Source of the DNA: Ignavibacteria bacterium
GTDB taxonomy: Bacteria > Bacteroidota > Ignavibacteria > Tepidaquicellales > Tepidaquicellaceae
Length of the DNA stretch: 64,000 nt
Direction of reading: 5' to 3'
NCBI GenBank assembly: GCA_028714695.1
Contig: JAQTLX010000009.1
Location: forward strand, 1-64,000
The notes below the pieces were generated by a model that did no database searches, was not told the origin of the DNA, and worked only from the letters and a program-made list of their open reading frames with translations. Positions within the stretch are counted from its first letter, which is position 1. Every line of letters starts with the position of its first letter. Made by a program: the position numbers and the translations under genes. Below are positions 1 through 64,000 of this stretch, piece after piece.

Positions 1-125
1 TTCAGCCAAAAATGAATGAAATAATTAATCGAATAAATTCAAATCGATTTTGAAGAAAAGTCTTCTTACTGCTTTATTTTATTAGCAGTTGCAGTCTTCC
101 GTGTTTTTTAAGCGGGACACTACTG
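1..125 (-). mobile_element. Terminal 125 bp of an IS4-family element, cut by the window edge
   Basis: The reverse complement of 1-125 matches the left end of the complete insertion sequence at 48284-48408 without gaps and with three differences, all transitions. It ends in the same tip, CGGGACACTACTG, at 113-125. This is therefore the transposase-start end of a second copy in the opposite orientation; the rest, including its transposase on the minus strand, would lie left of the window. The element boundary at 125 is clear, but the target duplication cannot be checked because the other end is missing. Confidence 0.9.
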
Positions 126-149
126 ATCGGGAAAACAAAAACCGTAATC

Positions 150-184
150 AGGCTGCTGCGCTTCGACGCGGCGGCCTTTTTTTA
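150..184 (+). terminator. Rho-independent terminator
   Basis: A GC-rich hairpin with arms AGGCTGCTGCG and CGCGGCGGCCT (two G-U pairs) around a TTCG loop is followed by seven to eight T. No gene for it is visible to the left inside the window, so it probably belonged to a transcript now interrupted by the insertion sequence that ends at 125. Confidence 0.7.
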
Positions 185-218
185 ACTCGCTCGCACACGT
201 TTGAATATTTTGTCACTC

Positions 219-372
219 TCCCTGATGACATGGAGGGTACACTTCGATAAAAACCCGCCACGGCGAGCCTTCGGCATGCCGGAATGACAGGCTGAGAGTG
301 TTTTGCTTCGAAAGTAGTTTTGTGTTAAAACAAATTAATATTATAAGATTCCCGCTAAAAGCACGCGAGAAT
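219..372. repeat. Dispersed GC-rich repeat remnants
   Basis: This non-coding stretch holds CCACGGCGAGCCTTCG at 258-273, which recurs exactly at 53348-53363 inside a well-defined dispersed repeat. Around it are fragments of the 'CGGAATGACA' / 'GAGAATGACA' type (about 280-290 and 357-367), also seen near 40391-40490 as 'TGTCACTCC'. I read it as a degenerate member of an imperfect non-coding repeat family. The remainder of 185-527 holds no gene. Confidence 0.5.
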
Positions 373-395
373 GACAAATAAGGATTTTTACTTTT

Positions 396-471
396 TTCTA
401 GATTCTAAATTCTAGATTCTAGATTCTAAATTCTAGATTCTAGATTCTAAATTCTAGATTCTAGATTCTAA
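396..471. repeat. Tandem repeat, 21-bp period
   Basis: About three and a half copies of a 21-bp unit built from TTCTAGATTCTAGATTCTAAA stand just upstream of the sugE-like gene. The unit is itself made of a 7-bp sub-repeat (TTCTAGA/TTCTAAA). It is non-coding and likely prone to slippage. Confidence 0.9.
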
Positions 472-527
472 CTCCTGCTCTTATTATTTCGAATTAAAAT
501 TTGTAATTTAGAATTTATAATATAACA

Positions 528-854
528 TTGAACAAATTGTCCTGGTTAATTTTAATATTGGCGGGTGTATTCGAGATGGGCTGGCCGCTCGGATTCAAGT
601 TATCGCAGGTGACGGAAAATAAAATCGCGTGGATTATATTTGCCGTTATATCAATGGCTCTAAGCGGATATTTTTTATGGCTGGCTCAGAAACAGATTCC
701 AATAGGCACCGCGTATGCTGTCTGGACGGGCATCGGGGCTGTCGGCACTTTTCTTATCGGTATATTCTTCTTCAAAGACCCCGCAAGTTTCTTCAGGATT
801 TTTTCTGCCGGGCTTATAGTAATGGGTGTTATCGGATTAAAACTGGCGGAATAG
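528..854 (+). CDS. sugE: Small multidrug resistance (SMR) family exporter, SugE/Gdx type
   Basis: A short four-helix membrane protein (108 codons) of the SMR family. The run GTAYAVWTGIGAVG in its third helix is the hallmark of the SugE/Gdx branch, whose studied members export guanidinium and some quaternary ammonium compounds as antiparallel dimers using one membrane glutamate. The first codon is TTG at 528; a second TTG at 537 gives a protein starting MSWLILILAGVFE, which puts the essential Glu at residue 13 exactly as in Gdx, so 537 may be the true start. Neither has a strong Shine-Dalgarno site. I looked for a guanidine riboswitch in the leader and saw no convincing structure. The gene stands alone between tandem repeats. 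Confidence 0.88.
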   Translation: MNKLSWLILILAGVFEMGWPLGFKLSQVTENKIAWIIFAVISMALSGYFLWLAQKQIPIGTAYAVWTGIGAVGTFLIGIFFFKDPASFFRIFSAGLIVMGVIGLKLAE

Positions 855-896
855 TTCTTTTCAATTAGTAATTAATAATTAGTAATCTAAAGGTAA

Positions 897-966
897 TTGT
901 TAGTTGTTAGTTGTTAGTTGTTAGTTGTTAGTTGTTAGTTGTTAGTTGTTAGTTGTTAGTTGTTAG
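897..966. repeat. Perfect heptanucleotide tandem repeat (TTGTTAG x10)
   Basis: Ten uninterrupted copies of TTGTTAG lie between the 3' ends of the sugE-like gene and the convergent histidine kinase. Perfect short repeats of this length are hypervariable in other bacteria; here the array is not in a coding region or an obvious promoter. Confidence 0.95.
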
Positions 967-1010
967 GATAAAACTATTAATTATTAATTACTAATTACTA
1001 ATTACTAATT

Positions 1011-1093
1011 CAAAGATAGTAATTGGTTGTTAAGATAAAACTATTTATTATTAATTACTAATTCAAAGATAGTAATTGGTTGTTACGATAAAA
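1011..1093. repeat. Direct repeat of about 30 bp in an AT-rich spacer
   Basis: CAAAGATAGTAATTGGTTGTTA followed by (A/C)GATAAAA occurs at 1011-1041 and 1064-1093, separated by 'ATTAATTACTAATT' runs that also fill 861-890 and 967-1010. The block is non-coding, and looks like slippage-generated sequence continuous with the heptamer array. Confidence 0.8.
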
Positions 1094-1124
1094 TTAATAA
1101 TTATTAATTACTAATTATTAATTG

Positions 1125-2789
1125 TCACGCGATCGGCATTGTAAATTTTACGGTACTTCCTTTTCCCAATTCGCTTTCCGCCCATAATTTACAGTTGTGT
1201 TTTTGAATGAATTCTCTGCATAGTATAAGTCCGAGTCCTGTGCCTTTTTCGTTTTCCGTGCCGCGGGAATTGTGTTTGTTTCCCATTTTAAAAATTCCTT
1301 CGAGCGTTTGTTTATCCATGCCGACGCCGTCATCTGTAATAGAGAACTCCGCGAATTCGCTTTTTATCTCGGCGGTTACATCGACGTTCCCGTTTTTTCG
1401 TGTGTATTTTATCGCATTAGAAATTATGTTTCTCAGAATTGTTTTAAACATATTTTTATCCGCTTTGATGTTAACGTGTTCTGGAAGAGCAAAATTCAAA
1501 GTAATGTTTTTTCTTAGAGCATTAATCTTTAGAATTCTAAGTTCATCATCGAATAAGTTTTTGAGATTAAATACAACAGGCGCTATTTTTATTTTGTCGC
1601 GCTGAGAATAAGCCCATTCAAGTAAATTCTCAAGGAGTTCAAAAATTTGCCGCGCCGACTTGTGCACTTCGGCGGCGAAATTTTTTAATTCTTTCGGACT
1701 TATGTTTTCGGCTTCTTCAAGAAGTATTTCACTGAATCCGAGAATATTTGTAAAAGGGCTTTTAAGGTCGTGGGCTATTAAAGATAAAAATTTGTCTTTT
1801 GAGGCGCTGAGTTCGGCAAGTTCTTCGTTTAATTTCTTCAGTTTGAGTTCGGCAATTTTATTTTCCGTAATATCTTTTATTACGCCTATCATCCTTACGG
1901 GCGTTCCGTCGTATTGATATGTAACTTCACCCCTGCCCCACAGCCAGCGTATTTCTCCATCCGAGGGGCGGATTATTTTATATTCCTTGTCAAATGTATT
2001 TCCCTCCGCAAGAACATATTCTTTCAAATAAATCTTCATTTCTTCCTTCATATCCGGGTGTATAATAGCGTTCCAGTTATCTATATTCTTTTTATATCCT
2101 TCGCTTATTCCAAAAATATCGTCAAGAACTTCCGATGACGTCCATTTGTTAAGGGGAATATCCAAAACATACGAGCCCAATTTTCCGACTCTTTGTGATT
2201 CTCTCAGCAGTAACTCTTTTTCTTTCAGAAAATTTTCCGATTCTCTTAGTTCTGTTATATCTATTACAGACATTCTGCAATGCTTTTCCAACGCCGCAAC
2301 AACTCCTTCGATGTGAACCGTGAGGTGTTTTCCTTCTTTTCCGATTATTGATAACTCGCACTGTTTTTTGCCGTTACTTTTAAAAACCTCCGTTAAAAAG
2401 TTTTCGAAAATCGGCATTTCTTTTTCGGAAATAAACAAATAGAATGAACGGTTTTTAATTAGAGAACGGGTTTTTCCGAGTAGAATCGAGCCGGAAAGAT
2501 TCACCTGATCTATTTTCCCGTCCGCTTCAACGGTGAAATATCCGACCGGAGCAAACTCAAAGAGGTCTGTATATTTCTGAAGCGCCGTTTCAAGTTCCAA
2601 TCTGATACGGATTAGTTCTTCGTTCTGCAATTCCAATTCAATCTGGTGAACCTGCAGTTCGTGTACAAGTTTGTTGGCATCCGCAAGTAAATTGGATGTT
2701 TTTTCGTGTACGATTTTTTTTCCTAACTTTTTTTCAGCCTTTTTTCTTAAAATCGATTGACCCGGCGCAGAACCCGCTTTCTTTTTCAT
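1125..2789 (-). CDS. PAS-domain sensor histidine kinase
   Basis: A soluble 554-residue kinase without membrane segments. After a basic N-terminus and a short coiled coil (about 35-70) come two PAS domains (about 70-185 and 200-312, the second of the PAS_3 fold). A HisKA domain follows with the phospho-acceptor His340 in SLIAHDLKSPF, then a HATPase domain with the N box (NIISNAIKYT), DDGVGM and GTGLGL. It has no receiver domain, so it must pass phosphate to a separate regulator. Its ATG overlaps the stop of the CheB-CheR-PAS gene by 4 bp, so the two are translationally coupled and probably one signalling unit; the two LuxR-type regulators that start at 5971 on the other strand are plausible partners (inference). 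Confidence 0.93.
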   Translation of the reverse strand: MKKKAGSAPGQSILRKKAEKKLGKKIVHEKTSNLLADANKLVHELQVHQIELELQNEELIRIRLELETALQKYTDLFEFAPVGYFTVEADGKIDQVNLSGSILLGKTRSLIKNRSFYLFISEKEMPIFENFLTEVFKSNGKKQCELSIIGKEGKHLTVHIEGVVAALEKHCRMSVIDITELRESENFLKEKELLLRESQRVGKLGSYVLDIPLNKWTSSEVLDDIFGISEGYKKNIDNWNAIIHPDMKEEMKIYLKEYVLAEGNTFDKEYKIIRPSDGEIRWLWGRGEVTYQYDGTPVRMIGVIKDITENKIAELKLKKLNEELAELSASKDKFLSLIAHDLKSPFTNILGFSEILLEEAENISPKELKNFAAEVHKSARQIFELLENLLEWAYSQRDKIKIAPVVFNLKNLFDDELRILKINALRKNITLNFALPEHVNIKADKNMFKTILRNIISNAIKYTRKNGNVDVTAEIKSEFAEFSITDDGVGMDKQTLEGIFKMGNKHNSRGTENEKGTGLGLILCREFIQKHNCKLWAESELGKGSTVKFTMPIA

Positions 2790-5728
2790 TCTTTTAATAT
2801 TTTTTGAGCAAACACAACAATTCCCGCAACCTGCCCGTTCTCTTTAAATAATTTATTCAGAAACCACTCAATGCGGAATACATTACTCTCCGAAATATAA
2901 ACCTTTGTTTCCAATCTTCCATTTGTACCTCCCGTGAAAAACTTTGCGAAATCTTCATCGACTTTTTTCCTTAAGGGCGGTAATATAAAAATATCCGTAA
3001 ATTTTTTATCGATTACATCCTCTCTTTTTTTGCCGAATAATTTTTCCGCTTCGGTATTAAATTCGACAATGTGTCCGTTAGTTGACAGGCAGAGCGTTAC
3101 GTTTGGCGCCGTTTTAATGAGCGACCGGAGCAATATGCTCGTTTCAACAAGTTCCGCCTCGAGAATTTTTGCTTTTGTTATATCGGTAAACGTGATTACG
3201 AGTCCGTCAATTTTATTTTCGAGTGTGCGGTAAAGCATTATGCGCACAAGATAACACTTATCGTCTTTCGAATAAATTGTTTTTTCGGAAAATTTAAGAG
3301 TGCGCAGAACTTCTTTTGCGTCTTCTATTAAGTCAGGATATATGAGGACTGTCGTAAGATCTGAAATCGGCCTTCCGATATCGCCCGGAATCAGTTTTGT
3401 AATCTTTGTTGCCGGCATAGTAAATCTTCTTATGTTCAGGTCGTTATCAAGAAAAAGCGTGGCAATATCGGTGCTGTTGAAAAGATTCTTCATGTCGTTA
3501 TTTGAACGGGAAAGGTCGTCAATTTTCGACTGCAATTCGGCGTTCAGAGTCTGGAGTTCTTCATTAAGACTCTGCATTTCTTCTTTAGAGGTCGTAAGTT
3601 CTTCGTTTGTGGACTGGAGTTCTTCGTTTGTGGATTGGAGTTCTTCGTTTGTGGATTTGTGCTCTTCCTGCGAAGTCTGCATTTCTTCGAGCGCAGCGCG
3701 AAGTTCTTCCTTCAACCGGTTACATTCCTGTTCCTGTTCGGATTTCTTTTTGCTTGTTCCTTTTACCGGTTTTTTAATATCTATCGGTTCCGTTACGTCA
3801 TTAAAAAATAAAATCAACAACCCGTTCAATTCATCGGGTTTAGTTATGTATTGTATTGTAATATCAACTACCTGTCTTACGCCGCTTGAATCCGTTCTAA
3901 GATTTTTAACCGTGGTTTCGTTTTCCCGCCTTAATACGGTTTGAAATGCGGAGTAAATCTCTTTACGAAGTCCTTCGCGAAGCATTGCAAAAATATTCCA
4001 GTTTGCTTTTCCAGATGCGGGCTCAAGGTATTTTCCCGTGCTTCCCGTGACATATAAAATGTCTCCCTTGTCATTTACAAGAACTGCCGAAGGAGAAAAT
4101 TTTTGAAAAAGTAATTTTTCTACGAGTGACTGCAAATTGTCGGTTTCTTTCATTTGGGGAATTATTTCAGTTGCTGCTTTTTTTTGTTTTGAAGAAGCGG
4201 GGGAAATGATAAGACTGCTCTGTCGGAAAATTTCTTCGCTTCTGCGGAATATTCTCTCTTTACTGTAAACAGAATTAAACAGGTTTGAATATTCTCCTAC
4301 CGATTCTGCATTGCCGAGTATCAATATACCTTCCGGCAGCAGGCTGTAATGAAACAAAGGAAATATTTTTTTCTGCAGTTCGGGTTCAAGATAAATAAGA
4401 AGGTTTCTGCAAGAAAGAATATCAAGTTTCGTAAACGGCGGGTCCATTATCAGATTTTGCTGAGCAAAAATAATCATTTCGCGGATTTCTTTCCTCACCC
4501 TGAATCCGTTTTCCTCTTTTGCAAAAAACCTGTTTATTCTTTCGGCTGTTATTTCGGAAGCAATATTAACGGAAAATGCGCCCCTTCTTGCTTTTTCAAC
4601 AGCATCGCCGTCTATATCCGTTGCAAATATCTGTAACGCGATGTTTTTATGAATTTCCTGTTTGCTAACCGCTTCTTTGAAAGCAATTGCAAGCGAATAG
4701 GCTTCTTCGCCGGTAGAGCAGGCGGGAACCCACGCTCTTAAAATTCTTTTTGCCGGACTTTTTGATATTAGTTCGGGGAGAATTTTACCGCTGAGTATTT
4801 CCCAAACCTCGGGGTCGCGGAAAAAATTTGTTACGCCTATTAGCATTTCCTTAAAAAGAATCTGAAGTTCTGCGGCATTTTCCTGTAAATAATGTACATA
4901 AGAAACCATGCTGTCAATCTGGTGAATACTCATGCGCCGTTCAATCCTGCGGTACATAGTATTCTTTTTATACAGAGAAAAATCGTGTCCTGTATGGCTT
5001 CTCAAAAGTATAATTATTTTTTCAAGAGCGGTCTGATTACGACCCTCGCTTTTCATTTCCGGTAAACCCGATAAATTATGCTTAAGTATTGAAAATATTT
5101 TCGGAGGAATCTCATTTGCCGGAAGTACAACGTTTGCCAGCCCAGCATCTACAGCGCTTCTCGGCATTCCGTCAAATTTCGCAAGCCCGGGGTCCTGAAC
5201 AAAAACAATACCGCCGTGCTCTTTAATTTTTGTGAGCCCGAGTGTACCGTCAGAGCCCATGCCCGAGAGAATAACGGCAATACTTCTATCCCCCTCGTTT
5301 TCGGCAAGAGTTTTGAAAAAATGGTCAATCGGCAGACGCAAACCGCGGCGTTCACTCATTTCGAATAAATGCAGTGTTCTTTTGAATATTGATAAATCCC
5401 TGTTCGGCGGAATTACATAAATACTATTCGGTTTTATTTTCATGTTGTCGGTAATCTGAAACACCTTAATCTTTGTCAATCGCTGAAGTATTTCCGTTAA
5501 AAGGCCTTTGTGCGTTGGGTCCAGGTGCTGGACTATTATGAAAGCCATTCCGCTGTTCTCGGGAATATTGGTTATAAATTGTTCAAGCGCTTCGAGTCCG
5601 CCTGCAGACGCTCCTATCCCCACAACGGGAAATTCCGATTTATTAAAAACTTTTTTTGCAGGAGTATCAATTGGCATAATCTTTTTTTCCGATTTAATTC
5701 CTCTTTTGCTGCCGTTTGGCTTTTTCAT
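2786..5728 (-). CDS. CheB-CheR-PAS fusion protein (chemotaxis-type methylesterase/methyltransferase sensor)
   Basis: A 980-residue soluble fusion. Residues about 33-220 form a CheB methylesterase with the triad Ser41 (GASAGG), His68 (QHLD) and Asp160 (GMGSDG). Residues about 230-490 form a CheR methyltransferase with the SAM site ACSTGEEAYS at 336-345 and SCRNLLIYL at 439-447. A PAS-like domain (about 535-645), a long Glu-rich coiled coil (about 660-750) and two further PAS domains follow. The coiled coil contains the heptad STNEELQ repeated almost perfectly, encoded by 21-bp direct repeats near 3600-3665. In this family the kinase is usually fused or adjacent; here it is the next gene, overlapping by 4 bp. 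No chemoreceptor or CheA is in the window, so a role in classical chemotaxis is not implied. Confidence 0.93.
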   Translation of the reverse strand: MKKPNGSKRGIKSEKKIMPIDTPAKKVFNKSEFPVVGIGASAGGLEALEQFITNIPENSGMAFIIVQHLDPTHKGLLTEILQRLTKIKVFQITDNMKIKPNSIYVIPPNRDLSIFKRTLHLFEMSERRGLRLPIDHFFKTLAENEGDRSIAVILSGMGSDGTLGLTKIKEHGGIVFVQDPGLAKFDGMPRSAVDAGLANVVLPANEIPPKIFSILKHNLSGLPEMKSEGRNQTALEKIIILLRSHTGHDFSLYKKNTMYRRIERRMSIHQIDSMVSYVHYLQENAAELQILFKEMLIGVTNFFRDPEVWEILSGKILPELISKSPAKRILRAWVPACSTGEEAYSLAIAFKEAVSKQEIHKNIALQIFATDIDGDAVEKARRGAFSVNIASEITAERINRFFAKEENGFRVRKEIREMIIFAQQNLIMDPPFTKLDILSCRNLLIYLEPELQKKIFPLFHYSLLPEGILILGNAESVGEYSNLFNSVYSKERIFRRSEEIFRQSSLIISPASSKQKKAATEIIPQMKETDNLQSLVEKLLFQKFSPSAVLVNDKGDILYVTGSTGKYLEPASGKANWNIFAMLREGLRKEIYSAFQTVLRRENETTVKNLRTDSSGVRQVVDITIQYITKPDELNGLLILFFNDVTEPIDIKKPVKGTSKKKSEQEQECNRLKEELRAALEEMQTSQEEHKSTNEELQSTNEELQSTNEELTTSKEEMQSLNEELQTLNAELQSKIDDLSRSNNDMKNLFNSTDIATLFLDNDLNIRRFTMPATKITKLIPGDIGRPISDLTTVLIYPDLIEDAKEVLRTLKFSEKTIYSKDDKCYLVRIMLYRTLENKIDGLVITFTDITKAKILEAELVETSILLRSLIKTAPNVTLCLSTNGHIVEFNTEAEKLFGKKREDVIDKKFTDIFILPPLRKKVDEDFAKFFTGGTNGRLETKVYISESNVFRIEWFLNKLFKENGQVAGIVVFAQKILKE

Positions 5729-5970
5729 AATCTTCAGCGCTTAATTGTATTATATAATGTAGCAAATATTACTTAAAAATGTTATATACGGTATACATTT
5801 TTCTGTAAACAATGTGTCTTTTGCCGGTTTTCTCTCCGAAATTCAAGGTTTTTTTCTGTTGTCCGACCCCCGCCATGCCTGTTTGCATGTTTGTAATATT
5901 AATCTTGAATTTTAATAAACTATCTGTTAAATTTTAATATTAAAACTAGTCTTTTGAGCAGGAGGTATCT

Positions 5971-6696
5971 GTGGCCGATTTAGTCCAAAAACCAGTAAAA
6001 TCAAAAACGAAAATACGGATTGCAATTATTGAAGATAACCGTCTTTTAAGAGACGGCATAACCGTTATGTTAAACGAACATGCCGATTTAAAAGTCGTTG
6101 CTGCTTTAGGCGAAGTTGAAAACTCCATGTCGAACATCTTCAGCAAGAAACCCGATATTATTTTAATTGACCTCGGACTAAGAAGCAGGAACAGCCTCGA
6201 TGTTGTAAAAATGATAAAGAAAAAATCCCGCGAAATGAAAATTATTGTTATGGACCTTCTGCCTTTGCAGACGGATATTCTCGATTTCGTGAAGGCAGGT
6301 GTCTCGGGATTCATACTTAAAGAAGCCTCCGTTCAGGAATTTTTAAAAACTATCCGATTGGTTGCGGACGGAGATAAAGTACTTCCGCCGCATATGGCGG
6401 GTTCGTTGTTTACGCAAATCATTGAAAGAGTAGCAAACGGACATCAGGAAAAAACACTGTTGCGGGCAGTCCGGATGACGAAACGCGAACGGCAGGTTAT
6501 TGAACTAATCGCCGACGGACTGACAAACAAAGAAATCGGGCACATACTTCACCTTTCCCCTTACACCGTTAAAAGCCACGTTCACAACATACTCGAAAAG
6601 ATGGCATTGCATACCCGCGTGCAAATTGCCAAATACGCCCACGACAGAGAAGAATTCAAAGATCTCGAAGATTCCGTATCGCTTATAGACGATTAA
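5971..6696 (+). CDS. NarL/LuxR-family response regulator with altered receiver
   Basis: A 241-residue DNA-binding response regulator. The receiver (about 14-130) has the acidic pair near Glu21-Asp22, the phospho-acceptor Asp67 (IILIDLGL) and Lys117 (FILKEAS). The LuxR helix-turn-helix occupies about 169-225 (MTKRERQVIELIADG...TVKSHVHNILEKM) and looks intact. The conserved Thr/Ser that senses phosphorylation is replaced by Asp95 in KIIVMDLLP. It starts at GTG, chosen because GGAGGT at 5961-5966 lies just upstream. It is divergent from the CheB-CheR-PAS/kinase pair and precedes a close paralogue, so it is probably the output of that system (inference). Confidence 0.92.
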   Translation: MADLVQKPVKSKTKIRIAIIEDNRLLRDGITVMLNEHADLKVVAALGEVENSMSNIFSKKPDIILIDLGLRSRNSLDVVKMIKKKSREMKIIVMDLLPLQTDILDFVKAGVSGFILKEASVQEFLKTIRLVADGDKVLPPHMAGSLFTQIIERVANGHQEKTLLRAVRMTKRERQVIELIADGLTNKEIGHILHLSPYTVKSHVHNILEKMALHTRVQIAKYAHDREEFKDLEDSVSLIDD

Positions 6697-6722
6697 CTAA
6701 TCCACAAGGATTAACCCTTTTT
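6697..6722 (+). terminator. Weak hairpin, possible attenuator or terminator
   Basis: TAATCC and GGATTA pair around ACAA just after the first regulator gene, followed by ACCC and six T. The stem is short and AT-rich, so it is at best a partial terminator between the two paralogous regulators. Confidence 0.35.
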
Positions 6723-6799
6723 TCATCCATTTGACTTATACAATACTTTAACGGCTTATGTTATTTTACATTCAAGTGTTATTTAATGATTTATGTAAA

Positions 6800-7501
6800 A
6801 TGAAAAAGCCCGGCAGAAAAATCAGATTATTTATTATAGAGGATAATCGCATCCTGCGCGAAGGCATCATTTCAATGCTGAAGCCCTGCCGCGATATAAA
6901 CATTATTTCCGAACATCCGGGCGGTGATAACACAATTTCAAAAATTCATAAACTTAAACCGAACGTAATTCTTCTGGACCTTGGTTTGCGAAGCAGGAAC
7001 AGTTTAAGAATTGTCGAGAATGTGAAAAAAGAATTTCCCGAAGCAAAAATAATCGTAATGGACCTTGTTCCGGTAAATGCGGATATACTGAGGTTCGTAA
7101 AAGCCGGAGCCGAAGGTTTCATTTTAAAAGATGCTTCTCAGGATGAATTTCTGAATACGATTAGAGCCGTAGCGGTGGGAGAGAAAATTCTTCCCAGGCA
7201 GGCGGACGATTCTTTGTTTGCAAGCATTATAAAAAACGCCGTTAAAAGCGGAAAATCAAAATTAATCCAATCCATTAAAATGACGAAGAGGGAGAAAGCG
7301 GTTCTTACTTTTCTGGGAAATGCGTTTACGAATAAACAAATTGCATTAAAACTCCGCATTTCGGAAATAAGCGTGAGAGGGTGTATACACAACATACTGG
7401 AAAAACTCACCCTGCATGCCCGTCTCGACCCGATGAATTTTGAAACACCTAAAAAGACTCTTTCGATTTTTTCCGGAAGTATCTCAATTATAAATAAATA
7501 A
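6800..7501 (+). CDS. Second NarL/LuxR-type response regulator, paralogue with divergent HTH
   Basis: Clearly related to the preceding regulator: the phospho-acceptor segment VILLDLGLRSRNSL is nearly identical, and the same Thr/Ser-to-Asp change appears in KIIVMDLVP. The C-terminal helix-turn-helix is altered where its paralogue is canonical: TVKSHVHNILEKM becomes SVRGCIHNILEKL, and the sequence after it has drifted. It may bind a different site, have weak DNA binding, or act by dimerising with its neighbour. An ATG at 6758 would add 14 residues; I prefer 6800 because the receiver core (KIRLFIIEDN) then begins at residue 7. Neither start has a clear ribosome site. The radical SAM gene begins 4 bp after the stop. 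Confidence 0.85.
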   Translation: MKKPGRKIRLFIIEDNRILREGIISMLKPCRDINIISEHPGGDNTISKIHKLKPNVILLDLGLRSRNSLRIVENVKKEFPEAKIIVMDLVPVNADILRFVKAGAEGFILKDASQDEFLNTIRAVAVGEKILPRQADDSLFASIIKNAVKSGKSKLIQSIKMTKREKAVLTFLGNAFTNKQIALKLRISEISVRGCIHNILEKLTLHARLDPMNFETPKKTLSIFSGSISIINK

Positions 7502-7505
7502 TTAT

Positions 7506-8999
7506 ATGAAAGTTCTTCTTGTATATCCCGAATATCCGGCAACATTCTGGAGTTTCAAACATGCTCTGCCGTTCATAAACAAAAAGGTATCATTGCCTCC
7601 TTTGGGTTTATTAACGGTAGCGTCTTTGCTTCCGAGAGACTGGGAAAAAAAACTCGTTGATTTAAACGCTTTGCAACTCAGGGACGAGGATATCGAATGG
7701 GCAGATTCCGTTTTTATTAGCGGCATGGTCGTGCAGCGGAAATCGGCCCGGGAAGTTATTAGCAAAGCAAAATCAGCGGGTAAATTTGTGGTAGCAGGCG
7801 GTCCACTATTCTCAAACGAATACAAAAACTTCGAGAATGTGGACTGCTTTGTTTTAAATGAAGGAGAAATTACAATACCTCTGTTTCTGGAAGACATGAA
7901 GAACAATACGCTTAAACATGTTTATAAATCCGACATAAAACCCGACCTGTCGGAGACGCCTGTACCTGACTGGAAACTTCTCAATTACAATGATTATGCG
8001 ACGTTGTCGATTCAGATATCACGCGGATGCCCGCATAGTTGTGAGTTCTGCGACGTAATAATTATGAACGGACGCGTACCGAGATATAAATCCGAAGAAC
8101 AGATTATTCACGAACTCGAAGTGCTTTACTACTCCGGGTGGCGCGGCGGAGTTTTTATTGTTGATGATAATTTCATTGGAAATAAAATTGCCGCGAAGAA
8201 AATACTCGTAAGAATTGTACAGTGGATGGACGCAATGGACAAACCGTTTACGCTATTTACTGAGGCTTCAATAAATCTTGCCGACGATAAGGAATTAATG
8301 ACGCTTATGCAGGGAGCAAATTTCGATTCTGTTTTCATCGGCATCGAAACTCCGGAGGAAGAAGGTCTTTTGTCATGCGGTAAACTGCACAATTTGAATA
8401 AAGACCTTATTGAAAAAGTAAAAATAATTCAGCGGCACGGACTTGAGGTTCAGGGCGGATTTATACTGGGATTCGATACCGATACGGCTAACACTTTCGA
8501 CAACATGATAAAGTTCATTCAAAAGAGCGGGATAGTAACGGCTATGGTTGGGCTTCTGCACGCTATTCCGGAAACTGCGCTGTACAAAAGGCTTCACGGC
8601 GAAGAAAGAATAATCTCAACGCCCACAGGCGACAATACAGATTTTTCTTTAAACTTCATTCCGGAGATGCGGCTCGATTCGCTGATGGAAGGATATAAAA
8701 GAGTAATCGATACATTATTTTCTCCCAAATATTATAATAAAAGAATAATCACATATCTCAAAGAATATAATAAGATAGCGGTTAACACGAAACTGTCTTT
8801 TCGTATGCAGATGAAGGCTCTCTCAAAATCTGTGTGGAAAATCGGAATTAAAGGAAAGGGGAAATTTCATTTTTGGAAAATGATATTCTGGACAATTTTC
8901 AGAAAGCCGAAATTAATTTCCGAAGCAATTACACATTCTATATACGGATATCATTACAGGACAGTTTTATTGGGCAATGGGGACGGTAGACGGAAATAA
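7506..8999 (+). CDS. B12-binding radical SAM protein (DUF4070-type)
   Basis: A 497-residue enzyme with an N-terminal cobalamin-binding-type Rossmann domain (about 1-140) and a radical SAM core with the cluster motif CPHSCEFC, GGVFIVDDNF and FIGIETPEEE. A C-terminal extension of the DUF4070 kind follows. Characterised relatives include cobalamin-dependent methyltransferases of hopanoid and bacteriochlorophyll synthesis, but the substrate here cannot be told from sequence, and neighbours give no pathway. The classical DxHxxG cobalamin ligand motif is not evident in the N-terminal domain. It starts 4 bp after the second response regulator and may be cotranscribed with it. It ends at a shared terminator facing manC. 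Confidence 0.85.
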   Translation: MKVLLVYPEYPATFWSFKHALPFINKKVSLPPLGLLTVASLLPRDWEKKLVDLNALQLRDEDIEWADSVFISGMVVQRKSAREVISKAKSAGKFVVAGGPLFSNEYKNFENVDCFVLNEGEITIPLFLEDMKNNTLKHVYKSDIKPDLSETPVPDWKLLNYNDYATLSIQISRGCPHSCEFCDVIIMNGRVPRYKSEEQIIHELEVLYYSGWRGGVFIVDDNFIGNKIAAKKILVRIVQWMDAMDKPFTLFTEASINLADDKELMTLMQGANFDSVFIGIETPEEEGLLSCGKLHNLNKDLIEKVKIIQRHGLEVQGGFILGFDTDTANTFDNMIKFIQKSGIVTAMVGLLHAIPETALYKRLHGEERIISTPTGDNTDFSLNFIPEMRLDSLMEGYKRVIDTLFSPKYYNKRIITYLKEYNKIAVNTKLSFRMQMKALSKSVWKIGIKGKGKFHFWKMIFWTIFRKPKLISEAITHSIYGYHYRTVLLGNGDGRRK

Positions 9000-9034
9000 A
9001 CCTTGATGTCTCTCCTTTTCTTGTCTGCCAAATT

Positions 9035-9066
9035 AAATCCCGGTCTCTTAAGACCGGGATTTTTAT
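9035..9066. terminator. Bidirectional rho-independent terminator
   Basis: AATCCCGGTCT and AGACCGGGATT form a perfect stem around CTTA, flanked by T-rich sequence downstream and A-rich sequence upstream. It separates the convergent radical SAM and guanylyltransferase genes and should stop transcription from both sides. Confidence 0.9.
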
Positions 9067-9073
9067 TTTATCT

Positions 9074-10186
9074 CTACAAATACTGGTCGAGACCTTTGCG
9101 CCGCAGGTAATCCACGACTTCTTTAACGTTCTGCGACTCTCCTTTTTTGCAAATCAGCAGACCGTTGTCAGTATCTATAACAAGCAGGTCCTCAACGCCT
9201 ATCAGTGTTGAAATGCGCTGGTCGTTTATTATCAGACAGTTCTTCGAATTTATCGTAAGCGTCATCCCCTGTTTGACGTTGCCGTCGGAATCTTTTTCTT
9301 TTATGTTATAAATCTCATCCCACGAACCAACGTCGCTCCAATCGAAATGACTTTTGATGGTATAAACCTCTTTCGATTTTTCCATAACTCCGTAGTCGAT
9401 GGATATGCCTTTCAATTGCGAGTAAATAAGTTCAAGTGTCTTTGCAAAAGTATTGGATAGAAGTTCTTTTTCAAGTTTGTTAAGAGAAGCATATAAATCC
9501 GGAAGGGATTTTTTTATTTCCGCCAGCATCGTATCCACCCTGAATATGAACATGCCGCTGTTCCACAGAAAATCACCGCTCTCGATGAATGCTTTTGCGG
9601 TTTCAAGGTTCGGTTTTTCTGCGAATGTTTTTACCTTATAGACGTTTTCGACGGTATTTGTATTTTTGTGGTTTACGGTTGTTTGAATTTCGGTAAAGTC
9701 TTCAGTATCATACTGAATATAACCGTACCCGGTTTCCGGTTTTGTCGGATTAATTCCGAGAGTTACAATTCCGCCGTTTTCATCGGTGAATTTAAGTCCG
9801 CATTTAACGACGCGGTGAAATTCTTCCGTGTCTTTAATTATATGGTCCGAAGGAACAACCAGAACGTTTCCTTTCGGTTCGAACTGTTTTATGAAAAGGC
9901 ACGTGAGTCCGATGCACGGCGCGGTGTTTCTTCCGAACGGCTCGCAGATAATATTTTCTTCGGGAATTTTCGGAAGATGCTTTTTAGTTATATTTTTATA
10001 AGCGATATTTGTAACTACAAAAATATTATTTACCGGTACTACTCCTTCGAGTCTTTTAAAAGTCTGCTGAATCATTGAAACGTTTTCGTTTTCAATTTTC
10101 AGATATTGTTTCGGGAGTTTCGAGGTCCCTTTCGGCCAGAATCGGGTTCCGATTCCGCCCGCCATTATGACAGCGTAATTATTCAT
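9074..10186 (-). CDS. manC: Mannose-1-phosphate guanylyltransferase
   Basis: A 370-residue sugar nucleotidyltransferase making GDP-mannose from mannose-1-phosphate and GTP. The N-terminal signature AVIMAGGIGTRFWP, followed by KLPKQYL, is typical; EPFGRNTAPCIGL, VLVVPSDHII, FAEKPNLETAK and NSGMFIFR are further family motifs. The length fits the short form that lacks the phosphomannose isomerase domain. The start overlaps the end of the upstream acidic protein gene by 8 bp, implying coupling. GDP-mannose would feed surface polysaccharide or glycoprotein synthesis; no other gene of that pathway is adjacent. Confidence 0.93.
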   Translation of the reverse strand: MNNYAVIMAGGIGTRFWPKGTSKLPKQYLKIENENVSMIQQTFKRLEGVVPVNNIFVVTNIAYKNITKKHLPKIPEENIICEPFGRNTAPCIGLTCLFIKQFEPKGNVLVVPSDHIIKDTEEFHRVVKCGLKFTDENGGIVTLGINPTKPETGYGYIQYDTEDFTEIQTTVNHKNTNTVENVYKVKTFAEKPNLETAKAFIESGDFLWNSGMFIFRVDTMLAEIKKSLPDLYASLNKLEKELLSNTFAKTLELIYSQLKGISIDYGVMEKSKEVYTIKSHFDWSDVGSWDEIYNIKEKDSDGNVKQGMTLTINSKNCLIINDQRISTLIGVEDLLVIDTDNGLLICKKGESQNVKEVVDYLRRKGLDQYL

Positions 10187-12170
10187 TGTTATTCTTTGGG
10201 TTTGTATGAAATATCCTGACCGGATCGTTCAAATATGAAATAAATGTATCAAGGTCTTTTACGGGTTTGTCGAGATAAATAAGTTTACAGCAATAGATGA
10301 TGTATTTCAGAACTTCCGAAACTTCTTTCTGATACGGGTCCATTCGGTAGTTTTGAAGGAATTTGACGAATATATAGGATGCTTCCGCTAACTGCGCCAT
10401 TTTGTGCATTTCCAGAATCCTTGCTATGTTAACGATTTCGCGGAACTGCGCGAATGCAGACGAAAGCCTGCGCAGTACTTCGAATGGAGCAACCTTTTCT
10501 TTCATTGAAACAAGAGATTCAAAAACATCTTCCATGTCAATTATCCTGTCTCTCAGCGCAAGGTATGCTTCTTTTTCACCGCTGTCAGTAAACTCTTCTA
10601 TGATTTTTCTTTCCTCTTCGCCGAAATCAAATTTTTTCTTTTCGAATTCAACGCGTTTTGCGAGCAGGTCTTCAAGATCGTTAGAAAGTTCTTCGAGCAT
10701 TTTTATTGTTTTTTCGAATCCGCCGAGTTCTTCGCCGTTTACAAGTTTTTCAATTCCGGTTATCGAGTTTTTGAAAACATCTATGTTTTCTTTCGTTACT
10801 GAAATTTCGCGGAACTTCTTGTCGAGGCAGAATGCAAATGATGAATAAACCTTTGTTATTATTTCGAATGACATTTTCTTTGAGCATTCTTTCAGGTTTT
10901 CGCTGATTGAAACTATCTCGTCCGCGATGGCATTCTTCATTTCGTAATCCTGCTCTTCCGAATCGAGTATGAGCAAAAGGTCGTCGAACAAACCGTTTAT
11001 AGTTCTATTTTTTTCGAAAAGTTCTTCTTCGTATTTCTGAAACGCGGAATTTATAATTTCAGTGTTCGTTTCCTGTTCGATTTCCTGAAGTTTTTTCTCT
11101 ACTTCTTTATCGCTTTCCGTCATCGCGGGAATTTCTTCAACCGGCTTGTTGATTTTTTCTTCTTCGCTGTCTGCCTGTTTCCGAATATAATTACTTTCCG
11201 GAATTTTACTTTTTATTTCTATGATAGGTTCTTCCGGAGGAGTTTCTGTTTCCTGTTTTTTTGTCTCCTCATCGAAGAACGGCAATTCTTCTTCCGGCTC
11301 ATGCGCTGCATTTTCTTTTGTTTTTGCTTTTTCTTCTTCCCCGCTTTCAATTGCCTCAAAGAAAGATGCCATTTCAGAGTGTTTTCCCATTTCATCCGGT
11401 TTCGCGTCTTCGCTCTGTATCTGTCCCGTATAAACATCATCATGCTGTTCCGTCTTTTTCTCTTTCGAAATATCGGGGACAGCAATTATTTCGGGTTCAT
11501 CTGTTTTAACAGGTGTGTCGGCGCCGGCCGACATGCCGGGCAGGTCAAAAACGTTTTCCGAGCCGGGGGTTTCATCGATTTTTTCAGGCGCTGCCTGCAA
11601 ACCCGCCCCGTTGTTCTGAATCAGTTCCATGTATTTCGATTCGGAAATATCATATAATTCAAGAAGTTTTGTTTCTTTGAATTCTTCCGAAACCAATTCG
11701 TTGTCCAGTTCTTCTACTTTGAAATTCGGCTCTGCAAGGGAGTAAACTTTTTCCGCATCTTTGTCTTCGCCGGCATCTTCGAAAATATTTATTTCTTTTT
11801 CTTCTTCGCCGGCATCTTCTTCGGGAACAGGTTCAAGATTAAAGTATGTTTTAAGATAACTTTCTATGAAATTTCTGTCCGCAAAATAATTTTCCATAAA
11901 ATTATCCAGATTGATTCTGCCGGATTCAAGTTTTCTGAACATGAAAACAAGATAGAAAGAAAGTTCGCGAAGTTTGTTTATGCCGGAAAGTACATATACT
12001 TCTCTGAGAATGTCATTGGAAGATTTTAGCGAACTGAGTATGGTCATCACACGTGCGTATTCAGGACTGCCTATGAATTTTATGAAGTCGGTTTCGACTT
12101 TTGACAATACAAATTTAATATAATCGTGATTCCTCAAATCTTCCCTTGGAAATTTATAAAAATTAAACAA
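10179..12170 (-). CDS. Large acidic helical protein of unknown function
   Basis: No recognised family. The 663-residue protein has three parts: a conserved-looking helical N-terminal domain (about 1-120), a long Glu/Asp/Lys/Pro-rich probably disordered linker (about 120-370), and a helical C-terminal region (about 375-655). Part of the last region (AFAQFREIVNIARILEMHKMA) recalls the four-helix Hpt fold, but no His sits in the phospho-acceptor position, so this is only a shape resemblance. It has no signal peptide or membrane segment. It is the first gene of a two-gene unit with manC and starts opposite dnaA. A short inverted repeat, TTAACCGTAAAGGTTAA, lies just upstream near 12179-12195. Confidence 0.8.
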   Translation of the reverse strand: MFNFYKFPREDLRNHDYIKFVLSKVETDFIKFIGSPEYARVMTILSSLKSSNDILREVYVLSGINKLRELSFYLVFMFRKLESGRINLDNFMENYFADRNFIESYLKTYFNLEPVPEEDAGEEEKEINIFEDAGEDKDAEKVYSLAEPNFKVEELDNELVSEEFKETKLLELYDISESKYMELIQNNGAGLQAAPEKIDETPGSENVFDLPGMSAGADTPVKTDEPEIIAVPDISKEKKTEQHDDVYTGQIQSEDAKPDEMGKHSEMASFFEAIESGEEEKAKTKENAAHEPEEELPFFDEETKKQETETPPEEPIIEIKSKIPESNYIRKQADSEEEKINKPVEEIPAMTESDKEVEKKLQEIEQETNTEIINSAFQKYEEELFEKNRTINGLFDDLLLILDSEEQDYEMKNAIADEIVSISENLKECSKKMSFEIITKVYSSFAFCLDKKFREISVTKENIDVFKNSITGIEKLVNGEELGGFEKTIKMLEELSNDLEDLLAKRVEFEKKKFDFGEEERKIIEEFTDSGEKEAYLALRDRIIDMEDVFESLVSMKEKVAPFEVLRRLSSAFAQFREIVNIARILEMHKMAQLAEASYIFVKFLQNYRMDPYQKEVSEVLKYIIYCCKLIYLDKPVKDLDTFISYLNDPVRIFHTNPKNNNE

Positions 12171-12616
12171 AGATTACTTAACCGTAAAGGTTAAATTACG
12201 TATATGGAGAAAAATAATTCTTTTTACCTCACAAAAATAAAAAAAATTCCGTAATTAAAAAAACTTTTCCGAAAAAAGGAAAAATAAATATTTCAAACTT
12301 GACTTAATTATTTTCTTTGATTAATATTAATCAGTCTAAAGTTATTTGAAACCCCTGTTAGTATTTTGTTAATAAGTCTGTCTATACCCATTACGGAAAT
12401 ACTCGCGGGATGTTACCAAATCAACAATATTAACAACGATTGTTGATAACTTATTAGGGAAACGCTAAGTGCCACAGAAATATACCGGTTAGCAAATCCA
12501 CAAACTTGTTAGTAGTTGTTAAAAAATACCTTAAAAGTTAAAGGTAAGTTATCCGATTCACTTAAAGTAATAGATTAAATAAATTTGTTTTGTTAATAAA
12601 TATATAAGTTTGTTAG
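12171..12616. other. AT-rich gap upstream of dnaA with DnaA-box-like 9-mers
   Basis: A 446-bp non-coding gap. It contains three 9-mers in one orientation close to the DnaA box complement TGTGGATAA: TGTTAATAA at 12368-12376, TGTTGATAA at 12441-12449 and TGTTAATAA at 12591-12599, plus weaker TTATCCGAT-like and AATCCACA-like matches. It must carry the dnaA promoter and could be part of a replication origin. The TGTTAATAA variant also occurs elsewhere in the window (near 51239, 54477 and 54734), so the cluster alone does not prove an origin. Confidence 0.4.
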
Positions 12617-14128
12617 ATGAGCAATTCCTTTACCAACTCGTTTGAATTACGGGATGAAGAAAGAAAAACGGCTCCCGAAAGGGATGATGCAGCGGATAAC
12701 GCGAAGGAAATTTGGGAACAATTCATAAATCTTCTTTCTCAAAGCATAAAACAATCGGAAATCAAAACCTGGTTTTCGGTCATTAACCCTAAATCTTTCG
12801 ATGGTAATGTTATGACTATAGAAGTTCCGAGCAAGGACTTCTATGGAATGATTGAGAAGCGCTACAACAAGAAAATTTCAGCGATTATTGAAAGCGGTCT
12901 TCTGGGAGAACACGGTTCTTTGAATTATGTTGTTGCTCAGGAAAGTCTTTTCGAAGAAAATCAGACCGCGAACAGAACGGAACCTTCGGAACACGCAAAC
13001 GTAACAAACTTCAAATATCCTTACGGAACAGGTTCATACGAAACCAAAAAGGAAGAAGAGCCGTTTTCCTCTAATTTATTAATAAGACATACATTCGAAA
13101 ATTTCGTAAAAGGCGAAAGCAACGATCTTGCTGTTGCAACAGCATACGCGATTGCAAACAATCCGGGCGGTGCTTACAATCCTTATCTGGTTTACGGAGG
13201 CGTCGGAGTCGGCAAAACACATCTTGTACAGGCAATCGGAAATGAAATACTTAAAAAGAATCCGGGCAAAAGGGTTTACTGCCTCACCACACAGGAGTTT
13301 ACAAACCAATTCACAACAAGCATCGCAACACAGAAACTTGATTTCTCCCACGGCAGAGGCGGAACAAAGAATCTTGATAATTTCTACAGATCGCTTGATG
13401 TATTAATACTCGACGATATTCAGAACCTTGAGGGAAAGCCCGGAACACAGGATTTTATGTATCAGATTTTCAATTATCTTTATAATAACAAGAAACAAAT
13501 TATTTTTTCCAGCGACAAACCAATAAGCCAGTTGAAAAGCATAACCGAAAGACTCATTTCCCGTTTTCAGTGGGGAATAACGGTTGACATTCAAGCGCCG
13601 AGTTGGGAAATGCGCGTTGCCATCATACAGAAAAAACTTGACGAGGCAAACATAAACGACGTTCCCGATGACGTAATACATTTCATCGCGTCGAATATTA
13701 AAGACAGCATCCGCTCGATAGAAGGCTGTATTGTAAACCTGATTGCCGAAAGCCTGTTCGTTACAAAAGGCGAAATAAATCTCGAACTTGCCGAACGCGT
13801 AGTTCATAAATTTCTCGGTAACGTAAGAAGGGCAAAGAGTGTTTCAATAGAAAATATTATTTTTGCAACATCGGAATACTTCAAAATATCCGAAAACCAG
13901 ATTCTCTCGCGTAAAAGAACAAAAGAAATCGCATTTGCGCGGCAGGTGGCAATGTACCTTGCAAAAGATATGACAAGTTATACTCTTGAATCAATCGGAT
14001 TGAATTTCGGCGGCAAAGACCATGCAACGGTTCTTTACGCATTCAATATGATAAACGAAAGCAGAAAGAAAAATTCCGAGGTCCAGAATATTATATCCGA
14101 TATTAAAAATTCTCTCTCGAGAATGTAA
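12617..14128 (+). CDS. dnaA: Chromosomal replication initiator DnaA
   Basis: A 503-residue DnaA with all four domains. Domain I (about 28-115) begins with the typical IWEQFINLLSQSI...WF pattern; domain II is a short linker. The AAA+ domain has Walker A GGVGVGKTH, Walker B LDVLILDDIQNL and sensor/arginine-finger sequences (SITERLISRFQWG). Domain IV has the DNA-binding signature FGGKDHATVLYA, with the central basic-Asp-His core intact. It binds DnaA boxes and opens the origin. The usual partner dnaN is not next to it; the neighbours are an unknown acidic protein on the other strand and a small secreted protein. There is no strong Shine-Dalgarno site. Confidence 0.97.
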   Translation: MSNSFTNSFELRDEERKTAPERDDAADNAKEIWEQFINLLSQSIKQSEIKTWFSVINPKSFDGNVMTIEVPSKDFYGMIEKRYNKKISAIIESGLLGEHGSLNYVVAQESLFEENQTANRTEPSEHANVTNFKYPYGTGSYETKKEEEPFSSNLLIRHTFENFVKGESNDLAVATAYAIANNPGGAYNPYLVYGGVGVGKTHLVQAIGNEILKKNPGKRVYCLTTQEFTNQFTTSIATQKLDFSHGRGGTKNLDNFYRSLDVLILDDIQNLEGKPGTQDFMYQIFNYLYNNKKQIIFSSDKPISQLKSITERLISRFQWGITVDIQAPSWEMRVAIIQKKLDEANINDVPDDVIHFIASNIKDSIRSIEGCIVNLIAESLFVTKGEINLELAERVVHKFLGNVRRAKSVSIENIIFATSEYFKISENQILSRKRTKEIAFARQVAMYLAKDMTSYTLESIGLNFGGKDHATVLYAFNMINESRKKNSEVQNIISDIKNSLSRM

Positions 14129-14283
14129 TAACACACCTCCAATACGACAATTCTGACGAATTCTCTGAAAAGATTTCCTGATTTTTTATTTTAATCCTCA
14201 AGAATACAAAGTTTAAGGCATTCTTTTACGGCACGCTAATTGATAAATGTATAATAAAACATTTTAAAATTAAAACAACCGCC

Positions 14284-14754
14284 ATGAAATTTAAATTATT
14301 CTTAAGCGCTGCACTTTTATTACTGACAACTATCGTATATTCGCAAATTAATTCGGGTGTCTCTTATGACCCTATAGTTATAAGCGGTAAAATTACAGAT
14401 GTGAATCACCCCGTTGCTGCTTTAAAAACTGACGACGGTACAATTTATACGATTAGAATGGGTCCTTACTGGTTCTGGAGCGAAAAGAACTATAAACTTA
14501 CCACCGATGCAGCCGTTGTAAAAGGCGAAACGAAAGTGATAAACGGTGTAAATATGCTTTATCCCTCTGAAATCACGCAGAACGGAAATACAATTAAACT
14601 TGCGGACGAAAAAGGTATTCCATACTGGAGGAATGGCAGCGGAAACGGAAACGGCAACGGACGGGGATATTGCCGTGGAAACGGTAATGGAAACGGAAGA
14701 AGTAATGGAAGAGGTTACGGCAATTGCGGTCAGTGTCCGTATGGAAACAGGTAG
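14284..14754 (+). CDS. Small secreted protein with Gly/Asn-rich tail
   Basis: A 156-residue protein of unknown function. It begins with a clear signal peptide (MKFKLFLSAALLLLTTIVYSQ). The middle (about 25-115) looks like a small beta-rich domain, and its wording (VISGKITDVNHPVAALKTDDGTIYTIRMG) resembles OB-fold-like secreted domains. The last ~40 residues are low-complexity Gly-Asn-Arg with three Cys (GYCRGNG...GNCGQCPYG). It is monocistronic, with its own terminator directly after it. A surface-exposed or metal-binding role for the tail is possible but unsupported. Confidence 0.75.
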   Translation: MKFKLFLSAALLLLTTIVYSQINSGVSYDPIVISGKITDVNHPVAALKTDDGTIYTIRMGPYWFWSEKNYKLTTDAAVVKGETKVINGVNMLYPSEITQNGNTIKLADEKGIPYWRNGSGNGNGNGRGYCRGNGNGNGRSNGRGYGNCGQCPYGNR

Positions 14755-14779
14755 AAACGAAAAATCTTCATTTTTGTTG

Positions 14780-14815
14780 AAAGGGCAGCGCTGCAAGGCG
14801 TTGTCCTTTTTTTAA
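14780..14815. terminator. Rho-independent terminator
   Basis: AAAGGGCAGCGC and GCGTTGTCCTTT pair (with G-U pairs) around TGCAAG and run into T7. It lies between two convergent genes and touches the stop of the CoA-binding protein gene. Confidence 0.75.
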
Positions 14816-15264
14816 TTGTAATTTTTTGGATATAAAAAGAATATTTTCGAAAGCACTTCGTGGAATTTGTGAAATCCCTTTGGATTCATGAACATAAGCG
14901 GGCAATATCCGCTGACAACGTTTATATTTTTTGCCTTTGCTTCGGCAATACTTTCAGTTGTGTCCGCTCCCTTGGCGAACCAGATGTTTTTTATTTTTCC
15001 TTTTTCTATTTTCTTCACCATGTCAAGTGCGTTCTTCTTTCCTGTTGCGATTATAACGCTGTCAACGACGCCGTAGAGCTCCGAAATATCTTTAAGGCAT
15101 CTCTTACCATCAACTTCATCGCAATTGCGGCTTACGGGATAAACATCGTACCCTTTTGCTGAAATTTCTTTATATAAAGTATTTCCGAATTTCATTTTAT
15201 TGGACGATATACCTATAAGACCAATTTTGCCGGATGCTAAAATGTTTTTTATTGTTGTATTCAT
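14812..15264 (-). CDS. CoA-binding domain protein (CoA_binding_2 / YccU type)
   Basis: A single-domain 150-residue Rossmann-fold protein. KIGLIGISSNKMKFGN at the start is the nucleotide-binding turn, followed by VYPVSRNCDEVDGKRCLKDI, VIIATG and IKNIWFAKGADT, matching the small CoA-binding family related to succinyl-CoA synthetase alpha. The biological role of such stand-alone proteins is poorly known. NVVSGYCPLMFMNPKGFHKFH near the C-terminus carries the Cys-Pro commonly seen there. It is convergent with the Gly-rich secreted protein and divergent from recN. Confidence 0.85.
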   Translation of the reverse strand: MNTTIKNILASGKIGLIGISSNKMKFGNTLYKEISAKGYDVYPVSRNCDEVDGKRCLKDISELYGVVDSVIIATGKKNALDMVKKIEKGKIKNIWFAKGADTTESIAEAKAKNINVVSGYCPLMFMNPKGFHKFHEVLSKIFFLYPKNYN

Positions 15265-15551
15265 AGCGAAAGATTTTTATAAAACTAAAAATTATAAATC
15301 AAATTTAAAATGAATGTTAGTATCCTCTTAATAATTTATTAACAACCCGTACTTACTGACAAAATGCACCGTGAAAATCATAACAATCAAATATGCATTG
15401 TTTAGTACGCCGAAAACACCGGAAAGTAATACACAAATTACTAACAGTATTTTCTTTATTATCTTTTTAATTTCAACATAAATCAATATTTTTTAACCTT
15501 ATCAACAACCCTATTACTCTTATTGTATTATATACTTATTATTAATATAGA
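15265..15551. other. AT-rich divergent promoter region with DnaA-box-like sites
   Basis: A 287-bp gap between divergent genes. TTATTAACA at 15337-15345 and TTATCAACA at 15499-15507 are near matches to the DnaA box TTATCCACA, in the orientation opposite to those upstream of dnaA. Nothing else is recognisable. Confidence 0.35.
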
Positions 15552-17279
15552 TTGTTAGAGAAACTTTACATAAAGAATTATCTCATCATAAAAGATGCAA
15601 AACTTGAATTCAAAAAGGGTTTAAACATCTTAACGGGTGAAACAGGCGCAGGTAAAACAATTATACTTGATGCACTGATGCTTATACTTGGAGAGAGAGC
15701 AGATTATTCGATAATCAGCAGCGAGAGCGAGAAACTCATCATCGAAGGACATTTTGAATTTGGGAATAATAAATCGGTGCTGCGGTTTCTTAAAGAAAAC
15801 GATTTATTCAGCGACAGTGAAGATAAAGGCTGTGTTATTGTCAGGCGTGAACTAACAAAAAAAGGCAGCAGCCGTAATTTTATAAATGACACGCCCGTAA
15901 ATATATCCTCGCTTAAAGAATTCGGAAATCTGATAATAGATATACATTCGCAGAACGAGCACCAGTCTCTATTGAAAAAGGAAATGCATATAGATTTTCT
16001 TGACGGCTTCATGTCGGATAAGAAAATTACGGATACATTCGTCGAAAAATATTCGGAATATAAAATTCTTATACAAAATTACAACGAACTCACTGGCAGG
16101 AAAGAAGAACTTGCGGAAAAAAGAGGATTCATAGAATTTCAGTTGAAAGAAATCAACAACGTAAACCCTCTTCCGGGCGAAGATGACGAACTCGAGAACA
16201 ATTTGAAGAAAATGGAAAATTCGGAAGAGATATCCGTTTCTCTCGATAACGCAATAAATATTATTTACGAGAACGAAAACAACGTTCTCGCGGGTCTTCT
16301 TAATTCGATAAAAGAACTTAAAAAAGCCGCGAAGTACGATGTTGAACTTGAACGGCTTATCTCAACGCTTGAATCGGGCTATCATTCCATAAAAGATTCT
16401 GCGGAAGAACTGCGCGGATACGCAGCCTCCGTGGTTTTTGATCCTCTGCAGATAGAGCAGGTAAGAACGCGCCTCGGAGCGCTTACGTTCCTGAGGAAAA
16501 AATACAAAATGACAATGCAGGAGTTGATAGATAAAGCGGAAGCGCTGACAAAAGAACTTAACCTTTCTGAGAACTTTGATTTCGAATTGGAAAAACTCGA
16601 AAAGGAAATTTCAGTAAAGAAAAAAGCACTGTACGACATCTGTAAAGAACTATCAAAGAACAGGAAGAAAACCGCGAAAGAACTTGAAAAACGCGTAAAC
16701 TCTTATTTGAAAGAAGTGGGACTGGATTCGGCGGAGTTCATGATAAATTTTGAAATACAGGAAAGCGGAGAAAGCGATAATTATTCAATCAAAGACGGCG
16801 GAAAGAACATAAAAATTACTTCCAACGGTATTGACGATGTTGAATTTCTAATAAAAGCAAATAAAGGCGGCGAGTTTACACCTTTGCGCAAGACCGCATC
16901 AGGCGGAGAAATATCCCGTATTATGCTGTCGTTAAAAGCATCGACGTCCGGAAAAGACAATGTGCCGATACTCGTATTCGACGAAATAGACGCGGGTATA
17001 AGCGGTAAAATTGCAGGCAAGGTAGGAAAACTTCTCAGAAATCTCTCGGCTTCGCATCAGATAATTTCAATTACACACCTTCCGCAGATAGCGGCGCTAA
17101 GCGACAACCATTTTTATATAAGCAAGAACGAAACGAACAAAAAAACAATAGCCGAGATAACCGTTCTTAATGAAAACGAAAAAATTAAAGAGGTAGCAAG
17201 GCTGTTAAGCAGCGAAAAAATAACGGACGCGTCTTTAAATACCGCAAAAGAACTGATAAAAGAAAAAATTAAACACTGA
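15552..17279 (+). CDS. recN: DNA repair protein RecN
   Basis: A 575-residue SMC-like ATPase acting in recombinational double-strand break repair. The N-terminus (LEKLYIKNYLIIKDAKLEF) and Walker A (GETGAGKT) are typical. A coiled-coil arm fills roughly 155-385, and the C-terminal half has the ABC signature TASGGEISRIMLSLKA, Walker B ILVFDEIDAGISG and the His-containing ISITHLPQIAA. It starts at TTG, chosen because this gives the standard RecN N-terminus; no good Shine-Dalgarno site is visible. It stands alone, with only ~80 bp to the sensor kinase downstream. Confidence 0.96.
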   Translation: MLEKLYIKNYLIIKDAKLEFKKGLNILTGETGAGKTIILDALMLILGERADYSIISSESEKLIIEGHFEFGNNKSVLRFLKENDLFSDSEDKGCVIVRRELTKKGSSRNFINDTPVNISSLKEFGNLIIDIHSQNEHQSLLKKEMHIDFLDGFMSDKKITDTFVEKYSEYKILIQNYNELTGRKEELAEKRGFIEFQLKEINNVNPLPGEDDELENNLKKMENSEEISVSLDNAINIIYENENNVLAGLLNSIKELKKAAKYDVELERLISTLESGYHSIKDSAEELRGYAASVVFDPLQIEQVRTRLGALTFLRKKYKMTMQELIDKAEALTKELNLSENFDFELEKLEKEISVKKKALYDICKELSKNRKKTAKELEKRVNSYLKEVGLDSAEFMINFEIQESGESDNYSIKDGGKNIKITSNGIDDVEFLIKANKGGEFTPLRKTASGGEISRIMLSLKASTSGKDNVPILVFDEIDAGISGKIAGKVGKLLRNLSASHQIISITHLPQIAALSDNHFYISKNETNKKTIAEITVLNENEKIKEVARLLSSEKITDASLNTAKELIKEKIKH

Positions 17280-17355
17280 ATATTATATTTCTTTATAGGG
17301 TTTTTTCTATCTATATTTCTATTATATCTGTCGCATAACATAACAAATTAATCAA

Positions 17356-20319
17356 GTGCTTAAAATCCGGGTAAAACATCTACTGGCTCTGCTATTATTG
17401 ATTTTTGTTTCGAGCGTACTTAAACCGCAGTCATTCAATACGCAATTTTACAATGAATCTAACGGTCTTGCAAATTCAAAAGTATGGACCATTTTACAGG
17501 ATAAATCCGGGAGAATATGGTTTGGAACGCGCTCCGGTATTTCCGTTTATGACGGACTTTCATGGAAAGGTTTTTTAAATACGGACGGTATCAGCGGTTA
17601 CGAATGTTTTGCATTACATGAAGATAAACAGGGCAGCATAAAAGCGCTTTTCAAAAACCCTTCTTTCCTTGTGGCAACGTATAACGGAAGTTCGTGGAAA
17701 ACGCTGCCCCCTTCAGGATTCGTTACGGCGAGTCTGTTATCTTCGTTTTTAGTTTCAGGGACGGGCGATAATGAAAAATTTTATATCATTACACAGAATG
17801 AAGGCATTTCTTATTATGCAAATAATGCCTGGACGCACGTCGATTTTAAAAATGATTTCGGAATAGCGTATATTTATTCGGGCTGTGTTGCTGCCGATTC
17901 CATATTGCTTGCAACCGATAAAGGGCTTTTTTTTCTTAACGAGGACAACAAACTGCATGAATATATAGTAACACTTCCTTCAATGCCAAGAGGAGTATAT
18001 ACCGATACAAAGTATGAAAATAAAGTTTTTCTTGCCGGGGACAGTTGGTTCGGATATATTGAAAACGGCGTCTTTAACCTTGTTACAAAAAAAGTTTATG
18101 CGGATTTTGACTATAACATCGTAAACATAAACATTCAACCGGACAATCATTCAGGGTTTTATCTTTACAACAACTTTACCGTTAACTATGTGTCGCTAAA
18201 GGATACAATAGTTACAAGGCTGAATTCGAAAAGCGGATTGGTTACAAACGGAGCAAGTTGTGTATTTGTTGACGGAGAAAATAATATATGGATAGGAAGT
18301 TTAAGAGGAGTAAATAAAATATCCAGCCGGCGCTTTGTGAATTTTCTTGATTTGTTCAGGGAAGGCGACGGAGAAGTTTCCGCCATTCTGGAATATGAAC
18401 CCGGGAAAATAATATTCGGCGGAAATAGCGGGTACACATTGTTTGACGGGACAACTTACAGATATTACAACACGGCGAAAGATACCTATCCCGCCACGGA
18501 AAAAGAGCGTATTCTTGACATGGCTCTGGATTCAAAAGGAAACATCTGGATTGCTTCAATAACGAAAGGATTTTTGGTTGTAGACAGGAATGGGAAGGTA
18601 ACGGATTTCGGTAAAATTCACGGTCTGAACGAGAGAGTTGTATCTGTTGCAATGGACAGTGAAAAGAATATGTGGCTAACAACAAATGAAAGCATATATT
18701 CATACGACGGCAAAAAACTAACAAAGCACGTAATAGCCGAAAAAAATTCCGTCATCAGAAAAGTATTTGCTCTTGATGATAGCACTATGGCGTTTGTAAC
18801 CGTTATGGAAGGATTATTTCTCAGAACGAAGAACAGCACAAAGCACATTGCATCGTTGAACAAGGAAACAAACAGCGTATATGCGGTAAAAAAAGATACA
18901 AAAGGAACTACGTGGATAGGAACAATGGACGGATTGTATGTATTAAAGAACGATTCTCTGCAGCGGGCGGTTTTGAACAACAACGAAACAATTAATCGTC
19001 CCGTTTATTTAGTTCTTGAAGATAAGAGCGGGAACGTCTGGTTTGGTACTGATTTCGGAGTTTACAAATACAACGGCAAAACACTTCGGGGATATTCAAC
19101 AAAAGAAGGGCTTGCAGGCAACGAACTAAACCGTGCAGGCGGGATAGTTGAAAAAAACGGCAGGATATGGTTCGGTACAAATTTCGGCGCGTCATGCTAT
19201 TATGAGGAATATGACGAAAATAACGCGAATACCGATTTCACAACTTTGAGAATAAAAGAGTTTTCATCCGAAGGGCAGATATATCCGGCGGATAAAGACG
19301 TTTCACTTTCAAGCAAAAACGATAACATAACATTTTATGTAAGCGGGTGTTCTTTTATAAACGAGAAAGAAAATAAAATCAGTTGGATGCTTGAAGGCGC
19401 TGACAATGAATGGAAAAAGGAAATAATTTATCAGACAGGTGAAATCTCTTACGATAATCTTGCTCCGGGTGAATACAAACTGTATGTGCGTATGAGAAAT
19501 GCGGACGGAGTGCTTGGTCCGGCAACCGCCTCGGGTGTTATAACTATAGAAAAACCGTTGTATTTAAAATGGTGGTTCCTTCTTTTTTCGGCATTCGTTC
19601 TTTTTGGAATCGTATATTCAGGCGTTAATTATTTTTCACAGTTTAAATATACTCGTTTTCTGAAAGCCGAAGTAGCAAAAGTTACAGAGGAACTGAAAGA
19701 GACGGAAGATAAACACAGAGAAGCACTGTTAAAAGAAATTCACCACAGGATTAAGAATAATCTTCAGATAGTTTCAAGTCTGCTCAGCCTTCAGTCGAAT
19801 ACCATAAAAGACCCTGAAGTTCTTGAAATAATGCGTGAAAGCCAGAACAGAATCAGGTCGATGGCGCTTATACACGAAAAACTGTATCAGTCAAAAAGAT
19901 ACTCCACAATCGATATTTCGTCTTATATTAAGGGGCTTGTTGACTATCTAATAAGAGCGTATACTGTAAACACGGCGCTTATAAAAGTAAAAACGGACAT
20001 ACCGGAATTATTCTTGAATGTTGATATTTCGATTTCTTGCGGGCTGATAATTAACGAATTGGTGTCTAATGCCCTCAAATATGCCTTTCAAGATAAACCC
20101 GCAGGAAGTATATTAATTATAATTAAAAAAGAAGACGACAACCTTCTTTGCATAACCGTAAGCGACAACGGAAAAGGGTTCGAAGGAAACCATGATTTCG
20201 AAAACTCCGAAACGCTTGGCTTGCGGCTGGTAAACATGCTTGTCAGACAACACCAGGGAACAATGAACGTCACGCACGGGGGCGGGGCTGTATTTACAAT
20301 TAAATTGAGGTTAGATTAA
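17356..20319 (+). CDS. Two-component-regulator propeller sensor histidine kinase (HisKA_2 type)
   Basis: A 987-residue membrane kinase. After an N-terminal signal/anchor come many propeller repeats (about 35-620; for example ILQDKSGRIWFGTRSGIS and EDKSGNVWFGTDFGVY) and a Y_Y_Y domain ending in LAPGEYKLYVRMRNADG, all expected in the periplasm. One membrane helix (WWFLLFSAFVLFGIVYSGV, about 735-755) and a short coiled coil lead to a HisKA_2 domain with EIHHRIKNNLQIVSSLLSLQ, then a HATPase domain (IINELVSNALKYAF, DNGKGF). Unlike the Bacteroides 'hybrid' sensors it lacks its own receiver and AraC domains. The start is GTG. Its TAA overlaps the ATG of the next gene (TAATG), whose N-terminal receiver is the likely phosphate acceptor. 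Confidence 0.93.
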   Translation: MLKIRVKHLLALLLLIFVSSVLKPQSFNTQFYNESNGLANSKVWTILQDKSGRIWFGTRSGISVYDGLSWKGFLNTDGISGYECFALHEDKQGSIKALFKNPSFLVATYNGSSWKTLPPSGFVTASLLSSFLVSGTGDNEKFYIITQNEGISYYANNAWTHVDFKNDFGIAYIYSGCVAADSILLATDKGLFFLNEDNKLHEYIVTLPSMPRGVYTDTKYENKVFLAGDSWFGYIENGVFNLVTKKVYADFDYNIVNINIQPDNHSGFYLYNNFTVNYVSLKDTIVTRLNSKSGLVTNGASCVFVDGENNIWIGSLRGVNKISSRRFVNFLDLFREGDGEVSAILEYEPGKIIFGGNSGYTLFDGTTYRYYNTAKDTYPATEKERILDMALDSKGNIWIASITKGFLVVDRNGKVTDFGKIHGLNERVVSVAMDSEKNMWLTTNESIYSYDGKKLTKHVIAEKNSVIRKVFALDDSTMAFVTVMEGLFLRTKNSTKHIASLNKETNSVYAVKKDTKGTTWIGTMDGLYVLKNDSLQRAVLNNNETINRPVYLVLEDKSGNVWFGTDFGVYKYNGKTLRGYSTKEGLAGNELNRAGGIVEKNGRIWFGTNFGASCYYEEYDENNANTDFTTLRIKEFSSEGQIYPADKDVSLSSKNDNITFYVSGCSFINEKENKISWMLEGADNEWKKEIIYQTGEISYDNLAPGEYKLYVRMRNADGVLGPATASGVITIEKPLYLKWWFLLFSAFVLFGIVYSGVNYFSQFKYTRFLKAEVAKVTEELKETEDKHREALLKEIHHRIKNNLQIVSSLLSLQSNTIKDPEVLEIMRESQNRIRSMALIHEKLYQSKRYSTIDISSYIKGLVDYLIRAYTVNTALIKVKTDIPELFLNVDISISCGLIINELVSNALKYAFQDKPAGSILIIIKKEDDNLLCITVSDNGKGFEGNHDFENSETLGLRLVNMLVRQHQGTMNVTHGGGAVFTIKLRLD

Positions 20320-21977
20320 TGGAAATTAATTGTTCCAACACGAAGAAGAAAAATATTCTGGTAGTAGAAGACGAACAAATCATCGCGGAAGACATTTCAT
20401 ACCGGTTAAATTCTCTTGGTTATAACGTTATAGGTATTGCATCCACGGGCGAAGCGGCAATAAAAATTACCGAAGAAAAACATCCTGATCTGATATTAAT
20501 GGACATCGTTCTCAAAGGCGAAATGGACGGCATAAAGACTCATGAAATTATAAGGGAAAAATTTAAAACACCCGTTATTTTCCTGACGTCTTTTTCAGAC
20601 GAGCAAACATTTTCCCGCGCAAAGCACACACAGCCGTTCGGCTACATTATAAAACCTTTCGAAGAAAGAGAACTGCGTTCGAGTATTGAGATGGCGCTTT
20701 ATAAACACGAGGTTGAACAAAAACTCGAGAAGACACATAAGATACAGGAACTGATATCGGATATTTCAAGAAAACTACTCGGGCTTAAAACCGGAGAACT
20801 GGATAAAGGTCTCAACGAAGCGCTTAAAAAAATCGGAGAGTTTACAAAAGAAGAAAGAATATATATTTACCTTTACGATAAATCCACTGATTCGTATTCA
20901 ATTAAGAACGAGTGGTATGCTTCTCGGGAAAACGAGGTAACAGGTGAATCGAAGACTATTAAGAGTTGCAGCGTGCCCGGCATTATGGAACATTTAAAAA
21001 AGAATCCGTATTTATATATTCCGGACGTAAATAAATTTCGTGATACGGGACTTATAGACATTAATGTTATATTTAATAAATCCGTCGTTTCAATTATTCT
21101 TATTGCTCTTAAATCCGGAGAAGATATTATCGGCATAGTCGGGTCCGACAGTATATCCAAAGAGAAAAAATGGGACGAAAACGATATTCTGGTGCTTAGT
21201 CTCTTCGGCGAAATAGTTGTAAACACTTTATTCAGAAAACAAATAGAAGACCAGTTAATTGAAAGCGAAAAGAACCTTAGAGAAATGAATGCCTCAAAAG
21301 ACAAATTCTTTTCGATAATTTCCCACGATTTGAAAAACCCGTTTATGGGATTGCTCGGTTTTGCCGAAGTGCTGTATAATTCTTTTGACCAGTATACGGA
21401 TGAAGAAAAGAAAAAAATGATTCTGATAATAAAGAATTCTACACGCACAACTTTCAAACTTCTTGAAAATCTTCTTGAGTGGTCGCGTGTACAGATAGGC
21501 GTAGTTAAAGCAGACCTGCATGAACACGATGCAAGCATCCTCGTAAACGACTGTATTTTCATGCTTCGTGATACGGCAATGTTAAAAAACATCAAAATAC
21601 TGACGGAGGTGCCTTTCGATTCGAAGATTTACTGCGACGAAGATATGATTAAGACCATACTGCGTAATTTCATTTCGAATGCAATTAAATTTTCTCAGTC
21701 CGGCTCAGCGATAAGAATTTTTTCGTCAAACGAAGAAGGAAGAATTAGTATTTCCGTCGGCGATACGGGCGTTGGAATTCCCGAAAATGTTGTGGAGAAT
21801 CTTTTCCGCATAGACACATCGACTACTTCGCTTGGAACGCATGGAGAAAAAGGAACGGGCCTCGGACTTATTTTATGCAAAGAACTGGCGGAAAAAAATG
21901 ACGGTAAAATATACGTTCAAAGCAAACCCGGAAGCGGTTCCGTGTTTACGGTTTCTGTGCCGGTTAAAAAGCCGTGA
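20319..21977 (+). CDS. REC-GAF hybrid histidine kinase
   Basis: A 552-residue soluble hybrid kinase. An N-terminal receiver (about 10-128) has LVVEDEQII, the phospho-acceptor Asp in LILMDIVLKG, and canonical Thr (FLTSFSD) and Lys (IIKPFEE). A GAF-like domain (about 145-305) follows, then a short coiled coil, HisKA (FFSIISHDLKNPFMGLLGF) and HATPase (RNFISNAIKFSQSG, DTGVGIP, GTGLGL). Coupled by a 1-bp overlap to the propeller kinase, it probably receives phosphate at its receiver and signals onward through its own kinase domain. The final output regulator is not in this operon. Confidence 0.93.
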   Translation: MEINCSNTKKKNILVVEDEQIIAEDISYRLNSLGYNVIGIASTGEAAIKITEEKHPDLILMDIVLKGEMDGIKTHEIIREKFKTPVIFLTSFSDEQTFSRAKHTQPFGYIIKPFEERELRSSIEMALYKHEVEQKLEKTHKIQELISDISRKLLGLKTGELDKGLNEALKKIGEFTKEERIYIYLYDKSTDSYSIKNEWYASRENEVTGESKTIKSCSVPGIMEHLKKNPYLYIPDVNKFRDTGLIDINVIFNKSVVSIILIALKSGEDIIGIVGSDSISKEKKWDENDILVLSLFGEIVVNTLFRKQIEDQLIESEKNLREMNASKDKFFSIISHDLKNPFMGLLGFAEVLYNSFDQYTDEEKKKMILIIKNSTRTTFKLLENLLEWSRVQIGVVKADLHEHDASILVNDCIFMLRDTAMLKNIKILTEVPFDSKIYCDEDMIKTILRNFISNAIKFSQSGSAIRIFSSNEEGRISISVGDTGVGIPENVVENLFRIDTSTTSLGTHGEKGTGLGLILCKELAEKNDGKIYVQSKPGSGSVFTVSVPVKKP

Positions 21978-21978
21978 T

Positions 21979-23439
21979 TTACTTAAGCACGAACCATTTG
22001 TTGATATCGACGGCGTTGTGCCTTCCCGATTTATGATAAAACTCGTTTGAGCGGTTATCGTATATGTAATCCGCGCCCCACTTAATGTAATTCTTTTGAA
22101 TCTGTTTTAATGCGTCTGCCGTTATATACAAATCTTCGTTCGTCATTGTAGGGTGAAGCGAAAGCCTTACCCATCCGGGTTTAAGTGAAAGATCGCCGTG
22201 ATTTATAAGGTTTGTTATTTTTCTCGAATGTTTGTAATCGACGTTCAAAAGGTAGTGCCCGTAAGTTCCGGCGCATGCGCATCCTCCGCGCACCTGTATT
22301 CCGAATCTGTCGCTGAGCAGACGGACTATGAGGTTATAATGAATGTTGTCAATATAAAATGAAAATATTCCCAGCCTTTTCTCTGTGTTGTCTGCGAGTA
22401 TGCGGAGTCCCGGAATCTTGCGGAGTTCTTTAAATGCAATTTTCACAAGTTGCTTTTCCCTTTTCTCCATGTTTTCAACGCCCATTTGCTTTTTTACTTC
22501 GATGCTGAGCGCTGTTCTTATCGCCTGTATGAATCCCGGCGTTCCGCCGTCTTCGCGGATTTCAATATCGTCTATGTATTTATATTCACCCCATGGATTT
22601 GTCCATTCTACTGTACCGCCGCCGGGCTGGTCAGGAATGTAATTCTGATATAATTCGGAATCGAAAATCATAACTCCCGATGAACCGGGTCCCCCCAGAA
22701 ATTTATGAGGTGAAAAAAACACGGCATCGAGTTTTTCGGCTTTGTTTTTCGGATGCATGTTTATGTCAACGTAAGGCGCGGACGCTGCAAAATCAACAAA
22801 ACAGTATCCGTTGTATTTATGCATGAGTTTCGCCATTTCGTGATACGGCGGCTGAATTCCCGTAACATTTGAGCATGCCGAAAAAGAACCGAATTTAATT
22901 TTTCTGTTCTTATATTTTTTAAGTTCGTCTTCAAATCTGTTCAGGTCGCAAAGAAGGTCCTCGCCGGGGGGAATAACAACTACGTCCGCCTCCGTTTCAT
23001 ACCATGATGTATGATTTGAGTGATGCTCCATGTGCGTAATGAATACAATAGGTTTTTCAGATTCGGGAATATATTTTTTTATGTTCTTTCTAAGGTAGCA
23101 TTTCAAACCCAGCATTCTTTGAAGTTTGTTTACAACCGTCGTCATGCCGAATCCCGCCGTTATTATAACGTCATTCCTGTCCGCATTGCAGTGTTCTTTG
23201 ATTTTCCCGTGCGCCGTGTGATATGCGTTTGTCATCAGCGTGCCCGTCTCGCTCGTTTCCGTGTGAGTGTTGGCAACATACGGACCGATTGAATTTGCGA
23301 TTGTTTCTTCTATCGGACGGTAAAGTCTTCCGCTCGCGACCCAGTCGGCATATATAAGACGCTGAGTTCCGTACGGGCTTTTGTATTTTACGTTATGCCC
23401 TATTGTGTTCTTCCTGAACCGTTCGAATTTTTTTTCCAT
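21979..23439 (-). CDS. Class V aminotransferase, cysteine-desulfurase-like PLP enzyme
   Basis: A PLP-dependent fold-type I enzyme. RLIYADWVASGRLYRPIE is the class V N-terminal motif, HMEHHSNHTSWYE is the substrate/cofactor segment, CFVDFAASAPYV carries the PLP-ring Asp, and DAVFFSPHKFLGGPGSSGVM contains the Schiff-base Lys. A Cys-rich segment (VRGGCACAGTYGHYLL) near 400 sits where cysteine desulfurases have the catalytic Cys loop. At about 486 residues it is longer than SufS/IscS and lacks suf/isc neighbours, so sulfur mobilisation is possible but not proven. I use the ATG at 23439; an in-frame ATG at 23511 would add 24 unlikely residues. Confidence 0.85.
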   Translation of the reverse strand: MEKKFERFRKNTIGHNVKYKSPYGTQRLIYADWVASGRLYRPIEETIANSIGPYVANTHTETSETGTLMTNAYHTAHGKIKEHCNADRNDVIITAGFGMTTVVNKLQRMLGLKCYLRKNIKKYIPESEKPIVFITHMEHHSNHTSWYETEADVVVIPPGEDLLCDLNRFEDELKKYKNRKIKFGSFSACSNVTGIQPPYHEMAKLMHKYNGYCFVDFAASAPYVDINMHPKNKAEKLDAVFFSPHKFLGGPGSSGVMIFDSELYQNYIPDQPGGGTVEWTNPWGEYKYIDDIEIREDGGTPGFIQAIRTALSIEVKKQMGVENMEKREKQLVKIAFKELRKIPGLRILADNTEKRLGIFSFYIDNIHYNLIVRLLSDRFGIQVRGGCACAGTYGHYLLNVDYKHSRKITNLINHGDLSLKPGWVRLSLHPTMTNEDLYITADALKQIQKNYIKWGADYIYDNRSNEFYHKSGRHNAVDINKWFVLK

Positions 23440-23739
23440 GTATAGATATAATACTTTTTGAAAAAATAAAGAATTTAATCCGTGAAATAAATTTAAAATC
23501 GCCGGTAGCAAGTAATTACCGGACTATATTGCGAATCCGTTTACCTTTTATAAGATTCCTTCGGTATTCAAACCGTCAAAATAGTTAATGCAAATTATAA
23601 CAACTATCATATATAATCAACCAATAATAAGTATTATTCCGCAATAATATTTATAATCCGGCATTTAAAATATACAATTGTTTAAAATTGCCTTTAGACT
23701 TATCTAAAATTTTCCAAACTTTGTAAAAAACCGTAGCAA
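23440..23739. other. Divergent intergenic region upstream of the glycosidase operon
   Basis: About 300 bp of AT-rich sequence with no gene. It must hold the promoters of the PLP enzyme and of the GH20-GH2-GH92 operon. I could not assign a convincing Bacteroidota-type TTG/TAnnTTTG promoter or an operator palindrome. Confidence 0.5.
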
Positions 23740-25872
23740 ATGAAATCTTCTTTCTGCAGAAAAGCACTACTTGTATTTTTGTTATTTGTTCTTCCTTCAA
23801 TTGTCAATTCGCAGATTTTTCCTAAGCCGTACCTGACAACTTATCCGGGCGTTATTCCTGAACCGAAACAAAATTACGAGAAAAAGGACGAGCGCATCAA
23901 TGTTGACGCCTCTTTTGTAATTTCCGTTGAAGGCGCCGCATCAGAAAAACTAATGAACGCGGTAAACAGATTTTATATCAGGCTTTCAAACAGTGTCAAA
24001 TCACGATTCGAACTTCCGAAGGTTGTTAACGGAAAAACGGAGAATGCAAAATTAATTATTAAAGCGGAAAAAGAAGAAGATATTAAATTGGGAACGGATG
24101 AAAGTTATAATCTGAAATTTTCTTCAACCAAAATTTATTTGCAGTCAAAAACGGATATCGGAGCAATACGCGGTCTGCAGACGCTTATTCAATTATTCGA
24201 CGAAGAAGATAACACCTATTTTTTCAAAGGCGGCGAATATCCAGACAATCCCGCGTTTCCATGGAGAGGACTGTTGATAGACGTTTGCAGGCATTTCAGT
24301 CCGATGGATGTGTTAAAGCGGAACATCGACGGCATGGAGGCCGCGAAACTAAACGTGTTTCACTGGCATCTTTCGGAAGACCAGGGGTTCCGCGTTGAGT
24401 GCAAAACATTTCCGAAACTTCACGGAATGGGTTCAAACGGCGATTATTATACACAGGAACAAATTAAGGATATTATTAAATACGCGAACGACAGAGGTAT
24501 CCGCGTTGTACCTGAATTCGATATTCCGGGACACTCCACCGCGTGGTTTGCCGGATATCCCGAATATGCAAGCGCTCCGGGTCCGTATGAAATAGAAAAA
24601 TATTTCGGTGTGTTCGATCCGTCTTTCAATCCCGCGAAAGAAGAAACGTATGAGTTTTTCGATAAGTTCTTCGCGGAAATGTCCGGGCTCTTCAACGATG
24701 AATATATTCACATAGGCGGTGATGAAAACGAAGGCAAGCAGTGGGACGCGAATCCTGAAATTCAGGAATTTAAATTAAAGAATAATTTAAAAACCAATCA
24801 CGAACTTCAGGCATACTTTAACAAACGCATTCAAAAAATTCTTGAGAAGTACGGAAAGAAAATGATTGGCTGGGACGAGATATTCTCAGAAAGTCTTCCG
24901 AAGGATATAGTAATTCATTCTTGGCGCGGAAAGGATGCAATGATTAATGCCGCGAAACTCGGGTATTCATCGATACTTTCAAACGGATATTATATCGACC
25001 TTTGCCAGAGCATTTTCGATCATTATACAAATACTCCGCTTACAGGAACTGAATCATTAAGCCCCGAAGAAAGAAAACATATTCTCGGCGGCGAAGCAAC
25101 TATGTGGGCGGAACTGGTGACGGAACAAAATATTGACTCAAGAATCTGGCCGAGAACAGCGGCGATTGCGGAAATACTCTGGTCGGGTAATTCGTTTATC
25201 GACAATGCGGCTTCGCTTTCCGGCGACACAGTAGAAATGAAAATGGGCATATATAAACGGTTTGAAAAATTTTCAAATTACCTCGATGAAATCGGATTAA
25301 AGCATAAAGCAAATAAAGAAGTAATGATTAAAGCAATATCAAACGAACAAACCATTAACGCAATAAAAGACCTTATTGCTTTCGTCCAGCCGCTCAAATA
25401 TTACAAGCGGCACAAATATACAAAGTATACTCAGTTCACGCCTCTGAACAGGATTGTGGATATATCGACTCCAGACGCGCCAATGGCAATTGAGTTTAAT
25501 TTTCTCGCGGATAAAATTTTAAAAGGAAACGCCGTACCGGATGATATCGATAACGCACTCAAATATTTTCACGGCATCGAATCCGATATTCTCCAATATA
25601 AAGACGGGATGCTTCTTCCTTCAAACGATAATTTCTACAAGGACAAAACTGAATTATTCATAAAGCGTTTTGAGTATTTCAATAATTCGGTCTTGCTTTT
25701 GCTCACATTTATTAAGGATAAAAAAACATTGAGTTCGGAAAAAATTGATGCAATAAACAAAGGAATTTATTTTGAATCGCTTAAAGAACCTTTTGAGGAA
25801 ACAGATTTCCCGGCATACGACGGATTCATAAAACTTTATCAATTCGTTAAGGAAGAAAAACATTTAAAGTGA
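23740..25872 (+). CDS. Beta-N-acetylhexosaminidase, glycoside hydrolase family 20
   Basis: A secreted 710-residue enzyme removing terminal beta-GlcNAc/GalNAc. A signal peptide (about 1-24) precedes a GH20b-type alpha/beta domain (about 50-165) and the GH20 barrel (about 168-500). FPWRGLLIDVCRHF, NVFHWHLSEDQGFRVE and VVPEFDIPGHSTAW are family motifs, and the catalytic Asp328-Glu329 pair lies in HIGGDENEGKQW. A helical C-terminal extension follows. It is the first gene of a three-gene glycosidase operon; its stop overlaps the next start by 4 bp. Confidence 0.95.
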   Translation: MKSSFCRKALLVFLLFVLPSIVNSQIFPKPYLTTYPGVIPEPKQNYEKKDERINVDASFVISVEGAASEKLMNAVNRFYIRLSNSVKSRFELPKVVNGKTENAKLIIKAEKEEDIKLGTDESYNLKFSSTKIYLQSKTDIGAIRGLQTLIQLFDEEDNTYFFKGGEYPDNPAFPWRGLLIDVCRHFSPMDVLKRNIDGMEAAKLNVFHWHLSEDQGFRVECKTFPKLHGMGSNGDYYTQEQIKDIIKYANDRGIRVVPEFDIPGHSTAWFAGYPEYASAPGPYEIEKYFGVFDPSFNPAKEETYEFFDKFFAEMSGLFNDEYIHIGGDENEGKQWDANPEIQEFKLKNNLKTNHELQAYFNKRIQKILEKYGKKMIGWDEIFSESLPKDIVIHSWRGKDAMINAAKLGYSSILSNGYYIDLCQSIFDHYTNTPLTGTESLSPEERKHILGGEATMWAELVTEQNIDSRIWPRTAAIAEILWSGNSFIDNAASLSGDTVEMKMGIYKRFEKFSNYLDEIGLKHKANKEVMIKAISNEQTINAIKDLIAFVQPLKYYKRHKYTKYTQFTPLNRIVDISTPDAPMAIEFNFLADKILKGNAVPDDIDNALKYFHGIESDILQYKDGMLLPSNDNFYKDKTELFIKRFEYFNNSVLLLLTFIKDKKTLSSEKIDAINKGIYFESLKEPFEETDFPAYDGFIKLYQFVKEEKHLK

Positions 25873-28130
25873 AACGCCTGATTGTAATATTATTTTTGAT
25901 TGCTTCGATATCCTATTCGCAGGTTCAGAAAATTTCTTTGTCTGACTGGAATTTCAAAAACACAAAAGAAGCGGAATGGCACAAAGCAAATGTACCGGGT
26001 ACGATTCATACTGACCTTCTTGAAAACAAACTAATTGAAAATCCTTTTTACGGAACAACCGAATCATCGCTTCAGTGGATTGAAAAAGAAGACTGGGAAT
26101 ACACGTCTGATTTTAATGTCAGCGAAGAGCAGTTAAAAAATAATTGCGATGTTGTTTTCGAAGGACTGGATACATACGCCGATGTTTACATAAACGGCGA
26201 GAAATTATTTTCCGCAAACAATATGTTCCGCGGATGGCGGAATTCATGCAAAAATTATTTCAAGCCGGGAAAGAATACAATGCGTGTTTTGTTTCATTCT
26301 CCCGTAATAATCGAAGACAGTCTCTCCGCGGCTTTTACAAAAGAGACCGGAATAAAAGAAATGCCCGGCGGCAGCAGAGTGTTTACGCGCAAAGCGGCGT
26401 ATCATTACGGCTGGGACTGGAGTCCCCGCTTCGTAACGTGCGGAATATGGAGACCTGTATATCTTGAATTTTACGAGCGAGGCAAAATACAGGACGTCGA
26501 AACAATCCAAAACATATCCGGTAATAAGGCTGTGATAACTTTCAACATAGCGTGCTATAATCCCGACGGATACGAATTGGTAATATTTGAAAACGGCAAA
26601 GAAATCGGAAAAACGCCCGCCGGTCAAGACCGGACAGTTATATCAACGGAAATAAACAATCCGAAATTGTGGTGGTGCAACAGGCTCGGCGAACCGTATC
26701 TGTATAAGTATAAAATTCTTCTTCGCAACGGGAAAAACACAATCGACGAAAAATCACTTAACATCGGACTTCGAACAATAGAACTCGTACAGGATAAGGA
26801 TTCCGCAGGCGTATCGTTTTATTTTAAACTGAACGGCGTTCCCGTTTTTATGAAAGGCGCAAACTTTATTCCTCCCGATAATTTTCTGCCTCGAGTTACA
26901 AAAGAAAAATATTCACAATTGATTACAACAGCAGTAAATTCAAACATGAACATGCTTCGCGTTTGGGGCGGCGGCGTATATGAAGACGATGAGTTTTATA
27001 ATCTCTGCGATGAAAACGGAATTCTCGTCTGGCAGGATTTTATGTTTGCCTGTTCGATGGTGCCAATTGAAAAAGAGTTTTCCGAAAACGTTTACAAAGA
27101 AGCGGTCTATAACATAAAACGCCTTAGAAATCATCCGTGCATTGCTCTCTGGAGCGGAAACAATGAATCGGATGAAGGATGGAAAAACTGGGGCTGGCAG
27201 AATGATTTAAACGAAACAAAGAAAAAATTGTTGAGCGGTGCATACGAAAATATTTTCACTAATGTACTTCCCTCCGCTGTTTCCGAATTACACAAAAACT
27301 CAAATTACGTTTCGTCATCACCTAAAATCGGATGGGGGCACAAAGAAAGCCTGACGGAAGGCGACTCGCATTACTGGGGCGTCTGGTGGGGCATGGAACC
27401 GTTTGAAGTGTTTAATAACAAGGTCGGCAGATTCATGAGCGAATACGGTTTTCAGGGATTTCCGAATATGACGACTTTGAAAAGTTTTGCAGCCGACGAA
27501 GAACTTTTTCTTTATTCGAATTCACTGAAAGCCCATCAGAAACACCCTGTAGGATTCGAGACGATACAAAAATACATGGAGATGTATTACAAAACGCCTT
27601 CAAATTTTTCGGCATACATTATGACGAGCCAGAGACTTCAGGCATACGGAATAAAAACAGCCATCGAAGCGCACAGACGCGCAAAACCTTACTGTATGGG
27701 AACGCTCTACTGGCAGTTTAACGACTGCAATCCCGTAATTTCCTGGTCGGGAATCGATTATTACGGAAGCCCCAAACTTCTGCAGAGCGCCGTGACGAAT
27801 GCATTTTCCGACATTCTCGTTTCCCCCGTAGAAGAAAACGGAAAATTAAGAGTTTATATTGTGAACGACCTGCTGAAAGATATAAAAGGAACGCTGGAAA
27901 TCAGTATACAGCCCTTCAACGGTATCCGGCCCCCTGAAAAATATTTATTCGAAGTTGTTGTTAAAGGAAACTCATCGGAAATATTTTTTGAAAAAGATTT
28001 AACGGCGGCGTTAAAAACAATAGACAGATATACTGATTATCTCTCCGCTTTTTTAATAACGGACGACGGCAAAATCTATTCAAACGAATATTATTTCTGT
28101 AAACCCAATGAAATTAAAATTATTAAATAG
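25869..28130 (+). CDS. Beta-mannosidase, glycoside hydrolase family 2
   Basis: A secreted 753-residue GH2 enzyme of the beta-mannosidase branch. It has a signal peptide (MKRLIVILFLIASISYS), a jelly-roll sugar-binding domain (VPGTIHTDLLENKLIENPFYG), an Ig-like domain and a TIM barrel. The acid/base Glu433 lies in ALWSGNNESDEGW and the nucleophile Glu525 in FMSEYGFQGFP. It should hydrolyse the Man-beta1,4-GlcNAc link of the N-glycan core or terminal beta-mannosides. It overlaps the upstream GH20 gene by 4 bp, and the GH92 signal peptide starts 10 bp after its stop. Confidence 0.95.
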   Translation: MKRLIVILFLIASISYSQVQKISLSDWNFKNTKEAEWHKANVPGTIHTDLLENKLIENPFYGTTESSLQWIEKEDWEYTSDFNVSEEQLKNNCDVVFEGLDTYADVYINGEKLFSANNMFRGWRNSCKNYFKPGKNTMRVLFHSPVIIEDSLSAAFTKETGIKEMPGGSRVFTRKAAYHYGWDWSPRFVTCGIWRPVYLEFYERGKIQDVETIQNISGNKAVITFNIACYNPDGYELVIFENGKEIGKTPAGQDRTVISTEINNPKLWWCNRLGEPYLYKYKILLRNGKNTIDEKSLNIGLRTIELVQDKDSAGVSFYFKLNGVPVFMKGANFIPPDNFLPRVTKEKYSQLITTAVNSNMNMLRVWGGGVYEDDEFYNLCDENGILVWQDFMFACSMVPIEKEFSENVYKEAVYNIKRLRNHPCIALWSGNNESDEGWKNWGWQNDLNETKKKLLSGAYENIFTNVLPSAVSELHKNSNYVSSSPKIGWGHKESLTEGDSHYWGVWWGMEPFEVFNNKVGRFMSEYGFQGFPNMTTLKSFAADEELFLYSNSLKAHQKHPVGFETIQKYMEMYYKTPSNFSAYIMTSQRLQAYGIKTAIEAHRRAKPYCMGTLYWQFNDCNPVISWSGIDYYGSPKLLQSAVTNAFSDILVSPVEENGKLRVYIVNDLLKDIKGTLEISIQPFNGIRPPEKYLFEVVVKGNSSEIFFEKDLTAALKTIDRYTDYLSAFLITDDGKIYSNEYYFCKPNEIKIIK

Positions 28131-28140
28131 ATTATACAAT

Positions 28141-31077
28141 ATGAAGAAAGCAATATTGTTTTTCCTTATCCCCTTTATGTTTTTCGGATTTAAACCTTCG
28201 GGCACCGAAAAATACAATCTTACGAAATATGTGAATCCCTTTGTGGGCACGGGCGGACACGGACATACATTCCCCGGAGCAACGGTTCCCTTCGGCATGG
28301 TACAGTTAAGTCCCGATACGCGCTTAACCGGCTGGGACGGCTGCTCGGGCTATCATTATGATGACAGCGTGACATACGGATTTTCTCACATGCATCTTAG
28401 CGGTACGGGTGTCCCGGATTACTGCGATATACTTTTCATGCCGACGGCGGATAACCCTGACAGCGATATAAGTTATAACCACGTTAATAATTTTGCCTCG
28501 CCTTTCAGCCACGCTGAGGAAAGCGCAGCACCGGGATATTACAGCGTAATTCTAAAACGCTGGAACATAAAAGCGGAGTTGACAACGAGCACGCGGGCCG
28601 GCTTTCATAAATACACATATCCTAAAGATAAAATTCCAAAAGTGTTTGTTGACCTTAAGCACCGTGACAATGTTAACGAATCTTATATCAAAGTAATAAG
28701 TAATACCGAAATATCTGGATACAGGCGTTCGATAGGCTGGGCAAGGGACCAGAGAGTTTATTTCTCGGCAGTGTTTTCAAAACCGTTCAGTTATTACGGG
28801 CTTTACCTGAACGACGAAAAATCCGAAGAGAAAACAATGCTAAGCGGCAAAAACATAAAAGCGCTTTTTGATTTCGGCGAAAACTCAGGCGAAATACTTG
28901 TGAAAGTAGCGCTGTCTGCAGTAAGCGAACAGAATGCAAAAATGAATCTTGACGCCGAAATTAATCACTGGGATTTTGACAAAGTGAGAAAAGAAGCCGA
29001 TGAAAAGTGGAATGACTACCTGAATAAAATTCAGGTGAAATCAAACGACTTAAATAAACTCAGAATATTCTATACGGCTTTGTATCATACGGCAATATGC
29101 CCGAATACTTATAACGACGTTGACGGCTCTTATCTCGGACACGATTTCAATGTGCATAAATCCGACCACGAATATTACACCGTATTTTCGTTGTGGGATA
29201 CGTACAGGGCGAACCATCCCCTATTCAATATAATAGAAAGAAAACGCTCGCTTGATTTTATAAAAACATTTCTGCTTATGTATCAACAGGGCGGACGCCT
29301 TCCCGTGTGGGAACTTGCGGCAAATGAAACCGACTGTATGATAGGATATCATTCCGTTCCCGTTATAACTGATGCGTACGTCAACGGAATACGCGGATTC
29401 GATGAAGACATTGCCCTCGATGCAATGACGCACAGCGCCGCGATTGATATTTACGGTCTGAAATTTTACAGGCAGTACGGATACATACCGGGCGACAAAG
29501 AACATGAATCCGTATCGAAAACTCTTGAGTATTCATACGACGACTGGTGCATATATAAATATATGGAACAGAAAGGTTTAAAAAGCGATGATGCGCGTCT
29601 GGCAGAGTTTAAGAATCGCGCGCAGTATTATAAAAATGTTTTCGACCCGCAGACGGGATTTATGCGTCCGAGAATGAACGGCGCATGGAAGACGCCTTTT
29701 CTTGCAACGGACGTGGACAATAATTACACCGAAGCAAACGCATGGCAGTATTCGTTCTACGTTCCGCAGGAGCCCTGGTTCTTTACGAAAGTTTACGGGC
29801 ACGCGGAGAAAAAACTTGATGAGTTGTTTAACTCCGATTCGAAAATGTCCGGACGCGATCAGTCTGACATCACGGGGCTTATAGGTCAGTATGCGCACGG
29901 CAATGAACCGAGCCATCAGATAGCATATTTGTACAACTATACATATACGCCGTGGAAGACAGCCGATATCGCATACAAAGTAATGACGGAATTTTACAAA
30001 GACAATCCCGACGGATGTATCGGCAACGAAGACTGCGGACAAATGTCGGCGTGGTACGTAATGAGCGCGATGGGATTTTATTCAATGTGTCCGGGAAGCG
30101 GAAAGTATGTAACCGGAACGCCTTTATTCGACGAAGTTAAAATCAATCTCGAAAACGGAAAAACATTTACGATAGAAGCGAAAAATCTTTCCGATAAAAA
30201 CATTTATATCGACTTCAAAAAAAGCGGACTGAAAAATCCCGAAATATTTTTCAAAGATATTTTTGCGGGCGGAAAAATTACGTTTGAAATGTGTTCCACT
30301 CCTGAAAAGTACAGAGGATTTCTTGACGAAGACATTGAAAAATATGCAGCAGCAATTACGGATGAAAATCCCGTACCGCCGATTGTAAAAGCGGATAAAT
30401 TCGTTTTCAGGGATTCAATAGAGGTTTCGCTGTTTGTTCCTGACGGAAAAGGAACAATACGCTACACGCTTGACTGCAGCGCGCCCGGAGAAACTTCGCC
30501 TGTTTACGAAAAACCGTTTTACGTTTTCGGCACAACGGAAATAAAAGCAATCACCGAAAACAACAATAAGAAAAGTTTCCTTACCGAATCAGTACTGAAT
30601 AAAATCCCCGCTGGGGTTTCAATAGAAATATACTCAACGCCGAACTCGCAGTATACGGCGGGCGGACCTGATGCTCTTATAGACGGCATTCGCGGACCGA
30701 AAAACTGGCGGCTGGGCAACTGGCAGGGATATCAGCCGAATGATTTTTCCGCAATGCTGACGCTCGATAACCCGAAAGAAATAAAGAAAGTCGGCGCGGG
30801 ATTCCTTCAGGATGCGCGCAGTTGGATATGGATGCCCGTCTATGTTGAATTTGGAGTGTCTCTTGATGGAAAGAATTTCACAAAAGTTGCAAGAATAGAA
30901 AATACTGTTTCGGATAAGGATTTAAAAGTACAGATAGTTGATTTTGTGCAGACGATTAATCCCGTTAAAGTAAAATATATAAAAATCTTCGCAAAGAATT
31001 ACGGTAAGATTCCTGACTGGCACGAAGGAGCAGGCAACGACGCGTTCATATTCATTGATGAAATATTTATCGAGTAA
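28141..31077 (+). CDS. GH92 alpha-1,2-mannosidase-type enzyme with C-terminal carbohydrate-binding module
   Basis: A secreted exo-alpha-mannosidase of about 978 residues. The N-terminal domain begins YVNPFVGTGGHGHTFPGATVPFGM, a GH92 signature; the (alpha/alpha)6 catalytic domain includes GNEPSHQIAYLYNY and NEDCGQMSAWYVMSAMGFY. GH92 enzymes are calcium-dependent. After the catalytic part come a chitobiase/FN3-like module (TIRYTLDCSAPGETSPVYEKP, about 755-815) and an F5/8-type discoidin module (about 830-975). I use the ATG at 28141 because it begins a clean signal peptide; an ATG at 28108 would overlap the previous gene and bury it. It closes the operon GH20-GH2-GH92. Confidence 0.94.
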   Translation: MKKAILFFLIPFMFFGFKPSGTEKYNLTKYVNPFVGTGGHGHTFPGATVPFGMVQLSPDTRLTGWDGCSGYHYDDSVTYGFSHMHLSGTGVPDYCDILFMPTADNPDSDISYNHVNNFASPFSHAEESAAPGYYSVILKRWNIKAELTTSTRAGFHKYTYPKDKIPKVFVDLKHRDNVNESYIKVISNTEISGYRRSIGWARDQRVYFSAVFSKPFSYYGLYLNDEKSEEKTMLSGKNIKALFDFGENSGEILVKVALSAVSEQNAKMNLDAEINHWDFDKVRKEADEKWNDYLNKIQVKSNDLNKLRIFYTALYHTAICPNTYNDVDGSYLGHDFNVHKSDHEYYTVFSLWDTYRANHPLFNIIERKRSLDFIKTFLLMYQQGGRLPVWELAANETDCMIGYHSVPVITDAYVNGIRGFDEDIALDAMTHSAAIDIYGLKFYRQYGYIPGDKEHESVSKTLEYSYDDWCIYKYMEQKGLKSDDARLAEFKNRAQYYKNVFDPQTGFMRPRMNGAWKTPFLATDVDNNYTEANAWQYSFYVPQEPWFFTKVYGHAEKKLDELFNSDSKMSGRDQSDITGLIGQYAHGNEPSHQIAYLYNYTYTPWKTADIAYKVMTEFYKDNPDGCIGNEDCGQMSAWYVMSAMGFYSMCPGSGKYVTGTPLFDEVKINLENGKTFTIEAKNLSDKNIYIDFKKSGLKNPEIFFKDIFAGGKITFEMCSTPEKYRGFLDEDIEKYAAAITDENPVPPIVKADKFVFRDSIEVSLFVPDGKGTIRYTLDCSAPGETSPVYEKPFYVFGTTEIKAITENNNKKSFLTESVLNKIPAGVSIEIYSTPNSQYTAGGPDALIDGIRGPKNWRLGNWQGYQPNDFSAMLTLDNPKEIKKVGAGFLQDARSWIWMPVYVEFGVSLDGKNFTKVARIENTVSDKDLKVQIVDFVQTINPVKVKYIKIFAKNYGKIPDWHEGAGNDAFIFIDEIFIE

Positions 31078-31122
31078 TACAGGCTAAATAGAAATAGGAA
31101 AAGCCGTATCGTTAAAGGCTGT

Positions 31123-32058
31123 TTACCTGTCTCCCATTTCGGGATGCTTTGTGAACGGCAGTTTGCCGGGGATAAAAAATATTTTTTTCTCGGTCATGAT
31201 TTCGCCTGTTGATTTATCAGTAATCGTAATCTTGCACTGACCGAATTCTTTCTTGGAAATTTCTTTTATGTCGGGGTCTTCGGGCGAAAACATTTCACCG
31301 AAAGGATTTCCTATTATTATGTTTTCGAACATACCCGTTTTCTTATCATATAAAGCGTAATTGAGTACTCCCTGTTTTATAACATCATCATTGTGGTCGG
31401 TGACTTTATAAACATAAACCCCGTAGGCTGCTGCCGCGGTGTTGTTGTATGCCTCAAAGAAAATGTGAAACTTCGGATGTCCGAAAATATTATTGCTTAT
31501 AAGCGGAGTGATTTCCTTCTGTCCTTCACTCGTGGTTGAAAATTCAGCAAGCAGCATTATATCGCTGAACGTTACTGTTCTGTTTGTAAAATCTTTGACT
31601 GTTATTTCATTTGTTTTCGGATATTCTTTTCCCGCGGTTATGTCTTTAAGAACAGTCTCGAGTTTGTAATTTCCGGGATTCAGGCAATAATTATGAAGGT
31701 AGAAAACTGATTTCTTGTGTTCCGCTTTGAAATCCGATTCCGTATAAGTCGTGGTTTCGTTGTATTTTTTAACAAAAACGACGTTCTCTTTTGAATCTTT
31801 TAGTGTAAGCGAAATTTCGTATGAGTTTGTATATGTGCCTGACTTTTTTGTATAAAGCAGATTGTCCTTTGGGAGTTCTACGAATGCATCGAGCCGCGGT
31901 TTTAAAGAGTCGATATCATAAAACACAAGCGGGTCGACATAATACGTTCCCCTGTCAAATTGCGGCAAACGCGGTCTGAAACCTCCCCTGATTTGCGAAA
32001 ATCCGCAAACCTGTAACAGAAATATAAAAGCGAATAATATTGAAAGTCTTAACTTCAT
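31123..32058 (-). CDS. Secreted protein of unknown function, similar in style to the N-terminal part of GWxTD proteins
   Basis: A 311-residue protein with a signal peptide (about 1-21). The text 'FYDIDSLKPRLDAFVELPKDNLLYTKK...YEISLTLKD' resembles the beta-sandwich that precedes the GWxTD domain in proteins common in this phylum, but no GWxTD motif follows. It could be a shortened relative. No enzymatic motif is seen. It is convergent with the glycosidase operon (45 bp apart) and divergent from the subtilase; no terminator is evident between it and the GH92 gene. Confidence 0.7.
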   Translation of the reverse strand: MKLRLSILFAFIFLLQVCGFSQIRGGFRPRLPQFDRGTYYVDPLVFYDIDSLKPRLDAFVELPKDNLLYTKKSGTYTNSYEISLTLKDSKENVVFVKKYNETTTYTESDFKAEHKKSVFYLHNYCLNPGNYKLETVLKDITAGKEYPKTNEITVKDFTNRTVTFSDIMLLAEFSTTSEGQKEITPLISNNIFGHPKFHIFFEAYNNTAAAAYGVYVYKVTDHNDDVIKQGVLNYALYDKKTGMFENIIIGNPFGEMFSPEDPDIKEISKKEFGQCKITITDKSTGEIMTEKKIFFIPGKLPFTKHPEMGDR

Positions 32059-32348
32059 ATAGTAATGAGAAATTAATCATACTAAAAGTTTCAAACACGG
32101 GGAAAATAAATATTCAATCTTTCCCGATTCGCTCCACTCACGCCTAAAATTTGGTGGATGTGCAAAACGCTCATACGGGACGCAAAGAACGGGCATTTTT
32201 AAATCTTCAATCTTCGATGAAATACCGCCGAAATATCGTCCTTTATTCAAAACCACAGAACAAATCTCCGGTTTTTTTCGTAAATAAGAAAGAGTTGTTT
32301 AAATTTTTTAAGAAAGTTAATTTACCTTAAACATATTAAAACTATATC
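32059..32348. other. Divergent intergenic region
   Basis: About 290 bp between the minus-strand secreted protein gene and the subtilase. I see no RNA gene, repeat or clear operator; it should contain both promoters. Confidence 0.4.
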
Positions 32349-34130
32349 ATGAGAATTAAATTCATTTTTACATTATTTGCGCTTTTTATTGCCGTAAATC
32401 TGTTTTCGCAGGATATTTGGTACACTACGGTCTTAAAAGAGAATTTTGTTGATAAGAACGGAAATCCCCTTACTGGCAAAGGCGTTGTGGTAGGCGATAT
32501 CGATTCCGGCGTCGATATTTTTTCGCCGTTCTTTTTCTTTGCCGACGGCGGGGAATTCAACTGGATTGACGTCGATAAAGACGGAAAATTCACACCGGGA
32601 ATAGACGCCGTTGATTTCAAAGGCGACGGTATTGCATCCGCCGGTTCGATATTAAGATATATCGAAATGAAAAACAATACATACAATGTATTGAAAACCG
32701 ATAAAGAACATTTTAATCCCGATATGGATTTTCTGTATGCCGATAAAAACGGAAACGGAAAACGCGACTTCGGCGAAAATGAAGGATTCACCGAAAACGA
32801 CGCTACCTACGGCGAACAGTTATTCATTGCAATCGATGCGAACGGCAACGGTACGCTTGACCCGGGAGAAAAAATTGTCGCTCTGAAAACTTCTAAAGTC
32901 CGCGCGGTGAGAGAAAAGAGCGGAACAATCAGAAGACGAGGAATTGATTTGATTAAAACCGAACCCGACACAATCCAGCACGGCACAAGCGTTTCGGGTA
33001 TTGTTCTCGGCGGACACATGGGAGTGCAGAAAATGCACGGCTTCGCGCCAGACGCAGAACTCGTTATGGCGAACATAGATTACGCTTATACGCCAAGATT
33101 CGTACGTACATTTCCCGATTTGCTTAAATTCATAAGAGACGAAAAAGTTAATATACTTCTCTTTGAAGACGGCGAGTGGATGTGGGAATTCATGGACGGC
33201 TCAACGGAAGAAGAAATGCTGACGAATGAAATTGCACGCTCCGGAATTACAGTGATAGGCGGAGGCGGAAATCTCGCATCCGGAAATATGATTTTAAGAG
33301 ACAAACTGAAAAAAGGACAGAAGACGGAATATAAATTCTCAAGCCCTGCTGCAGGAGAAGGAAAAAAGAATGACGGCTCTTTCGTTTCTTTCCTGTGGAA
33401 AGGAAAAGACAAGAACGCGGTATTTAATATTGTAACGCCTGACTTTAAAACATCGCCGGATTTAAGCAAAGGCTCGGGATTTATAAAGGTCGGAAATTAT
33501 AATATATATTATTCGAGAGAAGTATCTTCGAAAAACACCGTGATGTTTAAGTTCTCGTTCTCGGAAAAAGATTCGGGCGCTGTCAAAGGCGACTGGCTGA
33601 TTAAGGTCAAATCAAAAGACGATATGGAATTATGGGGATTTATTGTTGACGTAACGCAGTCATGGGGCGGAACCACAAGGTGGTATTCGGATAAAATTTC
33701 CGACGAAGGTTCGGTAACGTTCCCCTGCACGGCTGACAGTTGCATAGCGGTCGGCGCTTACACGGTTAACTTCGCGTGGGGCCCGCAGGACAAAAAAGGA
33801 GCGCTCTGCAGTTACAGCGGAAGAGGATTGAATATTTCCGGCAAACGCGGAATCGACATCTGCGCGCCGGGACATTCAACATTCACTTGCGGTCCGAATT
33901 GTTCATATACACTATTCAGCGGAACGAGTTCAGCGGCGCCGCACGTAGTCGGCACAGTCGCATTGCTTCTGCAGTATGACCCAACACTGACGCATTCGCA
34001 GGTGAGAAATATATTGATGCAGACCGCGACTCAGGATGAATTCACAGGACCGCTGCCGAATGACAACTGGGGAGCCGGAAAACTCAATCCCGAAGGCGCA
34101 ATTAAATACCTCCAGAGTATTTCAAAATAA
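32349..34130 (+). CDS. Secreted subtilisin-family serine protease (S8) with calcium-loop insert
   Basis: A 593-residue protease with a signal peptide (about 1-20). The catalytic triad is Asp52 (VVGDIDSGVD), His211 (QHGTSVSGIV) and Ser527 (FSGTSSAAPHVVG). There is no long propeptide: the Asp motif comes only ~30 residues after the signal peptide. Between Asp and His is a ~150-residue insert with three Asp/Asn-Gly-rich loops (DVDKDGKFTPGID, DKNGNGKRDFGEN, DANGNGTLDPGEK) of EF-hand/dockerin-like calcium-binding type. A domain before the Ser (about 330-440) looks like a beta-sandwich. No T9SS tail is seen. Its last codons and terminator are duplicated 2.3 kb downstream. Confidence 0.93.
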   Translation: MRIKFIFTLFALFIAVNLFSQDIWYTTVLKENFVDKNGNPLTGKGVVVGDIDSGVDIFSPFFFFADGGEFNWIDVDKDGKFTPGIDAVDFKGDGIASAGSILRYIEMKNNTYNVLKTDKEHFNPDMDFLYADKNGNGKRDFGENEGFTENDATYGEQLFIAIDANGNGTLDPGEKIVALKTSKVRAVREKSGTIRRRGIDLIKTEPDTIQHGTSVSGIVLGGHMGVQKMHGFAPDAELVMANIDYAYTPRFVRTFPDLLKFIRDEKVNILLFEDGEWMWEFMDGSTEEEMLTNEIARSGITVIGGGGNLASGNMILRDKLKKGQKTEYKFSSPAAGEGKKNDGSFVSFLWKGKDKNAVFNIVTPDFKTSPDLSKGSGFIKVGNYNIYYSREVSSKNTVMFKFSFSEKDSGAVKGDWLIKVKSKDDMELWGFIVDVTQSWGGTTRWYSDKISDEGSVTFPCTADSCIAVGAYTVNFAWGPQDKKGALCSYSGRGLNISGKRGIDICAPGHSTFTCGPNCSYTLFSGTSSAAPHVVGTVALLLQYDPTLTHSQVRNILMQTATQDEFTGPLPNDNWGAGKLNPEGAIKYLQSISK

Positions 34131-34200
34131 GATTGTAGTGAGATTATAAATTAGTTTATTGGTTTGCGTAAACCCGGCTGTTCAAACAGCCGGGTTTTTT
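34116..34200 (+). repeat. Direct repeat copy 1: end of the subtilase gene plus terminator
   Basis: This 85-bp segment, starting in the last codons of the subtilase gene (AGTATTTCAAAATAAGATTG), is repeated at 36438-36521 with about five differences. The two copies flank a 2.2-kb AT-rich insert containing a lipoprotein gene, a DUF559 gene and REP-like repeats. Confidence 0.92.
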
Positions 34201-34201
34201 G
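34170..34201 (+). terminator. Rho-independent terminator of the subtilase gene
   Basis: AAACCCGGCTGT and ACAGCCGGGTTT form a perfect 12-bp stem around TCAA, followed by T. It is part of the 85-bp direct repeat. Confidence 0.92.
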
Positions 34202-34220
34202 TTTTCCATTTCTTTGTGTC

Positions 34221-34287
34221 CCCTTAGGGGGGATCGAAGAGTAGCCGAGGCGATGTGCCTGCGGTGCTGACGGAGCAGGGCAAGAGA
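34221..34287. repeat. REP-like repeat, copy a
   Basis: CCCTTAGGGGGGATCGAAGAG, then AGCCGAGGCGATGTG and CTGACGGAGCAGGGCAAGAG, shares its skeleton with 34352-34411 and 35693-35758: a CCTTAGGGGG-like palindrome, 'TCGAAGAG', 'GCCGAGGCGATGTGYCTG' and 'GACGGAG..GGGCAAG'. Non-coding. Confidence 0.8.
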
Positions 34288-34351
34288 ACGGATAGTTACT
34301 GAAAAATAAAATATCAATTTATTAAATTTATTATATAACAAATGTTCAACT

Positions 34352-34411
34352 TTGGAGGAGTCGAAGAGCAGCCGAGGCGATGTGTCTGGGGAGCAGATAG
34401 GGGAGGGCAAG
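34352..34411. repeat. REP-like repeat, copy b
   Basis: GGAGGAGTCGAAGAGCAGCC, followed by GAGGCGATGTGTCTG and GGGGAGGGCAAGAAG, matches copies a and c. It lies 64 bp after copy a in the same orientation. Between copy b and the lipoprotein gene is AT-rich sequence whose 34494-34545 part resembles 36530-36581. Confidence 0.8.
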
Positions 34412-34586
34412 AAGTTTATTTTGTCCCAAAAGCATTTACAAACCTTTAAAAATAATTCACACCGTGCAGAATGGTTTAAAATTTAATTTACACGAATATT
34501 CGTTTAATTTTAGTTTATTTATCATTAATTTATTTCAAAACTTCAAGGAATAATCTATAAAAAACAAATTAAATATCACGTCACTT

Positions 34587-35675
34587 ATGGGAATTTATAG
34601 TCTATGTATAGCAATGCGAAAACATCGGGTGTACAAGGCAATCATATATATTATTTTGTTAATCGGGTCAATATATTTTATTTCCTGTTCTGAAGATAAT
34701 CCGGCAAAGATTCAGGATCCAATCCCAGGTTTAGATACAGTTGAATATTTCAATTGGAAAATTGATACGTTCTATTATCAAATAACCGATGTGTTACCCA
34801 TTGATTCCACAAACTATTTTATGACTTTTTCTGCATTACCTTATCTTAAACACTACAAACAAGGTACTGTGAGCAACATAGATTTAGGATACCCATATTT
34901 TAGGGGTGGTCCAATAAAAGCGAAAAATGAGAACAAAATATATGTTGGCGGATTGTTATATGGGAATGGAGACACACGAGCTCAATTAAGAATAGTGGAA
35001 AATGGAAAAGTGTCTTCATACTCTGTACCGGATGATTCAACGAGAAATGTGGGTTCTATGTTTATAGATAAACAGGATAATTTATGGTTATCGACAGACA
35101 AATCTCCATATAAGTTCTCTAACGGAACTTTCAAAAAATTCAACCTAGGAGATAGTCTAATTTTCTGTAGATTTTATGAAGATAATGCTGATCAACTATT
35201 AGCTTTCTGCGTATATAACATTGGATATCCGGGAATTTATGAAGTAAAAAAAATAATAGGTGATACGAGTGCAACGATTTATACAGAACGAATAACTTCG
35301 TATGGTCAAAAATACTATGGTGTTGAAAATATCTGTTTAAACAAAGACATAGTAATGTCTTCATTCCATACATACTTTAGTTTCGGTAATAATACATGGA
35401 ATCCATTTTATTCAAATAACGATTTACATTTTAGACCCGCATTAAATGGAACTTCAAGAAATTACTTGATTTCGTTTTTGGATTTTGAGTATGTAAATGG
35501 TCATGATAACGTTGGGTTAATTTACGATAATGGGAAATTAACCTACGAAAGGAAATTAGCAATTAGTTACTCCGAAATCCCTGCAAAGATCATTTTTGTT
35601 GATGAAAAAACAGTGTTTATTCCTACAGTTAATCCTTCCAGATTATTTATAGGAACAAAAAAACAAACGAAATAA
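34587..35675 (+). CDS. Lipoprotein of unknown function, probable propeller-like fold
   Basis: A 362-residue exported protein. An N-terminal hydrophobic stretch ends in SIYFISC, a lipobox-like site, followed by SEDNPA, so it is probably a lipoprotein. The body has repeated short beta-like segments (for example MFIDKQDNLWLSTDKSPYKFSNGTFKKF) reminiscent of the propeller repeats in sensor proteins, but no enzyme motif. A second ATG at 34614 gives a more normal signal peptide. Its codon use is visibly more AT-rich than the flanking subtilase and der genes, and it lies between two copies of the subtilase terminator, so it was probably acquired or duplicated into place. Confidence 0.72.
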   Translation: MGIYSLCIAMRKHRVYKAIIYIILLIGSIYFISCSEDNPAKIQDPIPGLDTVEYFNWKIDTFYYQITDVLPIDSTNYFMTFSALPYLKHYKQGTVSNIDLGYPYFRGGPIKAKNENKIYVGGLLYGNGDTRAQLRIVENGKVSSYSVPDDSTRNVGSMFIDKQDNLWLSTDKSPYKFSNGTFKKFNLGDSLIFCRFYEDNADQLLAFCVYNIGYPGIYEVKKIIGDTSATIYTERITSYGQKYYGVENICLNKDIVMSSFHTYFSFGNNTWNPFYSNNDLHFRPALNGTSRNYLISFLDFEYVNGHDNVGLIYDNGKLTYERKLAISYSEIPAKIIFVDEKTVFIPTVNPSRLFIGTKKQTK

Positions 35676-35692
35676 ACAAGTAGTTGATGTTC

Positions 35693-35758
35693 TCCTTAGG
35701 AGGAGTCGAAGAGTCGCCGGGGCGATGTGTCTGCGGAGCAGACGGAGGAGAGCAAATA
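35693..35758. repeat. REP-like repeat, copy c, upstream of the DUF559 gene
   Basis: TCCTTAGGAGGAGTCGAAGAG and CGCCGGGGCGATGTGTCTG, then GCAGACGGAGGAGAGCAA, is in the same orientation as copies a and b. The GGAGGAG near its end lies about 12 bp before the DUF559 ATG and could serve as that gene's ribosome-binding site. Its inverted counterpart stands just after the gene at 36163-36262. Confidence 0.8.
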
Positions 35759-35761
35759 AAT

Positions 35762-36151
35762 ATGACAAATAAACTTTCCGAAATAACCAACTATAATAAA
35801 AGATTAAAGCCGTTTGCAAGTAATCTCCGCAAAGAAATGACCAAGTCTGAATCTTGTTTGTGGAAATATGTTCTCAAGTCTGGAAAAATGTGCGGGTATC
35901 ACTTCAGGCAACAGAGATCGGTACTTAAATACATTGCGGACTTTATGTGCGTGGAACTCAAGTTGGTAATCGAACTCGACGGAGCTACTCATATGTTGGA
36001 CGATGTTATTGAAAAAGATATAAAGAAACAAAAAGATCTGGAGAACGCAGGGTTTATTGTTATGAGATTTACAGACAATGAAGTGTTAACAGGGATTGAA
36101 GGGGTCGCGGAAAAGATAAAAGAGAAAATATTTGAAATCACAAAAAAGTGA
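35762..36151 (+). CDS. DUF559 endonuclease-like protein (Vsr-related fold)
   Basis: A 129-residue protein of the DUF559 family, related to very-short-patch-repair and PD-(D/E)XK-type nucleases. RKEMTKSESCLWKYVL, GYHFRQQRSVLKYIADFMC and KLVIELDGATHM contain the conserved Phe-Arg-Gln, the Asp of IADF and the Glu/Asp of IELDG; VMRFTDNEVL is the usual C-terminal motif. I take the ATG at 35762, since this matches the family N-terminus. The biochemical role of DUF559 proteins is largely unknown. The gene is flanked by REP-like repeats in opposite orientations, which suggests that gene and repeats may move or be maintained together (inference). Confidence 0.88.
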   Translation: MTNKLSEITNYNKRLKPFASNLRKEMTKSESCLWKYVLKSGKMCGYHFRQQRSVLKYIADFMCVELKLVIELDGATHMLDDVIEKDIKKQKDLENAGFIVMRFTDNEVLTGIEGVAEKIKEKIFEITKK

Positions 36152-36162
36152 TTCTTGCGATT

Positions 36163-36262
36163 ACCCTCCCCCGCGGCTAAAGTCTTAGAACTGCTGTGGC
36201 AGGCCGCACCCTCCGCACAAAAAAACGGCGGATCTTCGACCTCCAAAGGGGGACATAGAGTG
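36163..36262. repeat. REP-like repeat, copy d, inverted, downstream of the DUF559 gene
   Basis: Starting TTACCCTCCCCCGCGGCTAA and ending ACGGCGGATCTTCGACCTCC and AAAGGGGGACA, its reverse complement (GTCCCCCTTTGGAGGTCGAAG..) resembles the outer end of copy c. It includes CACCCTCCGCACAAAA, which recurs in copy e as TACCCTCTGCACAAAG. Confidence 0.78.
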
Positions 36263-36316
36263 CTCAATCTTCGGTCTTCAATGATCAATGCTATTAATAT
36301 TTCAAAAGTGAGATTC

Positions 36317-36427
36317 ACTCCCCCGCCTCACCACAGCGAGCCTGCAGTCTTCGGGTACCCTCTGCACAAAGTACGGCGGATCATTGACTCTCCCAGGTGA
36401 GCCTTCGGCCTGTAAAGGAGAATAAAG
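36317..36427. repeat. REP-like repeat, copy e, same orientation as copy d
   Basis: CACTCCCCCGCCTCACCACAG, CTCTGCACAAAGTACGGCGG and ATCATTGACTCTCCCAGG, then GGCCTGTAAAGGAGAATAAAG, follow the same order of blocks as copy d. It ends 10 bp before the second copy of the subtilase 3' end. Confidence 0.72.
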
Positions 36428-36437
36428 AATATCAAAA

Positions 36438-36521
36438 AGTATTTCAAAATAAGATTGTAGTAAGATAATAAAATAGTTTATTGGTTTGCGTAAACCCGGC
36501 TGCTTCAACAGCCGGGTTTTA
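36438..36521 (+). repeat. Direct repeat copy 2: subtilase 3'-end codons plus terminator
   Basis: AGTATTTCAAAATAAGATTG and the following sequence through the terminator repeat 34116-34200. No protease sequence precedes it, so this is a fragment left by duplication or insertion. Confidence 0.92.
36491..36521 (+). terminator. Rho-independent terminator (second copy)
   Basis: AAACCCGGCTG and CAGCCGGGTTT form the stem; the loop differs slightly from the first copy (CTTCAA versus TTCAAA). It would end transcripts from the DUF559 gene. Confidence 0.88.
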
Positions 36522-36657
36522 TTTTGTTTGAATATCGTTTAATATTTGTTTATTTATCGTTAAGTTTATTTTAAGTTCTCAAACTAAACTCTGCCATTAA
36601 AGAATAATTATACTTTTACAAAACTAATACCGGGTTAATAAATTTAATTCTCTCAAA

Positions 36658-37332
36658 ATGTATTGGATAACAAAGTATAATTTATTTTTCATTACGCTTG
36701 TAATTCTTTCGGCAAACACTTTTTTCTTGAGCGCGCAAATAAATTCCGATTATTACTACCGGAATATATCTTGCACAAAGGACACCGGGATTTATAAATC
36801 ACCCCCGGCAAATACTGCACCCAAATTTTCAATCGCATTTTTACCGACGATTCTTGTAAGAGAAGACCAGGCGCATTCGAATTATTCAACCGGATACGGC
36901 TTCAATATTGAGTCGTCATATGAAGTGTCAAACTATATAAAAATTTCGGGGAGTATTGAGGCAATATTTGCGCATTTTGAAATGCACGGCATGGAATCCC
37001 GGAATGTTTATGAAACAACATCGAACTGGTATTCTTTATAAATCGGTCCGAAGTGTCTTAGTGCCGGTAAGTACAGGGTGTTCTGGAATTTTAATTTAAA
37101 AGTTGTTCAGATTTATCACGGGACAGGCAGCCTTATGACGCAAACAATTAATAATCCCGACAGTAAATTCGGATACAATATGGGTGTGGGCGCAGAAATC
37201 CCTCTGAATGAATTCTTAACCCTTGAAGTAAATCCTTTGTTTAATATTTTATACTCGCTGGATGAAGGACCCGTTTTCAGAAACTATGAAACGAATATGA
37301 AAATAACATTCGGATTAAGTTATAAATTGTGA
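36658..37332 (+). pseudogene. Secreted outer-membrane beta-barrel-like protein interrupted by an in-frame stop
   Basis: One reading frame of 225 codons is broken by a single TAA at 37039-37041. The first part has a signal peptide (about 1-27) and a stretch ending ..NVYETTSNWYSL; the frame continues without shift as IGPKCLSAGKYRVFWNFNLKV.. to a C-terminus (MKITFGLSYKL) with the alternating pattern and final hydrophobic residue of a small outer-membrane barrel. The downstream part could initiate at 37078 but would then lack a signal peptide. It is either a genuine nonsense mutation or a sequencing error. Function unknown. Confidence 0.75.
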
Positions 37333-37405
37333 ATCGACAATCTTCAACTTGTCCTGGGAAAGTATTTCTAAATGAATTTATAAGTAATATAATTTAGGTT
37401 ATTTT

Positions 37406-37438
37406 AAAGCCCGGCGTAAAAACCGGGCTTTTTCTTTT
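37406..37438 (+). terminator. Rho-independent terminator
   Basis: AAAGCCCGG and CCGGGCTTT pair around CGTAAAAA and are followed by a T-rich run, between the broken barrel gene and der. Confidence 0.9.
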
Positions 37439-37458
37439 TCGCACATAAAACAATAAAA

Positions 37459-38823
37459 ATGGAAAACGTTGTTGCAATAGTCGGAAGGCCTAACGTAGGC
37501 AAATCAACATTATTCAACAGAATAATGGGAAGGCGCATCGCTATTGTCCACAGCCAGAGCGGTGTTACACGCGATAGAAACTACGGCGAAGCCGAATGGA
37601 CGGGAAAGAAATTCTTTCTCATCGATACAGGCGGATTCGTACCGAATTCCGACGAGGAGTTCAATAAACATATCAGAGAACAGGTGAAAATAGCAATCGA
37701 AGAGGCAGATGAAGTTATATTCGTAACTGACGGCGAAAACGGTCTCCACCCCATCGACAGTGAAATAGCAAATAACCTCAGAAAGAACTCAAAAGGAAAG
37801 AAAATTTTTCTCGTTGTAAATAAAATCGACAATCCCAGACGCGAAGTTAACACAAGCGAGTTTTTCACTCTCGGTCTCGGAAAGCCTTACGGCGTTTCAG
37901 CCCTTTCAGGAAAAGATGTCGCCGATTTGCTTGACGATATTGTAAAGGATTTTCCCGCAGGAGACGAAGACCATGACGAGAGAATTAAGTTTGCGGTTAT
38001 CGGAAGACCGAACGCCGGCAAGTCGTCTATTGTGAACGCTATACTCAAACAGGATAGGAATATTGTTACCGACATACCCGGAACAACGCGCGATTCTATC
38101 GACTCGGAAATCAAGTTCCACGGCGAAACCCTTGTCCTTATTGACACGGCAGGGCTTAAGAGAAAAAGCAAAATGAAAAAAGACGAATCCCTTGAATTCT
38201 TTTCTACAGTGAGAACTTATAAGTCGCTCGAAAGATGCGATGTAGCGATACTCGTTATAGACGCTACGATTATTATGGAAGGCATGGGAGTTGTTTCCGA
38301 CCTGAAGCATTCCGATTTCAGACTCGACAAGCAGGATATTAAAATCATTGAAGAAGTTTATGCGCATAAAAAAGGTCTGCTGATTGTCGTGAACAAGTGG
38401 GACCTGATTGAAAAAGATTCGAAGACGTCCGTAATAGTTGAGAATAAAATAGCGGAACACCTGAAGAGTTTCAACTTCCTCCGCTTTGCCTTTGTATCGG
38501 CGCTTACGAAGCAGAGGATTCATAAGGTGCTTGAAGAAGCAAAGTCTGTTTATGACGAAAGAGCAAAGAGGATAAAAACATCCGCTTTAAACGATGTTCT
38601 TTCCGAAGAAATAAAAAGGATGCCTCCGCAGGCTACAAGGGGGAAGGAAATAAAAATAAATTACATTACTCAACTGAAGAGTTCGCCGCCCGTATTCGGA
38701 TTCTTTTCGAACGAACCCACGTTGATTACTGAAAATTACAAAAGATATCTGGAAAAAAAAATCAGAGAGCATTTCGGATTCTCGGGTGTGCCCATTTCTC
38801 TGATTTTCAAAAAGAAAAACTAA
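37459..38823 (+). CDS. der: Ribosome biogenesis GTPase Der
   Basis: A 454-residue protein with the two tandem GTPase domains unique to Der/EngA: G1 GRPNVGKST at residue ~9 and GRPNAGKSS at ~182; G3 DTGG and DTAG; G4 NKID and NKWD. A KH-like domain closes it (about 365-454, FFSNEPTLITENYKRYLEKKIREHFGFSGVPI). It acts in 50S subunit assembly. There is no Shine-Dalgarno sequence ahead of the ATG. yifB starts 25 bp downstream and is probably cotranscribed. Confidence 0.97.
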   Translation: MENVVAIVGRPNVGKSTLFNRIMGRRIAIVHSQSGVTRDRNYGEAEWTGKKFFLIDTGGFVPNSDEEFNKHIREQVKIAIEEADEVIFVTDGENGLHPIDSEIANNLRKNSKGKKIFLVVNKIDNPRREVNTSEFFTLGLGKPYGVSALSGKDVADLLDDIVKDFPAGDEDHDERIKFAVIGRPNAGKSSIVNAILKQDRNIVTDIPGTTRDSIDSEIKFHGETLVLIDTAGLKRKSKMKKDESLEFFSTVRTYKSLERCDVAILVIDATIIMEGMGVVSDLKHSDFRLDKQDIKIIEEVYAHKKGLLIVVNKWDLIEKDSKTSVIVENKIAEHLKSFNFLRFAFVSALTKQRIHKVLEEAKSVYDERAKRIKTSALNDVLSEEIKRMPPQATRGKEIKINYITQLKSSPPVFGFFSNEPTLITENYKRYLEKKIREHFGFSGVPISLIFKKKN

Positions 38824-38848
38824 CGACATAACATATTGATTAAACAAT

Positions 38849-40384
38849 ATGATAACCGAAGTATTCACATCAGCGACTCTTGGTGTAGACGCGTTTACTA
38901 TACGCGTTGAAACACACCTTGATTCGGGTCAGCAGCCCGCTTTTGCGGTTGTTGGATTGCCCGATAATACTGTAAAGGAGGCAAGGGACAGAGTAATAGC
39001 AGCGATTAAGAATTCGGGTTTTCATTTTCCTAAGGGAAAAAAGATTACAATAAATTTGTCACCTGCAGACGTAAAGAAGGAAGGCGCGGGTCTCGACCTT
39101 CCGATTGCAATTGCAATACTCACCGAGACCAGCCAGGTCAAGCCCGATAAAGTCAAAAATTACATAATCTTAGGTGAATTATCGCTCGACGGTAAATTAA
39201 GAAACGTAACGGGCGTACTGCCGATTGCGGTTGAAACCAGAAATCGTAATTTCGAAGGACTTATAATTCCGAAAGGGAATGCGGACGAAGGAGCAATTGT
39301 AGGCGGCGTCGGAATTTATCCTTTTGAGAATTTAATCGATGTGGTAAGTTTTTTAAACGATGAACTGGACGTTGTGCCGCACACGGTTGATGAAAAAGAG
39401 ATTTTTAAAAGCGACAGGGAATTCCTGCTTGATTTTTCGGATGTAAAAGGACAGGAAGAAGTGAAAAGAGCAATGGAGATATCTGCCGCGGGCGGGCACA
39501 ACATAATTATGATTGGTCTGCCGGGTTCCGGAAAAACAATGCTTGCGAAACGCCTGCCGTCGATACTTCCGCCGCTAACAAGAGAAGAAGCGCTTGAGAC
39601 GACGAAGATTCACTCAATCGCAGGAATACTTCCGCCCGGGACGGCGATTTTAACTACAAGACCGTTTCGGTCGCCGCATCACACTGCAAGCGATGTATCT
39701 ATAGTCGGCGGGGGAATCAATGCAAAGCCCGGCGAAGTCTCTTATGCGCATAACGGAGTATTATTTCTTGACGAGTTGACCGAATTCAAAAAGAACGTAC
39801 TCGAAGTTCTTCGACAGCCGCTCGAAGATAAAGTGATTACAATTTCCAGAGCAAAACTTACGGTGCAATATCCAAGTAACTTCATGCTTGTGGCGGCAAT
39901 GAATCCTACGCCGGCAGGAACGCAGAAGGAAATGTCGATGTATTCCGATTACGATATACAAAGATTTCTTTCAAAGATTTCGGGACCGATTCTGGACAGA
40001 ATAGATATTCATATACACGTCAATCCGGTGAACATACAAGAACTGTCGGGCAGGCACGAATCCGAGAAATCGGAAAAAATAAGGGAGAGAGTCATCAAAG
40101 CAAGAGACCTGCAATTGAAAAGGTTCGGAAGTAAAAAGGGAATATATTCGAATGCAAATATAAGCACAAAAGAACTTAAAGAATTTTGCCGTCTCGACAC
40201 GGAAAGCGAAGATATATTGAAAATGGCAACAGGAAAACTCGGACTTTCAGCAAGAGCATACGACAAAATCCTGAAGGTCGCACGAACAATCGCGGATCTG
40301 GCAGGGGAGAAGAATATTCGCCCCGGACACATTAGCGAAGCAGTGCAATATAGAAGTCTGGACAGGACAAACTGGGTCTATTAA
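38849..40384 (+). CDS. comM: YifB/ComM-family Mg-chelatase-like AAA+ ATPase
   Basis: A 511-residue protein. The N-terminal ChlI-like domain (about 1-170; VVGLPDNTVKEARDRV, NLSPADVKKEGAGLDLPIA) is followed by an AAA+ Mg-chelatase domain with Walker A GLPGSGKT, SPHHTASD, LFLDELTEF and AAMNPTP, then a C-terminal Mg_chelatase_C domain (SARAYDKILKVARTIADL). ComM, studied in Vibrio, is a branch-migration helicase in natural transformation. No competence genes are in the window, so a role in DNA uptake here is an extrapolation. Confidence 0.93.
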   Translation: MITEVFTSATLGVDAFTIRVETHLDSGQQPAFAVVGLPDNTVKEARDRVIAAIKNSGFHFPKGKKITINLSPADVKKEGAGLDLPIAIAILTETSQVKPDKVKNYIILGELSLDGKLRNVTGVLPIAVETRNRNFEGLIIPKGNADEGAIVGGVGIYPFENLIDVVSFLNDELDVVPHTVDEKEIFKSDREFLLDFSDVKGQEEVKRAMEISAAGGHNIIMIGLPGSGKTMLAKRLPSILPPLTREEALETTKIHSIAGILPPGTAILTTRPFRSPHHTASDVSIVGGGINAKPGEVSYAHNGVLFLDELTEFKKNVLEVLRQPLEDKVITISRAKLTVQYPSNFMLVAAMNPTPAGTQKEMSMYSDYDIQRFLSKISGPILDRIDIHIHVNPVNIQELSGRHESEKSEKIRERVIKARDLQLKRFGSKKGIYSNANISTKELKEFCRLDTESEDILKMATGKLGLSARAYDKILKVARTIADLAGEKNIRPGHISEAVQYRSLDRTNWVY

Positions 40385-40390
40385 GTTCCA

Positions 40391-40490
40391 TATTTGTCAC
40401 TCCTGCGAACGTCGAGAACCAGTTTCCTATTTGTCACTCCGCAAACGTCGAAGAACTGCCGTGGCAGGCGGGAATCAAGACTAAAACGTG
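40391..40490. repeat. Dispersed repeat fragments ahead of the parS sites
   Basis: TTTGTCACTCCTGCGAACGTCG and TTTGTCACTCCGCAAACGTCG are two nearby imperfect copies (about 40396-40417 and 40434-40454), followed by AAGAACTGCCGTGGCAGGCG and GGAATCAAG. The 'CTGCCGTGGCAGGCG' core is similar to 'CTGCTGTGGCAGGCC' at 36190-36204, linking it loosely to the REP-like elements. Confidence 0.6.
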
Positions 40491-40557
40491 TAATAAAGAG
40501 TCGATGTCCAAGGGTGTCAAATGAATAATAAGCAGTTTATAAGCCCACAAGGAACGA

Positions 40558-40573
40558 TGTTTCACGTGAAACA
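40558..40573. promoter_or_regulatory. parS site 1 (ParB/Spo0J binding)
   Basis: TGTTTCACGTGAAACA is a perfect 16-bp palindrome identical to the canonical bacterial parS sequence. ParB loads here for origin segregation. The parA/parB genes themselves are not in the window. Confidence 0.95.
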
Positions 40574-40593
40574 GTTTTAGGAATAACAGGAAT

Positions 40594-40609
40594 TGTTTCA
40601 CGTGAAACA
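40594..40609. promoter_or_regulatory. parS site 2 (ParB/Spo0J binding)
   Basis: A second perfect TGTTTCACGTGAAACA, centred 36 bp after the first and about 30 bp before the mnmG start codon. Paired parS sites are usually close to the replication origin; ParB binding here could also influence mnmG transcription. Confidence 0.95.
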
Positions 40610-40639
40610 ATTTAAGAAAACATTGAAAATTCAACATAT

Positions 40640-42562
40640 TTGAGCACAGAAAACGGGAAATACTACGATATTATAGTTATCGGAGCAGGGCATGCCGGCA
40701 TAGAAGCCGCTTGTTCGGCTTCAAAAATGGGTTTACTTGTAGGACTTGTAACCATGGACATAAATGCCATAGGAAGAATGAGTTGTAATCCGGCAATTGG
40801 AGGTACAGCGAAGGGTCATTTAGTTAAAGAAGTCGATGCCTTAGGCGGAGCAATGGGAATTCTTGCAGACGAAACGGGAATCCAGTTCAAAATGTTGAAC
40901 AAATCCAAAGGTCCGGCAGTTTGGTCGCCAAGATGTCAATCCGATAAGGATTTATATTCGCAGCATGCTGCTTTGTACTTGAAAAATTTCCCGAACCTGA
41001 CCGTTATTCAGGACATGATAAAGGAAATTACCGTCAAAGAATTTTCTAAAGGCAGCGATTATAAATTCGAAGTAACGGGTGTAAAAACAGAACTCGGTTT
41101 CGAGTATGAATGCAAATCTGTTATTATAACTTCGGGCACGTTTCTCAATGCCGTAATGCATACAGGAAAAGATAAAGTTGAAGGCGGCAGAATTGACGAA
41201 AGATCCGCGACCGGTCTTTCAGGATGTCTTCTGAATCTCGGCTTCGAAACCGGCAGACTGAAAACGGGTACGCCGCCAAGACTCGATAAAAGTACAATTG
41301 ATTTTTCTTCCACGGATATTCAACCCGGCGATATTATTCCAACGCCGTTTTCTTATAAGACCGTACTCGATAAACTTGTATTTCCAAAACAAAGACAGGT
41401 GGACTGCTATCTTACACACACAAATGCTGAGACGCATAGAATACTTCGAACGGGATTCGAAGACTCGCCAATGTTTACAGGCAGAATAAAAGGTATCGGC
41501 CCGAGGTACTGTCCTTCGATTGAAGATAAAATTTCAAGATTTTCCGATAAACCAAGACACCAGATTTTTCTCGAACCCGAAACGCTCGACGGAAATACAA
41601 TATATATGAACGGCTTTTCAACCTCTCTGCCCATTGACGTGCAGGAAAAAGCCGCGCGTACTGTTCCCGGACTCGAAAATGTAAAACTTCTGAAACAGGG
41701 ATATGCGGTTGAGTATGATTTCTTTCCGACTTATCAGATTTACCCGACACTGGAAACTAAAATTGTGTCAGGACTTTATAATGCCGGGCAGGTGAACGGT
41801 ACATCCGGTTATGAAGAAGCGGCGGGACAGGGATTGGTAGCAGGGATTAATTCGGCGCTTAAATTACTGAAAAAAGAGCCATTTATATTAAAAAGAAGCG
41901 AAGCATATATCGGTGTTTTGATTGACGACCTGATTATTAAAGTACCCGAAGAGCCATACAGGATGTTTACGTCTTCAGCAGAGTACAGACTTATTTTAAG
42001 ACAGGATAATGCCGATATGCGTCTGATGGAAAAAGGATTTTCATTCGGACTCGTCGAAGAAAAGCACCTTAATTATGTAAGGTATAAGCAAACCCTTATC
42101 GATGACGGCGTGAAATATTTTCATTCGAACACAATCAGTCCGAAAAACATAAACGAGTTTTTATCGGGAAAAAATTCCAGCCCGCTTCCGCAGAATGAAT
42201 TTCTTTCTAACATACTTCGCCGCAGTGAAGTGAGCATAAAAGAACTTCTTGCGCTCGAATCATTCAGAGGAAATAATTTCATCGAAGAACTTAGAAATCA
42301 CGAAGAGGTTCTTAATCAGATAGAGATAGAAATTAAATACGAAGGTTATATAAAACGGCAGACGGAGCAGGTCGAGCATTTCAATGCAAATGAAAATTTA
42401 AGGATACCGCGCGATTTCAAATACGAGAAAATAAAATCAATTTCATCCGAAGCAATCGACAAACTTAAAAAGATAAAACCCTTATCGATAGGGCAGGCAA
42501 CACGCATAGCCGGCGTGCGTCCTTCCGATATATCCGCTATACTTATTTATATGCGCGGCTGA
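40640..42562 (+). CDS. mnmG: tRNA uridine-5-carboxymethylaminomethyl modification enzyme MnmG (GidA)
   Basis: A 640-residue FAD enzyme that with MnmE modifies the wobble uridine of several tRNAs. IIVIGAGHAGIEAA is the FAD site; GRMSCNPAIGGTAKGHLVKEVDALGG, TSGTFLNAVMHTGK, TGLSGCLLNLGFETGRLKTGTPPR and the C-terminal LKKIKPLSIGQATRIAGVRPSDI are signature stretches. It starts at TTG, chosen because only a few residues then precede the FAD motif as in other MnmG. Its promoter region contains two parS sites. In many bacteria mnmG sits with rsmG-parA-parB by the origin; here the convergent GT87 gene follows instead, overlapping by 16 bp. Confidence 0.96.
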   Translation: MSTENGKYYDIIVIGAGHAGIEAACSASKMGLLVGLVTMDINAIGRMSCNPAIGGTAKGHLVKEVDALGGAMGILADETGIQFKMLNKSKGPAVWSPRCQSDKDLYSQHAALYLKNFPNLTVIQDMIKEITVKEFSKGSDYKFEVTGVKTELGFEYECKSVIITSGTFLNAVMHTGKDKVEGGRIDERSATGLSGCLLNLGFETGRLKTGTPPRLDKSTIDFSSTDIQPGDIIPTPFSYKTVLDKLVFPKQRQVDCYLTHTNAETHRILRTGFEDSPMFTGRIKGIGPRYCPSIEDKISRFSDKPRHQIFLEPETLDGNTIYMNGFSTSLPIDVQEKAARTVPGLENVKLLKQGYAVEYDFFPTYQIYPTLETKIVSGLYNAGQVNGTSGYEEAAGQGLVAGINSALKLLKKEPFILKRSEAYIGVLIDDLIIKVPEEPYRMFTSSAEYRLILRQDNADMRLMEKGFSFGLVEEKHLNYVRYKQTLIDDGVKYFHSNTISPKNINEFLSGKNSSPLPQNEFLSNILRRSEVSIKELLALESFRGNNFIEELRNHEEVLNQIEIEIKYEGYIKRQTEQVEHFNANENLRIPRDFKYEKIKSISSEAIDKLKKIKPLSIGQATRIAGVRPSDISAILIYMRG

Positions 42563-43806
42563 ACGGATTTCTTTCTTAAATTCGAATTCAAATATATCAT
42601 AACAAACAGCAGCAGAAAAAGAAAAGGGAAATTATTGCTCAAATAAACCGGCTTTGTTGTATAAGAAAACAACAGCGAAGAATAAAGAAACGAAGCAAAA
42701 ATTATAAGAACCTTTCCGGCAGTATCCTTTCCGGCATTCCAAAGATTTTCAAAATCGTTGAAGAGCAAAAATACAGGCAGCGTCAATAAAGCAAGTTTAT
42801 AATCGTGGCTGACGGAAGGAATAATCAGCGCCCCGATCATGCAGACAAAGAACAGCAGATTGTTAAAACCCTTTTCGCTGCGTTTATATATTCTTGTAAT
42901 AACGTAGAAGAGAGTAATCAGATAAACCGCAAGCAGGATTATTCTCGCCGCTGGCGCAAAAGGTGCCGTCCATGCCAACTGCGTCATGCCGAGCCTTTCA
43001 ACCGACTTCTGAGTGACAAGTGTTATGAACGAACTTATTGAGTGATTGCCAGTCCATGAAATGGGATTAACGGAATAATAGCAAACATTATTAAAAAAAT
43101 CCGAAAATATCCCCGTTCCCAAAATGAACAGAAGAAGAATATTAACAACGGCTAATATGGCAAACCTTTTTATATTTACTTTCAACTCATGCCAGTCGTC
43201 CACAAGCAGTAAAATAAATATCGCGGGATATATTTTTAACTGTACCGAAAGAACAAATAAAACATAAGCAAGAATGCGCAATTTCGGTTTATAGTGGAAA
43301 AAGTAAATCGCCGTTATGCAAAGAACCACGGCAATTATATTAAACTGACCTCTTTCAATTTCAAACTGAAAACCGTAAGACAACAGACCTGTAACAATAA
43401 AAAAGATCAGCAGAGGAGTAAAAAATTTATTCCCCGAAAATCTCAGAGCATAAAAGGCAAGATACATCAGGTAGAGTATAAATGTAACCAGTGATATCAG
43501 AATAAATGCTCCAATATGCGGGAACATAGATAAAGGTGCAAAGAAGAAAACCGTAAACGGCGGATAGTAATAGTATTCGCTCGCATAAGGGGATACGCCG
43601 TCTTTAAAAAACGAACTTGCATATAATACTATAATTCTCAGGTCGTTGCCAATAATATCTGCCGCCATGAATGTGCCCGGAAAAATCATTCTATGAGCGG
43701 GAGTAAAAAATACAGGAATGAAGAAAAAACACATTAAGGCAATTCCAAAACCGGTCAAAATATATTTTATTAAACTCCCGTAAAATTTGTTATTGTCTGA
43801 TTGCAT
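42547..43806 (-). CDS. GT87-family polyprenol-dependent mannosyltransferase-like membrane protein (DUF2029)
   Basis: A 419-residue integral membrane protein with about ten hydrophobic helices. The segment YASEYYYYPPFTVFFFAPL in an early loop and QFEIERGQFNIIAVVL are typical of the GT87/DUF2029 family, whose characterised mycobacterial members use polyprenyl-phosphate-mannose. The acceptor here is unknown. It is convergent with mnmG (16-bp overlap) and has a 670-bp non-coding region upstream. ManC, encoded earlier in the window, could supply the GDP-mannose needed for the lipid-linked donor (inference). Confidence 0.82.
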   Translation of the reverse strand: MQSDNNKFYGSLIKYILTGFGIALMCFFFIPVFFTPAHRMIFPGTFMAADIIGNDLRIIVLYASSFFKDGVSPYASEYYYYPPFTVFFFAPLSMFPHIGAFILISLVTFILYLMYLAFYALRFSGNKFFTPLLIFFIVTGLLSYGFQFEIERGQFNIIAVVLCITAIYFFHYKPKLRILAYVLFVLSVQLKIYPAIFILLLVDDWHELKVNIKRFAILAVVNILLLFILGTGIFSDFFNNVCYYSVNPISWTGNHSISSFITLVTQKSVERLGMTQLAWTAPFAPAARIILLAVYLITLFYVITRIYKRSEKGFNNLLFFVCMIGALIIPSVSHDYKLALLTLPVFLLFNDFENLWNAGKDTAGKVLIIFASFLYSSLLFSYTTKPVYLSNNFPFLFLLLFVMIYLNSNLRKKSVQPRI

Positions 43807-44476
43807 ACAAAATTCGCTTGCTACAGGTTTTCTGAACGTTCAACAAACTAAACAAACGTTAAAAATTATTCAATAACTTAAATTATTATAATCGCTTAAT
43901 TTATATTATAAAAAATCATTTTCTGTTCGCCGAACTCCCGGCTTTCTTCCGTAATATTATTTAATAAAAATTTACTTCCTGAAAAATTTCGGGCGGCAAT
44001 ACAGCCGCAAGTGAAACATTTTTGTTGCTGCGCTTACGTCTTGCTGCACAAACAGGCCGGCGGAGCGCTAACCGGAAACTGTATAAATTTTATGCAAAGA
44101 CAGAGAACACAAAACTGCTCAATAATTATACACACTCTAATTTTAGTCACCTGTTTCTGCCAACTTAGAGCGTTAACCCCCTTATTTTATAAGTACATAC
44201 ACGTAAAATAAGAAACAATAAAAGTGTTTTATTATTAAACGCTTATATATAAATTGAAGTAAACAATATTCAGTTAGTGTAATTCAATTTCTCCCATGTA
44301 TGTTTGAATGCACCAATATATTACCTTATGATGGATTCTCCAATATTCTACGGCGGACTATATCGGTTTTTTATTTTGAAAATTTTAATAAAAAAACTGT
44401 TTTCACTATTATAGTGTCTTCAAAATATAATCTGCAAAATTTAGCGAATAATTTTTAATTGAAAGGATAGGATTAT
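43807..44476. other. 670-bp non-coding region ahead of the redox module
   Basis: No credible gene. Part of it (about 43925-44090) is GC-richer with short complementary pieces (GGCGGCAATACAGCCGC; GCCGGCGGAGCGCTAACCGG) and could be a decayed gene or repeat; the last 250 bp are AT-rich and should carry the promoter of the ferredoxin-NrfD-cytochrome operon. AAAGGAT lies just upstream of that operon's ATG. I could not assign a riboswitch or regulator site. Confidence 0.45.
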
Positions 44477-45412
44477 ATGAAAAACCTGAACAGACGTGAT
44501 TTTTTCAAATCAGCGGCGTTGGGTGTTTCACTTACTGTTCTCGGTACATCGAAAGCAAAGGGCTCCGATAAAATGCTTTCGGATGACAGGCTGGGAATAC
44601 TTGTCGATACGGATGTCTGTGTTGGCTGCCGCCATTGCGAGTGGGCATGCCGCGTCGCGCATAACCTGCCGACGCCCGACCTGGATAACTATTCCGACAA
44701 TTCCGTTTTCAAAGAATACAGACGCCCCGATGCGGGCTCGTTAACGGTTGTAAATAAATTCGAAAATGAAAAAAATCCCCTGCTTCCCATTCACGTTAAA
44801 GTTCAATGCATGCACTGCGAGCGCCCCGCATGCGTTTCGGCGTGTATTGTCGGAGCGCTTACAAAAGGAGATGACGGCAGCGTCGTTTGGGATGACGACA
44901 AATGCATCGGCTGCAGATATTGCATGGTTGCATGCCCGTTTCAGATACCTACTTATGATTACGACAGGTCAATTGACCCGCACATAAGAAAATGCGATTT
45001 GTGTACTGACCGCAGAAAGAACGATGAACTCCCCGCGTGCGTTAACATTTGTCCGAACGAGGCATTGCTTTTCGGCAAGAGAGACGCAGTTCTTGCAGTT
45101 GCGAAAACACGCGTGAAAAGAAAATCCGATGTATACGTAAATCATATTTACGGCGAACATGAAGTCGGCGGTACATCATGGATGTACATCGCGAGAAAAA
45201 GTTTCGATAAACTTAATATGCCTCATCTTGCGGCCAATCCCGCGCCCGGCATTTCGGAATCCATTCAGCACGGAATTTTTGCTTACTTCGTACCCCCCGT
45301 AACTTTGTATGCTTTACTCGGAACAATCATGTGGATTACAAAACGCCGCAGCGGCGATGATGATGAATTAATTTCCGATGAAGAAGAAAAAGGCAAAGGA
45401 GGCAAATTATGA
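44477..45412 (+). CDS. TAT-exported four-cluster ferredoxin subunit (HybA/HmcB-like)
   Basis: A 311-residue iron-sulfur protein. It starts with a twin-arginine signal (NRRDFFKSAALGVSLTVLG). Four Cys-rich motifs each supply ligands for [4Fe-4S] clusters: CVGCRHCEWACR, CMHCERPACVSACI, CIGCRYCMVACPF and CDLC...CVNICP. A single C-terminal helix (YFVPPVTLYALLGTIMWIT, about 273-291) anchors it to the outer face of the inner membrane, as in HybA. It should pass electrons between the haem subunit and the NrfD-like quinone subunit. The next gene overlaps by 4 bp. Confidence 0.92.
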   Translation: MKNLNRRDFFKSAALGVSLTVLGTSKAKGSDKMLSDDRLGILVDTDVCVGCRHCEWACRVAHNLPTPDLDNYSDNSVFKEYRRPDAGSLTVVNKFENEKNPLLPIHVKVQCMHCERPACVSACIVGALTKGDDGSVVWDDDKCIGCRYCMVACPFQIPTYDYDRSIDPHIRKCDLCTDRRKNDELPACVNICPNEALLFGKRDAVLAVAKTRVKRKSDVYVNHIYGEHEVGGTSWMYIARKSFDKLNMPHLAANPAPGISESIQHGIFAYFVPPVTLYALLGTIMWITKRRSGDDDELISDEEEKGKGGKL

Positions 45413-46611
45413 TACCGGCGCCGATTAAATACAAATTTATTACTCCGGGTGTTATTTTCCTGATACTGATTGCCCTTAACGGTCTTGTGTTTCTTGCAAT
45501 CAGGTTCATAAGCGGAATCGGAGCAGTTACAAATCTCGACAATGCGACTCCATGGGGACTCTGGATAGGGGTCGATGTTGCCGCGGGTGTAGCGCTTGCC
45601 GCGGGCGGTTTCACGTCTGCCGCACTCGGACACATTATGCACCGCGAAGAATATCATTCAATCGTACGTCCCGCGCTGCTTACCGCTATGCTCGGTTATA
45701 CATTTGTTGCATTTGCAGTGTTTGTCGACATAGGGCGCTTCTATTTCATTTGGCATCCGCTTATTATGTGGAACGGAAATTCCGCTTTGTTTGAAGTCGG
45801 TATTTGCGTAATGATTTATGTGACGGTCCTTTATATAGAATTTTTCCCGATGGTCACGGAAAAATTTATAGGACGCGTAAACTTTCCGCAGTTTCTGGAT
45901 TTCCTGAACAAACCCGTCGATATGATATTGAGATATCTTGACAGCCGTCTTTCCGCGACGATGTTTATTTTCATAATTGCAGGAGTAGTGCTTTCGACTC
46001 TTCATCAGTCATCGCTGGGAACGCTTATGGTTATTGCGGGACAGAAGATGCATCCGCTTTGGCAGACGCCGATACTGCCGCTGCTATTTCTGCTCTCAGC
46101 AATCTCGGTCGGTTTTCCGATGGTAATATTCGAGTCATTGATTGCTTCGCGCAGTTTTAAACTCAAACCGGAAATGAAAATACTTTCGCGGCTCGGAAGA
46201 ATGATTGGTCCGATTCTCGGTGTATATCTGGCTTTCAAGATAGGCGATATTTTCATACGCGAAACATTCAAGTATATAGTTATTTTTGATACCGCGGCAT
46301 GGATGTTTATAGTTGAAATGGCGTTGATGATGATTGCGTTTGCGCTTTTTCTTTCACGAAAAGTGACACGCTCGCCGCTCGGACTTTTTATTGCTTCGTC
46401 ATTTGTAATTGCTGGCGTGCTTATAAACCGCATGAATAATTTTATTATTGCATACAATCCGTTTTATAATCCGGTAAAATATTTCCCGTCATTCGGTGAA
46501 ATATCCGTAACGATTGGATGTATTGCCCTGCTCGTGCTTGTTTACAGGGCTATTGTCATGTATTTCCCGGTTATCAGTCAGGAAAAAAGGGAAATAATAA
46601 GAAAGATATAG
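45409..46611 (+). CDS. NrfD/HybB-family quinone-interacting membrane subunit
   Basis: A 400-residue protein with about ten transmembrane helices and no cofactor-binding Cys, matching the HybB/NrfD/PSRC family that exchanges electrons with menaquinone. Family-type features include WGLWIGVDVAAGVALAAGGF in helix 2 and STLHQSSLGTL in the middle. The AAAGGAGG site at 45396-45403 and the 4-bp overlap with the ferredoxin gene show tight coupling. With its neighbours it forms a membrane redox module like the Hmc or Hyb complexes. Confidence 0.92.
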   Translation: MIPAPIKYKFITPGVIFLILIALNGLVFLAIRFISGIGAVTNLDNATPWGLWIGVDVAAGVALAAGGFTSAALGHIMHREEYHSIVRPALLTAMLGYTFVAFAVFVDIGRFYFIWHPLIMWNGNSALFEVGICVMIYVTVLYIEFFPMVTEKFIGRVNFPQFLDFLNKPVDMILRYLDSRLSATMFIFIIAGVVLSTLHQSSLGTLMVIAGQKMHPLWQTPILPLLFLLSAISVGFPMVIFESLIASRSFKLKPEMKILSRLGRMIGPILGVYLAFKIGDIFIRETFKYIVIFDTAAWMFIVEMALMMIAFALFLSRKVTRSPLGLFIASSFVIAGVLINRMNNFIIAYNPFYNPVKYFPSFGEISVTIGCIALLVLVYRAIVMYFPVISQEKREIIRKI

Positions 46612-46643
46612 GCATTTAAAAAAATAAGAACTGGAATTTAACG

Positions 46644-47861
46644 ATGAATAAAATATATTTTATAATTATACCGCTTGTTCTGGTATGCTGCCTGCTGGGC
46701 TCAAATCCCAAACTGCAGACCAAGAATCCGAAGATGGAAGAAAATATGGTTCTCTTGCAGGACAAGATTAAGAAAAAGAAAATGCCGGAGAATCCGTATG
46801 AAAATATGATGCAGGGACTTAAATGCCAGTCCTGTCACGCCGGCGATTATCCCAATAAGAACGACCCTATGCTGCGCGCGTGCCTGCGCAACAGCATGCT
46901 GGCAACGTTTCATTTTTCCCCGGAAGGTCCTGATGAAGTTGTGATTGACGCGATGTCGGAAAATTATAACGGAGTTGCATTTTCTCACAAGATACACGCG
47001 CAGATGTCAGATATGTCAACGGGCTGTTCCGGCTGCCATCATTATAATACATCGGGACGTTTGTTAAGTTGTCTCGAATGCCACGACAGCAAGCGTTCGC
47101 GCGAAGATATTACAGTGCCTGATTTGAAAGCGGCATATCACCGCCAGTGTCTTACGTGCCACAAACAGTGGTTCCACGAAAACGGATGCAGCACAATGTG
47201 CCATACCCGCAAAACATCAAACTCCACGGGCTCGGTTCAGTCTCCGCCGTCAGTAAAAGGAAAGACACATCCGCCGCTTAAAGAGCCGATGAAAATGGTA
47301 TGGGAAACAAACTCTGAAACGGGAAAAATTGTAACGTTCTTTCATAACGAACACAATAAAATTTTTAACATCAGTTGCGAAACCTGCCACAAGCAGGATA
47401 ACTGCCTGAAGTGTCACGAAAACAAAAAACACGATGATTACAGCGGTACGGTCAAAATAAAAAAATCATTTGAGAATCATCACAAGGCATGCATAGACTG
47501 CCACAAAGGCAGCAGTTGTCAGAAATGCCACAGGGACAGCGAAAGAGAGCCGTTCAACCATGTGCAGTCGAGCGGATGGGTGCTGAAATCATATCACAGT
47601 CAGTTAAGTTGCGCGAAATGCCACGGCAGCCAGACGCCTTATAAGAAACTCGACAGAAACTGCACATCGTGTCACAAAAATTTTATAACCGGAAATTTCG
47701 AACACGGCAAAGCGGGACTCGTGCTCTCCGAAAATCACAAAGGAATGGAATGCATAAGCTGCCACACCGGCAGCGATTTTTCGAAGACGCCCGAATGCAA
47801 AACCTGCCACGACGATAAATCTTATCCTGCGCAGTCGCCTGGGAAACGGGGCAGGAAATAA
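46644..47861 (+). CDS. Multihaem cytochrome c with 13 haem-binding motifs
   Basis: A 405-residue exported cytochrome. After an N-terminal signal or anchor (about 1-20, with Cys-Cys at 15-16 that might be a lipobox) it has twelve CxxCH motifs (CQSCH, CSGCH, CLECH, CLTCH, CETCH, CLKCH, CIDCH, CQKCH, CAKCH, CTSCH, CISCH, CKTCH) and one CxxxCH (CSTMCH). Many additional His (for example FSHKIH, FFHNEHNK, ENHHKA) can serve as distal ligands. It lies 32 bp after the NrfD-like gene and is the electron-exchanging partner of that module. No catalytic haem-type motif is recognised, so an electron-transfer rather than an enzyme role is likely. Confidence 0.93.
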   Translation: MNKIYFIIIPLVLVCCLLGSNPKLQTKNPKMEENMVLLQDKIKKKKMPENPYENMMQGLKCQSCHAGDYPNKNDPMLRACLRNSMLATFHFSPEGPDEVVIDAMSENYNGVAFSHKIHAQMSDMSTGCSGCHHYNTSGRLLSCLECHDSKRSREDITVPDLKAAYHRQCLTCHKQWFHENGCSTMCHTRKTSNSTGSVQSPPSVKGKTHPPLKEPMKMVWETNSETGKIVTFFHNEHNKIFNISCETCHKQDNCLKCHENKKHDDYSGTVKIKKSFENHHKACIDCHKGSSCQKCHRDSEREPFNHVQSSGWVLKSYHSQLSCAKCHGSQTPYKKLDRNCTSCHKNFITGNFEHGKAGLVLSENHKGMECISCHTGSDFSKTPECKTCHDDKSYPAQSPGKRGRK

Positions 47862-47969
47862 ATAATTATCGGCGATTTTTGTCAGCATGACAATAATTCG
47901 CATTGTAAGAAAATTTATAATTCGGTATTTTGTAAACTTGTAATTCGGAAAAACAAATTTATTCCGAAT

Positions 47970-48055
47970 GCCCGAGTGGCGGAATTGGTAGACGCGCAGG
48001 ACTTAAAATCCTGTTGCCTGTAAGGGCAGTATCGGTTCGATTCCGATCTCGGGCA
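47970..48055 (+). tRNA. tRNA-Leu (anticodon TAA)
   Basis: The acceptor arms GCCCGAG and CTCGGGC, the anticodon stem CAGGA/TCCTG around CTTAAAA (anticodon TAA), a long variable arm (TGCCTGTAAGGGCA) and the T arm ATCGGTTCGATTCCGAT give a complete class II leucine tRNA with discriminator A. No CCA is encoded. A terminator follows directly. Confidence 0.96.
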
Positions 48056-48059
48056 CAAG

Positions 48060-48090
48060 AGCCTGTTTCGAAAGAAACAGGCTTTTTGTA
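48060..48090 (+). terminator. Rho-independent terminator of tRNA-Leu
   Basis: AGCCTGTTTC and GAAACAGGCT form a perfect 10-bp stem with a GAAA loop and T5 tail, starting 5 bp after the tRNA. Confidence 0.92.
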
Positions 48091-48133
48091 TTTAGGAAAG
48101 ACGTGTCCCGATTAAATCGGGATTAGCTTCGCA

Positions 48134-48231
48134 GAACACTGTTTGCCTGTAAGGGTCCGCTCTCCAAGGCGAGTCTTCGACCGCGGCGGATTCGATGGAG
48201 TCTATCCCGACACGTCGGGAATCTCGGGCAC
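48134..48231 (+). pseudogene. Decayed 3' part of a second tRNA-Leu, interrupted by a dispersed repeat
   Basis: TTTGCCTGTAAGGG (48143-48156) matches the tRNA-Leu variable arm, and ATCTCGGGCAC (48221-48231) matches its 3' acceptor, in the same order. Between them, instead of the T arm, sits a 74-bp dispersed repeat also found at 53336-53409. The remnant is followed by its own terminator. It seems to be a tandem tRNA-Leu duplicate that lost its 5' half and was invaded. Confidence 0.55.
48152..48225. repeat. Dispersed 74-bp repeat, copy 1
   Basis: It matches 53336-53409 at 69 of 74 positions without gaps. The element contains a hairpin (CCAAGGCGAG..CCGCGG, better formed in the other copy), the conserved block GGCGGATTCGATGGAGTC, and a near-palindrome TCCCGACACGTCGGGA. 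Confidence 0.9.
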
Positions 48232-48234
48232 TTC

Positions 48235-48266
48235 AAACCCGCTGATGCAAGCATCAGCGGGTTTTT
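48235..48266 (+). terminator. Rho-independent terminator
   Basis: AAACCCGCTGATG and CATCAGCGGGTTT pair perfectly around CAAG and end in T5. It follows the tRNA remnant, supporting the idea that this was once a full transcription unit. Confidence 0.9.
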
Positions 48267-48283
48267 AATTTTAAATTGTAAAT

Positions 48284-49621
48284 CAGTAGTGTCCCGCTTA
48301 AAAAACACGGAAGGCTGCAACTGCTAATAAAATAAAGCAGTAAGAGGATTTTTCTTCAAAATCGATTTGAATTTATTCGATTAATTATTTCATTCATTTT
48401 TGGCTGAAACAAATTTAATTAATTGATCAGTCCAAATGAATTCTGGTAAAACAATATTTTCGCAATTAATAAATTATATTCCAAAAACACACTTCGATAG
48501 AATGGTTCTTAAATACAAAGGTAATCGCAGATTAAGAACATTTTCTTGCTGGGACCAATATTTATCAATGGCATTTGCTCAATTAACCTACAGAGAAAGT
48601 CTTCGGGATATTCAGGCTTGTCTGAGATCAAACAGAAATAAACTTTATCATATGGGAATTAAAGGAAATATTTCCAGAACGAATCTCTCACGGGCAAATG
48701 AAATAAAAGATTATAGGATATACGAAAGTCTCGCGTTAAAACTTATTGAACACGCCCAAACATTATTTGATAAAAACGACATGGCATATAAAGAACTCAA
48801 CAATGCCTTGTATGCTTTAGATTCTACGGTTATAGATCTTTCCTTGACATTATTTCCTTGGGCGCAGCACAGACAAAACAAATCAGCAATAAGAATAAAC
48901 ACCTTGCTTGATGTAAGAACATTGCTTCCAGCCTTTATAAACATTAGCTCCGGCGGCGTTCATGAAATTAATAGTCTTGACTTGATTAACGTAGAACCGA
49001 TGGCTATTTATATCATGGACAAAGGTTTTATGGATTTTGAGAGGTTCAACAGACTAAATTCCTTAAATGCTTATTTTATTATAAGAGCAAAAAGAAATCA
49101 ATCATATAAAAGAATCTATTCATTACCGACTTCGGGACAAGAAAGTGTTATCTCTGATCAAGTAATAAAAATGACGGGGCCAAAAACCTCATTGTATTAT
49201 CCTCACAAATTAAGACGGATAAGATATTACGATATGCAAAATAATAGATATCTGATTTTCATAACTAATAATTTAAATCTTAACTCCAATACTATAGCCG
49301 CTCTATATAAAGAACGATGGAAAATAGAGCTATTCTTCAGATGGATAAAGCAAAATTCAAAAATAAAATCATTCTATGGCAGAAGTCAGAATGCAATCAA
49401 AACTCAAATTTGGATTGCAATCTCTGTTTATGCGATTGTTGTAATTATGAAAAAAGAACTTATGCTAAAAGAAAATATCTACACAATTTTACAGGTTTTA
49501 AGTGTTAATATTTTTAGCAAGTTACTGTTAAATGAATTGTTTACGAAAACAACCCCCGGTAATATGGTCGATACCGAAAATAAACAATTGTTTTTATTTA
49601 ATTTCTAACGGGACACTACTG
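48284..49621 (+). mobile_element. Complete IS4-family insertion sequence with 9-bp target duplication
   Basis: A 1338-bp element. The ends CAGTAGTGTCCCG(C)TTA and TAACGGGACACTACTG are imperfect inverted repeats. The 9 bp ATTGTAAAT occurs directly before (48275-48283) and after (49622-49630) the element, a target-site duplication within the IS4-family range. It holds one intact transposase gene. The 5' end is also present inverted at 1-125. The perfect duplication and intact gene point to a recent insertion. Confidence 0.95.
48436..49608 (+). CDS. IS4-family DDE transposase (with DUF4372 N-terminus)
   Basis: A 390-residue transposase. The N-terminal helical part (IFSQLINYIPKTHFDRMV..., about 1-80) is of the DUF4372 type common in Bacteroidota IS4 elements. 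The catalytic triad is Asp129 (YALDSTVIDLS), Asp195 (MDKGFMDF) and Glu298 within the YREK signature Y291-R294-E298-K305 (YKERWKIELFFRWIK). It appears full-length and undamaged. Confidence 0.94.
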   Translation: MNSGKTIFSQLINYIPKTHFDRMVLKYKGNRRLRTFSCWDQYLSMAFAQLTYRESLRDIQACLRSNRNKLYHMGIKGNISRTNLSRANEIKDYRIYESLALKLIEHAQTLFDKNDMAYKELNNALYALDSTVIDLSLTLFPWAQHRQNKSAIRINTLLDVRTLLPAFINISSGGVHEINSLDLINVEPMAIYIMDKGFMDFERFNRLNSLNAYFIIRAKRNQSYKRIYSLPTSGQESVISDQVIKMTGPKTSLYYPHKLRRIRYYDMQNNRYLIFITNNLNLNSNTIAALYKERWKIELFFRWIKQNSKIKSFYGRSQNAIKTQIWIAISVYAIVVIMKKELMLKENIYTILQVLSVNIFSKLLLNELFTKTTPGNMVDTENKQLFLFNF

Positions 49622-49733
49622 ATTGTAAATTTCAAATCTCTGCCATATTATAGAAAAGATATTGTGAAAATCATCGTCGTAAAAAACAGGATGGCGAGTA
49701 TAGCAGTAAAACAACTAATAACAATAACACATA

Positions 49734-49767
49734 TAAAAAAAGGTATTCTAATAAGAATACCTTTTTT
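49734..49767. terminator. Bidirectional rho-independent terminator
   Basis: AAAAAAAGGTATTCT and AGAATACCTTTTTT form a stem around AATA. It lies downstream of the minus-strand propeller gene and would also stop transcription leaving the insertion sequence. Confidence 0.85.
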
Positions 49768-49820
49768 CTCAATTCCAAAATGCCAACCCGGGCATTGTGA
49801 ACGAAAAATAAGTCACAATA

Positions 49821-52211
49821 CTATTTTATTAACATCATTTTCTTTATCGATGTAAAATTACCTGCTGTCATTTTATAGAAATAAATCCCGGATGCAAATT
49901 TCGTTGCATTCCATACAAATTCATAAGCCCCTTTGGTAAGATTCTCATTTACTATAATTTCTGCTTCCCGTCCCAATAAATCATAAATCACAATTTTCGT
50001 AAAACCATTTTTCGGAATATCGAATTTTATTTTAGTAGCCGGATTAAACGGGTTGGGATAATTATTGTAAAGTTTATATTCTTTCGGAACTTGGGAAGAT
50101 ATGCTATTAATTCCCGAAGAATTTACCTGAAATTTCCATACAGACGAATACGCACCCGCACTCCCCGAATTTGTAGCGGCAACTTTCCAATAATAATATC
50201 CGTTTGCAAAACCGGAAAATATTACCGAATCTACGGCAATAGTACTATCCTTTACAACTGTATTAAATAATGAATCGCTTGCGATACGAATTCTATAACC
50301 TGTTGCAGCCGGTACGGAATTCCATTTAAATATTACTGGTTGCGGCAAATTAACGGTCCCGTTAGAAGGAGAGATAAGTACGGGAGCCGGAAGCAATGTA
50401 GCAGTATTATAGCGCATGATTGTACCGAAATTTCCAACAACTTCTCCATTATTGGAATCCAACAAACAAATATCATTTAATATATTTCCACATCCCGAAT
50501 ATTGGATTACCCAATTGTTCCCTGAATTTGTAGTTTTTAGAATCAAACCCGACAATCCGACTGCTATACCAAAATTACTATTAGCAAAGGAAACGCTGTA
50601 TATAGTATATGAAGAGCCGCTCGTTTGCGAAATCCAGTTATTTCCGCTATTAGATGTGTATAAGATAACACCGCCTGCTCCAACAATTGTTCCAATTTCC
50701 GGTGACACTAAAAATACGTCGTTAAAACCTGAAGAAAAACCTGATGATTGAAGACTCCAATTCACTCCGCCGTTTACTGTTCGAAGTATTGTGCCGTTAG
50801 CTCCTACGGCTGTTCCCGTATTCGCATTAGCAAATGAAACAGACAAAAGATTATTAGTTGTACCGCTTGCTTGTGAAGTCCAGTTTGTTCCGCAATTTGT
50901 CGTACGGAATATTACACCTCCGTTACCAACTACAATGCCCGTATTTGCATCAATCAAAAATACATTATTAATTTTATCCGTTGCTCCGCTTATTAACGAA
51001 TCCCAGCTTTGCCCGGCATTGGTTGTACGAATTATTAAACCGTTATAGCCGACTGCCATTCCTGTATTTGCATTTGTAAAAAATACTTTCTGAAGCACAT
51101 TTGTCGTGCCGCTTGTTTGTGAAATCCAGTTTGTACCGCCATTGGTTGTTCTAAGAATCGTTCCGCTGAATCCTACGGCAGTTCCCGTGTTGGCATCGAT
51201 AAAATGTAATCCCAGTAAGTTTTTAGCAGTTATTGTATTTGTTAATAAATTCCAATTTGCTCCGCCATTGGTAGTTCGGATAACAGCTCCTGCAGTACCT
51301 ATCGCAACAACTATGTTCGCATTTAATGGAGCAATATTGTAGACGATTGTCCCTTCTATACCGTTTATCTGCGGGTTCCACGTTACACCTCCGTTCGTAG
51401 TTTTCAGAATTGTTCCGCTCGCACCGGCTAACCAGCCGGTATTGGCATCTGAAAATGAAGAATAAATAAGAATTGCATTCGTGCCGGAAGATTGTTGAGT
51501 CCAGTTTGCTCCACCATTAGTAGAGCGTAAAACTACTCCGTTTGAACCTGCACTTATTAAAGTGTTTGCATCTGCATAGCAAATTGTATTTAATGGATTT
51601 GTCGTACCGCTTATATGGGAAATCCAGCTTACTCCGCCGTCTGTTGTCGATAAAATCGTACCATCGTCTCCAGCAGTCACACCTGTGTTGGCGTTTAAAA
51701 ACCTGACATCATTAAAAGTCACTGTAGTTCCACTTGCTTGTAAATTCCAGTTTACGCCGCTGTTTGTTGTACGTAGAATTACACCTGATGAACCGACGAC
51801 AATTCCTGTATTTGCATTCGAAAAAAAGCAGCCGTAAATCGATGTTGCTATTCCGCTGTTCAGAAAGCCCCAGCTCAACCCGCCGTTTGTCGAGCGAAGA
51901 ATCACTCCGTCGCTTCCTGCCGCAATTATATTATTTACATCCGCATAGCATACACAAAACAAAGATGCATTGGAACCGCTCGATTTCGAAACCCAATTCA
52001 ATCCACCGTTTGTTGTCTGAAGAATTGTTCCTCCCAAACCGACGGCTGTTCCTGTATTGGCATTTATAAACGATAGACCTATCAGGTTACTACCCTGTGG
52101 AGTGGGATTCTGCCAGACCCAATCCGAAGCAAAAGAAAAATTAGACACAAAAACACAAATAAAAGTAATTACAAGAAACTGATAATTACACTTAATAATA
52201 GACTTTTCCAT
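49821..52211 (-). CDS. Secreted Ycf48-like double propeller protein with T9SS sorting domain
   Basis: A 796-residue exported protein. After a signal peptide (about 1-29) come fourteen repeats of ~41 residues with the pattern TNGGxNWxxQxSG..ANTGxAVGxxGxILRT, covering about 30-600. Fourteen blades would make two seven-bladed Ycf48/BNR-like propellers in tandem. An FN3-like domain (about 615-705) follows, then a C-terminal type IX secretion sorting module (LYNNYPNPFNPATKIKFDIP ... GIYFYKMTAG). The cargo is thus likely carried across the outer membrane and attached to the surface. Function unknown. It starts 37 bp after the TrmB-type regulator on the same strand. Confidence 0.92.
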   Translation of the reverse strand: MEKSIIKCNYQFLVITFICVFVSNFSFASDWVWQNPTPQGSNLIGLSFINANTGTAVGLGGTILQTTNGGLNWVSKSSGSNASLFCVCYADVNNIIAAGSDGVILRSTNGGLSWGFLNSGIATSIYGCFFSNANTGIVVGSSGVILRTTNSGVNWNLQASGTTVTFNDVRFLNANTGVTAGDDGTILSTTDGGVSWISHISGTTNPLNTICYADANTLISAGSNGVVLRSTNGGANWTQQSSGTNAILIYSSFSDANTGWLAGASGTILKTTNGGVTWNPQINGIEGTIVYNIAPLNANIVVAIGTAGAVIRTTNGGANWNLLTNTITAKNLLGLHFIDANTGTAVGFSGTILRTTNGGTNWISQTSGTTNVLQKVFFTNANTGMAVGYNGLIIRTTNAGQSWDSLISGATDKINNVFLIDANTGIVVGNGGVIFRTTNCGTNWTSQASGTTNNLLSVSFANANTGTAVGANGTILRTVNGGVNWSLQSSGFSSGFNDVFLVSPEIGTIVGAGGVILYTSNSGNNWISQTSGSSYTIYSVSFANSNFGIAVGLSGLILKTTNSGNNWVIQYSGCGNILNDICLLDSNNGEVVGNFGTIMRYNTATLLPAPVLISPSNGTVNLPQPVIFKWNSVPAATGYRIRIASDSLFNTVVKDSTIAVDSVIFSGFANGYYYWKVAATNSGSAGAYSSVWKFQVNSSGINSISSQVPKEYKLYNNYPNPFNPATKIKFDIPKNGFTKIVIYDLLGREAEIIVNENLTKGAYEFVWNATKFASGIYFYKMTAGNFTSIKKMMLIK

Positions 52212-52248
52212 TTTATTGTATTTTTATTTTTTTGATGATATGGATATT

Positions 52249-53082
52249 TTATTCATTACTTAAATATTTCTTTTTGTTTCTTTTAAATTCTTTTATAGTA
52301 ATACCTTTTGACCAGTAGCTTTCAAAAACTTCCTTTAGCGCTTCCGCAAAACTCTGATGCTCTATAATTAATGTAGTCATCGATGGTTTTAATGAAACCC
52401 TGTCTTTCAATGCCAGCATTGTTATCATGCCGTCGCTTACAACCAATTTCATTGGCAGTTTCTTCACTATTCTCGCCTCTTCCCCCGTCTTCTGATAAAG
52501 CTCGATGGTTTTAATTAGATTCTCTAATTCCTGCGGCGAGTTGTTGCAGAATTCATATAAACATCTCATTTTAATTTTCTTTTTCCTCAATATTTCAGCT
52601 TGCTTCTCCACATTATCGCTTAATGCATCACTGATTATATACGGAGGAATTGTAAAACCAAGTAATTCTTTTGACGTTTTTATTTCTATCGATTCATACC
52701 TTTCTTTTATTTTAGTCTTATCGGTTAAAACTTCGATATAATCGACAGGACTATCGTCCGTTCCATTCTTATCGAATATTTCCGTTAACTCTTTTTCCAG
52801 TTCATATGCAGTTTTTTTCTTTTTATCGAAATCGGAGGTTATATTACCTATCACTGTCTTCGGCTTTATACAGCTAAAGACTTTTATACCGTTTCGATAA
52901 TTTTCGCAGCATAATCCTTTTTTTACAAGGCTTTGCAGGATTTCATAAGATTTATTCCTGCTTATCGAAGTTATTTTTGAAATCTCTCCGGCGCTGAATT
53001 CTTTTTTATGCAGTAAAGCTAAATATATTTCGGCTTCTCTTTTGGGAATTCCTAAACCTTGCAGTTTTTCTATTAAATCCAT
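52249..53082 (-). CDS. TrmB-family transcriptional regulator
   Basis: A 277-residue DNA-binding protein. The N-terminal winged helix-turn-helix (LQGLGIPKREAEIYLALL...ISRNKSYEILQSLVKKGL, about 5-65) is a TrmB-type domain; a short coiled coil (about 85-105) and a C-terminal regulatory domain (DYIEVLTDKTKIKERYESI...ELLGFT) follow. The family is best known in archaea, where it responds to sugars. It is upstream of, and probably cotranscribed with, the double propeller gene. A 16-bp palindrome lies about 55 bp before its start codon, suggesting autoregulation. Confidence 0.88.
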   Translation of the reverse strand: MDLIEKLQGLGIPKREAEIYLALLHKKEFSAGEISKITSISRNKSYEILQSLVKKGLCCENYRNGIKVFSCIKPKTVIGNITSDFDKKKKTAYELEKELTEIFDKNGTDDSPVDYIEVLTDKTKIKERYESIEIKTSKELLGFTIPPYIISDALSDNVEKQAEILRKKKIKMRCLYEFCNNSPQELENLIKTIELYQKTGEEARIVKKLPMKLVVSDGMITMLALKDRVSLKPSMTTLIIEHQSFAEALKEVFESYWSKGITIKEFKRNKKKYLSNE

Positions 53083-53117
53083 ATTGTCCCTTTTTTATAA
53101 TTGCATTTTGTTTTTTA

Positions 53118-53152
53118 TACCCCCATAAGGAGTAGATACCCCATATGGGGTA
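53118..53152. promoter_or_regulatory. Candidate operator: perfect palindrome plus imperfect tandem copy
   Basis: TACCCCATATGGGGTA at 53137-53152 is a perfect 16-bp inverted repeat; TACCCCCATAAGGAGTA at about 53118-53134 is a degenerate copy about 19 bp away. Both lie in the promoter region of the TrmB-type regulator gene and are good candidates for its binding site (inference). Confidence 0.55.
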
Positions 53153-53335
53153 CATAAAACTATAAATAAATTATTTAATTGTCAAGAAGCATTTTTTGCT
53201 CATTGTTTTTCCTTCGTTTCGGGTCATTATTGTTATTTCAAGCAACAGCAACGGAAGTCCGGCTCCATATTATCTAATTATTATTTGGTGTCTGCATTGG
53301 GTTTCAGCCGGGACTTAATATTCTTTTGTCTGAAA

Positions 53336-53409
53336 AGGGTCCGCTCTCCACGGCGAGCCTTCGCCCGTGGCGGATTCGATGGAGTCTATCCCGACGCGTC
53401 GGGAATCTC
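53336..53409. repeat. Dispersed 74-bp repeat, copy 2
   Basis: It matches 48152-48225 at 69 of 74 positions. It contains the hairpin CCACGGCGAGCCTTCG..CCGTGG and the perfect palindrome TCCCGACGCGTCGGGA (53389-53404). The 16-mer CCACGGCGAGCCTTCG also occurs at 258-273. The rest of the 53083-53555 gap holds the operator candidate, a run of C near 53444-53453 and no gene. Confidence 0.9.
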
Positions 53410-53555
53410 ATTCAGCATTTTTAAAAAACCACCCTATGATGTACCCCCCCCCCATCAACTCCCGAAAATAAGTTTACGAAATTATATTTACTTATGTATC
53501 TTAATTAATTAGTTTTCCCCAAATAATACAAACAATTCTAAATAAATTCTGACTT

Positions 53556-54371
53556 ATGAAACTTATAGCGGCTAATTGCCCGGATTGCGGCGCTCATCTT
53601 AATATACCCGAAGGCAGCACTTCTGTAATATGCGAATACTGCGGCGGAAATATTCTTGTGGCGGATATCTTTGGAACGACGTCAGTAATGCAGAACTGCA
53701 TGATGCTTGCCTATTCCGCCTTGGAAAGAAAAAACTACCAAGATGGCTATGACCATTTTAACCGCGCAATTGAAATAGATATAAAAAATCCGAATGCGTG
53801 GTTTGGAAAGGCGGTCTGCGAAGGGATGATCGGCAAAATAGGAGAAAACTCATTCGGACAAATGGTTGAGATGTTTGAAAATTCAATCAGGTATGCTCCG
53901 GAGGATAAACAAATTAATTTCAGAAAAAACGCGTCCGCTGAAATTGTTAAAGTAATACGGAAATCCGCCGACATGATTCAACTCGCGTGCGAATTACTTG
54001 TATTTAAAGAAGATGACGATAAACTGAACACCAATCTTAGCAAGGAGATTACGAATTTAAAAGAGAATGTGAAAAAAACGGTTGAGAAAGCACAGGAGTA
54101 TGATCCCGACAACAAAGACGTTCCGGCGCTTTTAGGCGAAATCGCATCGGGCGCATTCTTTAAGTCTGATTTTGAGGAAAAGTCAAAGGCGGATGAAAAC
54201 TCTCCTTTAAATGAGTATAAATCCATCAGCGCCGGACTGGAAAAACCTCAGCCTGATACACCAGGCCAGTCACCCGAAAATCTTTCCGTCACCAGCAAAA
54301 GAAGCGGCTGCTCATTTGTAGTATTAATTTTTGTAACTGCCGCAGCCGCAGCAGGTTTTCTGTTGGCATAA
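53556..54371 (+). CDS. Zinc-ribbon TPR-like protein with C-terminal membrane anchor
   Basis: A 271-residue protein of unknown function. An N-terminal zinc ribbon (CPDCG at 9-13, CEYCG at 27-31) is followed by two or three TPR-like helices (SALERKNYQDGYDHFNRAIEID, NAWFGKAVCEGMIG). A Lys/Asp-rich linker leads to a C-terminal hydrophobic helix (SFVVLIFVTAAAAAGFLLA) that ends the protein, giving a tail-anchored topology with the soluble part in the cytoplasm. Not assigned to a pathway. Confidence 0.78.
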   Translation: MKLIAANCPDCGAHLNIPEGSTSVICEYCGGNILVADIFGTTSVMQNCMMLAYSALERKNYQDGYDHFNRAIEIDIKNPNAWFGKAVCEGMIGKIGENSFGQMVEMFENSIRYAPEDKQINFRKNASAEIVKVIRKSADMIQLACELLVFKEDDDKLNTNLSKEITNLKENVKKTVEKAQEYDPDNKDVPALLGEIASGAFFKSDFEEKSKADENSPLNEYKSISAGLEKPQPDTPGQSPENLSVTSKRSGCSFVVLIFVTAAAAAGFLLA

Positions 54372-54758
54372 AATTATGAAATCAAATCAATAAAATTGAC
54401 ATTTCGATATTTCCTGTTTAAGGAATTATTTAAACAATACATTATCCGCCATAAATTACTTGAAAATGCCGCGAATTGTTAATAATTTAAATTAATTATT
54501 CTGTATTTAGAAACAAACCCGGTAATTAAAACGAATTTCGCGTAACTCCACCGCCGGCTAAATCGGGATAAAAACAAAAAGTATTTTATGGAAAGTTTAT
54601 TTCCCGTGCCCGCACAAATCAGGATTTTTGTTTTCAAACCCATCGCTGTATTATTGCCCGTCGGGCACAGAAATAATTTGTCCGTTACATACCGTGTGAA
54701 GATTACGATATCGACCTTAACATTATAAGCAGTTGTTAATAATTTAAATTCAATCATA
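54372..54758. other. 387-bp gap with an 18-bp direct repeat
   Basis: TTGTTAATAATTTAAATT occurs exactly at 54476-54493 and 54733-54750. The intervening ~240 bp have somewhat higher GC and no reading frame worth calling. The second copy lies just before the TPR gene start and may overlap its promoter. Confidence 0.5.
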
Positions 54759-55781
54759 ATGAAAAAAATTATTTCCGTTTTATTCTTTTTGTTCTGCGCG
54801 AACTTAATTTTTGCGCAATCGGCGTTGGACAGTTTGTATAAAGCCGGCATAAAACTTCATGACGAAGGTAAGTATGAAAAGGCTATAGAATTATATAAAC
54901 AGGCATTGAAAATCAAACCGGATGATCCCGCTCTCAATTACGAGATAGCGTTTTCTTATTTTAAAATGCAGGATTTCGACAAGTGTTTAATATATTCGGA
55001 TAAGGCTCTGGAAGATAAAAACGCCGGCAAAGAAAATAAGATTAGGGCAATCTTAACCAAAGGGTCGGCTCTGGATTATCTGGGAAGGCGAAAGGAATCA
55101 ATAGAATTATTTGAGGATTGTATAAAAAATTACGGTCCGGACTATTTAGTATATTATAATTTAGGCGTGGATTATTATAATACAATAAACTACGCGAAGG
55201 CGGAAGAATCATTCTTAAATGCTATTAATCAGAAGAAAGATCACGCGGGAAGCCATTACATGCTGGGGTACGTTATGCGCGATACGCACAGAAAATTAAA
55301 TGCTATGATGTGCATGTATTATTTTCTGTATCTGGAACCGGAATCAGAAAGGTCGAAAGATGCCTATAAACAGTTGAATAAACTCCATAACAATTTATTC
55401 AAAAAAAATGAGAACGGCGTCGGAACAACTATATATATGGAAACGGAAGCAAACGAATCCACAACCACTGATTTTCTTTACGCCATGCAAAAAGTGCTGG
55501 AAATGAAAGATTATGACAGCACAAAAACAAAAACTGAAATCTTTTTTGACAACACGAAAAGTTTATTTAGTTTCCTTAACAACATTAAAACACTACAATT
55601 GAAAGCGGTGTGGAAAGACGTTTACGCGCCGTTTTTCAGTGATTTGGTCACTGCGGATTTTGTTGATGTGTTCAGTTATTATGTCAGCGTTTCAAGCAGC
55701 AAAAGTGCGATGGACTGGCTGGAAAACCACACGGAGAAGTTTAAAAAATTCGATGCGTGGCTTACTGAAAAAGGATATTAA
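54759..55781 (+). CDS. Secreted TPR-repeat protein
   Basis: A 340-residue protein with a signal peptide (about 1-20, ..LFFLFCANLIFAQ) and at least four TPR motifs (about 22-190; for example AGIKLHDEGKYEKAIELYKQALKIKPDDP and YNLGVDYYNTINYAKAEESFLNAI). The C-terminal ~130 residues are helical without a recognised family. TPR scaffolds mediate protein contacts in the periplasm; the partner is not evident. An 18-bp repeat copy ends 8 bp upstream of the start. Confidence 0.85.
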   Translation: MKKIISVLFFLFCANLIFAQSALDSLYKAGIKLHDEGKYEKAIELYKQALKIKPDDPALNYEIAFSYFKMQDFDKCLIYSDKALEDKNAGKENKIRAILTKGSALDYLGRRKESIELFEDCIKNYGPDYLVYYNLGVDYYNTINYAKAEESFLNAINQKKDHAGSHYMLGYVMRDTHRKLNAMMCMYYFLYLEPESERSKDAYKQLNKLHNNLFKKNENGVGTTIYMETEANESTTTDFLYAMQKVLEMKDYDSTKTKTEIFFDNTKSLFSFLNNIKTLQLKAVWKDVYAPFFSDLVTADFVDVFSYYVSVSSSKSAMDWLENHTEKFKKFDAWLTEKGY

Positions 55782-55954
55782 TAAATATTATTGAAGATTA
55801 TTAATGATATTGAATCGTTCGATAATCGAACACAGGTAAGTTAATAACCTTTTAAATATTTGTAATCAACGCTGCATCATAAGCGGCTGCTCATTTGGTA
55901 TAAATTATATCTGCTTAATAAAGCGGCAAAATCGGATAACGCCAATTTTAAATA

Positions 55955-57244
55955 TCAATTCTGAAATTCAATATACATATCAGAGTAATTCATAATAAGC
56001 GTTTTGAACTGCTTAATGTAATCCTGTCCGAGATTTCCGTGGAAATACTTTTGGTCCTCAGTAAGAGGGTTTGCAAGCAAATTGACATTCTTTAATTCTC
56101 CGCTCAGATTACCAGACTTCAATATCAAATTATCGATTATATATCCTTCGGTTTGAATCATGCCCCCGGCGCCGCCGGTTAAAATTTTTCCGAGAGTATA
56201 TTTTGCCGTAATATCGGATTTGTATTTTTCTAAAAATGGTTTGAACAGCGAGAAACCCATGTTGCCGGAATCAAATATAAAAGAAAGCGAATCGTTATTA
56301 TAAAACATTTGAATTACCGGAGTATAATTATGGTAAGCGAAATTTTTTATGCTGCTTTTTCCCGGAACCGCTGGAACGATAAAATCATTTTCATTTGTAA
56401 TACGGAATTCGCCGAAGGCCCTCATGATGGGAGCGCCAACGACACCCTCAATTTTATAAGGACCGAATGTAAAGTCTTCGTCTTTCATAACGTAGAACAC
56501 GACATTGTCCAGAACCGCATTGCCGATTTTAAGGTTGTTTGCGACGGCAACACGCGAAAGGATTTTCTTGTCTGTAGAAGTGCCGACTTTGAAGTAAGTG
56601 TCCGAGATTTTCAGTCCGAGTTTATTTGCAAGCGATTCTACAAGCACGCTGTATTCGGCTCCGGAGTCAAACACAAATTCGAAATCACTGCCGTTAATAC
56701 TTAAAGGCATGTTCCAGAGCCCGGCAATATCTTTTTTCATTTTAATGTTTGTTTCTCCGTTCTTTGTAATTTTCTGAACCGGTGTTTCTTTCAGCGCGGT
56801 GAACATGATTATATCCTCGGGAAGGAAATCTTTTTCATCCTGTGAAAGATAGTTCGAGTACCTTGAATTTAATATGCGCGCGGTTTCAAGAGCATCTTTA
56901 TATTCATAGACAAAAGCATGCGCATAGTATTTTTTGAGATACAAGTCTGCAAAAAGGGAATCGGGAATAACCGCGGAATATTTTGAAATCAAATAAGAAG
57001 ACTTGCTCTTTGACTCTCCGAATTTTCCGAAAACACAGTCTGAAAGGGCTTCGAGATACGTCTTTTGCCAGGAATTGCTTTTTGGCATGAAATTTTTTAT
57101 TTCATCCCTTAACCTGAAATAATCTTTTCCCCGGTACATGTTATAAAGCGTGCCGAAATCCTGTGAATAAGAAAATGATTGAATGAACAGAATAAAAATT
57201 ATCAGCGGGTATAAAACAAAAATATTTCTGCGTTTCATAAACAA
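55955..57244 (-). CDS. Secreted aspartyl protease-like protein
   Basis: A 429-residue exported protein (signal peptide about 1-28). A helical N-terminal part is followed by two related beta-rich halves, each with an aspartic-protease active-site-like motif: FVFDSGAEYSVLV (about 190-202) and FIFDSGNMGFSLF (about 322-334). Each gives the D-S-G triad, so the two halves together could form one pepsin-type catalytic site. The GVVGAPIMRAF and GNLGQDYIKQF segments match the later conserved turn of retropepsin-like domains. Substrate unknown. Confidence 0.85.
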   Translation of the reverse strand: MFMKRRNIFVLYPLIIFILFIQSFSYSQDFGTLYNMYRGKDYFRLRDEIKNFMPKSNSWQKTYLEALSDCVFGKFGESKSKSSYLISKYSAVIPDSLFADLYLKKYYAHAFVYEYKDALETARILNSRYSNYLSQDEKDFLPEDIIMFTALKETPVQKITKNGETNIKMKKDIAGLWNMPLSINGSDFEFVFDSGAEYSVLVESLANKLGLKISDTYFKVGTSTDKKILSRVAVANNLKIGNAVLDNVVFYVMKDEDFTFGPYKIEGVVGAPIMRAFGEFRITNENDFIVPAVPGKSSIKNFAYHNYTPVIQMFYNNDSLSFIFDSGNMGFSLFKPFLEKYKSDITAKYTLGKILTGGAGGMIQTEGYIIDNLILKSGNLSGELKNVNLLANPLTEDQKYFHGNLGQDYIKQFKTLIMNYSDMYIEFQN

Positions 57245-57374
57245 AATTTAAATTTCGCAAAACAACTTTATATTTTATACGAACAGGATTAAAGAAAAGA
57301 TACAAAAACCTGTTTTTAACAAAACGCGCTGTCCGGTTACAATTTAACAATCATAATTTAAAATTGTACTTTAT

Positions 57375-59108
57375 TTACTTCTGTAACATCATTTTCTTTG
57401 TTTCGCTATACCCCTCTGTAATCAGGGTGTAGAAATACACTCCGCTTGAAGAGGCAGAACCATTCCATTCCGTTTCATATGTACCTGGCTGAAGTTTTTC
57501 GTTAATCAGCGTAACTACTTCCCTTCCAAGTATATCATAGACCTTTAAAGTAACGATATTATTTCCTTTGTTCGATTTTCCCTGCCTGATTGCATCATGC
57601 AGTCCGGCATTTTCAGGAATTGAGAATTTAATTCTCGTTGAAGGATTAAACGGATTTGGAAAATTCTGATAAAGTTTATATTCCATGGGAGTGTTAAGCG
57701 CCGTAAAGTTTATTCCGGTTACTCTTGTATTTTTGTATACAAAATTCGCCGTGCCTGTATTATCCCAGTTTGATACCGCGAAATCAATGCTGTGAGACGA
57801 GATATACAGCACCGATACCTGAACTGAATTTCCGGGTGTATTTTTAAAACTTATCCATCCGTTTTCGGGATTATTACAATAGTCGCTTGCAGGTATGACA
57901 GTTGAACCGAATTTTGCCTGAACAATTTTATGTACGGGGGTTCTTTCGAGATAGAACAGTTTTCTTATTCCGTCCGCCGTAAAGTTGGCAGTTAATGTAT
58001 CAAGCCCGTCATTGTTGTAGTCCGCGCATTTAATCGCTTCCACAACGCTTGACACCGAAGATGTCCACTGAGGAGTTGCAGAAAAAGTCCCTCCGTTGTT
58101 TTTGTAAATCCAGCAATTCGTCCACCAGCCTCCGCAGATCAAATCTTTCCATCCGTCGAAATCCACATCGGCAAGAGCAATTCCGGAGCCGTAAATTGAG
58201 GTCGATGAAGACCAAAACGGAGTAGTGCTTAAGGTTGTGCCTGTATTCAGGTAAATCTTAAATCTTCCTGTTCCGCCGCTCTGCTTATTGTCGGATATTG
58301 CAAGGTCAATGTTTCCGTCGTTATTTACATCGGCGAGGAACAAAGAGTTCGCGTACTGGCTTGCATCCGTTGATGTCCAGTATGGAGTATGTCCTAACGA
58401 ATCGCCGTAGTTAAGATATACAAGGTTCGGTCCGCCTTCGCAGGCAAAGACAAGGTCGAGTTTTCCGTCTTTATTGATATCAGCCCAGTCAACGCCGTAT
58501 GCGTAAGTAATGTTTGAACTCTTCCAATACGGCAGAGTCTGCATTACACCGTTGACATTTTTATAGATTCTCATCTGGTCGGGATTAAGAGAATAATTTT
58601 CACCGCATGCCGCGGCGAGGTCAAGATAGCCGTCGTTATCGGCATCGCCCAGCGAGCAGCAGAATGTGTACATTGAATCTGCTGAAACCCACGAGGGAAG
58701 TATATCAAGGACTCCGTTGTGGTTAAGGTATATTTTTAATTTGCCTTTAGCGCCGAATCCGGCTGCGCCGAGATATACGGATACTGCGATATCAGTCCAG
58801 CCGTCATTGTTAACGTCGCCGACGGAAACGTGTCCGTGGTAATCCACATCGCTCGACTCCCATCCGGGTGTAGTTGAGAGTATGCCGTTGTTATTGAAAT
58901 AAACCGTAACTTTTTGCCTGTTCATGTCATTGCCGTTTGCAACTACAAGGTCAAGCCAGCCGTCGTTGTTAATATCAGCCCAAGCGCAGCCTGTAGATGT
59001 TTTGGGAAAGTTTGATGATTGCCAGAACGGTGAAGTATTAAACGGCATTTGCGCAAGACAGAGATTTAACGATACGAGGTAAAAAAATATGAAATATAAG
59101 TATTTCAT
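57375..59108 (-). CDS. Secreted FG-GAP/VCBS propeller protein with T9SS sorting domain
   Basis: A 577-residue exported protein. Seven repeats contain a calcium-loop of the type D-x-N-x-D-G-x-x-D-L (DINNDGWLDL, DVNNDGWTDI, DADNDGYLDL, DINKDGKLDL, DVNNDGNIDL, DVDFDGWKDL, DYNNDGLDTL), forming an integrin-like seven-bladed propeller. A short beta domain and a type IX secretion sorting module (LYQNFPNPFNPSTRIKFSIP ... GVYFYTLIT) complete it. The ATG at 59108 begins a good signal peptide; an ATG at 59153 would put 15 extra residues ahead of it. It is likely surface-displayed. Confidence 0.92.
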   Translation of the reverse strand: MKYLYFIFFYLVSLNLCLAQMPFNTSPFWQSSNFPKTSTGCAWADINNDGWLDLVVANGNDMNRQKVTVYFNNNGILSTTPGWESSDVDYHGHVSVGDVNNDGWTDIAVSVYLGAAGFGAKGKLKIYLNHNGVLDILPSWVSADSMYTFCCSLGDADNDGYLDLAAACGENYSLNPDQMRIYKNVNGVMQTLPYWKSSNITYAYGVDWADINKDGKLDLVFACEGGPNLVYLNYGDSLGHTPYWTSTDASQYANSLFLADVNNDGNIDLAISDNKQSGGTGRFKIYLNTGTTLSTTPFWSSSTSIYGSGIALADVDFDGWKDLICGGWWTNCWIYKNNGGTFSATPQWTSSVSSVVEAIKCADYNNDGLDTLTANFTADGIRKLFYLERTPVHKIVQAKFGSTVIPASDYCNNPENGWISFKNTPGNSVQVSVLYISSHSIDFAVSNWDNTGTANFVYKNTRVTGINFTALNTPMEYKLYQNFPNPFNPSTRIKFSIPENAGLHDAIRQGKSNKGNNIVTLKVYDILGREVVTLINEKLQPGTYETEWNGSASSSGVYFYTLITEGYSETKKMMLQK

Positions 59109-59289
59109 AGCATTCTTTTTTAACAAGATAATGTAAAAAGCAAGAACGTTCAATTTATAATTTTGGACATCGGAACAAATACAAATTAATATAATTCAGC
59201 CGATAGTGAGACAACAACAATATAAATCAAGATTCAATTCGGATATATTACAACCATAATTTTAATTTGTGTTTGTAATATTGCGATTC

Positions 59290-60114
59290 TCAATCATCCT
59301 TAATCTCAAATTCTTTTTCGAGGAGATATATGTTCCATACTTTTTTCTCTACGGTTTCCTCCTTGGATAATTTGTAACCCATCACTATTTCATCAAAAGA
59401 ATAATAAGCCCGATATTTGTATTTTCCTACCGTAAATGGTTTGATATCCCTGTCGAAATTCTCTTCAAACAATAAAGCTGATCTTCCCGGGTAAAGAGAA
59501 AACTTTTCTGCGGTCATTCCGCATATCCTTTTTCCGCGTTCGCATACAGCCCATCTTCCCGCGTCTAATTTTTCCACCCAACCCGATAATTCGCCCAAAA
59601 AATTAGTCCCGAAAACAATTCTTTTTGAATTGTTTGTAACCATATATTCCGGTTTTCCGTCGGATTTAGGAGTCCATTTTTCCTTAATAGTAACACTGTC
59701 TGACCACGGATTGGTTTTTGTTAAATAGATACCATACAGAAAATCTGCTCCGTTGTCTATCTGGATTCTGTTCGTAAAACAAATATCTGCGTTTACTCCG
59801 TTTTCTTTTCCGCTCATATCAAATTCCAATTCTTCCTTTTTTGAACGCACAGTATCTTTATATTCGACAAGCACGGATAATTTGTATATGCCCGGTTTCG
59901 AAAACCAGTTCTTTGCCGTAATATCAAAATTACTGCACGCTCCTGCCGATTTATATTCCCATACGTATTTGTTGTCGGGCGAAGCAAGGTTAAGACTAAT
60001 AATCCGGTTTGACGGCAAATTAGAAATAGAGATTTTCATTCCAATTTCCGAATTATCCTGTGATAACAGAGTCGAGCAAAAAAGCAATAAGATTATCAGA
60101 AATCTTTTTTTCAT
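59290..60114 (-). CDS. Secreted protein of unknown function, paralogue of the upstream gene
   Basis: A 274-residue exported beta-rich protein with a signal peptide (about 1-18). It shares order and wording with the neighbouring 60116-60886 product: both have W(F/Y)xKPGxYK(L/I)SV, (I/L)xExWTPKSxGxPEY, NNSxRxxxG, and end in (R/L)LEKEFEIK(D/E)D. Only 1 bp separates the two genes, so they are a tandem duplicate expressed together. The style suggests Ig-like domains with an inhibitor or surface role, but no function can be assigned. Confidence 0.78.
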   Translation of the reverse strand: MKKRFLIILLLFCSTLLSQDNSEIGMKISISNLPSNRIISLNLASPDNKYVWEYKSAGACSNFDITAKNWFSKPGIYKLSVLVEYKDTVRSKKEELEFDMSGKENGVNADICFTNRIQIDNGADFLYGIYLTKTNPWSDSVTIKEKWTPKSDGKPEYMVTNNSKRIVFGTNFLGELSGWVEKLDAGRWAVCERGKRICGMTAEKFSLYPGRSALLFEENFDRDIKPFTVGKYKYRAYYSFDEIVMGYKLSKEETVEKKVWNIYLLEKEFEIKDD

Positions 60115-60115
60115 A

Positions 60116-60886
60116 TCAGTCCTCTTTTATTTCAAATTCTTTTTCGAGACGGTAATGTTTCCGCGCGTTTTTTTCATCTTTTGTATAGTACTCCACAACA
60201 TATTTATACCTTCCTTTTTCAAACGGCTTCAGGTCGATTGGAAAAGAAGACTCGCTTGTTGTGTTAGAACATCCGGGTTTGAGATCAACATCAAATACAT
60301 AATATCCGCATATCCCGCCGCCGCGAAAATAGGGTTCCCAATTGCCGGAGTCAAATTTTTCAATATCTCCAATAATATTATCGACAAATTTGTCCCCGTA
60401 AATATTTCTTTGCGAGTTATTTTGAATTATATATTCCGGATACCCCTTTGATTTTGGAGTCCAGTTTTCTGTCAGCGTAATGCTGTCAGACGAACAGTAA
60501 TACTTGCTGCAAGACAAATAATTTTTCTTTCCATTGCCTGTTTCAAAATCGATAGGGACATATATCATGCACTCCGTTCCGTCAACATCAAATGCGAGTT
60601 CCTTTTTTGTTGACCGCAATGTATATGTATCCCGGATCTTGACACTGATTTTGTACGAACCCGGTTTCTTATACCATTTGTTAGTTGTAAATTGGAGATA
60701 ACGGATTTCTTCATATTCATTATGTTCAAATACATTCAGGCTGTCAGGAGACAGAATAGTAACTTGAAGAGTTCTCATCTGCGGTATTCCCGATACCCTA
60801 ACTCTTAAATCTATATCCTGCTTTTTACCCTGCGAATACAGGCAGGACGCGGAAACCAGAAGTATTATCAGAAATATTTTTTTCAT
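60116..60886 (-). CDS. Secreted protein of unknown function, paralogue of the downstream gene
   Basis: A 256-residue exported protein (signal peptide MKKIFLIILLVSASCLYSQ). As described for its downstream copy, it shares the motif order KPGSYKISV, LTENWTPKSKGYPEY, IQNNSQRNIYG, a Cys-containing turn (GGGICGY) and the C-terminus KEFEIKED. Probably the first of this pair to be transcribed. Function unknown. Confidence 0.78.
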   Translation of the reverse strand: MKKIFLIILLVSASCLYSQGKKQDIDLRVRVSGIPQMRTLQVTILSPDSLNVFEHNEYEEIRYLQFTTNKWYKKPGSYKISVKIRDTYTLRSTKKELAFDVDGTECMIYVPIDFETGNGKKNYLSCSKYYCSSDSITLTENWTPKSKGYPEYIIQNNSQRNIYGDKFVDNIIGDIEKFDSGNWEPYFRGGGICGYYVFDVDLKPGCSNTTSESSFPIDLKPFEKGRYKYVVEYYTKDEKNARKHYRLEKEFEIKED

Positions 60887-60980
60887 TATTATTATTTGAA
60901 TTAAAGGCTTCAGATACCTATATTTTCCCGCTTTTCAAGATTGTACCGGGCAAGAAGGCACAAAGAATTAATTATTTTGT

Positions 60981-61412
60981 TCAGAGGTATAAAACTAACA
61001 TTTCAGTATTAAACTTCACCTTATACCATTTTCTATCTGCGCCCGTCTTTTCGGCATCAAGTTTTACGAGGAAATGATGCATAGAAGGTGTCTCCATTGA
61101 TTTTTTTAAAAAATGCGGGAGTAAATCGAATGCGTATTTTCCCGGTTTTAATACTCCGTCACATATTTTTATTATCACGATATTATTAGTATCGCATAAT
61201 ATTATTTTTACAACCGATGTATCTGCTACGGAGAATTTACACTGATAAACAGCGCAATATGGATTTGGAAATAATCTTTCCATCCTATATCCGCAGGCAG
61301 AACTTGAATCAACTCTTTTCACATACCCAAGCGTATCATAACTCTGTGCTTTAACAAATCCGGAAACCAAACATAAAATAAAAATAAACACCAACATTAT
61401 AGTTTTTTTCAT
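60981..61412 (-). CDS. Small secreted protein with a T9SS-tail-like module
   Basis: A 143-residue exported protein (signal peptide about 1-22, starting at the ATG at 61412; an ATG at 61451 would overlap the upstream gene). The stretch ERLFPNPYCAVYQCKFSVA...VLKPGKYAFDL recalls the beta-sandwich of type IX sorting modules, with PNP and the LxPGxYxF turn, but it lacks a large cargo domain. It may be a decayed or stand-alone relative. It sits 14 bp after the upstream carboxypeptidase-regulatory-like gene. Confidence 0.65.
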   Translation of the reverse strand: MKKTIMLVFIFILCLVSGFVKAQSYDTLGYVKRVDSSSACGYRMERLFPNPYCAVYQCKFSVADTSVVKIILCDTNNIVIIKICDGVLKPGKYAFDLLPHFLKKSMETPSMHHFLVKLDAEKTGADRKWYKVKFNTEMLVLYL

Positions 61413-61425
61413 AGGTCTTGTTAAA

Positions 61426-62037
61426 TTATTTTTTTGTAAATCCCAGTACATCTTTTCTTACTTCCTTACGCCATGCGGCGCCGAATTTCTCGTCGAGGTA
61501 TTTGAAAATAATTTTATTGTATGATTCATTACACCCTAAAGATTCTTCAAGGTTGTCACCTAATTCATAATATTCAACATCGTACTTGTTTTCGAAATTC
61601 TCCTGACCCGGATAATAAACAGGAGCGATTGAACCGGATAAATATAATTTTGCCTTATTGTTTTTTATATCTTCTTTAGCCTTTTGCGGACTAATTTTGC
61701 TGCATATTATCGGCAAGGTCAGCATCAGGTTGTCTATAGATTGATTGTATAATATTATGGATGTGTCAATCGAATTAGCGTCAAGACTGTGTGAATCAAT
61801 TTTATAAGTTCCGGATTTCAATCCTTTAATAATAAAATTTCCCAGAGAATCTGTAATACAACCAATCCCGGTATTTTTAATTCCGACAACCGCACCGCTT
61901 ATCGCTTCCTTATTTCCCATGAAATCAACATAAACTTTTCCCTTTATAAAATAAGTTGTATCATTATTTATTACAGGCTGTGAAAATAATTTTAAGGAAA
62001 TTAAAAGTATGAACGGCAATAGGTATGCAGGTCTCAT
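61426..62037 (-). CDS. Secreted carboxypeptidase-regulatory-like domain protein
   Basis: A 203-residue exported protein (signal peptide about 1-19). Residues about 28-110 form a carboxypeptidase-regulatory-like beta-sandwich (IKGKVYVDFMG..AISGAVVGIKNTGIGCITDSLGNFIIKGLKSGTYKI), a fold common in TonB-dependent and surface proteins. The C-terminal part (YDVEYYELGDNLEE...YLDEKFGAAWRKEVRKDVLGF) looks like a conserved small domain. It is probably the first gene of the minus-strand secreted-protein run. Function unknown. Confidence 0.8.
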   Translation of the reverse strand: MRPAYLLPFILLISLKLFSQPVINNDTTYFIKGKVYVDFMGNKEAISGAVVGIKNTGIGCITDSLGNFIIKGLKSGTYKIDSHSLDANSIDTSIILYNQSIDNLMLTLPIICSKISPQKAKEDIKNNKAKLYLSGSIAPVYYPGQENFENKYDVEYYELGDNLEESLGCNESYNKIIFKYLDEKFGAAWRKEVRKDVLGFTKK

Positions 62038-62402
62038 AGTTATTGTTTGTTATTTAAATATACTTTCCTTTGTTGTTTTATTCAATTCAAATTCATTGAT
62101 AAACAGATGGTTAGTGTAAGCGGTACAAAAAAACTTTATGCGCCTTTTGCATTACCGCGAATATTCTCTATCGTGCAAATACTTGTATAATCCAAGGAAT
62201 AACTCCCGGAAACACTTTAAATTATGTATTTCACGTATTCCTTGCCAAAAGCAAGTAAATGCAATTTGAACAATTTTTATTCTTTTCTTCGTAACAGAAC
62301 AATTTTTGGACGTCAAATTAAATTTATTATTATTAAATTTACATACTCATTTATTATTAATCATTGTTCGAAAATAAAGTACCTACAAAATTATTTACCA
62401 AT
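62038..62402. other. Divergent intergenic region upstream of dsrC
   Basis: 365 bp of AT-rich sequence with no gene, repeat or clear operator. It should hold the promoter of the dsrC-dsrM-like-dsrK-like operon. Confidence 0.45.
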
Positions 62403-62711
62403 ATGGAAATAGACGGCAAAGAATTTCAGGTTGACGGCGACGGCTTTTTATCCGATCCGTATATCTGGAATGAAGAAGTTGCAAGATTATTTGCAAAGTA
62501 TGACGGAATTGAAGAACTGACAGAAAAACACTGGGCAATCATAAATTTTATACGCAAAAACTGGGAAGAAAAAGGAATGGCGCCGATGATTCGCTCCATT
62601 TGCCAGATAACAGGCGTGAAACTTAAAGAGATATATCAATTGTTCCCGTTAGGTCCTGCCCGCGGCGCCTGCCGCGTTGCCGGATTACCGAAACCGGATG
62701 GATGTGTTTAG
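62403..62711 (+). CDS. dsrC: DsrC-family sulfur carrier protein
   Basis: A 102-residue DsrC/TusE-type protein. MEIDGKEFQVDGDGFLSDPYIWNEEVA is the family start, and the C-terminal arm has both conserved Cys: Cys90 and the penultimate Cys101, exactly ten residues apart (CRVAGLPKPDGCV). Proteins with both Cys are true DsrC rather than TusE, and can form the intramolecular disulfide or trisulfide read by DsrMK-type complexes. I use the ATG at 62403; one at 62364 would add 13 residues. The two next genes encode DsrM- and DsrK-like subunits. No dsrAB sulfite reductase genes are in the window. Confidence 0.93.
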   Translation: MEIDGKEFQVDGDGFLSDPYIWNEEVARLFAKYDGIEELTEKHWAIINFIRKNWEEKGMAPMIRSICQITGVKLKEIYQLFPLGPARGACRVAGLPKPDGCV

Positions 62712-62726
62712 TAAAATTAAACCTCT

Positions 62727-63362
62727 ATGATGTTGTATAAGATAATTTCGCTGACAGCATTTCTGATCTGTTTTGTAACTTTGACATATCATTTTTTAAG
62801 ACTTGTCAGACTCGGACCGCCCAAAGATTATTCTCAAAAAAAAGGTAATCTGAGCGCGGCAATTTCTTATTCTTTTGTCGGAGCTATGAGCCCCTCAAAA
62901 AAAGAATCCGCGTATATGCATTTACCGACATATACCGCCGGTCTGCTGTATCATTTCGGCACGTTTGTCAGCCTGGTTCTTTACTTTTTATTTCTCTTTA
63001 ATGTAAGACTTGCAAATTCAATTCATTGGATTATTATTTTTGTGTTGATTGCATCTGTCCTGAGCGGACTCGGTATATTCATAAAACGGACCGCCGTAAA
63101 AAAAGTCAGACACCTCTCAAATATTGACGACTATATTTCAAATCTGATTGTTACGATTTTTCAGTTAATTACTCTGATGGCGCTTGCGGACGGAAATTAT
63201 GCCCCGTACTATTTCATAGTAACGAGTCTTTTATTTCTTTATCTGCCGATTGGAAAACTTAAACACTCATTATACTTTTTTGCTGCCCGATATCATCTTG
63301 GATTTTTTTACGGATGGCGCGGAATATGGCCTTTAAAAGAAACGGGCAAATCAAATGAATAA
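62727..63362 (+). CDS. DsrM/NarI-like cytochrome b membrane subunit
   Basis: A 211-residue integral membrane protein with five predicted helices (about 5-27, 69-93, 98-120, 138-155, 163-182). His residues in YTAGLLYHFGTF and LPIGKLKHSLYFF are in positions expected for haem b ligands of NarI/DsrM/TmcC-type subunits that oxidise menaquinol. It is shorter than typical DsrM. It lies 15 bp after dsrC, and overlaps the DsrK-like gene by 8 bp, so the three form one operon. Confidence 0.82.
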   Translation: MMLYKIISLTAFLICFVTLTYHFLRLVRLGPPKDYSQKKGNLSAAISYSFVGAMSPSKKESAYMHLPTYTAGLLYHFGTFVSLVLYFLFLFNVRLANSIHWIIIFVLIASVLSGLGIFIKRTAVKKVRHLSNIDDYISNLIVTIFQLITLMALADGNYAPYYFIVTSLLFLYLPIGKLKHSLYFFAARYHLGFFYGWRGIWPLKETGKSNE

Positions 63363-64000
63363 TTTTAACGATAAAAAAAATAAAGCGCTTAAGGTTCTTT
63401 CCGAACCGAAAGACAGCAAACTGATTACGTACCTCAACAGTTGCGTTCATTGCGGACTGTGCGCAGAGAGCTGCATGTATTATCTCACAACGAAAGACGA
63501 ACGTTATATACCTGCAAAAAAAGTTGAACTTGTCTCCTCCATTTACAGGCGCTATTGCACGTTTACGGGAAAACATTTTCCGAAACTTACAAATGCCCGT
63601 GAACTGGACGAAGAACTCACGGAAGAAATGACAGACCTGTTGTTCGGAGCGTGCACGCTGTGCGGACGCTGTACGAAACATTGTTCGATAGGAATAGACA
63701 TCGCGTACCTCGTGAGAGAGGGAAGAAAAATGCTTACCGAGATGGAAATTATTCCCGCAAGCCTGCAGTCAACGGTCAATGCCGCACTTACTACCGGCAA
63801 TAACATGTCAATTCCAACCGAAGAATTCACCGATACACTTTCATGGCTGGAAGATGAACTTAAAGACGAAGTGAACGACCCCAATGCTTCAATTCCTCTA
63901 AACGTGCCTGACGTAAATGTTTTATATACGCTAAATCCGCGGGAGCCGAAATTTTTTCCGCTTTCAATATCCGCAATGGTGAAAATATTCTATGCGGCAA
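63355..64000 (+). CDS. DsrK/HdrD-like iron-sulfur subunit (partial, runs off the window)
   Basis: The frame begins at the ATG at 63355, inside the end of the DsrM-like gene, and stays open to 64000 (215 codons). Two [4Fe-4S] motifs are visible: CVHCGLCAESC near residue 31 and CTLCGRCTKHC near residue 100, the ferredoxin part of HdrD/DsrK/TmcB proteins. The CCG domains that bind the catalytic cluster would follow outside the window. With the DsrM-like subunit it should form a membrane complex that reduces or oxidises the DsrC disulfide at the expense of quinone. Confidence 0.88.
   Translation, partial: MNNFNDKKNKALKVLSEPKDSKLITYLNSCVHCGLCAESCMYYLTTKDERYIPAKKVELVSSIYRRYCTFTGKHFPKLTNARELDEELTEEMTDLLFGACTLCGRCTKHCSIGIDIAYLVREGRKMLTEMEIIPASLQSTVNAALTTGNNMSIPTEEFTDTLSWLEDELKDEVNDPNASIPLNVPDVNVLYTLNPREPKFFPLSISAMVKIFYAA

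What the first reader, a model, noticed from the sequence alone, without database searches (positions are those of the whole stretch)
35693..36262. DUF559 endonuclease-like gene framed by inverted REP-like repeats: possible undescribed mobile or REP-linked system
Upstream repeat c (35693-35758) and downstream repeat d (36163-36262) are in inverted orientation around a complete DUF559 gene; two more copies (a, b) lie upstream and one (e) downstream. The repeat also supplies a GGAGGAG site about 12 bp before the DUF559 ATG. The layout resembles REP-associated tyrosine transposases framed by REPs, but with a Vsr/PD-(D/E)XK-like nuclease. I infer that the nuclease might recognise or spread these repeats.
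Basis: partly seen in the sequence, partly recalled or inferred. Interest (0 to 1): 0.65.

Follow-up and report, generated by a model that had tools for sequence, protein, structure and literature searches.

The report
Nuclease gene framed by REP-like repeats
A small DNA-cutting-enzyme gene (DUF559) sits between inverted hairpin repeats, and the same enzyme-repeat pairing recurs across at least a dozen bacterial phyla and even inserts in frame into other genes, so it looks like an undescribed repeat-and-nuclease mobile system that works like, but is not, the known REP/RAYT system.

Summary
The DUF559 gene (35762-36151, +) lies between a repeat with its tail toward the start codon and inverted repeats after the stop; a second cassette in the same genome is framed the same way. 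In 40 contigs of class relatives, 35/43 small DUF559 genes have a C-arm/G-arm hairpin within 250 bp, against 12/99 equally isolated control ORFs (p=1e-15). In an independent sample of 80 loci from many phyla it is 65/70 against 9/59 (p=1e-20). The tail points toward the gene on both sides (+/- framing 24, -/+ 2). Hairpin copy number follows DUF559 number across 79 genomes (rho 0.65; backwards control 0.005). Longer DUF559 paralogues have none (0/7). Repeat and protein similarity covary (p=0.001). At one site in uvrC, and one in hsdR, relatives are empty, carry the repeat alone in frame, or carry repeat+DUF559+repeat in frame. The fold matches 3HRL, homing endonuclease I-Bth0305I and Vsr. I found no description in the searchable literature. 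Most likely: a mobile nuclease-REP unit spread by nuclease-stimulated copying. Association and insertion are shown; that DUF559 drives movement is inferred. E. coli ycjD is a member, so it is testable.

The parts
35762..36151 (+). DUF559 (PF04480) Vsr/PD-(D/E)XK-like nuclease gene, 129 aa
   Evidence: ORF and Pfam E=8e-31; AlphaFold pLDDT 90, best PDB fold matches 3HRL, 3R3P (I-Bth0305I), 1VSR
35687..35755 (+). repeat c: head hairpin CTCCTTAGGAG, variable stem-loops, G-rich tail GGAGGAG; tail toward the gene and placed as a Shine-Dalgarno site
   Evidence: direct repeat family D1; tail 35744-35750, 11 nt before ATG
36163..36262 (-). repeat d: inverted unit after the stop codon, tail GGGGGAGGGTAA toward the gene
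   Evidence: sequence and alignment; nearly the same tail and middle block as the upstream unit of the second own-genome cassette
34215..34283 (+). repeat a: extra upstream unit without a gene
   Evidence: family D1
34342..34410 (+). repeat b: extra upstream unit without a gene
   Evidence: family D1, 84% identical to c
36318..36422 (-). repeat e: second downstream inverted unit, diverged

Best explanation
The repeats and the DUF559 gene are one unit: REP-like repeat (tail toward gene) - nuclease ORF - inverted REP-like repeat. It is the autonomous form of a repeat family whose solo copies are dispersed in the genome. SHOWN: the pairing is general for this clade of small DUF559 proteins, polarised, and correlated in copy number. 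Repeat alone and repeat-gene-repeat are found as in-frame insertions at fixed positions in conserved genes of relatives that are otherwise empty there. INFERRED: the Vsr/homing-endonuclease-like protein cuts or nicks at or near the target (an empty site, or a hairpin extruded by a repeat), and repair copies the repeat, with or without the gene, from a filled copy. This would spread both allelically (as in homing) and, because repeats are dispersed, between repeats. The in-frame, stop-free reading of the repeats and their placement in linkers would keep the cost to the host low. The tail probably doubles as a ribosome-binding site for the nuclease.
For: Isolated-ORF controls: 35/43 v 12/99 and, out of sample, 65/70 v 9/59. 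Orientation: upstream + 55 v - 10 (p=1e-8), downstream - 39 v + 10 (p=4e-5), +/- framing 24 v 2. Genome counts: rho 0.65, p=1e-10, backwards pattern rho 0.005. Paralogue control 0/7. Covariation Mantel r=0.21, p=0.001. uvrC three states at one site. hsdR at one site: empty in most genes with identical spacing, repeat only in G126, DUF559 in 7 class genomes plus 2 from other phyla; G187 host 82-86% identical to Muricauda/Calditrichia HsdR but their DUF559s only 39-42%. Host Pfam domains UvrC_RNaseH_dom and Type_ISP_C each split in two. Purifying selection, dN/dS 0.065 between the two own-genome copies. Profile and fold match to homing endonuclease I-Bth0305I and Vsr.
Against: No cleavage or movement has been observed. 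Some cassettes sit at syntenic places in congeners, so inheritance is partly vertical. In the window's own genome the family is low copy: 9 heads, 5 strict hairpins. About 7-19% of small DUF559 genes have no detectable hairpin within 250 bp. E. coli ycjD has repeats on one side only. Y1 transposases also correlate, more weakly, with hairpin number (partial r 0.27). A nuclease alone does not explain ectopic spread without host repair. Loci are related by descent, so p-values overstate independence.
Confidence: 0.66

Rival explanations
1. Hitch-hiker: the repeats are spread by another enzyme and DUF559 genes merely tend to lodge between them, for example as cargo joined by repeat-repeat recombination.
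For: Repeats flank other sequence too; in the window a 362-aa ORF also lies between copies b and c. Many solo repeats exist.
Against: The gene is packed tightly against the tails with fixed polarity (stop to next hairpin median 16 nt). The pairing holds across many phyla, covaries with protein sequence, and only this DUF559 clade shows it.
Confidence: 0.14
2. The repeats are ordinary REPs mobilised by RAYT (HUH) transposases; DUF559 is a passenger or a competitor.
For: Y1_Tnp genes are common in these genomes and correlate weakly with hairpin number.
Against: G010 has 362 hairpins and G035 has 115 with no Y1_Tnp match. The partial correlation is 0.57 with DUF559 and 0.27 with Y1. The repeats lack the GTAG tag that defines REPs (PMC3733652).
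Confidence: 0.07
3. A host-serving Vsr-like repair or restriction function: DUF559 is a domesticated mismatch or modified-base nuclease, and the repeats are its regulatory hairpins or genomic target sites, not mobile partners.
For: Caulobacter VsrA is a DUF559 protein tied to a cytosine methyltransferase (PMC12907096). Fold match to Vsr. Strong purifying selection. Weak match to methyl-directed REase models.
Against: Patchy, multi-copy distribution. In-frame insertion of the whole cassette into unrelated genes at fixed sites. Repeats occur on both sides, not only at the promoter.
Confidence: 0.1
4. No special link: C/G hairpins are transcription terminators or chance palindromes in intergenic DNA.
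For: Some control ORFs also have such hairpins downstream.
Against: Matched isolated controls, upstream enrichment, polarity, backwards-pattern control and in-frame copies inside genes.
Confidence: 0.03

Closest known systems
REP / RAYT (TnpA-REP) 'REPtron' (PMC2817692, PMC3733652, PMC8266576)
   Same: Small gene framed by two inverted hairpin repeats; dispersed solo and paired copies; copy number tracks the gene; repeat and protein covary; some copies inside genes.
   Different: Enzyme is a Vsr-like PD-(D/E)XK nuclease, not an HUH/Y1 transposase. The repeat has no GTAG tag and is a C-arm/G-arm hairpin plus G-rich tail. Repeat-rich genomes without any Y1_Tnp exist.
Vsr-like (EDxHD) homing endonucleases, type I-Bth0305I (PDB 3R3P)
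   Same: Same fold, sequence profile match E=1e-7, insertion at fixed sites in conserved genes.
   Different: No intron or intein around it: the insert stays in frame in the coding sequence, and it carries dispersed REP-like ends.
Vsr very short patch repair endonuclease and DUF559 proteins YcjD / VsrA / NGO0050 (3HRL)
   Same: Homologous nuclease core; YcjD and NGO0050 belong to the same short DUF559 group and also lie next to such repeats.
   Different: Vsr has a mismatch-repair role beside a methyltransferase; no repeats are part of its description.
Rickettsia palindromic elements and other in-frame palindromes
   Same: Palindromic repeats that insert in frame into genes and are tolerated.
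   Different: From general knowledge, no enzyme is known for them; here a nuclease gene travels with the palindrome.
E. coli BoxC repeats (PMC2267715: 22-32 copies, 50-56 bp)
   Same: The 43-bp repeat beside ycjD has a median of 16 BLAST places per E. coli genome, in the BoxC range.
   Different: Identity with BoxC not verified from sequence here.

Membership tests
REP/RAYT (REPtron) | gene framed by inverted repeats with fixed polarity | tested here: met
   +/- 24, -/+ 2
REP/RAYT (REPtron) | abundance of the repeat tracks presence of the gene | tested here: met
   rho 0.65 v control 0.005
REP/RAYT (REPtron) | HUH / Y1 tyrosine transposase | tested here: not met
   Pfam: only DUF559 and MTES_1575; fold Vsr-like
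REP/RAYT (REPtron) | GTAG-tagged palindrome | tested here: not met
   units start with a C-arm hairpin and end in a G-rich tail
DUF559 (PF04480) | profile score above gathering cut-off | tested here: met
   106.6 bits v 20.6
PD-(D/E)XK / Vsr fold | fold and conserved acidic/His residues | tested here: met
   invariant E30, D60, E71, G74, H77, D86 in 43 sequences; fold match 3HRL, 3R3P, 1VSR
Homing endonuclease | insertion at a fixed site of a conserved gene, empty alleles elsewhere | tested here: met
   uvrC, hsdR
Homing endonuclease | resides in self-splicing intron or intein | tested here: not met
   inserts read through in frame; Pfam finds host domains and DUF559 only
Homing endonuclease | cleaves the empty allele | not testable with these tools
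   needs biochemistry
Vsr mismatch repair | cognate cytosine methyltransferase partner next to the gene | not tested
   named window neighbours are subtilase, Der GTPase and ChlI-like, none a methyltransferase; not surveyed genome-wide

The most novel reading that the evidence does not exclude
A pan-bacterial class of minimal mobile elements driven by a lone Vsr-like PD-(D/E)XK nuclease with REP-like ends: a second, unrelated enzyme class behind bacterial REP-type repeats. It inserts in frame into restriction-modification and repair genes and has E. coli ycjD with its BoxC-like repeat as a domesticated or decayed member.
Probability: 0.5. Interest if true: 0.9.

Novelty: new variant of a known kind. 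Interest (0 to 1): 0.8.

Why it matters
Dispersed palindromic repeats are common in bacteria, and many families have no known mobilising enzyme (PMC3733652 says so for CGTC repeats). This gives one large G/C-hairpin family a concrete enzyme candidate and a function for a widespread 'domain of unknown function'. It also offers natural cases of whole-nuclease insertion in frame inside UvrC and restriction enzymes. Members exist in E. coli K-12-like strains and one has a crystal structure, so the idea can be tested directly.

Tried and rejected
(1) Terminator or chance hairpins: rejected by backwards-pattern and isolated-ORF controls. (2) RAYT as driver: weakened by repeat-rich genomes with no Y1_Tnp. 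(3) A clean empty site for the window locus in congeners: G002 and G003 lack the cassette, but the intergenic content differs. (4) Indel scan between syntenic 20-kb loci of one genus: too diverged, no clean hairpin boundaries. (5) E. coli ycjD as an insertion polymorphism: present in 3365/5426 genomes, but the alternative allele is the eefRABCD operon, so this is a replacement and not an empty site (PMC12817139). (6) Long direct repeats around some genes: mostly paired repeat units on both sides.

Full report
OBSERVATION. The window holds a complete DUF559 gene (35762-36151, +) between a forward repeat c (35687-35755) and inverted repeats d and e; repeats a and b lie further upstream. GGAGGAG of c is 11 nt before the ATG. 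The genome (G000) has a second short DUF559 gene, 85% identical, with the same framing: tgtccccCTTAGGAGGGGG...GCGGGGGAGG then the gene, and an inverted tccccCTTTGGAGGGGG unit behind it. dN/dS between the two is 0.057/0.868, so the protein is under purifying selection. The head 21-mer occurs 9 times in G000, 17 in G001 and 11 in G002, with 0 for the backwards control; most copies are without the gene.

GENERALITY. PF04480 is found in 55 of 79 relatives. I fetched 40 contig stretches around small DUF559 genes and saw a hairpin-plus-tail of the form CCCC(C/T)CC-loop-GG(A/G)GGGG-nn-GGGG(A/T)GG on both sides, differing between genomes and matching within one. Defined as a C-rich 5' arm with a complementary 3' arm, the hairpin lies within 250 bp of 36/44 DUF559 genes against 56/558 control ORFs. 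Against control ORFs with at least 120 bp free on both sides it is 35/43 against 12/99; hairpin density within 400 bp of the genes is 2.6 per kb against 0.35 in other intergenic DNA. A test free of any consensus, local alignment of upstream flank to reverse-complemented downstream flank, gives 42% against 2% at score 18 or more.

OUT-OF-SAMPLE TEST. A consensus DUF559 protein pulled 80 loci from GTDB genomes of many phyla, including Bacteroidota, Chloroflexota, Desulfobacterota, Nitrospirota, Patescibacteria, Planctomycetota, Calditrichota, Neomarinimicrobiota, Omnitrophota, Zixibacteria, Spirochaetota and Pseudomonadota. With the hairpin definition fixed beforehand, apart from a small widening of the arm seed, 65/70 genes have it within 250 bp and 41/70 on both sides; isolated controls give 9/59 and 1/59. 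The architecture is remarkably constant: TCCCCCTTT-nn-AAAGGGGGA-nn-AGGGGGATTT-(about 10 nt)-ATG ... stop-AATCCCCC-nn-TCCCCCTTT-nn-AAAGGGGG. Tails point to the gene on both sides. Caveat: the sample is enriched for proteins close to the consensus, so the figure applies to this clade, not all of PF04480; loci also share ancestry.

SPECIFICITY. Longer DUF559 paralogues (about 230-290 aa) in the same genomes have no hairpin nearby, 0/7. Across 79 genomes the count of CCCCYYYYN{0,12}RRRRGGGG correlates with the number of short DUF559 genes (rho 0.65, p=1e-10; within the window's family 0.71, within the sister family 0.87), while the same pattern read backwards does not (rho 0.005). Y1 transposases correlate less, and the richest genome, G010 with 362 hairpins, has none. 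Repeat similarity covaries with protein similarity.

INSERTION EVIDENCE. Several DUF559 domains lie inside large ORFs. Pfam shows hosts UvrC, HsdR, Type ISP/Eco57I-like and N6_N4 methylase restriction-modification proteins and a SpoU rRNA methylase, with UvrC_RNaseH_dom and Type_ISP_C each split into two stretches. In one genus, uvrC at a single linker is empty in G029, G030, G037 and G042 (and in G033 of a sister genus), carries in-frame repeats only in G032 and G036 (the latter cut off by its contig end), and carries repeats-DUF559-repeats in frame in G031, G034 and G038. In hsdR, searched over 391 class genomes, the stretch from QYYAVN to WHTQGSGKS has the same 27-residue spacing in most recovered genes, has 9 extra residues from an in-frame hairpin in G126, and has DUF559 between hairpins in G187, G148, G101, G190, G147, G024 and G020, and also in a Muricauda and a Calditrichia genome from the other sample. 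G187's HsdR is 82-86% identical to those two, yet its DUF559 is only 39-42% identical to theirs, so two distant DUF559 clades entered the same position of closely related hosts. Solo repeats and full cassettes are therefore alternative states of the same insertion site. Direction (gain or loss of the gene) cannot be fixed for each case, and I could not define exact ends or a target duplication.

PROTEIN. AlphaFold2 gives a confident model (pLDDT 90, pTM 0.83). The best solved folds are 3HRL (NGO0050), homing endonuclease I-Bth0305I (3R3P) and Vsr (1VSR); the sequence profile also hits 3HRL (8.5e-35) and 3R3P (1e-7). Invariant residues in 43 sequences include E30, D60, E71, H77 and D86. E. coli YcjD was placed with Vsr by profile comparison in 2005 (PMC1189080).

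MODEL ORGANISM. E. coli ycjD (sapF-ycjD-fabI) is a short DUF559 gene with similar repeats downstream, present in 3365 of 5426 genomes. Its 43-bp repeat has a median of 16 places per genome and is present in 5375 genomes. Copy number resembles BoxC (PMC2267715), but I did not verify identity. NGO0050, the protein with a solved structure, is also followed by a row of such hairpins.

MECHANISM. Shown: association, polarity, specificity, copy-number link, insertion at fixed sites. Inferred: the nuclease cuts the target or the repeat, and repair copies the repeat with or without the gene. The relation to a homing endonuclease makes break-and-copy the simplest mechanism. Extruded hairpins as substrate, by analogy with RAYT, is the alternative for ectopic spread.

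NOVELTY. Ten literature searches found no report of DUF559 with repeats; the library lacks most subscription papers. The RAYT system has the same signature with an unrelated enzyme (PMC2817692). I file this as a new variant of a known kind (enzyme-linked REP systems) and keep the stronger reading, a new class of nuclease-driven mobile elements, as the novel case.

Noticed in passing
window 34116-34203 and 36438-36525: An 88-bp direct repeat (91%) containing the end of the subtilase gene and its terminator hairpin (AAACCCGGCTG..CAGCCGGGTTT) brackets the whole island with the 362-aa ORF, DUF559 and the repeats; congeners G002 and G003 lack the island at this place.
   Followed up: partly
L106 and L171: DUF559 plus repeats fused in frame at the N-terminus of a SpoU-type rRNA methyltransferase in two Cytophagales genomes.
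   Followed up: partly
L127, L137, L168, L024, L019, L011: In-frame DUF559 cassettes favour restriction-modification genes (type I, type III, ISP/Eco57I-like); an unexplained host bias.
   Followed up: partly
L157 4154-5357 (Salegentibacter); G006:C81:22339-23110: Tandem runs of two or three DUF559 genes.
   Followed up: no
L205 2503-3199 (Neisseria gonorrhoeae NGO0050 region): Row of alternating hairpin units with about 280-bp period behind the gene whose product has structure 3HRL.
   Followed up: no
L208 2193-2942 (E. coli sapF-fabI): ycjD with decayed repeat array occupies the site where other lineages carry eefRABCD; repeat-mediated deletion might have caused the swap.
   Followed up: partly
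G000:C29:1935-2276: A Y1_Tnp (IS200/RAYT-type) gene lies about 9 kb from the second own-genome DUF559 cassette.
   Followed up: no
G070: 69 strict hairpins but no short DUF559 match: a possible case of repeats outliving their gene.
   Followed up: no
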